Positions 1 through 40,912 of a stretch of 40,912 bases of DNA are shown in pieces. The position numbers were made by a program, and so were the translations under genes. Numbering within the stretch: position 1 is the first letter of the stretch; every line of letters starts with the position of its first letter. This stretch comes from Gemmatimonadota bacterium (lineage in GTDB: Bacteria; Gemmatimonadota; Gemmatimonadetes; Longimicrobiales; Gaopeijiaceae). Location of the stretch: NCBI GenBank assembly GCA_003562075.1, contig PWWP01000065.1, positions 1-40,912 of the forward strand. The letters are read 5' to 3'. The notes under the pieces were generated by a model. That model was not told where the DNA came from. It saw only the letters and a list, made by a program, of their open reading frames with translations, and did no database searches.

Positions 1-1
1 C

Positions 2-661
2 ATGTCCGACGAACGTCTGAACCTCCCCAACGCCATCACTGGCGCCAGGATCCTGGCCTGTCCGGTCATCTTCTTCCTGGCTCTCTCTCCAGGGACCACC
101 CAGCTCATTGTGGCCTTTGGGCTCTTCGTTCTGGCCGCCGTATCGGATCTCTGGGACGGATACCTGGCTCGCCGACGAGGTTTGGTGACGGACCTGGGCA
201 AGCTTCTGGATCCCGTGGCCGACAAGCTGCTCCTGGTCTCGACCTTCATACCCTTCTATATCGTCTCCCGGCCTCCGGGCCCGGAGACGGAGATCCCCTG
301 GTGGGGTGCCATGCCGCTCTGGGTGATCATCGTGATCTTTGGACGGGAGCTGGCCGTCACCCTCCTTCGGAGCTGGGCCGCCCGCAGGGGATCTGTGATC
401 TCGGCCGGTAAGTCGGGGAAGATCAAGGCTTTCATCCAGAATATCTTCATCGGGGCTCTTCTCCTCTGGTACGGGTTGGTGCGGATGGCCCGTGATGCCG
501 GGTGGGAGGGACACACAGTCTGGGAGCTCTGGTCCGGGTTCCACGGGTTGGTCGTCGGACTTTCCCTCCTCCTGGCCATCGTCCTCACCGTGTATTCCAT
601 GGGGGTATACCTGGTGCATAACCGGGCGTTGATCAGCGGGAAGGACATGGAGAACCCATGA
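2..661 (+). CDS. pgsA: CDP-diacylglycerol--glycerol-3-phosphate 3-phosphatidyltransferase (PgsA)
   Basis: This integral membrane enzyme transfers a phosphatidyl group from CDP-diacylglycerol to glycerol-3-phosphate, the committed step to phosphatidylglycerol and cardiolipin. The protein has 219 residues, a normal length. The CDP-alcohol phosphotransferase signature is complete: D49-x2-D52-G53-x2-A56-R57-x8-G66-x3-D70-x3-D74. Hydrophobic segments follow at about 13-48, 75-90, 105-125, 143-160 and 180-205. The ATG at position 2 gives the expected family N-terminus (NLPNAITGAR), but the sequence begins here, so upstream signals cannot be judged. The stop (661) lies 19 bp before the cinA start, so the two are probably co-transcribed; a pgsA-cinA pairing is common in bacteria. 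Confidence 0.95.
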   Translation: MSDERLNLPNAITGARILACPVIFFLALSPGTTQLIVAFGLFVLAAVSDLWDGYLARRRGLVTDLGKLLDPVADKLLLVSTFIPFYIVSRPPGPETEIPWWGAMPLWVIIVIFGRELAVTLLRSWAARRGSVISAGKSGKIKAFIQNIFIGALLLWYGLVRMARDAGWEGHTVWELWSGFHGLVVGLSLLLAIVLTVYSMGVYLVHNRALISGKDMENP

Positions 662-680
662 TGCGGGGGGAGAGGGCTCC

Positions 681-1991
681 GTGGCGTCGGGACTAGGAGA
701 AGTGGGCAAGGACGCTCTGAGGGGCGAAGCTCTGGCCCCCATGGCCAGGGTGGTCACCATCGGTGATGAGTTGCTGACTGGTGAGAGGGTGGATGGCAAC
801 GCTGGCTGGCTCGCGCGCAGGCTCACAGACCTGGGTTTTCGCGTCACAGGGTTGGAGTCGGCAGGCGATCGGGAAGAGGACATTGGCGAAGCGCTGTCCA
901 GGGCCGTTTCAGTCGCAGATCTCGTCGTCGTGACCGGTGGGCTCGGTCCCACTTTGGACGACAGGACCCGAGAGGGAGTGGCCCGACAGTGGGGACTCTC
1001 CCTGGACGAATCTCCGGCGTTGGTGGAGGAGATGCGGGCCCGATTTCGAGCCCGTGGCTATCACGATCTTCCTGCGGCCAACCGGCGAGTGGCACGGGTG
1101 CCTCAAGGGGCTCAGGTGCTCCCAAATCCCGAGGGATCTTCCCCAGGGCTTTGGATCGAGCTTCCTCCAGGAGCAACTGAGCCAACTCCGGTGATTCTCT
1201 TGCCTGGAGTCCCAAGAGAGATGGAAGCCATCATGGCCGGGGCCGCCGGCTCAGCCATCGCTCATGGCTTCCAGGAGCGGCTGGCGCCAGCTCGGTCCAT
1301 CCTGGTCTATACCACGGGTATCCCGGAGTCGGTTCTGGCCGGACGGGTGGAAGCCCTGGTGGGCGATGACCTGGACGTGGAGGTGGCATACCGTCCGTCC
1401 CTACGGGGTGTGGAGATGAGACTCAGTGCCAGGGGTTCCGGGGCGGAGGAGCGATTGACCCGAGCCCGGAGCCTTCTCCATGATGCACTCGGGTCCCATC
1501 TCTACCATGCACCGTCAGGGAATCTCGCTGAGGCGGTTGGGAAGGCACTTGAGTCCAGGGGGCTCCGGGTGGCCGTGGCCGAGAGCTGCACCGGGGGACG
1601 GGTTCTGGGGCGGTTGACGGACATTTCCGGCAGCTCTCGCTGGGTCGTAGGCGGCGTGGTGGCCTATTCCAATCGAATCAAGGAGGAATGGCTCAAGGTG
1701 CCGCCAGCACTCCTGGAAGCCCAGGGGGCCGTATCTCAGGGAGTGGTAGAGGAGATGGCCCAGGGGGTTCGGACCCGGATGGGGGTGGAGGTCGGGCTGG
1801 CGATCACAGGGATTGCCGGACCCACAGGCGCCACTCCGGGGAAGCCGGTGGGGACGGTCTGGTTCGGAGTTTCGGGCCCTGCTGGATTGCACTCCGAACG
1901 CGTCCGGTTCGGAGGAGGGCGAGAGGAGGTCCGGGAGCGAGCGGCTCAACATGGGCTCCACCTGATCCTTCAGGCTGTCTCCGCTCCTTGA
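681..1991 (+). CDS. cinA: CinA-family nicotinamide-nucleotide amidohydrolase / competence-damage protein
   Basis: Two-domain protein. Residues about 21-190 form a MoCF-type domain (VVTIGDELLTGERVDGN near the start, then VVVTGGLGPT), which in CinA carries ADP-ribose pyrophosphatase activity. Residues about 275-430 form the C-terminal CinA/PncC domain (VAVAESCTGG and GIAGPTGATPGKPVGTV), which deamidates NMN in pyridine-nucleotide salvage. The start is uncertain. The GTG at 681 has a good ribosome binding site (GGAGAGG, 5-nt spacer), but homologues normally begin at the in-frame ATG at 741 (MARVVTIGDELL), which has no visible site. The roughly 420-residue core length is usual. It sits directly behind pgsA. 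Cytoplasmic; the historical link to competence and RecA is not shown by this sequence. Confidence 0.93.
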   Translation: MASGLGEVGKDALRGEALAPMARVVTIGDELLTGERVDGNAGWLARRLTDLGFRVTGLESAGDREEDIGEALSRAVSVADLVVVTGGLGPTLDDRTREGVARQWGLSLDESPALVEEMRARFRARGYHDLPAANRRVARVPQGAQVLPNPEGSSPGLWIELPPGATEPTPVILLPGVPREMEAIMAGAAGSAIAHGFQERLAPARSILVYTTGIPESVLAGRVEALVGDDLDVEVAYRPSLRGVEMRLSARGSGAEERLTRARSLLHDALGSHLYHAPSGNLAEAVGKALESRGLRVAVAESCTGGRVLGRLTDISGSSRWVVGGVVAYSNRIKEEWLKVPPALLEAQGAVSQGVVEEMAQGVRTRMGVEVGLAITGIAGPTGATPGKPVGTVWFGVSGPAGLHSERVRFGGGREEVRERAAQHGLHLILQAVSAP

Positions 1992-2148
1992 CGCCGCCCC
2001 TCACTGCCAGTGTGAGAACCCGTTGGACTTACGAGGGTAGATGACGCCGACGGGGAATCGCTGGACCATGACGTAAGAGAAGCCGGATTGTGTGCCAGCT
2101 GCTCCTTCTGTGTGGAACCTCCTTCGTGGAATCTGAAACCAACTGATC

Positions 2149-2748
2149 ATGAGCGAATCGACTAGACGGAATGAGGAACACGAGTCAGCGGGATCCGAAT
2201 CTCCCGCTGAGGGGAGGGTGGACACGTCCGCCGCTCCGGATGACGAACCGAACGGGACTCACGTCGGAGGTCAGACCTCCGAGGGAGAGAATGCAGACGT
2301 GGAGGAGCTGAGACGGGAGTTGGAGGCGCTCAACGATCGCCACCTTCGGCTGGCTGCCGAGTTCGACAATTTCAGAAAGCGTTCACAAAGCGAACTGGGT
2401 GAGTCGGGCGCCCGAGCCCAGGCGGCTCTGGTCGGTGACCTCCTGGATGTCTTGGACGACTTCGAACGTGTCTCGTCATTGAATCCTGACCAGGCCACCG
2501 TGGAGTCGGTACTGGAGGGAGTCCAACTGGTGGAACAGAAATTTCACCGGGCCCTGGAGAACGCAGGTCTGGAGGAAGTGGAGACCGAGGGAGCCACGTT
2601 CGATCCCAATTCCATGGAAGCCATGCTGAGGGAACCCACGGATCAGGAGGATCAGGACGAGAAGGTGGCTCAGGTGCTCCAGAAGGGGTTCCGCTTCAAA
2701 GGCCACCTGGTCCGGCCTGCCCGGGTGAGCGTTCACAAGCATGACTGA
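2149..2748 (+). CDS. grpE: Nucleotide exchange factor GrpE
   Basis: GrpE is the ADP/ATP exchange factor for DnaK. The 199-residue protein has an acidic, low-complexity N-terminus (about 1-45), a long charged helix predicted as coiled coil (about 48-100, with AAEFDNFRKR), the helical bundle (GDLLDVLDDFERV) and the C-terminal beta domain with the family signature (GATFDPNSMEAM ... VAQVLQKGFRFKGHLVRPARVSV). A 157-bp gap separates it from cinA, so transcription may restart here. I found no CIRCE element and no convincing -35/-10 pair; an 11-bp palindrome CACTGCCAGTG occurs at 2002-2012. dnaJ follows after 28 bp. Neither dnaK nor hrcA is next to it in this window, so the chaperone operon is split compared with the classical hrcA-grpE-dnaK-dnaJ order. 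Confidence 0.95.
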   Translation: MSESTRRNEEHESAGSESPAEGRVDTSAAPDDEPNGTHVGGQTSEGENADVEELRRELEALNDRHLRLAAEFDNFRKRSQSELGESGARAQAALVGDLLDVLDDFERVSSLNPDQATVESVLEGVQLVEQKFHRALENAGLEEVETEGATFDPNSMEAMLREPTDQEDQDEKVAQVLQKGFRFKGHLVRPARVSVHKHD

Positions 2749-2776
2749 TGGTGCACACCTCCCACGGATCTGAGGC

Positions 2777-3916
2777 ATGACAACCAAGTCCAAGGACTTC
2801 TACCGGATCCTGGGCGTTCCCGAGGATGCAGATCGGGAGCAGATTCGAAAGGCCTACCGGAAGCTGGCCAAGGAGAATCACCCCGATGCAAACCCGGACG
2901 ACCCCAAGGCCCAGGAACGCTTCCAGGAGATCGGGGAGGCGTATGCCGTCCTCTCCGACGAGGAGAAGAGGAAGCAGTACGATCAGATGCGTCGCTACGG
3001 GGCTTTTGGATTCGGTGGAGGGGGGCCTGGCGCCGGCCCATCCCGCGGGCCCGGACGGGCTCCTGGGAGCCAGGACGCAGGAGCATTTTCCTTCGATGAC
3101 CTGGGAGGGTTGGGCGGCCTGGGAGATCTCTTCAGCACCATCTTCGACCGAGGTCGACGTGAACCAGGCGCCGGTCCGAGGACCGCTCGGGCTTCAGGCG
3201 GACGAGATGTAGAGGTTCAAGTTGAGATTTCCTTCCAGGTGGCTGCGCGGGGAGGGAAGATCTCGTTGACGGTCCCGGTCACGGAGGAATGCGCCACGTG
3301 CGGTGGCTCAGGGGCCCGGCCGGGTACGGATCTGAAGCCATGTGGGGAGTGCGGGGGGGCCGGCTCCGTTTCATTCGGTCAGGGAGGCTTCGCCGTGAAT
3401 CGTCCCTGTCCCGCGTGCATGGGGCGGGGACGAATTCCCGAGACCCCATGTACCATTTGTCGGGGTCGTGGATCGGTGCGGCAGAAGCGGAAGATCGAAG
3501 TGAAGGTTCCGGCAGGTGTGGAGACGGGGTCCCGTTTGAAGGTGAGCGGACAGGGCGAACGGGGTCCCGGGGGAGGTCCTCCCGGTGACCTGATCCTGGT
3601 CTTCAAGGTGAAACCCCATCACTTCTTCCGTCGAGAGGGGCTGGACATCCACTGCACTGTCCCGGTGAATCTGGCCCAGGCAGTCCTCGGCAGCAGGATC
3701 CGTGTCCGAACGGTGGAGGGGAAGCACGTCGTCCTGAAGGTTCCACCCGGTACTCAGAGCGGCACCCGGTTCCGGATTCGAGGACAGGGCATCACCCGGG
3801 GGGAACGGACGGGGGACCAGTATGTGGAGGTTCGCGTCCGGGTTCCCGATACCCTCAACGATGAAGAGAGGGAGAAGTTCGAAGCCTACGCTGAGACCGC
3901 CGGGATGCGACACTGA
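2777..3916 (+). CDS. dnaJ: Chaperone protein DnaJ
   Basis: DnaJ is the Hsp40 co-chaperone that delivers unfolded clients to DnaK and stimulates its ATPase. The 379-residue protein has the full type I layout. The J domain (about 7-72) has the HPD tripeptide at 35-37. A Gly/Phe-rich linker spans about 77-125. The zinc-binding region has four CxxCxGxG motifs starting at C172, C189, C211 and C225. Two C-terminal beta-sandwich domains follow ([40 protein letters not shown]). All cysteines needed for both zinc centres are present. It is 28 bp downstream of grpE and 74 bp upstream of a small orphan gene on the same strand. Confidence 0.96.
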
Positions 3917-3990
3917 TTCAGGTGCCGGAGCTGACCCCTACGGGTCACCTCGGCTCCACCTTCAGACCCACCAGAAGGGAAGGAGATCGG

Positions 3991-4233
3991 ATGAGGCGAT
4001 TCATGGATCCGGAGTTGACTGAGTGGGAGGTCTGGCCAGCACCCTCGGGAGAGCGGGCGCAGGGCCCCGGCCGGCTGATTTTCCAGGAGGTGGCAGCGGG
4101 CCCGACTCGTGCTCGGGAGGTCGAGCTCACCCGGGAGGAGCGGGAAGAGTGGGGAAGCTCTGCAGCATTGGCGTCCCAAGGGACCGTTTCCCAGCTCTTG
4201 GAGCTGCTGAAACGAGCCAAGCCCATGAATTGA
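3991..4233 (+). CDS. Small hypothetical protein downstream of dnaJ
   Basis: An 80-residue soluble protein that I do not recognise. The chosen ATG is preceded by AAGGAGATCGG, a strong ribosome binding site. The frame is open further upstream to 3922, but those codons have no ribosome binding site. The N-terminus starts MRRFMDPELTEWEVWPAPSG. A basic, Arg/Glu-rich middle follows (RAREVELTREEREEWG), and a short helical C-terminus ends LLELLKRAKPMN. The last half looks like one or two amphipathic helices. No membrane segment, signal peptide or cysteine is visible. It lies 74 bp after dnaJ on the same strand and may be the last gene of the grpE-dnaJ transcript. Codon use matches the neighbours, which supports a real gene. 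It is probably lineage-restricted. Confidence 0.65.
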   Translation: MRRFMDPELTEWEVWPAPSGERAQGPGRLIFQEVAAGPTRAREVELTREEREEWGSSAALASQGTVSQLLELLKRAKPMN

Positions 4234-4247
4234 TCCGAGGCTGCCCA

Positions 4248-4314
4248 ACGACCTGGGGGACTCCGCGCCGACGCAACCCTCTGGGCGCCGAGGGGTTGCG
4301 GCACCGGAGGTCGT
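4248..4314. terminator. Structured intergenic palindrome between convergent genes
   Basis: The 186-bp gap 4234-4419 lies between the rightward dnaJ cluster and leftward mnmA. It contains nested inverted repeats: an outer pair ACGACCT (4248-4254) / AGGTCGT (4308-4314), and an inner pair CGCAACCC (4272-4279) / GGGTTGCG (4293-4300) around a GC-rich loop. No U-tract follows, so a rho-independent terminator is not proven, but a bidirectional stop or a repeat element is plausible. The rest of the gap (4320-4419) contains GTAGC-ACTACG-GCTAC, a small second hairpin, and no gene. Confidence 0.4.
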
Positions 4315-4419
4315 CACTCCTCGCTCGCCGTAGCACTACGGCTACGCCTCGTCGTCGTTCCTACTCCGGCACTCGCAAGACCTCGGCTCGCGGCCGCACC
4401 CCACTTTCCGATCAGACTT

Positions 4420-5565
4420 CTAGACCTTCACCGGGGTCTGGGCCTGGACTCCGGTTCTGCCGGTCAGATTCTGCAAGGGCTGCCGAATGCGGCCTCCTCC
4501 CAGGAGCTGCTCGCCGCGGAAGACGGCGCACGACTGACCCGGGGTCACCGCTGACTGGGGTTCCACCAACTCCAGCGTCATTTCAGAGGGGGAGCTTTCA
4601 TCCACCCGAGCAGGTGTCGCCGTGGCACCATGCCGGATCTGGATGCTCACTTCCTCGCCGGGAGCCGGAGGTCCGAGGAGCCAATTCAGGTCATCCACCT
4701 CCAGGCCTCTTGCCTCCAGGGCCCACCGAGGACCCACGACCACGGTGCGAGTCTCAGGCTTCACCCGGATGACGTAGTGGGGCTCGTCGAACCCACCGCC
4801 CAGCCCTTTCCGCTGGCCCACGGTAAACCCGGCATATCCCTGGTGCTCTCCCACCACCTGCCCTGAAAGATCCACGATGGGACCGGGTTCCAGTGCAGGA
4901 TGCCGATTCTGGAGGCGGGTTCGGAGAAGATCTCGATAGTCCCCTGTTGGGACGAAACAGATCTCCTGGGATTCCGGCTTGTCTGCCGTGACCAGGTCCA
5001 TCTCCCGGGCCCTGTCCCGCACCTGGGCCTTGGTCAGCCCGCCCAGGGGAAAGTGGAGAAGGGGGAGGATCTCCGAAGGGAGTCCCCAGAGGAAGTAGGC
5101 CTGATCCTTCTTCCGGTCGAGTCCCCGAAAGAGAGCTGGGTTTCCCTGATCGTCCACTCCGGATCGAACGTAATGGCCCGTGGCGATCCCCTGGCATCCC
5201 AGAGCCTTCCCTCGCTTCAACAGGTCCCCGAACTTGGTGTTTGAGTTGCATCGGACGCAGGGGTTGGGTGTTCGACCCTGGGCGTACTCAGAGACGAAAT
5301 CATCGATGACATCCCGGGTGAAGTCCTCCTCCACATCGAAGACGTAGTGGGGAATGCCCAGCCGGTCCGCCACCTTGCGGGCATCGGTGATCCCTTCCAG
5401 TCCACAACAACTGCGGGCGTGAGCGGGCGTCCCTTCGTAGCAGAACGTCTTCATGGTGACGCCGATCACCTCGTGACCGGCCTCCACCAGGAGGGCGGCG
5501 GTCACCGACGAATCCACTCCCCCCGACATGGCGACGAGAATTTTTTTCCGATCCATGGATTCCAT
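4420..5565 (-). CDS. mnmA: tRNA-specific 2-thiouridylase MnmA
   Basis: MnmA makes the 2-thio group of 2-thiouridine at wobble position 34 of tRNA(Lys), tRNA(Glu) and tRNA(Gln), using ATP to adenylate the uridine and sulfur from a cysteine desulfurase. The 381 residues cover the whole family. The N-type ATP pyrophosphatase P-loop SGGVDSS is at 14-20. The catalytic cysteine pair is present: C103 in NPCVRCN and C203 in ESQEICFVP. The central and C-terminal beta-barrel domains follow (GFTVGQRKGLG; GQSCAVF). The start at 5565 is tentative, since the Met at residue 4 (MDRKKILVAMSGG) is equally typical. The upstream cysteine desulfurase ends 6 bp before it, giving a tight sulfur-relay operon. Confidence 0.96.
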   Translation of the reverse strand: MESMDRKKILVAMSGGVDSSVTAALLVEAGHEVIGVTMKTFCYEGTPAHARSCCGLEGITDARKVADRLGIPHYVFDVEEDFTRDVIDDFVSEYAQGRTPNPCVRCNSNTKFGDLLKRGKALGCQGIATGHYVRSGVDDQGNPALFRGLDRKKDQAYFLWGLPSEILPLLHFPLGGLTKAQVRDRAREMDLVTADKPESQEICFVPTGDYRDLLRTRLQNRHPALEPGPIVDLSGQVVGEHQGYAGFTVGQRKGLGGGFDEPHYVIRVKPETRTVVVGPRWALEARGLEVDDLNWLLGPPAPGEEVSIQIRHGATATPARVDESSPSEMTLELVEPQSAVTPGQSCAVFRGEQLLGGGRIRQPLQNLTGRTGVQAQTPVKV

Positions 5566-5571
5566 ATCCCC

Positions 5572-6774
5572 TTAGCTGGGCCTGGTCCCGATCCCTGCAC
5601 TCCGGATCTCTCCAAGTACCCGTGGTACGATCTTCAATGCTCCTTCCACCACTTGCGGGGTGGAGTTCCACCCCAGCGAGAGCCGAAGGGGGGCTACACC
5701 CCGAGCATGGGCTTCCCCGTAGAACTCTGCCAGAACGGGACTGACGCCACTGGACCCACTCCGGCAGGCTGAGCCGGCCGAGGCCCGTACTCCAGAGAGG
5801 TCCAGTGCCCCGGGAAGGACGTCGGCTGGCAGCCCGGGAATGCCCACATTGGTGATGTGGGGTGCCCGGGGGCCTTCGGCGCCATGGATTCGAAGGTCGG
5901 GAATCGCCTCTTTGAGTCCCTCTTCCAGCCGATCCCTCAGTCTGGTCAATCGAGCCGCTTCCCCTTCTCGGTCGTGCGTAGCCAACTCCAGGGCCTGGGC
6001 CATTCCTGCTGCTCCGGCTACGTCCTCCGTGCCGGGACGAAGTCCGTCTTCCTGCCCCCCACCGAAGAGCCGGGGAGAGAGGAGGGAGCGGTCCCGACAC
6101 ACGAGGATGCCCATGGACCGGGGTCCCCCCAGCTTATGACCGGAGAGGGAAAGGAGGTCGGCTGCTCGTGCCAGTTGGGCCAGATGAAGTTTGCCTGCCC
6201 CCTGGACCGCATCCACGTGAAGGGGAACGTCCTGAGCCCGGGCCACCTCCAGCAACTCCTCCATGGCCAGGACTGTGCCCGTTTCGTTGTTCACCCACAT
6301 GCAGGAGAGGAGCGCGGCTGATGACGGATCAGGGTGTCGCTCTAGCGTCTCCCGGATCGTGGTCAGGTCGAGCTGGCCCGATGGATCGACGCCGAAGACG
6401 ACGGCCTGCCCGTGACTACGGACCGCCTCCTGGGCTGCTTCTCGTACCGCTGAATGCTCTACTGATGAGTAGAGGATGAGGGGGGTGTGTCCCTCACTGC
6501 GGCTCCGATCTGCTCGACCCAGAATGGCCAGGTTGTCCGACTCGGTCCCACCCCGTACGAAGAATACGGTGCCCGCGGGCACATCCAATACCTCGGCAAC
6601 CCGATCCCGGGCCGCCTGGAGTGTTCTTCGGGCGTCCTGTCCCCAGCGGTGAGGGGAGGAGGGATTCCCTGGGAATTCCTCTTGGACGTGCCTCATCTCC
6701 CTGGCCACCTGGGGCCGAAGGGGGGTAGTGGCAGCGTGATCCAGGTAAAGGTCGGTCAAGGGAGGCTTGGGCAC
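5572..6774 (-). CDS. nifS: Class I cysteine desulfurase (NifS/IscS type)
   Basis: This PLP enzyme removes sulfur from L-cysteine as an enzyme-bound persulfide. The 400-residue protein carries LDHAATTPL near the start, H107 in VEHSAV, the NNETG motif (162-166), D188 in HVDAVQ, the PLP lysine K214 in SGHKLGGP, and C337 in SAGSACRSG as the persulfide cysteine. This places it in class I (NifS/IscS) rather than SufS. The gene is 6 bp upstream of mnmA, so its likely main acceptor is MnmA, although it may also feed Fe-S assembly; no iscU or other assembly gene is adjacent. The GTG start at 6774 has no obvious ribosome binding site but gives the correct family N-terminus. Confidence 0.93.
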   Translation of the reverse strand: MPKPPLTDLYLDHAATTPLRPQVAREMRHVQEEFPGNPSSPHRWGQDARRTLQAARDRVAEVLDVPAGTVFFVRGGTESDNLAILGRADRSRSEGHTPLILYSSVEHSAVREAAQEAVRSHGQAVVFGVDPSGQLDLTTIRETLERHPDPSSAALLSCMWVNNETGTVLAMEELLEVARAQDVPLHVDAVQGAGKLHLAQLARAADLLSLSGHKLGGPRSMGILVCRDRSLLSPRLFGGGQEDGLRPGTEDVAGAAGMAQALELATHDREGEAARLTRLRDRLEEGLKEAIPDLRIHGAEGPRAPHITNVGIPGLPADVLPGALDLSGVRASAGSACRSGSSGVSPVLAEFYGEAHARGVAPLRLSLGWNSTPQVVEGALKIVPRVLGEIRSAGIGTRPS

Positions 6775-6884
6775 AGGTTCGGTCGGCGACGGGGAAAAGA
6801 TAACTTAAGGTTCCTGGGAGACGGGGTGCAGGGGGCGAGCAGGTGGGATCCGAGCCTTCTCCCTTTGAGTTGGGGCGGTAGGCA

Positions 6885-6990
6885 GCCTCCCCGATCGTTG
6901 GCTCCCCTCGACGTGGCGCTCGCTACCTCTGCGGGTCGCCGCCTACGATGGGGTTCCCAACGGTGGTCCCTGTATTTGTTCAACGTCCCT
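6885..6990. repeat. Solo right-half copy of the intergenic palindromic repeat family
   Basis: The 234-bp divergent gap between the cysteine desulfurase and the HIRAN gene ends in a segment homologous to the right half of the full element at 19676-19954. Shared blocks, in the same order, include GTTGGGGCGG, CGTTGGCT, GACGT, CTGCGG, CCGCC, CCCAACGG and the terminal GGTCCCTGTATTTGTTCAAC (6967-6986). The matching left terminus is not found upstream, so this is a truncated or solo copy. Upstream of it, 6817-6832 carries a 16-nt sequence also found at 19615-19630. It probably overlaps the upstream control regions of both flanking genes. Confidence 0.6.
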
Positions 6991-7008
6991 ATAAACAACA
7001 GGAGCCTC

Positions 7009-7347
7009 ATGAGCCCACGGGGTAGATCGGAGTTTCCCCCAGGACGACCTCGGCGTTTCCGTGCAACCGTCCACGGAATTGTCTTTGCCGGACGCGAGCG
7101 ACTTCTGGCCCAGGTCCAGCCCGGTGACCAGCTCAACCTGATTCCCGATCCTCCGGGACAGGAAGACCCGGAGGTGTGGGTTCACCTCCGGTCGGGCGAG
7201 CCTCTGGGGCACTTGCCCCCGGAGATCGGACAGTGGCTGGCTCCCTGGATGCTGAGAGGGGGAGGGGCCCAGGCGGAGGTGCTTCGAGCATCGGGCCCGG
7301 ATGTCCCCTCGTGGCGTAGGCTCCTCCTGGAAGTCTCCTGTTCCTGA
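7009..7347 (+). CDS. Stand-alone HIRAN-domain protein
   Basis: A 112-residue soluble protein that consists almost entirely of one HIRAN-like domain (about residues 17-111): FRATVHGIVFAGRERLL, then PGDQLNLIPDPPGQEDP, then GEPLGHLPPEIGQWLAP. These follow the HIRAN pattern G-(3-5)-GR..L..L..GD.L.L..EPDNP.DP...V....G..LGYLP.E.A.WLAP. In eukaryotic HLTF and yeast Rad5 the domain binds 3'-OH single-stranded DNA ends at stalled forks; bacterial stand-alone forms are of unknown role. The ATG is preceded by AACAGGAGCCTC, a good ribosome binding site. The frame is open far upstream but antisense to the desulfurase gene, so the start at 7009 is preferred. It converges with bshB1, leaving only 6 bp. Assignment rests on motif recall, not on a profile search. 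Confidence 0.75.
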   Translation: MSPRGRSEFPPGRPRRFRATVHGIVFAGRERLLAQVQPGDQLNLIPDPPGQEDPEVWVHLRSGEPLGHLPPEIGQWLAPWMLRGGGAQAEVLRASGPDVPSWRRLLLEVSCS

Positions 7348-7353
7348 GCACCG

Positions 7354-8079
7354 TCAGAACGAAGGAACGTCAACCGTTCCCAGCGTAGCCGCCCGGACAG
7401 CTTCCCGGGTCCAGAAGGGCTCCCCGTAGGCCACCCGGATCAGGGATCCGTAGTGGGCCAGCTGGGCTCGGACCTGATCCTCCAACGGCCGATCTCCCCC
7501 TGGGAAGGCTTCCCCGGCTCCTCGCGCGCCATCCCACTGGGAGGCGAAGCAGGCCATGGCCTCCAGCCGTCGCTCCATCTGTCGGGAGACGTCCACGACG
7601 AAGGTGGGCGGGGGGGCTTGCTCCCTGAAGGTGAGGGTGTAGATGACCTTCCGGGGTCTGAAGGGGTCGAGTGGCAGATCGGCTCGGGCCAAGCCGGCCA
7701 GGAAGGCTGCATCCGTGGCCAGAGCCGCCGCTTCCCGATGGTCCGGGTGTCGCCCTTCCAGCCAGTGGGTCACCACCGTTCGGGGTCGAAGCTCCCGAAT
7801 GTGACGCGCCACGGTCCGTCGCTGGGAGAGACTGTTCTCCAACTTTCCATCGGGAAGCTCAGCGTTTCGACGGATCTCCACTCCCAGGACCCTGGCGGCG
7901 GCAGCAGCTTCTTCTGCCCGGAGCTCCGGCGTGCCCCGGGTTCCCATCTCGCCCCGGGTCAGGTCCAGGATCCCCACCGCTTCTCCGGCATCAACACTGG
8001 CGGCCAGGGCGCCGCCGCAGAGGAGTTCAGCGTCGTCAGGATGGGCGAAGATGGCCAGGAGATCCAGAGTCGCGGTCAT
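7354..8079 (-). CDS. bshB1: Bacillithiol biosynthesis deacetylase BshB1
   Basis: This PIG-L/LmbE-family zinc hydrolase is expected to deacetylate GlcNAc-malate to GlcN-malate, the second step of bacillithiol synthesis. The 241-residue protein has the metal-binding motif AHPDDAE (H13, D15, D16) near the N-terminus and the second motif HPDH (111-114) after VVTHWLEGR. BshB1-like blocks LDLTRGEMGTRG and NAELPDGKLEN (residues about 38-49 and 72-82) separate it from mycothiol MshB and from generic LmbE proteins. Cytoplasmic. bshA and bshC are not in this window, which is common because the pathway genes are often scattered. The protein implies that the organism uses bacillithiol as its low-molecular-weight thiol. 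Confidence 0.9.
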   Translation of the reverse strand: MTATLDLLAIFAHPDDAELLCGGALAASVDAGEAVGILDLTRGEMGTRGTPELRAEEAAAAARVLGVEIRRNAELPDGKLENSLSQRRTVARHIRELRPRTVVTHWLEGRHPDHREAAALATDAAFLAGLARADLPLDPFRPRKVIYTLTFREQAPPPTFVVDVSRQMERRLEAMACFASQWDGARGAGEAFPGGDRPLEDQVRAQLAHYGSLIRVAYGEPFWTREAVRAATLGTVDVPSF

Positions 8080-8124
8080 GGAGCCGGAAGGGAAACGGGA
8101 GGGACAGTCCAGAGAGTCGCCAAA

Positions 8125-8157
8125 CTACACCTGAGCTGGGTCCGGGTTCAGGTGTAG
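8125..8157 (-). terminator. Inverted repeat at the end of the adaptor/permease operon
   Basis: A perfect 10-bp stem, CTACACCTGA (8125-8134) / TCAGGTGTAG (8148-8157), with a 13-nt loop, lies between the leftward permease stop (8194) and the leftward bshB1 start (8079). Read leftward, the hairpin is followed by TTTGGCG, a weak U-tract. It probably ends or attenuates the adaptor/permease transcript before bshB1. Confidence 0.5.
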
Positions 8158-8193
8158 AATCCGGTCATCCTTCCGCCCTGGAGCCATTTCGGG

Positions 8194-9495
8194 TCATTCG
8201 GCCCGAAGGGCCCGGACCGGTTCCATCCGGGCGGCTCGCATGGCGGGGATCAGCCCGAAGAGCATCCCGGTGATCACGGCCATGGCCAGGCTGGCCACGA
8301 TGGCCCAGACGGGGATCATGGCCGGAATGGGCGTGAGAGTGCTCACGAGCCAGGCCAGCCCCCCGCCAATGAGGAGACCGGCTCCTCCACCCAGGAGGGT
8401 CAGGACGCCGGCTTCCACCAGAAACTGCCAGAGAATTTCCGGGCCCGTGGCCCCCACTGCCTTCCGGATTCCGATTTCCCGGGTCCGCTCCGTCACCGAG
8501 ATCATCATGATCCCCACCACGCCCACCCCACCCACAAGGAGGCCCACCGAGGAGAGGGCCAGCATGACGGCGAAGAAGACCGCGGTGAACTGATCGAAGA
8601 GTTCCAGGAGTTGGGTGGACCGGAGGACGGCGAAGTCGTTGGCTCGGCCCGGACCCAGGCCCCGGGCGCTCCGGAGGGCGGCGACCACCTGGTCCTCCAC
8701 CACCCCCTGATCCACCTCATCTCCAGGGACCACGATGACCTGTAGCCAGTCTTCCGAGACCTTGAATCGACGAACAGCGGTCGTGTAGGGAAGGATGGCC
8801 AGGTGGGGAGCCTGCCCTTCGAAGATGTTGTCTCCGGGATCGAAGACGCCTACCACGGTCAGAGGGAGGCGGATGCCGGCACCTGCCCGGGCGCGGACCC
8901 GCCGGCCCACTGCATCTTCGTCAGGGAACAGATCCGCAGCCAGACGGCGGGAGAGGACCACCACGGTCCGGGCGTCGGCCACTTCCGCAGGGAAGAAGTT
9001 CCGACCACTGACGAAGTCGCCCACCCGGTAGTCAGGCCAGCTGGCATCCTCACCGGCGCCCTGGATTCCTCCAATCTCCCGGCCGTCCACCTCCAGGGTG
9101 ATCCCACCTTCGGCGCCCGGGTCCTGCAGTCCGATGCTCACCACCGCCCGTTCCACATCCGGGAGTCGGTTCAGGGCTCGTGCTTCATCTCGGGTGATGG
9201 GTGGCCGATTCCACCAGGGGGGGCGCCCGGTGCCATCGCTCACCAACTGGATGTCGGTGAGGTCGAAGCGCATGACGAAGAGATTTCGGGGGCCGGCCGA
9301 TTCAATGCCCTCGGCCACCGATCCGCGGATCCCGGTGACGAGGGCAGCCATGACCACCACCACCATGACGCCGATGGCGATCCCCAGGATGGTGAGACCT
9401 GACCGGAAGCGGTTGGCATGAATGGAGGAGAGGGCGATCCGGATCCCTTCCCCCACCCCGTAGGCAAAGCGTCCCAGCGTCCGGAGGCTATTCAT
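8194..9495 (-). CDS. MacB/FtsX-type ABC transporter permease (second of two)
   Basis: A 433-residue inner-membrane permease of the type VII (mechanotransmission) ABC superfamily. One N-terminal membrane helix (about 33-56, LTILGIAIGVMVVVV) is followed by a large periplasmic MacB_PCD domain (about 57-300) and three C-terminal helices. The coupling-helix signature SVTERTREIGIRKAVGA and the terminal PAMRAARMEPVRALR motif are present. There is no fused ATPase domain. The ATG at 9495 overlaps the stop of the upstream permease by 8 bp, which implies translational coupling; the open frame extends 33 codons further upstream but only antisense-style across that gene. It may pair with the neighbouring permease as a heterodimer, in the manner of LolCE. 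Confidence 0.9.
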   Translation of the reverse strand: MNSLRTLGRFAYGVGEGIRIALSSIHANRFRSGLTILGIAIGVMVVVVMAALVTGIRGSVAEGIESAGPRNLFVMRFDLTDIQLVSDGTGRPPWWNRPPITRDEARALNRLPDVERAVVSIGLQDPGAEGGITLEVDGREIGGIQGAGEDASWPDYRVGDFVSGRNFFPAEVADARTVVVLSRRLAADLFPDEDAVGRRVRARAGAGIRLPLTVVGVFDPGDNIFEGQAPHLAILPYTTAVRRFKVSEDWLQVIVVPGDEVDQGVVEDQVVAALRSARGLGPGRANDFAVLRSTQLLELFDQFTAVFFAVMLALSSVGLLVGGVGVVGIMMISVTERTREIGIRKAVGATGPEILWQFLVEAGVLTLLGGGAGLLIGGGLAWLVSTLTPIPAMIPVWAIVASLAMAVITGMLFGLIPAMRAARMEPVRALRAE

Positions 9496-10729
9496 ACCTG
9501 AGCGCCTCCACTGGATCCATCCGTGAGGCCTGAAGGGCCGGATAGACCCCGGCGATGATTCCCACGGCCAGCCCCAGGAACATACCCAGGGCAATCCAGT
9601 GTGGAGCCACGGCGGCTGGGAGGGGAGTGAAGGTTCGGACGGCCCAGGTCAGACCGATGCCCACGCCCACGCCCAGGATGGCTCCAAATCCGGAAAGAGT
9701 GGCCGACTCGACGAGAAACTGGTTGATGATGTCCCTTCGCCGGGCACCGATGGCCATCCGGACGCCAATCTCCCGGGTGCGTTCCGTCACCGACATGAGC
9801 ATGATGTTCATGATGACGATACCTCCCACCACCAGCGAGATCCCTACCAGTCCCGGCAGGGCCAGGAAGAGGATCGTGGAGATTCGATCCCAGAAGGCCA
9901 GGGACTCCTCCGACGTTTCCACCTCGAAGTCATTGGAATCCCCGGGGCGGAGGCCCCTGTGAAGCCTGATGGCCACCTCCACCTCGGACATGGCGATTCG
10001 AAGATCTCCAGGGTCCAGGGTCTGGATGGCGATGTTTCCCACCGCTCGGGAGTCTGCAAGGAATCGGGTGATGGGCGAACTGGCCGGAACCAGGACCAGG
10101 TTGTCCAGAGACATTCCCAGCAGGGTCCCTTGTTCCTCCAGGACACCCACCACCCGGAAGGGAAAGCCTCGGATCCGGATCCGCTGGCCCAACGGGTCCT
10201 CCCCCTCATAGAGCGTTTCAGCCACCCGACTTCCCAGGATGGCCACCGGAATCCCGCGGGCCGCCTCCTGGGGAGAGAAGGGACGCCCGTGTGTGGTCCG
10301 GAAGGTCCGGATCTCCAGGATCTCCTCGGAGATGGCCGACACCCGGACCCCATCGGCCCGAACCCCGGCCGAACTTCGGATATCAGCCATGAGGTTGGAT
10401 TCGACCCCCACTCGAGCGGGGACGGAGAGGGTCCGACGTATGGTTTCCGCTTCCTCCCGTTTCAATCGCGGGCGGCGCTGCCACTCCCTTCTTTGACTGG
10501 CGGTGACTGCCATCTGCACCGAAGGGGTCCGGAGCACCTGAATGGTATTCACCCCGAAGATCTGTTCGGCGAAGTCCTCGGTGATGTAGCGGTCCAATCC
10601 CTCCACGACACTCACGACCACTACCAGGAACATGACGCCGATGACGACCCCCAGGAGGCTGAAAAAGCTCTTCAGCTTCTCCTGGTGGATCTGAAGGAGA
10701 GCAAGGCGGATTCCTTCACGGAAGTCCAT
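9488..10729 (-). CDS. MacB/FtsX-type ABC transporter permease (first of two)
   Basis: A 413-residue permease with the same fold as its downstream neighbour. Helix 1 is at about 20-45 (FFSLLGVVIGVMFLVVVVSVV), the periplasmic MacB_PCD domain at about 46-280, then three helices; the second begins after SVTERTREIGVRMAIGARRRDI. The protein ends PALQASRMDPVEALRYE, the typical FtsX-family tail. No nucleotide-binding domain is fused and none is encoded beside it, so the ATPase must come from elsewhere. It starts 18 bp after the adaptor stop and overlaps the next permease by 8 bp. The sequences of the two permeases differ enough that recent tandem duplication is unlikely; a heterodimeric MacB/LolCE-like assembly is the simplest reading. 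Substrate unknown. Confidence 0.9.
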   Translation of the reverse strand: MDFREGIRLALLQIHQEKLKSFFSLLGVVIGVMFLVVVVSVVEGLDRYITEDFAEQIFGVNTIQVLRTPSVQMAVTASQRREWQRRPRLKREEAETIRRTLSVPARVGVESNLMADIRSSAGVRADGVRVSAISEEILEIRTFRTTHGRPFSPQEAARGIPVAILGSRVAETLYEGEDPLGQRIRIRGFPFRVVGVLEEQGTLLGMSLDNLVLVPASSPITRFLADSRAVGNIAIQTLDPGDLRIAMSEVEVAIRLHRGLRPGDSNDFEVETSEESLAFWDRISTILFLALPGLVGISLVVGGIVIMNIMLMSVTERTREIGVRMAIGARRRDIINQFLVESATLSGFGAILGVGVGIGLTWAVRTFTPLPAAVAPHWIALGMFLGLAVGIIAGVYPALQASRMDPVEALRYE

Positions 10730-10747
10730 GGGTGGCTTGCCCCGGCG

Positions 10748-12001
10748 TCAGTCCGAGGAAGATGGGGGTGTGGGGAGGCGCACGGCGTCCCCGTCCTGGA
10801 GTGATTGGATGCTCTGGAAGGGACCACTTATCACCATGTCTCCGACGGAGAGCCCTGAGGTGACCTGGAAATAGTCCTGGCCGGTGAGGCCCAGTTCCAC
10901 GGGTTGGAAGTGGGCCTGGCCATCCCGAACGACGAAGACGCCTTCCTTCTCTTCGGGCTCCCCATCGCCGTCTTCGGCCTCCGGGTCTGCTACGTCCCGA
11001 ACAGTGACGGAGATGATGGGGGTGGCCACGGCGCCGGTGGCTGCGTCCACCACGATGTCGGCTGTGGCAGAGAGGTCCGGTCGGAGTTCCATGGGGGGAT
11101 CCAGAAGGGTAAGGATGACCTCGTAGTCCACTGAGGTTCCCTGGGGGGTCGTGCCCCCGGCTTGATTGCGGATGGCCGAGTTCCCGATCTTGGCCACCGT
11201 CGCCGAGAACTCCCGCCCGGGAAAGGCATCCAGTTCGACCCGGGCAGAGTCGCCAATGGACACCCGGGGGACGTCGGTCTCGTCCACGGCCATGACGGCT
11301 TCAACCACGGAAAGGTCACTGATGGTGAGGAGGAGTGATCCGGGGTTGTTCATCGTTCCCACTACCACCGTCTCTCCCTCTTCGATGTCCAGCCGGGTCA
11401 CTCGGCCCGAGATGGGTGCCCGAATGGTGGTTCGACCCAGCTGGTCCTCTGCTTCCGCCATGGCCGCCCGGGCTTGCTCCACCCCGTGTTCGGCAGATTC
11501 CAGGAGGGCCTGCTGCACTTCTACTTCCGTCTCCGAGTCCTCCAATGCCTGTCGGCTGATGAGGCCCGGGTCCCGGTCACGAAGTCCCTGATTCCTTTCC
11601 AGGTCCCGCTGGGCTCGGAGGAGGTTGGCCCGGCGCTGAGCAACGTCGGCCATGGACTGGCTCAGGCTGGCCCGGGCCCGGGCTGTTTGAGCCTCCAGTT
11701 GGCTGGGGTCGATCCGGAGAAGGACCTGTTCCCGCTCCACCTCGTCCCCTTCTTCCACGTTCAGCTGGATGACCCGGCCCTGGACATCGGAGGAAATATT
11801 GACCTGCCGGCGGGCGCGAACGCTTCCGGTGGCGGTGATGGTGGCCACCAGATCGCGTTCCCGGACTTCTTCCACCCGGACCTCGATGCCCCGGTCCTGA
11901 GCCCGGAGCACGCCGATGACGGCAGCCAGGGCCAGGAGAAGGACGATGACGATCCCCAGGACGAGCTTTCTCTTACGAGTCATGGACCCACTCTCGATCA
12001 T
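10748..12001 (-). CDS. Periplasmic adaptor (MacA/HlyD-type membrane fusion protein)
   Basis: A 417-residue adaptor that bridges an inner-membrane transporter and an outer-membrane channel. It has an N-terminal membrane anchor (about 12-32, LVLGIVIVLLLALAAVIGVL). The first barrel-sandwich half follows (TGSVRARRQVNISSDVQGRVIQLNVEEGDEVE). A long alpha-helical hairpin spans about 95-175 and is rich in Gln/Arg/Ala (RARASLSQSMADVAQRRANL). The second half has TTIRAPISGRV, followed by the beta-barrel and membrane-proximal domains. An acidic insertion lies near 335-350 (DPEAEDGDGEPEEKEG). The start may be the Met at residue 7 (MTRKRKLVLG, 11983). It is the first gene of a leftward operon with two MacB-type permeases, which makes a MacA role most likely. 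Confidence 0.92.
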   Translation of the reverse strand: MIESGSMTRKRKLVLGIVIVLLLALAAVIGVLRAQDRGIEVRVEEVRERDLVATITATGSVRARRQVNISSDVQGRVIQLNVEEGDEVEREQVLLRIDPSQLEAQTARARASLSQSMADVAQRRANLLRAQRDLERNQGLRDRDPGLISRQALEDSETEVEVQQALLESAEHGVEQARAAMAEAEDQLGRTTIRAPISGRVTRLDIEEGETVVVGTMNNPGSLLLTISDLSVVEAVMAVDETDVPRVSIGDSARVELDAFPGREFSATVAKIGNSAIRNQAGGTTPQGTSVDYEVILTLLDPPMELRPDLSATADIVVDAATGAVATPIISVTVRDVADPEAEDGDGEPEEKEGVFVVRDGQAHFQPVELGLTGQDYFQVTSGLSVGDMVISGPFQSIQSLQDGDAVRLPTPPSSSD

Positions 12002-12352
12002 TCAGCGGTGAATTACCGACCCATGTGCCCGGGTCAGTAGGGGTCTGGCGGGGTGCGGGGTGCGTCGCAAGGCCAATGGTGCCGGCGGGTGGGCCCCAAG
12101 GGCCAATGAGCCGCTGAGCCCCTACGTAGTTGGGATTCGAAGCGAAAATGCCCGGCCTGAGAGCCAGGAAGCGGGGGAGGGACGGAGCGGAGAAGGGGCT
12201 TCCGTCGGTGTCGAATCGATGAATCACCGGGGAGGACCTCCGGTTCAGGTGGTGGCTTCGCCCTTCCCAGGTGGACCGGGATCGGGGTTCACACCCCCTT
12301 ACGAGGGGAGGACCCAGGAAGATTCAATGGAGAGGGAAGAGGTACTCCTCTT
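12002..12352. repeat. 351-bp intergenic region with a structured GTAGGGG...CCCCTAC element
   Basis: No convincing gene lies here. An inverted repeat GTAGGGG (12037-12043) / CCCCTAC (12119-12125) encloses about 75 bp rich in smaller complementary blocks, including AAGGCCAATG and AAGGGCCAATG as an imperfect direct pair. The palindrome CTACGTAG overlaps its right edge (12122-12129). The layout resembles the GTAGGGGC-type intergenic repeats found in many bacterial genomes, but only one copy is visible here. An 84-codon leftward frame across it (11973-12227) has low-complexity content and is not called. The region should hold the promoter of the leftward adaptor operon; I could not pick out -35/-10 boxes. 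Confidence 0.35.
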
Positions 12353-13054
12353 TCAGGGACGTCGCTCCCGCTCGGCCACGTATCCTCCGCTGGGATACTC
12401 AAGTCGGAGGACTCGTCCATCCGAATCCACCCAAAGCTCCCGAGTCTCCTGGTTTCCTTCCAGGCGAAGGTGGCGGGCGTCCACGCCTTCTCCTCCGATC
12501 TGGATCCGCTCATCGCCGACATGCGTGACGGTCAGGTCGAACTGGCTGCTCTCTCTGGGGACGATGACGGGAATGCTTCCATTGCCCCCATCGATCCGAG
12601 AAGAAATGAAATAGTACTGGTGGGCTACGCCGGTATCCAGGAGGACGGTTCCGGGGGTGGCCCGGTACTCCCGTTCCTGCTCACCCCGTTCGGATCGGAT
12701 GCTGGTGCGAAAGCGTCGATCGCCCAGGGTGACGTAGACCTCCTCCTGGCGATGCCCTGAGACCTTGATCTGGTAGGCCGATACCGCCATGTCACCACCG
12801 GAAGCCTGGAGAGCCGGCCTCAGGTCCAGCGCACCTTCCGGCATCTCCATCTGGATCTCGGCTGTGGCAATGATCTGGGCGTCGGCTCCGGTGCCGGACC
12901 TGCGGATGGCGAAGGTCTCCGAACCCACTTCCGCCCCATCCACAGTGATTCGGAACACCCCCTCGTCCACCGTGACGCTCTGAGCGGTCAGATGGCTGGA
13001 GGGAAGGAGGAGCCCAGCCATTGCAACGAGGAACAGGGGCAGGGTCCGAAGCAT
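12353..13054 (-). CDS. Exported protein of unknown function
   Basis: A 233-residue protein with a clear Sec signal peptide (MLRTLPLFLVAMAGLLLPSS, probable cleavage after HLTAQ near residue 25) and no later membrane segment, so it is periplasmic or outer-membrane associated. The mature part is beta-rich, opens with GVFRITVDGAEVGSETFAI and shows repeated strand-turn patterns, somewhat like lipocalin- or DUF3108-type beta barrels, but I cannot assign it to a family. It has no cysteine in the mature part. The start is supported by GGGAG 5 nt upstream. It is divergent from the large histidine kinase gene (125-bp gap) and could be expressed with it. Codon use is ordinary for the window. Confidence 0.8.
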   Translation of the reverse strand: MLRTLPLFLVAMAGLLLPSSHLTAQSVTVDEGVFRITVDGAEVGSETFAIRRSGTGADAQIIATAEIQMEMPEGALDLRPALQASGGDMAVSAYQIKVSGHRQEEVYVTLGDRRFRTSIRSERGEQEREYRATPGTVLLDTGVAHQYYFISSRIDGGNGSIPVIVPRESSQFDLTVTHVGDERIQIGGEGVDARHLRLEGNQETRELWVDSDGRVLRLEYPSGGYVAERERRP

Positions 13055-13179
13055 TGCATCTCCCGGAAGTGGGGTTGGCAGAGGCCGCTCAGGGAGAAGT
13101 CCTTCACCCAGGTGACCTTGATCTGTCTCTCATTCTACCCGAGGGATGGCTGTGACGATCCCCCGTCCTCGGGGACCGG

Positions 13180-16100
13180 GTGGACTTTTCCCTGAAACCA
13201 GGTCCAACCATCTTGGGGAGGGTTCCAATCTTCCAATCGTGTCTCTGTGGGGCAACCCGCTTGTTAATTCACCCGCTGATTGCGCCGGCAGCCCTCATGG
13301 GTGGAGCGTTGGCGGTGGCTGTCCGGATCTCCGGAGGAGGGCTGGTCTGGCTCCTCCTGGCGGGGATCCTGGTGCTGGGCTCCGTTCTCGTCTCTGTGCC
13401 CACCACCCGCCGCAGGGCCGGAGCCACCGCCTTCCTCCTCCTGGCCCTGGTTCTGGGGTTTGCCGCTCAGGGGGACCTGCATCGGTTTTCAGCTCAATGG
13501 CCCGACCGCCTGGAGCGCTGGGAAGAGGGTGTCCAGGAGGATCTGCGAAACGACCTGGATGCGTTGCTGACTCGGGCGGAGGCCGCCGCCGACCGGGTAT
13601 CGGGAGAATGGAGCCAGGACCGGAGAGACGCAGGTGTGGAGCTGAACGCTGCATTCCTCCCGGAAGGCGTGGACGCGGTGGCCGCCTTCGATCCCGGCGG
13701 CACCCTCCTGGCCCGGGGCGGCGTCCATCAGGGCCCATTCCCCCTTGAGGCCCGTTTTGGGGATCAGCGCTATCTCTACAGAGAAGGCGCTCTGTTCGGT
13801 TACCTCTACGTGACCCATCCCCTCCCTGAAGGCCAGGGTACCGTGGTGGCTGCTTCCCTCCTCCGGGCCGATCTGCCGCCTGGGCTGGACGAGGGGCTGG
13901 AGGACTTCACTTCCCGTTTCGAACGGGAACGGGGAGCGGTGATCCGCGTCTCCCGGGAGGACCGGGTCGAGGGCGAGAGCATCTGGGACCTCCGTTGGAA
14001 TGACCGGATCCTTTTCAGCGTGACGGCCGAACCCCTCTCGGAAGGGGATGCCCTGGATCGAAGGAGACTGATGTGGGAGCGAGGTGGGGCGGTGGCCATC
14101 TTCGGTGGATGGCTCCTCCTCCTCCTGGCCCTCCGTCGTCATGGCTGGGCGCTGGCAGTTCCTGGCCTGGGATTGCTGGGACTTCTTCTGCTTCTTCCCC
14201 TGGGGCGTCTCCTGGCCGCACCGGAGCTCTTCTCAGCAGGCGGGTTTCTCCTGCCTCTGGGTCCGGCCCTGACTCTGGGAGATCTCCTTGCGCTGGCCGG
14301 AGGTGGACTCTTTCTCCTGGGGGTGGCGCCTCCACCGCCCCGCTTCCGGTGGCTCGGTTCGCCCCTCCCCGATTCTTCCCTGAGGGGCGCCCTGCTGGCC
14401 CTGGCTCTGGGGGCCGCCCTCCTCCTCCTGGGATTACTGGGTGGGGGGGCGTCCCGGGACCTCCTGGCCTATAGCGAGGGGGGATGGATCACCTTCCAGA
14501 CGGTGGCCGGTCTTCTGGTCGGACTCATCCTGACACTTGGGCTCCTCCTGAGCCGTCGGGACGAGGGCGAGATCTCCATCCCCTACATCGTGGGGGCTCT
14601 GGTGGCTGGCCTCGCCTTGGCTGGATTCGCCGCGCACCAGGTCTATCGGGGGCCCCAGGCGTCGATCTGGCTCGGGCTCCTCTGGATCATCCCTCTTGGC
14701 CTGGCAGCTCGCGCTCTGCCCGGCCGTCGGCATTGGACGACCGGAATCCTGGGACTCGTGCTGGGGATGGGGATCGCGGCGACCTTGAGCCTTCCTTTGT
14801 CCTGGTCCTTGCAGGTGGAAGCGCGGATGGCGGCGGCGGAAGCCCGAATGGAGCGCCTGGGGACCCGGCCCGATCCTTTCCTGGAATTTCTCCTGCTGCG
14901 GGCGGGAGAGGATGCGGTTGCGCTGGCTGGGACGGGTAGGAACGCAGTGGAAACGCTCTATGGAGCGTGGACCCGGAGTGGGCTGGCTCGGGAGGACGTT
15001 CCGGCCTGGATGACGGTTTGGTCTCCTGACGGCCGGCCCCAGGAGGAACTGCGGATCGGGGTCTCGGGCCCTCGACCGGGGATTCCGTTGGACCTGGTCC
15101 AGCAGGCGGTCATGGAGGGAGAGGTGCGCCTCCGCCGCTTCGACCTGGCCGACGTGCATTACGCCGCGGTAGCCCCCCTGTCCAGGGGCGCGGTCGTCTC
15201 CATCATCGTGCCTCCTCGGCGCAGTTTGGCAGCTCCTTCGCCCCTGGGCCCCCTCTTCTCTCCTGCCCGAGCCGAACCCGACCCACTGGTGCTCATCCCA
15301 CTCCTTCCCGGCGAGGCTCCGGGGGCAACGGACCAGGTGGAGTGGATCCGGGGAGACGACGGGTGGCAGGGGGAGCTCTACCTGGTCTACCCCGACGAGG
15401 TCTACCATGCCCACTACATCCTGGGACTCCCGGGAGTGGGTCTCCTGATCGCTCGGGGAACGTTGCTCCTCCTCCTGGCAGTGGGTGTCGCCACCCTCTT
15501 GTGGGGTGTAGGACGACGGGTGGGCCAGGGAGCTCAGGGAGGGGTGGAGTGGATCCGACCCTGGCTCACCTCCTTCCGGGGGAAGGTGACGTTGACCCTC
15601 TTCGCCTTCTTTCTCATCCCTACCCTGGGATTCGGAACTCTGGCCTATCAGACGCTGTCGGCGGCAGCCGGCCGGACGGCGGAAGCCCTGGCCGAGCGGG
15701 CGGTGGAGGAAGCCGCCAGCTGGTACGGGGAGGTGGGAGGCGCCATGGACGTCCTGGCTCGGAGAGCCGGTTCAGACATCCTCCTCTACGAAAACGGTGA
15801 ATTGGTGGCCGGCTCCCTCCAGGAGTTGGTGGATCTGGGCCTCTATCAGGGGTGGCTTCCGGCAGCTACCCATCATCGGATGATGGTGGGGGAGGAACTC
15901 ATGACTTCGGCGCCGGCGGCACTGGGTGGCCTGGAGTACGTGGTGGCGTATCGTCGCATCGCCGGAGGGCAGGTGCTGGCAGCTCCTGCCCCTCTCCAGG
16001 CCGGAGCCACGGCACTTCGGCAGCGGGACGTGGCCGACCTGATCGGATTTGCCGTCGTCATGGGTGGAGGTCTGTCCATCCTCCTCTCCCTCCTGGTCGG

Positions 16101-17334
16101 CCGGGCCCTGACCCGTCCCATCCAGACACTACGGGTGGCCTCTGAGCGGGTGGGGGCCGGAAACATGGGGGTACATCTCCCGGAGGACCGGGCCGATGAG
16201 TTCGGAGCCGTCTTTGGTGCGTTCAACCGGATGGTGGATCGGCTGGGGCGCACGCGCCGGGCTCTCATCCGGAGTTCCCGCCGAACCCGGGCCATCATGG
16301 AGGAGGTGGCCACCGGGGTGGTGGCGCTGGACCCGTCGGGCCGGGTCATCCTGGCCAATCCCCGAGCTGAGGATCTGCTGGGGACGGCCCTGGCCCGGAG
16401 CCAGCCCCTCCCGAGGAGTGAGGACGGGGAGGATCTCCGGTCCCTCCTCTCAGCCTGGGTGGAAGGATACATGCGAGATGGGCTGCAGGAAGCCACTACC
16501 GAGTTCCAGGCCGGGGACCGGAGGGTTCGGGTGAGGGCGCGACGGGTCAGCCGCGAGGGGCCTCCGGGGGGGTTGGTGGTCAGCCTGGAGGATGTGACGG
16601 ATGAGCTGCGCACGGAGCGAATCCTGGCGTGGGGTGAAATGGCCCGGCAGGTGGCCCACGAAGTGAAGAATCCCCTCACGCCCATCAAGCTGGGCGTTCA
16701 GCATATCCGACGTGCCTGGTTCGATGGGCACCCTGACTTCCAGCAGATCCTGGAGCGGAACGCCGAGGCCATCCTGGGTGAGATTGACCGGTTGGCGGCC
16801 ATCGCCGCCGGGTTCTCCCGATTCGGGGCACCGGACGGCCAGGTGTCCCAGCCCCTGGGACCCGTGGATCCGGTGGCGACGGTGGAGGATGTGCTGACGC
16901 TCTATCAGGCAGGTGATGGGCCGGTCCGGTTTGGAATGGACGCACCCCGTGACGTTCCTCCAGTCCAGGCTCGACAGGATGAGTTGAAGGAGGTGGTCAT
17001 CAATCTCCTCGAGAACGCCCGAGCAGCTCTTCCTGGCGGAGGTCGGGTGGTGGTGGAGCTGGAGGAGGTGGAGGGGGAGTGCGAACTCCGGGTCCGGGAC
17101 ACAGGTGCCGGGATTCCTCCGGACCTCCTTCCACGGATCTTCGAACCCCATTTCTCGACTCGCTCCGGAGGTTCGGGGCTGGGGTTGGCCATCGTCCGAC
17201 GGCTCGTGGAATCCTGGGGTGGCCGGGTGTGGGCCGAGAGCCAGGCTGAAGAGGGGACCACCATGACCTTGCGGATCCCTCGGTGGATCGGGGAGGGGGT
17301 CGAAGGGGCTGACGAACGTCCTTTCGGAGCGTAA
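13180..17334 (+). CDS. Very large NtrY-like multi-pass sensor histidine kinase
   Basis: A 1384-residue membrane kinase. The N-terminal ~970 residues contain many hydrophobic helices that separate at least three presumably extracytoplasmic stretches (about 95-310, 545-765 and 800-955). Then come HAMP (about 970-1030, ALTRPIQTLRVASERVGAG), PAS (about 1036-1140, ATGVVALDPSGRVILANPRAEDLLG), HisKA with H1160 in VAHEVKNPLTPIKLG, and HATPase_c (N box NLLENARAAL near 1275, G1 DTGAGIPPD near 1307, G2 GGSGLGLAIVRRL near 1331). The HEVKNPLTPIKL signature and HAMP-PAS order are those of NtrY, which phosphorylates NtrX. NtrY is usually about 700-770 residues, so this N-terminus is greatly enlarged. The GTG at 13180 follows GGGGACC; ATG 13297 is an alternative start. 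An NtrX/NtrC-like regulator lies at 39564. Confidence 0.9.
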   Translation: MDFSLKPGPTILGRVPIFQSCLCGATRLLIHPLIAPAALMGGALAVAVRISGGGLVWLLLAGILVLGSVLVSVPTTRRRAGATAFLLLALVLGFAAQGDLHRFSAQWPDRLERWEEGVQEDLRNDLDALLTRAEAAADRVSGEWSQDRRDAGVELNAAFLPEGVDAVAAFDPGGTLLARGGVHQGPFPLEARFGDQRYLYREGALFGYLYVTHPLPEGQGTVVAASLLRADLPPGLDEGLEDFTSRFERERGAVIRVSREDRVEGESIWDLRWNDRILFSVTAEPLSEGDALDRRRLMWERGGAVAIFGGWLLLLLALRRHGWALAVPGLGLLGLLLLLPLGRLLAAPELFSAGGFLLPLGPALTLGDLLALAGGGLFLLGVAPPPPRFRWLGSPLPDSSLRGALLALALGAALLLLGLLGGGASRDLLAYSEGGWITFQTVAGLLVGLILTLGLLLSRRDEGEISIPYIVGALVAGLALAGFAAHQVYRGPQASIWLGLLWIIPLGLAARALPGRRHWTTGILGLVLGMGIAATLSLPLSWSLQVEARMAAAEARMERLGTRPDPFLEFLLLRAGEDAVALAGTGRNAVETLYGAWTRSGLAREDVPAWMTVWSPDGRPQEELRIGVSGPRPGIPLDLVQQAVMEGEVRLRRFDLADVHYAAVAPLSRGAVVSIIVPPRRSLAAPSPLGPLFSPARAEPDPLVLIPLLPGEAPGATDQVEWIRGDDGWQGELYLVYPDEVYHAHYILGLPGVGLLIARGTLLLLLAVGVATLLWGVGRRVGQGAQGGVEWIRPWLTSFRGKVTLTLFAFFLIPTLGFGTLAYQTLSAAAGRTAEALAERAVEEAASWYGEVGGAMDVLARRAGSDILLYENGELVAGSLQELVDLGLYQGWLPAATHHRMMVGEELMTSAPAALGGLEYVVAYRRIAGGQVLAAPAPLQAGATALRQRDVADLIGFAVVMGGGLSILLSLLVGRALTRPIQTLRVASERVGAGNMGVHLPEDRADEFGAVFGAFNRMVDRLGRTRRALIRSSRRTRAIMEEVATGVVALDPSGRVILANPRAEDLLGTALARSQPLPRSEDGEDLRSLLSAWVEGYMRDGLQEATTEFQAGDRRVRVRARRVSREGPPGGLVVSLEDVTDELRTERILAWGEMARQVAHEVKNPLTPIKLGVQHIRRAWFDGHPDFQQILERNAEAILGEIDRLAAIAAGFSRFGAPDGQVSQPLGPVDPVATVEDVLTLYQAGDGPVRFGMDAPRDVPPVQARQDELKEVVINLLENARAALPGGGRVVVELEEVEGECELRVRDTGAGIPPDLLPRIFEPHFSTRSGGSGLGLAIVRRLVESWGGRVWAESQAEEGTTMTLRIPRWIGEGVEGADERPFGA

Positions 17335-17372
17335 GTTAAGAAGGTTGACCTGCAGCTTTTCCCCGGGAGACC

Positions 17373-18020
17373 ATGCCACAGTCCACCTCCTCACCGTCGG
17401 ACCGGCGGAAGCGACCTGACCCTTTGCCAATCCAGAGAACCCGGGAACATCGTGCACTGAGCCCCCAGGAGTTGGTCCTCTGGCTCCGATCCCACCAATC
17501 AGGGATGGCCGAGCGTTGGCTCCTGGAGATTCGATCCCGGGTCCAAGGCCTGGGAGAAGGAGAGAGCGAACTCCTTCGAGAGTTTGCCACCCTCATGACC
17601 TCCTTTCTCCCCGAGGGTCTGGATGTATACCGGGATCAGGCCATGCCCCTCTTCCACCAGGCCGCCGAGCTCTACGGCCACCTGGCCGCCGTTCGTGGAC
17701 TGGCGGCCGGAGAAGCGGTAGAAGAGGTGCAGCTCCTGCGGGAGGTCATTCTCCGGTACCTCTATCGTCATCCTCCGGCCAGCGGGCAGGGACTGGGTCT
17801 CCGGGAGCTTCTTCAGCTTTCCCGACTGGTGGATCACGCCGTCACCCACACGAGCATCGGCCATACGGACACCCTCTTCTTCAACCTCTTCCAGGGAAAC
17901 GGTGTTCCAGAAGGGCCCACCCCGGAGATCCTGAACGAGGTCAGAGATCAGCTTCAGGCGCTCCGGCAGGAGCTGGCTTCGCTCCAGTCCCTGGAAGACG
18001 TGGAGCCGGACCTCCAGTGA
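17373..18020 (+). CDS. RsbRD N-terminal-domain-like cytoplasmic protein
   Basis: A 215-residue all-helical soluble protein. After a basic disordered leader (1-30) comes LSPQELVLWLRSHQSGMAERWLLEI, then ELLREFATLMTSFL, EEVQLLREVILRYLY and LSRLVDHAVTHTSIGHTDTLFF. This succession of helices, with W..EI, a central charged region and the late LVDHA-like helix, resembles the RsbT co-antagonist RsbRD N-terminal domain (PF14361-like), a sensory or dimerisation helical bundle found in stressosome and kinase proteins. A short coiled-coil tail ends the protein (NEVRDQLQALRQELASLQ). The ATG follows GGGAGACC. It begins 38 bp after the NtrY-like kinase and ends 25 bp before the decarboxylase, so the three genes are probably one transcript. 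Family assignment is by pattern only. Confidence 0.75.
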   Translation: MPQSTSSPSDRRKRPDPLPIQRTREHRALSPQELVLWLRSHQSGMAERWLLEIRSRVQGLGEGESELLREFATLMTSFLPEGLDVYRDQAMPLFHQAAELYGHLAAVRGLAAGEAVEEVQLLREVILRYLYRHPPASGQGLGLRELLQLSRLVDHAVTHTSIGHTDTLFFNLFQGNGVPEGPTPEILNEVRDQLQALRQELASLQSLEDVEPDLQ

Positions 18021-18045
18021 AGGCGTCGACCGTGGGTCCCCAGGA

Positions 18046-19563
18046 GTGGTGAACCCAGCTGACGACCCCAGCGCCAGGGTCGAATCTGGAGAGGAGGGGG
18101 AAGAGATCCAGACGGATCCTTTTCCCCACGGCGCCGACATGCCTCCTGAAGAGTTCCGGCTCCAGGGCCATGAGGTGGTGGATTGGATAGCCGAGTACTT
18201 TCGCGCGGTGGAGGACACTCCCGTCCTGGCCCAGGTCCAGCCAGGCGAGATTCGAGAGGGGATTCCCGCTCGGGCACCGGAGAGAGGCGAACCCATGGGC
18301 GAAATCCTCCAGGGGTTTCGCACGTCCATCATGCCGGGGATCACCCACTGGAATCACCCCGGATTCCTGGCCTACTTCGGAATCTCCGGCTCGGGCCCCG
18401 GGGTCCTGGGGGAGATGCTCTCGGCCGCACTCAATGTGAACGCCATGCTCTGGCGGACGTCGCCGGCGGCGACGGAGCTGGAAGAGGTCGTGGCCGGGTG
18501 GGTTCGGGACCTACTGGGGCTTCCGGAAACCATGTTCGGAATCATCCAGGACACGGCGTCCAATTCCTCGCTGGTGGCGCTGGCGGCAGCCCGACACCGG
18601 GCCTATCCGCAGGTCAGGAAGGCCGGGCTGTTCGGCCTGCCCCCAGGGCGCATCTATGCCTCGGAGGAGGCCCACTCCTCCATCGAAAAAGCGGGGATAG
18701 CCCTGGGGCTGGGGCAGGAGGGTGTTCGACGGATCCCAGTGGATGGAGCGTTCCGCCTGGATGTAGGGGCGTTGGAGTCAGCCCTTCAGGAGGATCGATC
18801 CCAGGGCATCCGGCCCGTAGCGTTGGTCGCGACGCTGGGGACCACCTCCACCACGTCGTGCGATCCGGTGGAGGCCATGGCTCGAATTGCTTCGGAAACC
18901 GGGACGTGGCTCCACGTGGATGCAGCCTACGGTGGCGCGGGGGCCGTGCTTCCTGAGCTGCAGAGCTACTTCCGGGGCTGGGAGGCGGCTGACTCGGTGG
19001 TCTTCAATCCCCACAAGTGGCTCTTCACACCTGTGGACTGCTCCCTCCTCTTCACCCGGCACAGACAGCTTCTCCAGGATACGTTCTCCCTGGTTCCCGA
19101 ATACCTCCGAACGGAGGAAGCGGACCGGACCACCCAACTCATGGACTATGGTCTGGCGCTGGGCCGACGCTTCCGCGCCCTGAAGCTCTGGTTCGTCCTC
19201 CGCTACTTCGGTAGCGAAGGGATCCGGAGGAGAATCCGGCATCACATCGCCCTGGCGAACCACTTTGCCCGAAGGCTGGAGGAGGCTCCTCGGTGGAGGG
19301 TCATGGCGCCTGTTCCATTCTCCACCGTCGTGTTCCGCTTCGTCCCCGCAGGGCTGGAAGAGGTGGAGTTGGATCGATTGAACCAGGCGATTCTGGACGG
19401 GGTGAATGCTCGAGGCCGGGTCTTCCTCTCTCACACCAGTCTCGAGGGAAGGCTCTGTCTCCGGGTGGCCGTAGGGAATCTCCGGACCCATGCCGGGACA
19501 CTGGAGAACTGTTGGACCGACCTGCAAGAGGTAGCCCTGGGTCTCCTGGGGGAATGGGACTGA
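18046..19563 (+). CDS. PLP-dependent aromatic-L-amino-acid decarboxylase homologue
   Basis: Group II PLP decarboxylase family (AADC, tyrosine/tryptophan/histidine/glutamate decarboxylases). From EEFRLQGHEVVDWIAEYF onward the 505-residue protein follows AADC closely: PGITHWNHPGFLAYF, NAMLWRTSPAATELE, IQDTASNSSLVALAAAR, HVDAAYGGAG and NPHKWLFTPVDCS with the PLP lysine K324. The segment LGRRFRALKLWFVLRYFG is also typical. By hand alignment the catalytic-loop tyrosine of AADC (TDYR just before LGRRF) is replaced by Leu in TQLMDYGLALGRRF; if right, the reaction may differ from simple decarboxylation. The GTG start gives a 31-residue acidic leader; the ATG at 18139 matches family N-termini better. 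It is last in the kinase / RsbRD-like / decarboxylase group. Substrate not predictable. Confidence 0.9.
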   Translation: MVNPADDPSARVESGEEGEEIQTDPFPHGADMPPEEFRLQGHEVVDWIAEYFRAVEDTPVLAQVQPGEIREGIPARAPERGEPMGEILQGFRTSIMPGITHWNHPGFLAYFGISGSGPGVLGEMLSAALNVNAMLWRTSPAATELEEVVAGWVRDLLGLPETMFGIIQDTASNSSLVALAAARHRAYPQVRKAGLFGLPPGRIYASEEAHSSIEKAGIALGLGQEGVRRIPVDGAFRLDVGALESALQEDRSQGIRPVALVATLGTTSTTSCDPVEAMARIASETGTWLHVDAAYGGAGAVLPELQSYFRGWEAADSVVFNPHKWLFTPVDCSLLFTRHRQLLQDTFSLVPEYLRTEEADRTTQLMDYGLALGRRFRALKLWFVLRYFGSEGIRRRIRHHIALANHFARRLEEAPRWRVMAPVPFSTVVFRFVPAGLEEVELDRLNQAILDGVNARGRVFLSHTSLEGRLCLRVAVGNLRTHAGTLENCWTDLQEVALGLLGEWD

Positions 19564-19632
19564 AAGGCCGTTGAACAGGTACCGGGCTCGCCGCTGGTGA
19601 CACCAGAGGTGCCCGGAGACGGGGTGCAGGTC
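19563..19632. repeat. Left-terminus-like copy of the palindromic repeat family
   Basis: Immediately overlapping the decarboxylase stop, AAAGGCCGTTGAACAGG (19563-19579) matches the outer end of the element at 19676 (AGAAGGCTGTTGAAGAACAGG). It is followed by a small hairpin GGTGaCACC and by GGAGACGGGGTGCAGG (19615-19630), a 16-mer identical to 6817-6832. No matching right terminus is visible before the full element begins 46 bp later, so this is either a degraded copy or a separate insertion next to it. Confidence 0.45.
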
Positions 19633-19675
19633 CGTGTCTTGCGCAGCAGCATCTGTCGGGCCAGGCTGACTCTCT

Positions 19676-19954
19676 AGAAGGCTGTTGAAGAACAGGAGCG
19701 ACCGCCGCGTCGGGGTCTTGCGGCCCTGGACAAGGCGGATCCTTGAAGGCGATGCCGCAGTGCATCGGCAAAGGGCTCCAACGACGATCCAGGGCCGCAA
19801 CCCCTCGAAGCCCTTCGGGTTGGGGCGGCAGGACGTCGCCTCCGGCGTTGGCTCGCCTGGACGTAGCTTGTCCGCTATGCCTGCGGCGAGCCGCCTTGGA
19901 TCCAGCGGCCTGGCGCTCCCAACGGCGGTCGCTCCTGTTCTTCAACAGCCTTCT
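19676..19954. mobile_element. MITE-like element with perfect 32-bp terminal inverted repeats
   Basis: A 279-bp non-coding unit bounded by arms at 19676-19707 and 19923-19954 that are perfect reverse complements over 32 bp (left arm begins AGAAGGCTGTTGAAGAACAG). The 215-bp core has more self-complementary blocks: TTGCGGCCCTGGA near 19719 against TCCAGGGCCGCAA near 19791, and AACCC/GGGTT around CTCGAAGCCCTTC. The core has no open frame with ribosome binding site and conserved motif. Its right half is homologous to 6885-6990, and its ends match shorter palindromes at 19563 and 36778-36840. The full 452-bp gap 19564-20015 between decarboxylase and amidase is filled by this element, the 19563 copy and about 60 bp of amidase leader. 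A transposase-dependent miniature element or a large REP/BIME-like palindrome are the main options. Confidence 0.75.
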
Positions 19955-20015
19955 GATCCTCGGGAGTGGATAGAGTCGTCCCTTTCGCATCCCTCACCTC
20001 TTTCTTCCAGTCGCC

Positions 20016-21752
20016 ATGAGCTCCAGTTCCCCTCCGTCACACCCCGCGCCGCCAGCCTCGTCTTCCGTCGGGGAGCTGGATCGTCGGCATTTTCTCGCCA
20101 CCCTCTCGGCCCTTGGGGTCGGCGGAGGACTCTTCCCAGGGATCTTGTGGGCTCAGGCGGCTCAAGAGCCTGAGATCACGGAAGAGACGATCCAGGCTGC
20201 CGAAGGGCTGGCAGGACTCTCCTTCTCTCCGCAGCAGCGGACCATGATGTTGGAGAACCTGCGGAACAACCGGGGAGCCTACCGGCGGATGCGGGAGGAG
20301 GAACTCAGCTACGATGTTCCGCCTGCCCTCCATTTCGATCCTCTTCCGCCTGGGGCGACGATCCCTTCCGGACCTTCCCTCATGCGTCCCTCCAGGCCCC
20401 GGGATCTTCCTGATCCTGACGACCCGGTGGAGGTGGCATATGCTTCCCTGACGGAGCTGGGCGCCCTCCTCCGCAGCGGTCGGCTCAGCTCGGAGCGTCT
20501 GACCCGGCTCTACCTGGACCGACTCCGTCGCTTTGGGGATGACCTGGAGTGCGTAGTGACCCTTACCGAAGACTTGGCACTGGAACAGGCCCAGCGGGCG
20601 GACCGGGAGCTGGCGGCTGGGTTGGTCCGGGGCCCCCTTCACGGGATCCCCTGGGGGGCCAAGGATCTCCTTGCGACCCGGGGTTATCCTACCACATGGG
20701 GAGCTGCGCCCTACCAAGACCAGGCATTGGAGCATGACGCCACGGTGGTCCGGCGACTGGACGAGGCCGGCGCTGTGCTGGTGGCCAAGTTGACGCTGGG
20801 TGCCCTGGCCATGGGTGACGTGTGGTTCGGAGGGCAGACCCGGAGCCCGTGGGATCTGGAGAGGGGGTCCAGTGGCTCGTCAGCTGGGTCGGCTGCAGCG
20901 GTTGTGTCCGGGCTGGTGGGCTTTGCCATCGGGAGTGAGACCCTTGGCTCCATCATCTCGCCGGCTGTGCGCTGCGGGGCCACCGGACTCCGGCCTACCT
21001 TCGGACGGGTAAGCCGAGCTGGAGCCATGCCCCTCTCCTGGAGCATGGACAAGCTGGGCCCCCTCTGCCGTCATGCGGAGGACTGCGCCCTGGTCCTGGA
21101 TGGGATCCAGGGGCCCGACAACCTGGACCGGACCGTTCGCCAGGTTCCCTTCCGATGGGATGGCGAGGCAGGACTGGATGGAATAAGGGTTGGTCGCCTG
21201 ACGGGAGCGTTCGACGCGGACGGTCCGACAGGGGACCTGGATCGGGCGGTGTTGGAGGTTCTGGAGGGTCTCGGTGCCGAGCTGGTGGAGGTGGGGCTCC
21301 CCGACGATCTGCCCCTTGGGGCCCTTCGGATCATCCTGAACGCCGAAGCTGCCGCCTCTTTCGACAGTCTGACGCGTAGCGGCCGGGATGCTCTGATGGT
21401 TCGGCAGGAGGAGGGAAGTTGGCCCAACCTCTTCCGCTCGGCCCGGATGATTCCGGCCGTGGAATACCTGCAGGCCAATCGCCTCAGGACGATTCTCCTG
21501 GGGCGACTCGAGCAGGCGTGGGCGGGGGTGGATGTACTGGTGGCCCCCCCATTTGCCGGCTCTCTCCTCCTGGCTACCAACCTGAGTGGACACCCAGCGG
21601 TGGTGGCCCGCCACGGTTTCGAGGACTCCCGAAACCCTGGAGCCATCACCTTCGTAGGGGGACTCTGGAAGGATGGGGAGGCGCTGGCCGTGGCCCATGC
21701 GTTCCAGCGGGCCACCAGCCATCATCTGGAGCGCCCGACCCGTTTCAGCTGA
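20016..21752 (+). CDS. Tat-exported amidase-signature family hydrolase
   Basis: A 578-residue enzyme of the amidase-signature family, related to GatA, FAAH and aryl-acylamidases. Residues 1-50 hold a Tat-like signal: a polar leader, D22-RR-HFLATL twin arginines, a hydrophobic stretch and AQAAQ, so export of a folded enzyme is likely. The amidase domain starts near 140. Catalytic residues seen are K216 (PWGAKDLL), the cis-Ser at S288/S289 (SGSSAGSAAAVVSG) and the nucleophile S312 in GSETLGSI; families usually read GSDTGGSI, so two nearby positions differ (E for D and L for G). Later blocks CGATGLRPTFGRVSR and MDKLGPLCR are typical. No gat genes adjoin, arguing against a GatA role. Substrate unknown; an exported amide or ester hydrolase is the safest description. 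Confidence 0.88.
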   Translation: MSSSSPPSHPAPPASSSVGELDRRHFLATLSALGVGGGLFPGILWAQAAQEPEITEETIQAAEGLAGLSFSPQQRTMMLENLRNNRGAYRRMREEELSYDVPPALHFDPLPPGATIPSGPSLMRPSRPRDLPDPDDPVEVAYASLTELGALLRSGRLSSERLTRLYLDRLRRFGDDLECVVTLTEDLALEQAQRADRELAAGLVRGPLHGIPWGAKDLLATRGYPTTWGAAPYQDQALEHDATVVRRLDEAGAVLVAKLTLGALAMGDVWFGGQTRSPWDLERGSSGSSAGSAAAVVSGLVGFAIGSETLGSIISPAVRCGATGLRPTFGRVSRAGAMPLSWSMDKLGPLCRHAEDCALVLDGIQGPDNLDRTVRQVPFRWDGEAGLDGIRVGRLTGAFDADGPTGDLDRAVLEVLEGLGAELVEVGLPDDLPLGALRIILNAEAAASFDSLTRSGRDALMVRQEEGSWPNLFRSARMIPAVEYLQANRLRTILLGRLEQAWAGVDVLVAPPFAGSLLLATNLSGHPAVVARHGFEDSRNPGAITFVGGLWKDGEALAVAHAFQRATSHHLERPTRFS

Positions 21753-22155
21753 CGGGATCCTTCGTGTTCTCCGTGTGTAGGGAGCGCAGTTCCACCTCCC
21801 CAGGTGTCCTGCCAGGCAGGCCTCCTACGGTGTGATCCGTCGACACGGCTCCACCGACTGAAGGCCAAGCCCCGGTGGTGCTTTCGTGCTTTGTTCAGCA
21901 CCTCAGACCACTGTCGGGCGCCGGGTCCATTTTCCGGATCCCCTACCTGCGCCGGATATTTTCCAGCTCCGGATCGAAAGGCGTCACAAATCGTTTAACG
22001 CTCGAGTCTCCGAGAGCCTCTCTTCTGTTGAGGCGGTCGGAGTCGACGGCACCCGAGTTGCGCTGAACGACCCGGCCTCTTTGCCATTAAGGACCTTGAA
22101 CCTGGAGTCCGTTGACGTGCTGAAGGAAAATCCCACCCGTGGACAGAGCGGCAGG
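21753..22155. other. 403-bp leader region upstream of the TolC-like gene
   Basis: No gene is called here. A perfect palindrome CCTGCC-A-GGCAGG sits at 21808-21820 and could end the amidase transcript. The TolC reading frame stays open upstream for 90 codons (to 21886), but the added residues are basic, non-repetitive and lack a ribosome binding site, while a textbook signal peptide begins at 22156. TTGACG occurs at 22112-22117, but no good -10 box lies 16-18 bp downstream, so I do not call a promoter. Confidence 0.5.
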
Positions 22156-23661
22156 ATGAAGGCTGTACTTCTCCTGGCGATGGCCCCTCTCCTCCTTCCC
22201 GGTCTTGCGGAAGCCCAGGAGGTCGGCTCCAGCGAGCTTCGGACGAACAATGCCCTCTCGCTGGAAGAAGCTCTTCGCCTGGCCCACGAGTACAACCCTG
22301 ACTACCGCATCCAGGAGTCCCAGCTGGATGCGGAACAATGGCGTCAGCGAGAGGCCTGGGGAGACCTGATACCCTCGGCCAACGCCTCCACCTCCTTCGG
22401 CTACACGGCCTCGGGGGAACGGCGGTTCCAGTCGGTCCAGTTGGGCACCGAGCCGGCCATCTATTCCTCCAACTACAATCTGGGGCTTTCCATGAGCCTT
22501 ACGGGCCAGACCCTGCTCCGGCCCTCGGTGGTTCGGGATCAGAATCAGGCTACCCGGGCTCAGGTGGAGGGCGCTTCGGCGGGGTTGGTGGACCAGGTCA
22601 CCCAGGCCTACCTGTCGGCCCTCCAGGCAGACGAGGAGCTCAGCCAGGCTCGCACGGAACTGGAGCGGACCCGTTCCTACGTCCGACAAGCGGAAGCCCA
22701 GGTGGAGGTGGGCGCAGGTACCCCCCTGGACATCCGCCGGGCCGAGCTCCAGGAGGGGCAGGCGGAGGTCCAGGTCCTCCAGGCGGAGAATTCGGTTGCC
22801 ACCACTCGACTCATTCTGGGTCGGGTCGTGGGGGTCGATGTGCGGGAAGACGTGGAGCTCACCACCGCCTTTGACCTGTTCGACCCGGACCTGGAACTGG
22901 GGGATCTCCTGAATCTGGCCATGGACCAAAACCCGGTTCTGCGAGCTTCCCGGAGCCAGCAGTCGGCAGCCGAGACCCAGACCCGTATGGCTCGGACCCA
23001 GTACCTCCCGTCACTGTCGCTGTCGGCGAGTTGGACCGGGTCGGTCTTCGAACCGGCGGATCTGAATCCCCTCTTCCAGGAACGATTCTCCCAGCTTTCC
23101 AGCCAGTACGACTCGTGCCGGGAGGACAACCGGATCCGGGAGCTCCTGGGGGACCCGCCCCGGGATTGCAGCCAGTTCGACATCACCCAGCCCGGGGTGG
23201 AGGTGGGGGTTCGAGAACAGATCAGAGATCGGAATCAGGGGTTCCCCTTCGATTACCGGGCGCAGCCCCTTTCCCTCTCCCTCCAAGTGTCGATCCCGGT
23301 CTTCACAGGCTTCTCGCGCCAACTCCAGGTGGAGCAGGCCCGGGTCTCGGAGAGGAATGCCCGGCAACAGGTCCGTTCCGAGGAACTCCGCCTCCGGTCA
23401 GAAGTGGAAGGAGCCGTCCGGTCCGTTCGGACCGCCTTCCGGACCGTAACTCTGCAGGCCCGTATTCGTGAGACGGCAGCTGAGGAGCTTCGCCTGGCAC
23501 AGGAACGCTTCCGGCTCGGGCTGGCTTCCTCCATCGAGGTGGTGGATGCCCAGGCCAATCTCTCGCAGGCCGAGCGGGATGAGATCTCGGCCATCTACAG
23601 CTTTCACCAGTCCTTTGCCGGGCTGGAGGCGCTGGTGGGACAGTCGCTTCGGAATCAGTGA
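22156..23661 (+). CDS. TolC-family outer-membrane efflux channel
   Basis: A 501-residue outer-membrane channel protein. The start at 22156 gives a Sec signal peptide (MKAVLLLAMAPLLLPGLAEA, cleavage near residue 20). Two OEP-type repeats follow, each with long amphipathic helices: first ALSLEEALRLAHEYNPDYRIQESQL to about residue 245, second DLLNLAMDQNPVLRASRSQQ to the end. The strands and turns rich in Gly/Ser/Tyr (ASTSFGYTASGE; SLSLSASWTGSV) would form the beta-barrel. The second half contains LRLAQERFRLGLASSIEVVDAQANLSQAE, the typical TolC equatorial helix motif. It is first in a rightward operon with a lipoprotein adaptor and two RND pumps, so it should be the exit duct of that tripartite pump. 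Confidence 0.93.
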   Translation: MKAVLLLAMAPLLLPGLAEAQEVGSSELRTNNALSLEEALRLAHEYNPDYRIQESQLDAEQWRQREAWGDLIPSANASTSFGYTASGERRFQSVQLGTEPAIYSSNYNLGLSMSLTGQTLLRPSVVRDQNQATRAQVEGASAGLVDQVTQAYLSALQADEELSQARTELERTRSYVRQAEAQVEVGAGTPLDIRRAELQEGQAEVQVLQAENSVATTRLILGRVVGVDVREDVELTTAFDLFDPDLELGDLLNLAMDQNPVLRASRSQQSAAETQTRMARTQYLPSLSLSASWTGSVFEPADLNPLFQERFSQLSSQYDSCREDNRIRELLGDPPRDCSQFDITQPGVEVGVREQIRDRNQGFPFDYRAQPLSLSLQVSIPVFTGFSRQLQVEQARVSERNARQQVRSEELRLRSEVEGAVRSVRTAFRTVTLQARIRETAAEELRLAQERFRLGLASSIEVVDAQANLSQAERDEISAIYSFHQSFAGLEALVGQSLRNQ

Positions 23662-23712
23662 GCGCGTGGGGAGAGGCAAGAGTCCTGTCCCCACCTGATT
23701 TGATAGATCGCT

Positions 23713-23730
23713 GCCTGCCCTCTGGCAGGC
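23713..23730. promoter_or_regulatory. Small hairpin before the adaptor gene
   Basis: GCCTGCC (23713-23719) and GGCAGGC (23724-23730) form a perfect 7-bp stem with a CTCT loop in the 86-bp gap between the TolC-like gene and the adaptor start. It ends 17 bp before the adaptor ATG and leaves the ribosome binding site (ACAGGAAAGATC) free. It may stabilise or partly attenuate the message; there is no U-tract. Confidence 0.4.
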
Positions 23731-23747
23731 TCGGAACAGGAAAGATC

Positions 23748-24896
23748 ATGGCAGAACTGCAGGGATACAGGGTTGGGTCGGTGCGGTCGTGGCGGGGATC
23801 TGTCCTCATGGCCCTTCTGGCCATGGCCGCGGGTCTCCTGGCCGGGTGCAGCTCCGATGACGATGGACGAGCCCAGATGGCCCAGGCTGCCGACGGTCCG
23901 CCCAGGGGCGGGGGAGCCGAGCGGGCCATTCCCGTTTCGGCCCGCATCGCCGTCCAGGAAGAACTCCAGGTGACGCTGCGGGGATCCACCAACCTGAGGG
24001 CCCGTGAAACGGTGGATGTGATTCCCAAGGAGTCGGGAATCGTGGCCTCCATCCCTGTGGAGGAAGGGGACCGGGTTGCCGAGGGAGATGTTCTGGCTCA
24101 GCTGGATGACGAGGAGTGGCGTCTCCAGGCAACCCAGGCCCAGGCCCGGGCCCAGGCCACCAGCGATCAGGTCACCCGAGCCCGTGCCCTGGCTGACCTG
24201 GATCTCATCTCCGAACAGGAGGTGGGCAACCTGGTGTCCGACTCGGCAGTGGCGGCTTCGGACCTCGAGCTAGCCGAGCTCCGTGTGCGAAATGCCGCCA
24301 TCCGCACTCCCATCTCTGGAGTGGTCACCCATCGGTATATCGAGCGAGGGAGTCAGATCACAACCGCCAACCCTGCTTTCACCGTGGCCGATGTGGATCG
24401 CCTGGAGGCCCGAGTTGCCGTGCCGGAGCGCCAGGCATCGGCGATCCAGGTGGGGCAGGCCGCCAGACTCATGTTCCAGGAGGGGGCTGACCCCATTGCC
24501 ACCGGCACCGTCGAGAGGATTCGTCCGGTGGTGGATGCCGAGAGCGGAACCGTCCAGGTCACCATCACCGTGTCCGCTCGGGAGGACTCCCGTCTCCGGC
24601 CGGGACAGTTCGTGAATGTGGACATCGTGACCGAGACCCTGGCCGAACGGATCACCCTGCCCCGCACGGCCGTGTTGGTGGATGGTGCCGTTCCCCGAGT
24701 CTTTGTGATCCAGGATGGCCAGGCAGTGGAGCGGGAGGTCTCGTTGGGTTATGCCCGAGGGGATCGGGTGGAAGTTGCCACTGGGTTGGCGGCCGGCGAC
24801 ACCGTAGTCGTCATCGGTCAAGACAACCTCCGTCCCGGTGTCCCCGTCCGCCTCATGGAACTGGATGGCCAGCCGGTGGAGGGACAGGGCCAGTGA
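23748..24896 (+). CDS. RND efflux periplasmic adaptor lipoprotein
   Basis: A 382-residue membrane fusion protein. The ATG at 23748 is preceded by AACAGGAAAGATC and gives a lipoprotein signal with lipobox LLAGC (C34, followed by SSDDDG). The mature part has the lipoyl half-motif (IPVEEGDRVAEGDVLAQLDDEEWRLQ), a short alpha-hairpin (ATQAQARAQATSDQVTRARAL), the second half (AAIRTPISGVVTHRYIERGSQI), the beta-barrel (ARLMFQEGADPIATGTVERIRPVVD) and a membrane-proximal domain (PRTAVLVDGAVPRVFVI). The hairpin is short, as in AcrA-type adaptors. The stop overlaps the first RND pump start by 4 bp (GTGA), so the two are translationally coupled. Confidence 0.94.
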   Translation: MAELQGYRVGSVRSWRGSVLMALLAMAAGLLAGCSSDDDGRAQMAQAADGPPRGGGAERAIPVSARIAVQEELQVTLRGSTNLRARETVDVIPKESGIVASIPVEEGDRVAEGDVLAQLDDEEWRLQATQAQARAQATSDQVTRARALADLDLISEQEVGNLVSDSAVAASDLELAELRVRNAAIRTPISGVVTHRYIERGSQITTANPAFTVADVDRLEARVAVPERQASAIQVGQAARLMFQEGADPIATGTVERIRPVVDAESGTVQVTITVSAREDSRLRPGQFVNVDIVTETLAERITLPRTAVLVDGAVPRVFVIQDGQAVEREVSLGYARGDRVEVATGLAAGDTVVVIGQDNLRPGVPVRLMELDGQPVEGQGQ

Positions 24897-27800
24897 AGGT
24901 CGTAGATTTCTCCGTCGCCCGCCCGGTGGCGGTCTCCATGGCCTTCATTGCGGTCATGGTCTTCGGGATGGTGTCCTATACCCGGCTCCCGGTGGATCTG
25001 CTGCCGGACATCTCTTTCCCCACGGTCTCCATCGAGACCGAGTACCAGGGCGTGGGCCCCCGGGAGATCGAGAACCTCATCTCCCGTCCCATCGAGGAAG
25101 CCATCTCCGTGGTCCAGGGAGTGGATCAGGTCACCTCCCGGTCCCGGCCCGGTCGGTCCGAGATCACCATCCAGTTCGGGTGGGGGACGGACATGGACTT
25201 CGCCGCCATGGATCTCCGGGAGCGACTGGACCTCATCAATCTCCCCCCTGACGCCGGCCGGCCCACCATCGCCCGATACGATCCGGCATCGGAGCCGGTG
25301 GTTCGATTTGCCCTCATTTCGGACCGGGCGTTGGATCCCCGACTGGAGGAGGACCGGGAAGAGCTCATTGCTCTTCGCTGGCTGGCAGAGGAGCAGGTCC
25401 GCCGAGCCCTGGAGGGGATCGAAGGTGTGGCGGCCGTCCGGGTCACCGGGGGGCTGGAAGAGGAGATTCTCGTGGAGGTCAACGAGACTCGCCTGGCCCA
25501 GCTGGGGATCCCCTTCCAGCAGGTGGCACAGCGGCTGGCCGCAGAGAACATCAACCTGGCCGGCGGAATCCTGGAGGAGGGGGATGCCGAATACGTCGTC
25601 CGGACGGTGAATGAGTTCGTGGAAGTGGACGAGATGCTGGGTGTGGTGGTGGGACAGGCCGGAGGTCAACCCATCCTCCTCCGGGACGTGGCCGGCGTCC
25701 GGCGGGGAGCCTCGGAACGGGAGACCGTTTCTCTGGTGAATGGGAATGAGTCGGTGGAGGTGGCCGTACTGCGGGAATCCACTGCCAACATCGTAGGCCT
25801 CTCCCAGGTCGTCCGGGATCGCCTGGTGGAGCTGCAGGGGGATCTTCCGCCTGGCGTCACCACCAGCCTGGTCACCGACCAGGCCATCTTCATCGAGAGG
25901 GCTGTGGCCGACGTGCGTCTGGCAGGGATTCTGGGTGCCATCTTCGCCATGATCATCCTCCTCCTCTTCCTCCGACACCTCCCCACGACCCTCATCGTGG
26001 TGACGGCCATCCCCATCTCGGTCATCGCCACGTTCGTCCTCATGTTCTCCAGGGACATCTCCCTGAACATCATGTCGCTGGGTGGATTGGCCCTGGGCAT
26101 CGGGATGTTGGTGGACAGCGCCATCGTCGTGCTCGAGTCCATCGCCAGGGAACGGGAACAGGGGGCTTCAGTGGTGGAGGCGGCTCGGAAGGGGACGGAC
26201 CGGGTCGGGGGGGCCGTGGTCGCTGCCACCCTCACCACCGTGGCGGTTTTCATTCCCATCGTCTTCGTTCAGGGAGTGGCCGGCCAGCTTTTCGGCGATC
26301 AGGCCTGGACCGTGTCCTTCGCTCTCCTCTCAGCCCTGGTGGTCTCCCTCACGCTGATTCCCATGCTGGCCTCCCGCGGCCAGGGTGCGAAGGCCCGGAC
26401 CGGCGAGGTCGGAAAGACAGCTGAGCCCGGGAAGGTTGGTTCAGCCCTGGCCATGGGAACCGGAGGGATCTTGAAGGTCTTGCGGAAGGGGGGTGGCGGC
26501 TTCGGGCGTCTCCTGAACCCGGTGGCCGACGGATTCGACGGCCTGTACCGAAGCCTGGCTGACCGCTATCCAGGGATACTCCAGGGGGCCCTCAAGCGAC
26601 CGGTCCTGGTCCTCGGCGGCGCTGCAGTGGCCCTGGGCATCGGCCTGGCCATCATTCCCAGGGTCGGGGTCTCACTGGTGCCTGAGCTGGCCCAGGGTGA
26701 GCTGGTGGTGGAGTTGGAGGCAGCCCCGGGAACCAGTTTGCTCCGGATGGAGGCCCTGGCCCGACGAGCTGAGGGGATTGCCCTCCAGAGCGCCCAGGTC
26801 AGGGAGGTCTTCACCAATGTCGGGGTGCGAGGTGGAGCCGGCACCCTGGGTCGGACCGGAGAGCAGGAACGACACGCCGCCACCCTCCTGGTCCGCCTTT
26901 CCGAGGTCGGCACCGTGGAGGACAGGGTGGCCGCCGAACTCAGCGAGGGCCTGGCCAGCCTCCCGGGAGTTCAGGTCCGGGTGGACCGACCCCAGCTCTT
27001 CAGCACCAATGCTCCCCTGGAGGTTGAGGTCCGTGGCTTTGACCTTCGACTCCTGAACGAGACGGCCTCCGATGTCCGGCAACTCCTTCGGACCGTGCCG
27101 GGCATCACGGGGGTGGAGGAGGAGCGGAGGCAGGGAACCCCGGAGATCGCCATCCGATTCGACCGAGAGCGGCTAGCCCGGCAGGGGCTGACGGTGGGGG
27201 ATGCGGCAGAGGCGCTCCAGGCCAAGATCCGAGGGGCATCGGCAACCGAGTTCACGGAGCGGGACCGAGACCTGAACGTCCTGGTTCGAGCCCAGGAAGA
27301 GCAGCGGACCAGCCTGGAGGATCTGGAGAACCTGCGCCTGGAGATTCCAGGAGGCGGGAGTGTGGCGTTGGCTGCGGTTGCGGACCTGTATTTCGAGGAT
27401 GGTCCGGCAGAGATTGTCCGGCGAGGCGGATCCAGGGTGGCCCTGGTAGAGGCCCGACCGGTGGGCACCGACCTGGCTGGAGCCTTCACCAGAGTGGAGG
27501 AAGCCATCAGTGGAATCACCCCTCCCGCAGACATCTTCGTCACGGTGGCTGGCCAGTCCAGGGACCTCCAGCAATCGATCCGGTCCATGCAGCTGGCACT
27601 CCTTCTGGCCATCTTCCTGGTCTATCTGGTCATGGCCAGTCAATTCGAATCCTTCCGGCAGCCGGGGATCATCCTGGCCTCCATTCCCCTGGCCCTGCCT
27701 GGGGCCATTGCGGCTCTCTGGATCACCGGGAGTTCCCTTTCGGTGGTGGCCCTCATCGGGATGGTCATGCTGGTGGGAATCGTGGTGAACAACGCCATCG

Positions 27801-28189
27801 TCCTGGTGGACTACGTGAATCAGTTGCGCCGGGACGAAGGCTACCCTTTGGATGATGCGCTCGTGGAGGCGGGGCGTGTTCGCTTCCGACCCATCATGAT
27901 GTCCACCCTGACCACGGTCCTGGGGCTGGCTCCTCTGGCCCTGATCCCCGGTGAGGGGGCCGAACTCCGAGCCCCCCTGGCCATCCCCGTCATCGGGGGG
28001 CTCATCATCTCCACGGCTCTGACCCTGGTGGTGGTTCCGGTCCTCTACCGGATCTTCGAGATCCGTGGGGAACGACGCCGGCAGGCCGAGGCCCAGGTGC
28101 CCCCACCGGAAGGAGTTGAAGAGGTGGACGAGCCAGAGTCGACACCGGTGGGTGCCGGAGTCGGCGCCGCCCACCCTGAAATGGCATGA
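24893..28189 (+). CDS. RND efflux pump inner-membrane subunit 1
   Basis: A 1098-residue RND transporter driven by proton-motive force. It shows the usual 12-helix, two-lobe layout: helix 1 in ARPVAVSMAFIAVMVFGMVSY, the porter domain with LPDISFPTVSIETEYQGV, helix 4 with LALGIGMLVDSAIVVLES, a long cytoplasmic linker before helix 7 rich in Gly/Lys (about 500-550), a second porter domain, helix 10 with MVMLVGIVVNNAIVLVDYV and a charged C-terminal tail. Compared with AcrB D407/D408/K940 the relay residues read D/S/N, as in many HAE1-like pumps outside the AcrB clade. The GTG start overlaps the adaptor stop by 4 bp, and the second pump follows 29 bp after its stop, as in MdtABC-type operons. Confidence 0.94.
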   Translation: MKVVDFSVARPVAVSMAFIAVMVFGMVSYTRLPVDLLPDISFPTVSIETEYQGVGPREIENLISRPIEEAISVVQGVDQVTSRSRPGRSEITIQFGWGTDMDFAAMDLRERLDLINLPPDAGRPTIARYDPASEPVVRFALISDRALDPRLEEDREELIALRWLAEEQVRRALEGIEGVAAVRVTGGLEEEILVEVNETRLAQLGIPFQQVAQRLAAENINLAGGILEEGDAEYVVRTVNEFVEVDEMLGVVVGQAGGQPILLRDVAGVRRGASERETVSLVNGNESVEVAVLRESTANIVGLSQVVRDRLVELQGDLPPGVTTSLVTDQAIFIERAVADVRLAGILGAIFAMIILLLFLRHLPTTLIVVTAIPISVIATFVLMFSRDISLNIMSLGGLALGIGMLVDSAIVVLESIAREREQGASVVEAARKGTDRVGGAVVAATLTTVAVFIPIVFVQGVAGQLFGDQAWTVSFALLSALVVSLTLIPMLASRGQGAKARTGEVGKTAEPGKVGSALAMGTGGILKVLRKGGGGFGRLLNPVADGFDGLYRSLADRYPGILQGALKRPVLVLGGAAVALGIGLAIIPRVGVSLVPELAQGELVVELEAAPGTSLLRMEALARRAEGIALQSAQVREVFTNVGVRGGAGTLGRTGEQERHAATLLVRLSEVGTVEDRVAAELSEGLASLPGVQVRVDRPQLFSTNAPLEVEVRGFDLRLLNETASDVRQLLRTVPGITGVEEERRQGTPEIAIRFDRERLARQGLTVGDAAEALQAKIRGASATEFTERDRDLNVLVRAQEEQRTSLEDLENLRLEIPGGGSVALAAVADLYFEDGPAEIVRRGGSRVALVEARPVGTDLAGAFTRVEEAISGITPPADIFVTVAGQSRDLQQSIRSMQLALLLAIFLVYLVMASQFESFRQPGIILASIPLALPGAIAALWITGSSLSVVALIGMVMLVGIVVNNAIVLVDYVNQLRRDEGYPLDDALVEAGRVRFRPIMMSTLTTVLGLAPLALIPGEGAELRAPLAIPVIGGLIISTALTLVVVPVLYRIFEIRGERRRQAEAQVPPPEGVEEVDEPESTPVGAGVGAAHPEMA

Positions 28190-28218
28190 CTGAGATCCAC
28201 TCGAAGGAAGACTGACCC

Positions 28219-31200
28219 ATGTCGCTACCCAGATTTGCAGTCCGGAAGCCGGTGACCACCGGGATGATGGTGGTGACGGTCATCGTACTCGGGTTGATCT
28301 CCACCTCGCTCATCCCGCTGGACATGTTCCCCAGCTTCGAGCGTCCAGTTCTTCAGGTCACCGTTCCCTATCCCAATGCTTCGCCCAGCGAGGTGGAGCG
28401 GCGGATCGTGCGCCCCCTGGAAGAGGAGCTGGGCACGGTCCGGGCGCTGGAGTCCATCCGGGCCACGGCCTCCCAGGATCGGGGGCGGGTGGAGCTGGAG
28501 TTCAAGCCAGGCACGGACATGGACATGGCGGCTCTGGAGGTCCGGGAGCGGGTGGAACTCGTTCGGGGACAACTCCCCTCCGATGTTCAGCGGATCAACC
28601 TGAGGCGATTCTCCTCCGATGAGCAGCCCGTCCTCCGAGCAGCCATTGCCTGGGATGGAGATCCCGCTCTCCTGACTGAACTAGTGGAGCGACAGATCGA
28701 ACCGGCCCTCCTACAGGTTCACGGGGTGGCCCAGGTGGAGTTCTCCGGGTTGGAGGCCAGGGAGGTCTCCATTGAGCTGGACCAGGATCGAATGCGGTCC
28801 CAGGGCATTACCATCGCCATGATCAGTACGGCGCTGAACCGGGGGAACGAGGACTATTCGGCAGGTGAACTGGAGCTGGAGGGAACCCGTTTCGACATCC
28901 GGGCCGAGGGCCAACTCCGCTCGGTGGAGGAGATCGAGAATCTTCCGCTGAACGCTGTCGGGGTGCGCCTCTCGGATGTGGCCGAAGTCACCTACGACTT
29001 TCCGGAGCGGGATTTCTTCTTCCGGATGAATGGGCAGAATGCTCGGCAGGCCGAGGTGTACAAGGAGTCGGAAGCCAACATCGTGGAGGTGGCTCGAGCC
29101 GTCCGGGTGGCGCTCGAGGAGGTGACGGAACGTCCCGGGTTGGAAGGGCTTTCCTTCCGCATCTGGCAGGATCAATCGGAGGGGATCATCGAGGTACTCT
29201 GGCTCCTGGCCGGAGCCGGAGCGTTGGGAGGTGGGCTGGCTGTAGTGGTTCTCTTTGCGTTTCTCCGGAGGCTTACGCCTACCCTCATCGTGGCTGCGGC
29301 CATCCCCGTGTCGCTGATCTTCACGGTGGTGATCCTCTACCTCTTCGGCGACTCGCTGAACATCATCACCCTTTCGGGTCTGATGCTGGCAGTGGGAATG
29401 CTCATCGACAACGCCGTGGTCGTAGTAGAGAACATCTTTCGACATCGGGAGATGGGATCTGATCCTGAGGAGGCGGCTGTGGATGGAGCCAATGAGGTTG
29501 GGCTGGCCATCCTGTCGGGAACGGTGACCACGGTCATTGTCTTCACCCCCCTCTTCTTCCTCCCCCCCACCCAGATGGGGACCCAGTTCCGGGCCTTCGG
29601 AACCAGCATCTCTTCCACCATGCTGGCCTCCCTGGGGGTGGCTTTCACCCTCATTCCCCTCCTGGCTCTGTGGCTCCTGAAGGGGAAGATGCCCAGGCCC
29701 GGTCGGGTCATGAGCTGGATGAACAACACATACCAGCGAGCTCTGGACCGGATCCTGAACTACCGGTACGTCACAGCCGGAGTCGCCGCCCTCGTCTTCA
29801 CGGCCGGGATCAGCCTTCTCATGGGTCTTCCCCGGGAGCTCATGCCCGAAGAGGACAACCGCTTCATCCGGATGAGCGTCTCCACCCCCCGGGGCATCTC
29901 GGTGGAGGAACGGAGCCAGATCTTCGCCGAGGCCGAGCAGACGATCCTGGACCACGCCGAGGGGCTGGAGATCACCAATGTGAACTCCTTCTCCCGGGGG
30001 ACCTTCTCCAGCATCTTCATGACGCTCAAACCCTTCTCCGAGGGGGGAGAGAAGTCCACGGCCCAGATCACGGAGGAGATCCAGGATCTCCTTCCGGTGA
30101 TCCCCGGGGTGGAGTGGCGGCAGCGGAGGGGCTTCGGTCGGATGTCGGGTGTCCAGGTGCGACTGGTGGGAGAGAGCACGAGCGAGCTGGCGCGCCTGGC
30201 CGAGGCTGTTGAGCTGCACTTGAGTCAGTCGGTGGACGGGATCAACGAGATCGACAACTCCCTGGAATCAGGGAACGAGGAGGTCCGGGTTCGAGTGGAT
30301 CGCCGTGCAGCCGAACGAGCTGGCCTGACCTCCCAGGATGTGGCCCAGGCCGTCTCGGGAGCGCTGCGAGGATCGGTAGCCACTCGGTTCCGCTCCGGGG
30401 AGCGGGAGGTGGATGTCCTCCTCCAGCTGCGGGAGGAAGACCGGGTCTCCATTGCCCAGCTCAGCAACATGGCCGTGGGAACGGCCGACGGGACCAACGT
30501 GCCCCTGGGAACGGTGGCTGACATCCAGGTGGTGGGCGGCCCTACCGACATCCAGCGGGAGAATCGCCAGACGGCGGTGACGGTCTCGGCAGAAGTCTCC
30601 ACGGGCTACAATCGGGAGGATGTGATCCAGGACGTCCAGACTGCCATGGCCGGGTTCGAGCTTCCGGTGGGCTACAGCTGGGACCTGGGCCGGGGTTGGG
30701 CGGAGGAACAGGAGCAGTTCGGAGATATGATGATTGCCGCCATCCTGGCGCTGATCCTCATCTACCTGGTCTTGGCCGCGCTCTTCGAGTCCATGGTCCT
30801 CCCTCTCATCATCTACTTCTCCATCTTCTTCGCCGTGCCGGGGTTGGGGCTCATCTTTCTCATCACCGGTTCCAGTTTCTCCATCCTCTCCTTCCTGGGG
30901 ATCTTGATCACCGTTGGGATCGTGGTGAACAATTCGATTGTGATGATCGACCTGGTGAACCAGTTGCGAGATCGAGGAATGGACCGAAGACAGGCCCTCT
31001 TGAGTGGATGCACGGCTCGACTTCGGCCGATCCTCATGACGAGTCTCACCACCGTCATGGGCCTGATCCCCATGGCCTTCTGGGCAACGGAGGGGATGGG
31101 TGTCATGTTCGCCCCCATCGGGCAGGCGGTCATCGGAGGCCTGACCACCTCTACGATCCTGACTCTCCTCCTCACACCCACGCTCTACGCCTGGTTTGAT

Positions 31201-31326
31201 GACATGGGGCTCTGGCTCACCGCCGTCCGGCGTCAGGCTCTGGCCATGGCCGGCTTCGGCTCGGTGGGCGGAGAGACGGGGACGCCGGAAGCGGCTGTGG
31301 CTCGAGGGTCCACCTCCACCGGGTGA
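28219..31326 (+). CDS. RND efflux pump inner-membrane subunit 2
   Basis: A 1035-residue RND transporter, clearly different in sequence from the preceding one. Helix 1 lies in RKPVTTGMMVVTVIVLGLIS, the porter domain has LDMFPSFERPVLQVTVPYP, helix 4 reads LMLAVGMLIDNAVVVVENIF, helix 10 reads LGILITVGIVVNNSIVMIDLV. The relay positions are D/N/N relative to AcrB D407/D408/K940. No insertion like that of pump 1 is seen between helices 6 and 7. The ATG is preceded by GAAGGAAGACTGACCC, a reasonable ribosome binding site. As the last gene of the operon it is followed by a strong terminator. Together with pump 1 it could make a heterotrimer, as MdtB2C does in E. coli, or the two may work as separate homotrimers sharing adaptor and channel. 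Confidence 0.94.
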   Translation: MSLPRFAVRKPVTTGMMVVTVIVLGLISTSLIPLDMFPSFERPVLQVTVPYPNASPSEVERRIVRPLEEELGTVRALESIRATASQDRGRVELEFKPGTDMDMAALEVRERVELVRGQLPSDVQRINLRRFSSDEQPVLRAAIAWDGDPALLTELVERQIEPALLQVHGVAQVEFSGLEAREVSIELDQDRMRSQGITIAMISTALNRGNEDYSAGELELEGTRFDIRAEGQLRSVEEIENLPLNAVGVRLSDVAEVTYDFPERDFFFRMNGQNARQAEVYKESEANIVEVARAVRVALEEVTERPGLEGLSFRIWQDQSEGIIEVLWLLAGAGALGGGLAVVVLFAFLRRLTPTLIVAAAIPVSLIFTVVILYLFGDSLNIITLSGLMLAVGMLIDNAVVVVENIFRHREMGSDPEEAAVDGANEVGLAILSGTVTTVIVFTPLFFLPPTQMGTQFRAFGTSISSTMLASLGVAFTLIPLLALWLLKGKMPRPGRVMSWMNNTYQRALDRILNYRYVTAGVAALVFTAGISLLMGLPRELMPEEDNRFIRMSVSTPRGISVEERSQIFAEAEQTILDHAEGLEITNVNSFSRGTFSSIFMTLKPFSEGGEKSTAQITEEIQDLLPVIPGVEWRQRRGFGRMSGVQVRLVGESTSELARLAEAVELHLSQSVDGINEIDNSLESGNEEVRVRVDRRAAERAGLTSQDVAQAVSGALRGSVATRFRSGEREVDVLLQLREEDRVSIAQLSNMAVGTADGTNVPLGTVADIQVVGGPTDIQRENRQTAVTVSAEVSTGYNREDVIQDVQTAMAGFELPVGYSWDLGRGWAEEQEQFGDMMIAAILALILIYLVLAALFESMVLPLIIYFSIFFAVPGLGLIFLITGSSFSILSFLGILITVGIVVNNSIVMIDLVNQLRDRGMDRRQALLSGCTARLRPILMTSLTTVMGLIPMAFWATEGMGVMFAPIGQAVIGGLTTSTILTLLLTPTLYAWFDDMGLWLTAVRRQALAMAGFGSVGGETGTPEAAVARGSTSTG

Positions 31327-31352
31327 TCCAACGGATCGGATTGGTCTTGGGG

Positions 31353-31395
31353 AAACAGGAGAGGCCCGGGTTTCTTGCCCGGGCCTCTCCTGTTT
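31353..31395 (+). terminator. Strong hairpin terminator after the RND operon
   Basis: AAACAGGAGAGGCCCGGG (31353-31370) and its exact reverse complement (31378-31395) form an 18-bp perfect stem with a 7-nt TTTCTTG loop, 26 bp after the pump stop. The stem ends in TTT, which acts as a short U-tract. The upstream AAA makes it able to work in both directions. This is the clearest terminator in the window. Confidence 0.8.
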
Positions 31396-31577
31396 CTGGT
31401 GGAGGACTGACAGATGCCACGGCACCAGGCGGGGGCGGGTGAAACGGCACTGAATGGACGGGTGCCGAGGGGAGTCCCATTCCCCTATCCCGGTGCTCCG
31501 AGGAACCCCCGAAATTGAAGGCCATCCGCCAGGGATCTTCCGGGTGCGGATCCATTCCTTCGGCCTCAGGAGGGGCT

Positions 31578-33116
31578 TTGCTGGCTCGAGTCCATTCCAG
31601 CACGCTGGTGGGAATCCAGCCGGTTCCGGTTCAGGTCCAGGTGCATCTGACCCCCGGCCTGCCCTCCATCTCGGTGGTGGGGCTTCCCCAGAGCGCTGTC
31701 CGGGAAGGGAAAGATCGGGTCCGTGCCGCATTGCAGCAGACTGGGATCGCCCTGCCGGCCCAGCGGGTTACCGTCAACCTGGCGCCAGCGGACGTGCGAA
31801 AGGAGGGGAGTGGCTTCGATCTCCCCGTGGCCGTGGGTCTGGCCATCTGCTCTCTGGGGCTTCCGCCTGAATGCCTGGAGGCCACGGCGTTCCTTGGCGA
31901 ACTGGGACTGGACGGGGAACTGCGCCCCGTCCGGGGAGCCCTGGCCGTGGCTCGGGGGTGCCGGGAGGTTGGAATGCAGACGCTCATCGTCCCTGAGGGA
32001 AACGGTCGAGAGGCCGCAGCGGCAGATCCCACGCTCCAGGTCCTGACGGCTGGGTCCCTTCGCCAGGTGGTCCAGCACCTTCAGGGTCGGGCACGCCTGA
32101 CCCGGGCGGCGCCTCCGGATCGGGATGCCGGCGCTTCCGCCCTCCTGGGGGCCGGCTGCTTCTCAGAGGTGCGGGGGCAGGAAGGAGCCAAGCGAGCGCT
32201 GGAGGTGGCGGCAGCCGGAGGCCACAATCTGGCTCTCATCGGCCCTCCAGGGACGGGAAAGACCATGCTGGCTCGGCGCTTCCCGGCCATTCTGCCGCCT
32301 CTGGATCAAGAGGAGGCCCTGGAGGTCACGACAATCCACTCGGTCACCGGGCTCCTCCCGGATGATGCAGGGGTAGTCCGGGCCCGTCCCTTCCGAGCAC
32401 CACACCACACCACCTCTCGGGCCGGCATGGTGGGCGGAGGGACACCTGTCCGACCTGGAGAGATCAGTCTGGCCCACCGGGGCGTTCTCTTCCTGGACGA
32501 GCTCCCCGAATTTCGGAGAGGGGTCCTGGAGACCCTCCGCCAGCCTCTGGAAGCCGGGTGGGTATCGGTGGTCCGGGCCCGGGAACGTTATCGCTTTCCC
32601 AGTCGGTTCACGCTCATGACGGCCATGAATCCCTGTCCCTGCGGTCATCTGGGCGATGAGAACCAGGCCTGCACCTGTGACCCGGGGCAGGTGGCCCGCT
32701 ACAGAAACCGTGTGTCCGGTCCTCTGTGGGACCGGGTCGACCTTCACGTGGAGGTTTGCTCACCCTCGGTGGAGGTTCTCCGAGGTACTGGGACAGGGGA
32801 GGCGTCGGGCGCCATTCGCCAGCGGGTCATGGAGGCCCGGGAACGGCAGTCGAATCGCCTGGGTCCAGGGCGAGTGAATGGGGAAATGGCTCCCGGTGAG
32901 GTGGATGCTTCGGTGCCTCTGGGCCAGGCAGGCGAAGCCCTCCTCCGACGCTCAGCGGTGAGCCTGGGCCTCTCAGCTCGGGCCATCCATCGGGTGTTGA
33001 AGGTTGCCCGGACCATTGCCGACCTGGAGGGGGCGGGATCGGTCCGCCGGGACCATCTGGCCGAGGCCATCCAGTACAGGGTCCTGGATCGGAGCGTCGG
33101 GAAAGGGGCCGCTTGA
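31578..33116 (+). CDS. comM: ComM/YifB-family Mg-chelatase-like AAA+ ATPase
   Basis: Members act in natural transformation as a ComM-type branch-migration helicase, but are also widespread in bacteria of unknown competence. The protein has 512 residues from the TTG at 31578. That start is chosen because AGGAGGGG lies just upstream and because the family N-terminus is LARVHSSTLVGI-like; a further 21 codons are open upstream to 31515. Order of domains: N-terminal S5-like ChlI domain (GLPSISVVGLPQSAVREGKDRVRAA), AAA+ domain with Walker A GPPGTGKT near residue 222, Walker B VLFLDELPEF, the PCPCGHLGD segment, and the C-terminal Mg_chelatase_C domain (RAIHRVLKVARTIADLEG). It lies alone between the RND terminator and the B12 riboswitch. 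Confidence 0.93.
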   Translation: MLARVHSSTLVGIQPVPVQVQVHLTPGLPSISVVGLPQSAVREGKDRVRAALQQTGIALPAQRVTVNLAPADVRKEGSGFDLPVAVGLAICSLGLPPECLEATAFLGELGLDGELRPVRGALAVARGCREVGMQTLIVPEGNGREAAAADPTLQVLTAGSLRQVVQHLQGRARLTRAAPPDRDAGASALLGAGCFSEVRGQEGAKRALEVAAAGGHNLALIGPPGTGKTMLARRFPAILPPLDQEEALEVTTIHSVTGLLPDDAGVVRARPFRAPHHTTSRAGMVGGGTPVRPGEISLAHRGVLFLDELPEFRRGVLETLRQPLEAGWVSVVRARERYRFPSRFTLMTAMNPCPCGHLGDENQACTCDPGQVARYRNRVSGPLWDRVDLHVEVCSPSVEVLRGTGTGEASGAIRQRVMEARERQSNRLGPGRVNGEMAPGEVDASVPLGQAGEALLRRSAVSLGLSARAIHRVLKVARTIADLEGAGSVRRDHLAEAIQYRVLDRSVGKGAA

Positions 33117-33161
33117 CCCGTCTCGGCCAAGGTGCGTACCTTCCAGGACACAATTCGACCT

Positions 33162-33329
33162 GCGGGCGAGCATTCCGGAAGCCGGTGTGAATCCGGCACG
33201 GCCCCGCCACTGTGAGAGGCCCCCACCCGAATGGGAGGGGAGCCGGCCCTCCTCGAATGACCACTGGGACCCTGGGTCCCGGGAAGGTGAGGAGCGGCCC
33301 GCCTCGAGTCAGGAGACCTGCTCGCCTGC
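33162..33329 (+). promoter_or_regulatory. Cobalamin riboswitch aptamer
   Basis: The leader of the TonB-dependent receptor contains the conserved cobalamin aptamer core: GCCGGTGTGAATCCGGC (33181-33197), CCCGCCACTGTGA (33203-33215) and the B12 box GAGTCAGGAGACCTGC (33306-33321). The closing stem P1 pairs GCGGGCGAGCA (33162-33172) with TGCTCGCCTGC (33319-33329), with only one G-U wobble. A peripheral hairpin GGGACC-ctg-GGTCCC is also present. A copy of the P1 left-arm block GGCGAG recurs at 33355-33360, next to the GTG start, and could compete for CTCGCC (33321-33326). The element indicates control of the downstream B12-uptake genes by adenosyl- or other cobalamins. Confidence 0.93.
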
Positions 33330-33362
33330 GACCTGCTTCCATGCACTCTTCGAGGGCGAGAG

Positions 33363-35579
33363 GTGCTGGCTTCTTCGTATCTGAGAACCGGGCGGAGCCC
33401 CTTGGGCTTCCTGACCCTTCTGATCCTGCCGATCCTCCTGGTGCCAGGAGTCTTCCTGGTGACGCCAGGAAATCTTCCGGCCCAGCACCCTCCTGAGCTC
33501 CAGGGCCGGGTGTTGGACAGCGCCACGGGCCAGGGACTCGCTGGGGTCCAGGCAACGGTCGTCGGAACAGGGTCAGGCGCCGTCTCCGATGGGGATGGCC
33601 GAGTCCGGATCCGCTCACTTTCCCAGGGGCCGGTCGTCCTTCGGCTGGAGCGGATGGGCTATGCCACCGTCCAGCTGGCGCTACTCCTCCGGAATGGCCA
33701 GGTGACCCGGTTCCGCCAGGAGTTGGAGCCTGCCCCAGTCCATCATCCCGGGATCCAGGTGACGGCGCCTCGGGAAGCATGGACGGCTGGGGCCTCCTTC
33801 GTTCTTGAGCGGCCAGGCATCGAGGCCTCGGGCGCCAGGACCCTGGGAGAGATCTTGGAAGGACGGCCTGGGCTCATGGTGGTCCAGCGGGGTCCTGGCG
33901 GAGCTCAGGAGCTCCAGATGCGGGGAGGGGTGTCGGACCAGATCCTGGTTCTCCTGGACGGGGTTCCCCTCAACGATCCCCTCTCCGGAACGGCCGATCT
34001 CTCCCGTGTGGCAGCGGGTGAGATCGAGCGGGTTCAAGTCCTTCCGGGAGCGCGAAGCGCCCACTACGGCCCTGGCGCGTTGGCTGGGGTCGTCCTCGTG
34101 GAGACCCGGCCGGCCCAGTCGACTGCCGAGTTGACGGCTCAGGCCGGGTCTCTGGGAGAAAAGGGTGGAGAAGCCCGCCTCGTCCGGACCCACAGCTCCG
34201 GGTGGAGTGTGGGCGCAATGGGAGGCATCCGGGAGATGGAGGGGCGCTTCCCCTTTGCCCAGGATCCGTCGCTCGGTGGCGGACGGGAATTACGACGGAA
34301 TGCCGACCTGCGTCACCGTCACCTCCACCTTCTGAGTCGAGGCCCTCTAGGCGAGGGCGAGTGGACTGTCCGCCTTCGCGGGGAGTTGCAGGAGAGGGGG
34401 ATCCCGGGCAAGAGCTTCGCCCCCTCCGACTCGGCACGACAGAGCCAGGGATCGCTCACCGCCACCACTCGGTGGACCCGGTCGAGCCCGGATGATGGAC
34501 GGAGGCTGGACCTCCGCGCTCAACATGTGGAAACCCGCCTCCATCTGGCTGATCCTGCACCGCCGGCAGGCCCCCCCTTCGATGACCGGACCCATTACCG
34601 AGAAACGGGAGCGGCCTTCCGCCTGGACGAGGACACCTTCCTGGGCACCGGGGTGGAGGTGGCCGCGGACCTGGAGCTGACCCGAAGGGAGATCTTCGGC
34701 GATGGCCTCCGGGAGGAGGGAGTGCCTACCGCCATGGATGGTGGGATCGGACTCCGAGCCGGCCGTACCCTCTCCGACGTTCCTTTGCACCCTCGTCTCA
34801 CGGGAGCTCTGCGCCTCCACCGGGATGATCTACAGGATCAGTGGTTCCCGGCCCACGACCTGACCCTCCAGTTGGGCGGGAGGGTGATGAACGGTCACCT
34901 GACCCATCGAACGTCCTTCTCCCCTCCCTCCGTCTCCGACCTCTTCTTCCGTGAAGGAGTGGGGATCGAACCCAATCCCTTTCTTCGAGCCGAACGAGTG
35001 CCCAGCGAGTGGGAGGTTGGGCTGTCGGGAGAGTTCTCCCTGGGCGGCGCTGAACTCCTGCTTTCTGGTCAATACTTCCAGGGAGACATGGAAGACATGA
35101 TTCTCTGGGCTCCCGATTTTCGATTCGTCTGGAGCCCACGGAACACGGATGTGGAGCGGGACGGCATCGAGCTTCAAGGGGAGCTGGACCTTGCGTCCAA
35201 GGGGCTGGTCCTGTCGGGCCACATCAGTTCGGTCCGGGCCACTTACGGACAGGGGGCCGGCGAACCGGGAACCCAGGTCATCTATCGGCCCCGGCGTTCG
35301 GGTGGGCTTTCAGTCAACTGGCGTCGGGGAGGGTGGCAGGTGGGGTTGAACGGCCAGTACATGGGCCATCGCTATCCCGTGCCGGCCGCCGCCAACGCCC
35401 TGGAGGGGTTCTGGACCGTGGATCTCACTGTGGGCGGGCCCATGGCGCTGGGGGACTGGGTGGCTGAACCCCGGCTGCGGGTCCATCGCCTCAATGGTGA
35501 GACCGCCCCCTTCATCCACGCCGTGCCCGAACCCGGCCGAACCGTCTCATTCCAACTGACCCTGAGACACGGGGGCTGA
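33363..35579 (+). CDS. btuB: BtuB-like TonB-dependent outer-membrane receptor
   Basis: A 738-residue TonB-dependent receptor under a cobalamin riboswitch, so vitamin B12 or a cobinamide is the likely ligand. Signal peptide about 1-40 (LGFLTLLILPILLVPGVFLV, cleavage after NLPAQ). A carboxypeptidase-regulatory-like domain (about 45-115, LQGRVLDSATGQGLAGVQATVVG) precedes the plug (about 135-250; GARTLGEILEGRPGLMV, ILVLLDGVPLNDP, IERVQVLPGARSAHYGPGALAGVV). The rest is beta-barrel ending in an aromatic/hydrophobic strand (VSFQLTLRHG). The regulatory-like extension is more typical of Bacteroidota/Gemmatimonadota receptors than of E. coli BtuB. I do not see an obvious TonB box. The GTG start is close behind GAGGGCGAGAG. 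A beta-propeller lipoprotein gene follows after 78 bp. ABC components BtuCDF are not in the window. Confidence 0.9.
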   Translation: MLASSYLRTGRSPLGFLTLLILPILLVPGVFLVTPGNLPAQHPPELQGRVLDSATGQGLAGVQATVVGTGSGAVSDGDGRVRIRSLSQGPVVLRLERMGYATVQLALLLRNGQVTRFRQELEPAPVHHPGIQVTAPREAWTAGASFVLERPGIEASGARTLGEILEGRPGLMVVQRGPGGAQELQMRGGVSDQILVLLDGVPLNDPLSGTADLSRVAAGEIERVQVLPGARSAHYGPGALAGVVLVETRPAQSTAELTAQAGSLGEKGGEARLVRTHSSGWSVGAMGGIREMEGRFPFAQDPSLGGGRELRRNADLRHRHLHLLSRGPLGEGEWTVRLRGELQERGIPGKSFAPSDSARQSQGSLTATTRWTRSSPDDGRRLDLRAQHVETRLHLADPAPPAGPPFDDRTHYRETGAAFRLDEDTFLGTGVEVAADLELTRREIFGDGLREEGVPTAMDGGIGLRAGRTLSDVPLHPRLTGALRLHRDDLQDQWFPAHDLTLQLGGRVMNGHLTHRTSFSPPSVSDLFFREGVGIEPNPFLRAERVPSEWEVGLSGEFSLGGAELLLSGQYFQGDMEDMILWAPDFRFVWSPRNTDVERDGIELQGELDLASKGLVLSGHISSVRATYGQGAGEPGTQVIYRPRRSGGLSVNWRRGGWQVGLNGQYMGHRYPVPAAANALEGFWTVDLTVGGPMALGDWVAEPRLRVHRLNGETAPFIHAVPEPGRTVSFQLTLRHGG

Positions 35580-35657
35580 GGGCGGGGTCCGATTGTGGAG
35601 GCTCAGTCCCATGTCCCTGCTGGATTTCCTATGAAAAACCCGAACCAGGAGTACTTC

Positions 35658-36773
35658 GTGCCATCAAATACTTTGTATTCAAGCTGCCTTTTCCGGAGTC
35701 ACCGGAGCTCCGGCGCCGGGGTCACCGTTGGCCTCCTTCTCCTGGCTGTCCTCTCGCTCCTCCTTTCCGGGTGTGACGGAGATGGGGGAACGACGACCCC
35801 TGAGCCCACACCGGATCTGGGGGAAGTGGGGGTGGTGGTGAACAGCGTGGAGCAGACGGTGACCCTCTTCCGTGTCGATGATCCTGACGAGTCCCCCCGG
35901 ACGGTGGACCTGCAGACCGGGGGCGATGCCACCCCGGTGGGCGCCGCTGTTCGAGGAGACCGGGCCTTGATCCCCCTGGGCCTCTACCCAGCCGCCGTCC
36001 TGGTGGATCTGAAGGCGGGTCAGGTCATCCGGACCATCGGGCTCCCCCAGGGCTCGGGAGCCACGGGCGCCATCTTCCTCACCGACTCCACGGCCCTGGT
36101 GGCCAACCCCGATCGCAACTCGGTGAGTCACCTGGACCTGGAGGCGGGAAGTGCCGGAATGGAGATCGAGGTGGGCCGATACCCCCAGGGTTTCGTGGAG
36201 ACGGACGCGGGGATCGTGGTGATCAATGCTGAATTGGAGAACTTCCAGCCTGCAGGGCCCGGAACGCTTACCGTACTGGATCCCGAGGCCATGGCTGTCA
36301 CCGGTGAGGTCACCCTCACGGGCCAGAACTCCAATTCAGGGGTCGTCACATCAGATGGCCGCCTCTTCATCCTCCACGGTGGGAGCTGGGGGGCCGACGA
36401 TGGCTCCCTCTCGGAGGTGGACATCTCTCTTTCTCAGGAGGTGGCTCACCATGAGGGATTCGGAGATCTTCCGTCCGGTCTCACCTATCTGGACGGGTCC
36501 CTCTGGGCATCCTCCTGGAGCTTTGGAATCATCCAGTGGGATACGGAATCGGAAACCTTTGTCCGGGGTCCCGACGATCCCATCCATCCGGCGGGGATTC
36601 CCTCCAGTGCCGGGCTGGGTGTGGACGAAGAGGGTCGCCTGTATGCCTTGACCCCCGAATGTCAGGCTCCAGGACGGGTTCTGCGTCTTGGAGGGGATCT
36701 GTCCGTCCGGGCCGAGGTGAATGTGGGGATCTGCCCGGCATGGGTGGGATTCGGCTGGGTGGACATCGAGTAG
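35658..36773 (+). CDS. Surface-type beta-propeller lipoprotein, BtuG/YncE-like
   Basis: A 371-residue lipoprotein. The GTG at 35658 is chosen because AGGAG lies 6 nt upstream (CCAGGAGTACTTC); the frame is open to 35595, and an ATG at 35631 lacks such a site. The signal has a long basic leader, a hydrophobic core and lipobox LLLSGC with C39, then an acidic DGDGG spacer. The mature part is a repetitive beta-propeller: recurring units such as QTVTLFRVDDPD, YPAAVLVDLKAGQVIRTI, NRNSVSHLDLEAG and GTLTVLDPEAMAVTGEV, with about six or seven blades. This matches YncE/DUF5074-type propellers, including Bacteroides BtuG, which caps BtuB and binds B12 at the surface. Location right after a riboswitch-controlled BtuB-like gene supports that reading. 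Specificity is inferred, not seen. Confidence 0.8.
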   Translation: MPSNTLYSSCLFRSHRSSGAGVTVGLLLLAVLSLLLSGCDGDGGTTTPEPTPDLGEVGVVVNSVEQTVTLFRVDDPDESPRTVDLQTGGDATPVGAAVRGDRALIPLGLYPAAVLVDLKAGQVIRTIGLPQGSGATGAIFLTDSTALVANPDRNSVSHLDLEAGSAGMEIEVGRYPQGFVETDAGIVVINAELENFQPAGPGTLTVLDPEAMAVTGEVTLTGQNSNSGVVTSDGRLFILHGGSWGADDGSLSEVDISLSQEVAHHEGFGDLPSGLTYLDGSLWASSWSFGIIQWDTESETFVRGPDDPIHPAGIPSSAGLGVDEEGRLYALTPECQAPGRVLRLGGDLSVRAEVNVGICPAWVGFGWVDIE

Positions 36774-36777
36774 AAAA

Positions 36778-36840
36778 GCCCGTTGAGGAAGTACAGGGAC
36801 CACCACCCCGGTCGGTGGTGCCTGTACTCCCTCGACGGGC
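36778..36840. repeat. Compact hairpin member of the palindromic repeat family
   Basis: Starting 4 bp after the stop of the lipoprotein gene, arms at 36778-36804 and 36814-36840 are complementary over 24 of 27 positions, with a 9-nt loop. The left arm (GCCCGTTGAGGAAGTACAGG, then GACCACC) matches the terminus of the copy near 6967-6986 when reversed (GTTGAACAAATACAGGGACC). So this looks like two termini of the family placed back to back with the core deleted. It may also act as the transcript end of the B12 module. The remaining gap 36841-37069 shows no gene; about 230 bp may hold the promoter for the next operon. Confidence 0.65.
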
Positions 36841-37069
36841 CTGTAGGGTGACTGGGGGAGGGCAGGTCCTCTCTCCCTAGGGAAACCAGAAGGCTGCGCC
36901 CCTTCCAGTTTGACGGTCAGCCTATCGCCGTGGCCCATATCGTCATGGTGCACGCCAGGGGCGCCCTGTTGTGAACGGCCGTTCGAAACCGTAGCTTTCG
37001 GCCCTTGCAGGAGGACCATGGAGGAGATGACGGGTGTGGGCAGAGGGCCCACCAGAGCCGGGAGCGGGC

Positions 37070-38242
37070 ATGCATTACATGGATTACGCGGCCACCTCAG
37101 CCGTCCGACCCAGACCAGTCATCGATGCTGTCACCCACTTCCTGGAAGAGGTGGGGGCATCGCCGGGACGAGGCGGGTATGGCCTCTCGGTTGAATCGGC
37201 CCGGATCGCCTTCCGATGTAGACGGGCGCTGGCCCGGATCATGGGGCTCCCGGGAGATCCGGGGCGCATTGCCTTCATGCTCAACGCCACCCACGCCCTG
37301 AACACGGCCCTGCACGGGACGCTCCAGCCTGGGGACCGGGTGGTCATCACCCCCTTCGACCACAATGCCGTACTCCGGCCGGTCCACGCCCTTTCCATCA
37401 ACTGCCCGGTGGAGGTTCGGATGGCTCCGGGCGATGCCCAGGGAAATCTGGACATGGAGGCCCTGGCCCAGCTCCTGGATGGCGCGCGACTCCTGGTGAT
37501 CAACGCCGTCTCCAATGTACTGGGGACCAGACTCCCTTTGGCGCAGATGGCGGCCCTGGCTCGGGAATCCGGCACTCTCGTCCTGGTGGACGCAGCCCAG
37601 TCGGCGGGACATCAGGAGGGGTCGCTGGCAGAGGATGGAGCTGACATGGTGGCTTTCACGGGGCACAAGGGACTCCTGGGCCCCCAGGGGACAGGTGGCT
37701 TGTGGGTCCGTCCCGGATTGGACATGAATCCCTTGCTGTGCGGGGGGACGGGAGGAGATTCGGCGCGCCGCGAGATGCCCCCGGCCTTTCCGGACCGGCT
37801 GGAGGCGGGGACACCCAATGCCCCTGGGATCGCCGGTCTGCTGGCTGGATGCCAGTTTCTCCTGGATGAGGGAATCTCCACGATCCATGCCCGGGAGATG
37901 ACCTTGAAGGCCCGGCTCCGGGACGGCCTGGAACAGGTTCCGGGGATTCGGGTCCTCTCGCCCCCTGCACCGGATGGGGGTGCCTTGGTAACTCTGGTCA
38001 GCGAAAGCGTGGATCCGGCAGATCTGGCCCGTCGTCTGGACTCGGAGTGGGGAGTGCTGGGTCGGTCCGGTCTCCACTGCGCACCGGAAGCCCACCGACT
38101 CCTGGGTTCGGCGGAATCTGGAGCTCTTCGCCTCTCCCTGGGTTGGGCATCCACCACTGAGGATGTGGATCGAGCCATTCGGGGGGTGGACGCTATCGCT
38201 GGGCGTCGGGCTCTGAATGTTTCCCCGCCTGCGGCACCCTGA
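37070..38242 (+). CDS. Cysteine desulfurase-like aminotransferase class V protein (TIGR01977/EF2568-like)
   Basis: A 390-residue fold-type I PLP enzyme. It opens HYMDYAATSAVRPRPVIDAV and continues GASPGRGGYGLSVESAR and FMLNATHALNTAL, FDHNAVLRPVHAL, VDAAQSAGH and FTGHKGLLGPQGTGGLWV, where K is the PLP lysine. The late RSGLHCAPEAHRLLG carries the cysteine in the SufS-like RSGxHCAP context. These blocks match the TIGR01977 subgroup (Enterococcus EF2568 type), whose sulfur acceptor is often unknown and which in some genomes sits with selenium genes. The start is the ATG at 37070 behind GGGAGCGGGC; the frame is open to 37034. It is distinct from the class I desulfurase at 5572-6774. It lies 60 bp before thpR. 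No selenium gene is adjacent. Confidence 0.88.
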   Translation: MHYMDYAATSAVRPRPVIDAVTHFLEEVGASPGRGGYGLSVESARIAFRCRRALARIMGLPGDPGRIAFMLNATHALNTALHGTLQPGDRVVITPFDHNAVLRPVHALSINCPVEVRMAPGDAQGNLDMEALAQLLDGARLLVINAVSNVLGTRLPLAQMAALARESGTLVLVDAAQSAGHQEGSLAEDGADMVAFTGHKGLLGPQGTGGLWVRPGLDMNPLLCGGTGGDSARREMPPAFPDRLEAGTPNAPGIAGLLAGCQFLLDEGISTIHAREMTLKARLRDGLEQVPGIRVLSPPAPDGGALVTLVSESVDPADLARRLDSEWGVLGRSGLHCAPEAHRLLGSAESGALRLSLGWASTTEDVDRAIRGVDAIAGRRALNVSPPAAP

Positions 38243-38302
38243 TCTCATTCCGGGTCGGACGACGATCCGACTCGGACTTCCTGGGGACCTTCACGAATCC
38301 AT

Positions 38303-38878
38303 ATGCGACTCTTTATTGCCCTGAATCTTCCGAAGGCTGAGCGGCGCCGGATCCATGAAGCAGCCGCACCTCTCCGAGAGGCCGGCTTCCCTGTTCGCTG
38401 GCTAGACCCCGAGAACTATCACGTCACCTTGAAGTTCCTGGGAAACACCCGAAATGAGGTGGTCCCGGTCGTCGAGAAGGTCATCCGTAAGGTTGCGGTC
38501 CAGACCCGGACCTTTCCCCTGACGCTGAATGGGTTTGGCGCGTTCCCCACCATCCGCAGACCTCGTGTCATCTGGCTGGGTGCCGATCCCATTCCAGCCC
38601 TCCGCTGCCTCAAGCAGGATCTGGAATGGGCCCTTACCCGGCACGGCTTTGAGCAGGAGACCCGTGCGTTCCACCCGCACGTCACGCTGGGGCGAGCTGA
38701 CGAGGGACAGGGGGCCGGGGCCTTCCGGGGCCTGGATGAGCTGGCTGCAGGATTGGATTACGAAGGGCAGGTCACGGTGGAAACGGTGGACCTGATGCGG
38801 AGCCATCTCTCCAAGAAGGGTGCACGTTATTCCATCCTTCACTCGGGCGATTTGAAGGACGTCGCCGACGGAGGGTGA
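38303..38878 (+). CDS. thpR: RNA 2',3'-cyclic phosphodiesterase ThpR
   Basis: A 191-residue member of the 2H phosphoesterase family, once called 2'-5' RNA ligase. It opens 2',3'-cyclic phosphate ends of RNA to 2'-phosphates and can also join or cleave 2'-5' linkages. Both HxTx motifs are present: HVTL at residues 40-43 (NYHVTLKFLGN) and HVTL at 126-129 (FHPHVTLGRA). The N-terminus MRLFIALNLPKAERRRIHE and the block KGARYSILH near the end are typical of the family. Length is normal. The stop is 4 bp before the next gene, whose ribosome binding site (GGAGGG) overlaps the thpR end, so the two are translationally coupled. Confidence 0.94.
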   Translation: MRLFIALNLPKAERRRIHEAAAPLREAGFPVRWLDPENYHVTLKFLGNTRNEVVPVVEKVIRKVAVQTRTFPLTLNGFGAFPTIRRPRVIWLGADPIPALRCLKQDLEWALTRHGFEQETRAFHPHVTLGRADEGQGAGAFRGLDELAAGLDYEGQVTVETVDLMRSHLSKKGARYSILHSGDLKDVADGG

Positions 38879-38882
38879 TCCG

Positions 38883-39530
38883 GTGAACGGGTGCTTCGGA
38901 GGATGCCTGGGGCGGGTGGCGGCCCTGGTCTTCCTGGCCGTCCTGGTGGTGGCCGCCTGGCGGTTCGGGCCGGAGCTTTCCCATCGGGCTGGAGAGTGGA
39001 TGGAGCGGGGGGAGGCGTCAGCTCCTGTGGCCTCACCGGAGATGGCCGATGCCACTCTGGCTCGGCTCTCAGAACTGACGGCGGGCGGTGAAGGCCGAAG
39101 GACATTCACGGCAGCGGAGGTGGAAAGCGTGCTCCGTTACCGGATGGACGGGGCCCTTCCTGCCGGAGTCCAGGATCCTGCGGTGGAGTTCAGAGACGAG
39201 GAGCTGCGGCTGGGGATCCAGGTGGCCCGAGAGCTCTTGCCCTCCATTCCGGAAATGGAACGGATCCGAGATGCCCTTCCGGAGTCGGTTCCCATCCAGA
39301 TCCGGGCAGTCCTCCTCACCCTGGGGGAAGGGGAGGGAGCCCTGGTCATCCGACGCGTGGATGCTGCCGGAATTCCCGTGCCTCGACGATTTCACCGTTC
39401 CATCGCCCAGATCCTGGATCCGGCTCAGGAAGCGAGTCTGCCTCCGGAAGCAGTCTCCTTTTCCCTTCCGCCGGGCATCACTTCGGTCCATCTGGCCGGA
39501 GATGAACTTGTCGTTACCGTTCACCCCTGA
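38883..39530 (+). CDS. Membrane-anchored hypothetical protein
   Basis: A 215-residue protein with an N-terminal membrane segment (about 10-27, LGRVAALVFLAVLVVAAWRF) and a periplasmic remainder; it lacks a clear signal-peptidase site, so it is probably a single-pass anchored protein. The soluble part is an alpha/beta segment without Cys: TFTAAEVESVLRYRMDGALPAGVQDPAVEF, then EELRLGIQVARELLPSIPEME, then a beta-rich tail. The pattern is somewhat like LmeA/DUF2993-type lipid-binding domains, but I cannot assign a family. The GTG start follows GGAGGGTGATCC. It is coupled to thpR and 33 bp upstream of the sigma54 regulator, so the three may share a transcript. Confidence 0.75.
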   Translation: MNGCFGGCLGRVAALVFLAVLVVAAWRFGPELSHRAGEWMERGEASAPVASPEMADATLARLSELTAGGEGRRTFTAAEVESVLRYRMDGALPAGVQDPAVEFRDEELRLGIQVARELLPSIPEMERIRDALPESVPIQIRAVLLTLGEGEGALVIRRVDAAGIPVPRRFHRSIAQILDPAQEASLPPEAVSFSLPPGITSVHLAGDELVVTVHP

Positions 39531-39563
39531 CCTGATCCCGGAGTGCGGCAGGAGCCCAACGTC

Positions 39564-40912
39564 ATGGCCAAGATTCTGATCGTAGATGACGAGGAGCCGA
39601 TTCGGAGCATGCTTCGACAGCTTTTCGAGTACGAGGGCCACCAGGTGGAGGAAGCCGGTTCGGCCGAAGAGGCTCTGAAGGAGCTGGAGGCCGGTCCCGT
39701 GGATGTGGCCTTCGTCGACGTGAAGATGCCTGGGCAGGATGGCATCGAACTTCTGGGCCAGCTCCAGGAGGATCGGCCCGAGTTGCAGGTGATCATGATC
39801 TCGGGGCATGGTACCATCGACACGGCCGTGGAAGCGACCCGACGTGGCGCCTTCGATTTTCTGGAGAAGCCACTGGATACGGATCGACTCCTCCTGACCT
39901 TGAGGAATGCCCTGGAGGTAAAGGGCCTCTCAGCGTCCGTGGCCCACCTCCGCTCCCAGGTGGAGTCCCGGCACGCAATCGTTGGCTCGTCCTTCCAGAT
40001 CCGCCAGGTCCTGGACCGGATCGAACGAGTGGCACCCACCGATTCCCGGGTTCTCATCACCGGAGAGAATGGGACGGGGAAGGAGCTGGCAGCTCGGGCA
40101 CTCCATCGGCTATCACCGCGACGGGCCGGCCCCTTCATCGAGGTAAATTGTGCCGCCATTCCCTCCGAACTCATCGAGAGTGAGCTCTTTGGCCACATGA
40201 AGGGATCCTTCACCGGAGCAGTCCAGGATCGACCGGGGAAGTTCGAGCAGGCCGATGGTGGAACCCTTTTCCTGGATGAAATCGGCGATATGTCGTTGGC
40301 CGCTCAGTCCAAGGTGCTCCGAGCCCTGGAGGAAGGAAAGGTGACGCGAGTGGGGGGGCAGAAGTCTCGGGAGGTAGAGGTGCGGGTGGTGGCAGCCACC
40401 AACAAGGATCTGCCGAAGGAGATCGAGGAGGGACGTTTCCGGGAGGACCTTTTCTACCGGCTGAACGTGGTTCCCATCCATATTCCACCGCTTCGAGAGC
40501 GGCGGGAGGACATTCCCATGCTGGTGGCGCACTTCACCACCCAGATGGAGAAGAGGGACGGTCTCCCGGTTCGGGAATTCACCCAGGAGGCTCTGGACCG
40601 GCTCCAGGAGCTGGCGTGGCCCGGGAATGTGCGGGAGCTTCGGAATACGGTGGAGAGGCTCCTCATCCTTTCCACAGGGGATACCGTGACGGCCCAGGAC
40701 GTGGAGGCGTTGGTAGGGCAAGGAAGGGGGCAGTCGGGGTTGGGGGCCGAGCTCCTGGGGGCTGAGACCTTCTCTGATTTCAGGGATCGGGCGGAGCGTG
40801 CCTTTCTTCTTCAGAAGCTCCGGGAGCACGGTTGGAACGTCTCTGAGACGGCCCGGGTCCTGGATATGCCCCGCTCCAACCTGTACAAGAAGATCGACAA
40901 GTATGGGCTGGA
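39564..40912 (+). CDS. NtrC-family sigma54-dependent response regulator, NtrX-like (partial, runs off the end)
   Basis: The frame is open from the ATG at 39564 (upstream GGCAGGAGCCC) to the last base of the window, giving at least 449 residues. Domains in order: a receiver (about 1-120) with D8/D9 and phosphoacceptor D52 (VDVKMPGQDG), SGHGT and EKPLD; an AAA+ domain (about 130-370) with Walker A GENGTGKE, a GSFTGA loop (canonical GAFTGA) for sigma54 contact, Walker B GGTLFLDEIGDM, and FREDLFYRLNVVPI; and a Fis-type helix-turn-helix (WNVSETARVLDMPRSNLYKKIDKYGL). The SNLYKKIDKYGL ending is characteristic of NtrX. Only a few residues can be missing. The NtrY-like kinase at 13180 is a plausible partner, though 22 kb away. 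No enhancer site or -24/-12 promoter was identified. Confidence 0.92.
   Translation, partial: MAKILIVDDEEPIRSMLRQLFEYEGHQVEEAGSAEEALKELEAGPVDVAFVDVKMPGQDGIELLGQLQEDRPELQVIMISGHGTIDTAVEATRRGAFDFLEKPLDTDRLLLTLRNALEVKGLSASVAHLRSQVESRHAIVGSSFQIRQVLDRIERVAPTDSRVLITGENGTGKELAARALHRLSPRRAGPFIEVNCAAIPSELIESELFGHMKGSFTGAVQDRPGKFEQADGGTLFLDEIGDMSLAAQSKVLRALEEGKVTRVGGQKSREVEVRVVAATNKDLPKEIEEGRFREDLFYRLNVVPIHIPPLRERREDIPMLVAHFTTQMEKRDGLPVREFTQEALDRLQELAWPGNVRELRNTVERLLILSTGDTVTAQDVEALVGQGRGQSGLGAELLGAETFSDFRDRAERAFLLQKLREHGWNVSETARVLDMPRSNLYKKIDKYGL

Follow-up and report, generated by a model that had tools for sequence, protein, structure and literature searches.

TonB-dependent transporters that are capped by a lipoprotein have been described as exclusive to Bacteroidetes (PMC10404256), and the vitamin B12 lipoprotein BtuG has been regarded as confined to the same phylum (PMC6143338). 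In Bacteroides thetaiotaomicron, BtuG2 carries a net charge of -18 and draws B12 electrostatically, the tip of receptor loop 8 occupies the BtuG pocket, and replacement of loop 8 abolishes growth on B12 (PMC10404256). Another Bacteroides pair, XusA-XusB, likewise places a seven-bladed propeller lipoprotein over a TonB-dependent receptor, and differs from the pair described here in its siderophore ligand, its regulation and its propeller family, DUF4374 (PMC13142918). E. coli BtuB has the same receptor fold and works without a lid. It is already recognised that B12-scavenging proteins occur outside Bacteroidota, since a 2026 paper found B12-binding lipoproteins of the DUF4465 family, such as BtuJ, across eight clades, often close to TonB receptors and to propellers of PF16819 (PMC13398666). 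The DUF4465 lipoproteins are a protein family other than that of the propeller considered here, and Gemmatimonadota are unmentioned in the main text of that paper. No paper pairing BtuG with Gemmatimonadota was found in the literature searched, whose coverage leaves out most subscription journals.

The receptor and propeller genes of a Gemmatimonadota genome most closely resemble the B. thetaiotaomicron BtuB-BtuG complexes (8BLW, 8BMX, 8P97, 8P98; PMC10404256, PMC6143338). Both systems have a cobalamin riboswitch, a BtuB-fold receptor and an adjacent, acidic seven-bladed propeller lipoprotein; BtuB and BtuG are the nearest folds for the two Gemmatimonadota proteins, and a conserved aromatic loop 8 is common to both receptors. 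The Gemmatimonadota pair differs in its phylum, in a propeller that lies outside DUF5074 and has about 15% identity to BtuG in structural alignment, in two conserved propeller cysteines and in the N-terminal carboxypeptidase-regulatory-like domain of its receptor. The pair is quite probably a lidded, BtuBG-like B12 importer outside Bacteroidota.

The window analysed here is a stretch of 40,912 nucleotides. A cobalamin riboswitch aptamer (RF00174) occupies positions 33177-33317 on the plus strand. Its 61.3 bits exceed the gathering threshold of 31.5 (E = 6e-13, searched across the whole window), and it is the sole cobalamin riboswitch in the 3.59 Mb host draft genome. It lies directly upstream of the receptor start at 33363, as the sequence-only reading had proposed. 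A cobalt chelatase assignment for the upstream gene at 31515-33116 was set aside, as its domains (PF13541, PF01078 and PF13335) fit the YifB/ComM kind.

The receptor gene (33363-35579, plus strand, GTG start at 33363 and TGA stop at 35579) encodes a BtuB-like TonB-dependent receptor of 738 amino acids, 51% identical to its syntenic relatives. It comprises a plug (PF07715, 7e-21), a barrel (PF00593, 5e-17) and, at residues 46-124 (33498-33734, plus strand), the carboxypeptidase-regulatory-like domain (PF13620, 2.7e-10; PF13715, 3e-10). Its best NCBIfam match is the B12 receptor family TIGR01779 (E = 5e-27), with a score of 94.7 bits that lies below the equivalog cut-off of 599.7. This shortfall would suit a pair that imports something other than a corrinoid, for example a siderophore as XusAB does, and siderophore receptors also have seven-bladed propeller lids (XusB, PMC13142918). 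Import of a non-corrinoid is nevertheless very improbable given the cobalamin riboswitch, the btuF-btuC-btuD-like genes in the operons of relatives and the fold of the receptor. When a fused receptor-propeller model is compared with the PDB by Foldseek, ranks 1-13 are all BtuB, led by B. thetaiotaomicron BtuB3 and BtuB1, which carry lids, and followed by E. coli BtuB, whereas XusA appears only at rank 20, below every BtuB chain. The riboswitch and the btuFCD synteny suggest that the receptor transports corrinoids.

The longest open reading frame of the lipoprotein begins at 35595. Because the start is taken at the GTG at 35658, which is preceded by an AGGAG ribosome-binding site (35647-35651, plus strand), the propeller lipoprotein gene, the candidate lid, spans 35658-36773 on the plus strand and follows the receptor after exactly the 78 bp given in the sequence-only reading. 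The lipobox LSGC is encoded at 35763-35774 (plus strand), with the codon of the lipidation cysteine at 35772-35774. This cysteine is nearly invariant among relatives. All of their propellers that include the start also show a lipobox, and the residues past the cysteine are mostly acidic. In the host, the residues directly after it are DGDGGTTTPEPTPD. The sequence-only reading had noted an acidic spacer at this place and, as a possibility, a surface-export signal of the organism's own; the spacer is present, but it was dropped as evidence for such a signal because 12 other Gemmatimonadota lipoproteins, a small control set from the same DNA, show similar acidity after their cysteine. A spacer that is not distinctive in this way would also fit a propeller on the periplasmic side of the outer membrane, relaying B12 from the receptor to BtuF, and so would the extra periplasmic N-terminal domain of the lidded receptors. 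Against such a relay, which we consider improbable, the greatest difference in receptor conservation between lidded and lidless clades falls in an extracellular loop, and every solved relative with a receptor-propeller arrangement of this kind is a surface lid (PMC10404256). These two points favour a surface location for the propeller. Two conserved cysteines at mature positions 297 and 321 are found on the same loop face (36660-36734, plus strand) and possibly form a disulphide. A strong hairpin stands directly 3' of the gene (36778-36840, plus strand; -50.6 kcal/mol, z = -7.0), terminator-like but without a T run.

The AlphaFold2 model of the propeller, based on an alignment of 30 relatives, is a confident seven-bladed fold (pLDDT 94.9, pTM 0.91), which together with the lipobox bears out the description of the protein as a beta-propeller lipoprotein. 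BtuG chains make up 16 of its 18 nearest PDB matches by Foldseek (E = 5e-16 to 3e-12), the remaining two being the archaeal surface-layer propeller 1l0q and hydrazine synthase beta. Alignment with VIA-align gives Z of about 30-33 for BtuG, 35.5 for 1l0q and 30-32 for several other propellers. The seven-bladed fold alone is thus not diagnostic of BtuG, since 1l0q and unrelated propellers score comparably or higher. At the level of sequence, a profile of the propeller family finds 1l0q at 1e-20, BtuG1 chains at 3e-18 and E. coli YncE at 0.018, and comparison of the family with BtuG1 by hhalign gives a P of 6e-7. The expected match to a DUF5074/BtuG profile did not materialise: the propeller has no match to DUF5074 (PF16819), nothing in the host genome exceeds its cut-off and 6 of the 30 relatives' propellers match it weakly (best 0.0027), whereas a BtuG1 segment reaches 50.6 bits against a cut-off of 27.2. 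Since BtuG1 is reached by sequence and the DUF5074 profile is missed, the propeller is a remote BtuG relative outside curated DUF5074 membership.

Conservation of the propeller clusters in the loops on one of its faces (mean 0.70 vs 0.55), a pattern that arose in 0 of 20000 permutations and has p = 0.0002 at loop level. The mature host propeller has a net charge of -35, and the charge is negative in each of the 28 proteins measured. Mapping of individual B12-contact residues from BtuG2 was tried and rejected, as local sequence alignments slip by one blade; for this reason B12 contacts are judged through the conserved loop face only. This face and the net charge are indirect pointers to a propeller that may bind corrinoids very tightly.

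Of 395 Gemmatimonadota genomes, 106 (about a quarter) have a match to the propeller profile. When the public genome set was searched for named loci with a propeller alignment of 15 rows, all 31 loci carrying the family proved to be Gemmatimonadota, the phylum that had been supposed for the host from its letters. Synteny was compared in 97 closer relatives including the host genome, where 39 propeller matches were set against receptor and riboswitch matches. Receptor and propeller share a contig in 35 of the 39, and in all 35 they are adjacent and on the same strand, within 400 nt of each other in 32. Three of the four propellers without a receptor on their contig begin near a contig edge; G014 is a contig-edge case in which the tail of the receptor is visible before the propeller. 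In G040, the propeller stands behind its own riboswitch and the receptor is on another contig. A same-strand upstream riboswitch accompanies 29 of the 35 pairs, within 500 nt of the receptor in 17 and about 2.4-3.4 kb away in 12. Where this longer space between riboswitch and receptor was annotated (all or nearly all of it in L054 and L060, individual genes in L058 and L048), it contains btuF-, btuC- and btuD-like genes. A corrinoid is therefore the likely ligand. The order riboswitch, receptor, propeller, whose recurrence the sequence-only reading had put forward as a test, is found across the phylum. No curated family names the propeller, as might be expected of an unrelated lipoprotein that merely lies downstream of a BtuB gene; with adjacency in each of 35 relatives spanning several families of the phylum, such a coincidence is scarcely credible and is disfavoured.

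Relatives that lack the propeller allow lidded and lidless receptors to be compared. Among 20 riboswitch regions sampled from these genomes, 18 contain another BtuB-like receptor and none contains the propeller. The lidded and lidless receptors fall on opposite sides of one branch (support 100/100). The lidless Gemmatimonadota BtuB proteins share the fold and also sit behind cobalamin riboswitches, but form a separate clade without an adjoining propeller gene or the motif PDFRF. The plug and most other loops are similarly conserved in both groups. In the lidded clade, extracellular loop 7, SPPSVSDLFFREGVGIEPNP (34920-34979, plus strand), is conserved, and extracellular loop 8 bears the signature WAPDFRFVWSPRN (35106-35144, plus strand), a candidate hinge for releasing B12 from the lid. 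Loop 8 comprises mature residues 544-550, is the eighth by strand count (22 strands in the fused model) and contains the best-conserved 12-residue stretch of the lidded receptors in a scan of plug and barrel. It is near-invariant as WxPDFRFVWSPRN, with W.PDFRF.WSPRN in nearly all 20 lidded receptors, whereas lidless receptors read like QYTFSPP-PNYFN at this position and lack the PDFRF signature. Its conservation is 0.92 in lidded and 0.67 in lidless receptors, the largest difference between the clades. The parallel with loop 8 of B. thetaiotaomicron is strong, but the contrast traces to a single evolutionary split and cannot be separated from other features by which the clades differ, e.g. the N-terminal domain.

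Receptor and propeller genes share a reading frame, and reading the receptor TGA as Trp gives one chain of 1096 residues, which was modelled with an alignment of five in-frame, paired relatives and additional unpaired rows. In the resulting AlphaFold model (pTM 0.57) both parts are well folded and no confident docking is seen. The alignment was shallow, with only the five relatives in paired rows, and the two parts were linked by the signal peptide. This result would be compatible with a corrinoid-binding outer-membrane lipoprotein that acts next to the receptor in the manner of Bacteroides BtuH, rather than as a hinged lid on it; the separate propeller and receptor of G040 could be understood in the same way. 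We consider a lipoprotein of this kind unlikely, because the propeller is in near-fixed adjacency to a single receptor clade and the loop 8 signature is restricted to propeller-paired receptors. Both observations suggest that the two proteins act as direct partners. Of the pedal-bin importer that the sequence-only reading had envisaged outside Bacteroidota, the gene set, the synteny and the BtuB- and BtuG-like folds are borne out, the DUF5074 match is not, and the lid mechanism itself is inferred.

The host genome contains btuF-, btuC- and btuD-like genes, on a contig other than that of the receptor-propeller pair, and five B12-binding enzyme domains. Profiles for CbiL and CbiC have no match in the host genome and did match in control genomes; because the assembly is 95% complete, their absence is not proof of lost synthesis. 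The host is apparently without corrin synthesis of its own and looks like a B12 user that depends on corrinoid import.

Taken together, the locus is most likely an operon of two genes, under riboswitch control, that brings vitamin B12 and related corrinoids across the outer membrane. When cobalamin is scarce, the riboswitch would permit production of receptor and propeller. The propeller, lipid-anchored, strongly acidic and seven-bladed, would sit on the cell surface above the receptor barrel and capture B12 on the conserved face formed by its loops. Receptor loop 8 would then push into the propeller site so that B12 is handed down, TonB would power its transit across the barrel, and BtuF-BtuC-BtuD, encoded on another contig, would move it into the cytoplasm.

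It is on balance likely that these genes represent a TonB transporter with a lipoprotein lid outside Bacteroidota, a pair that is widespread in Gemmatimonadota, has its own loop 8 signature and acts as a pedal bin for B12. Lidded import would then be older than the split between the phyla, have been transferred between them, or have arisen twice from the same propeller fold. If this is true, lidded and lidless B12 receptors could be compared inside one phylum, with the loop 8 residues as the obvious focus, and the question is raised of how Gemmatimonadota lipoproteins reach the cell surface. Lidded capture of B12 would also not be a gut adaptation, as it would extend to a second phylum, one found mainly in soil, sediment and water.

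The propeller lipoprotein that forms the candidate lid of the window operon carries two conserved cysteines (mature positions 297 and 321; window 36660-36734, + strand) on its conserved face, and these may form a disulphide near the ligand face. The operon is followed by a very strong hairpin that lacks a T run (36778-36840, + strand). Just 5' of the cobalamin riboswitch lies an ATPase gene with a Mg_chelatase domain (31515-33116, + strand), which is of the YifB/ComM type; judged by its domain content, it is not a cobalt chelatase. Upstream of the riboswitch there are also two large adjoining genes (24893-31326, + strand) that resemble RND-type efflux permeases when the sequence is read by eye.

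Among loci from Gemmatimonadota relatives, L054 has the operon order riboswitch-btuF-btuC-btuD-receptor-propeller. A second TonB-receptor-like gene (L054:5077-7209, - strand) overlaps the end of its propeller gene; the plug is the sole Pfam domain of this second gene and its matches to BtuB profiles are weak. In genome G040 (locus L040), the propeller gene is immediately preceded by a cobalamin riboswitch of its own, and the receptor match is on a different contig.

Because the receptor is followed by a tandem pair of propeller genes in L062, L063 and L065 (genomes G087, G072 and G070), the lid appears to have been duplicated and to have diverged there. Regarding PDB references for the Bacteroides thetaiotaomicron lids, entry 8ptf, titled BtuG2, is identical in sequence to 8ptd, titled BtuG1, across 277 compared residues, and shows only one mismatch to 8blw_B (BtuG1), also across 277 compared residues. 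In L066, L067 and L068 (genomes G090, G093 and G096), the propeller is preceded in the same frame by an extended N-terminal region containing Ig- or PKD-like repeats, and this region resembles the extra domain of B. thetaiotaomicron BtuG1.
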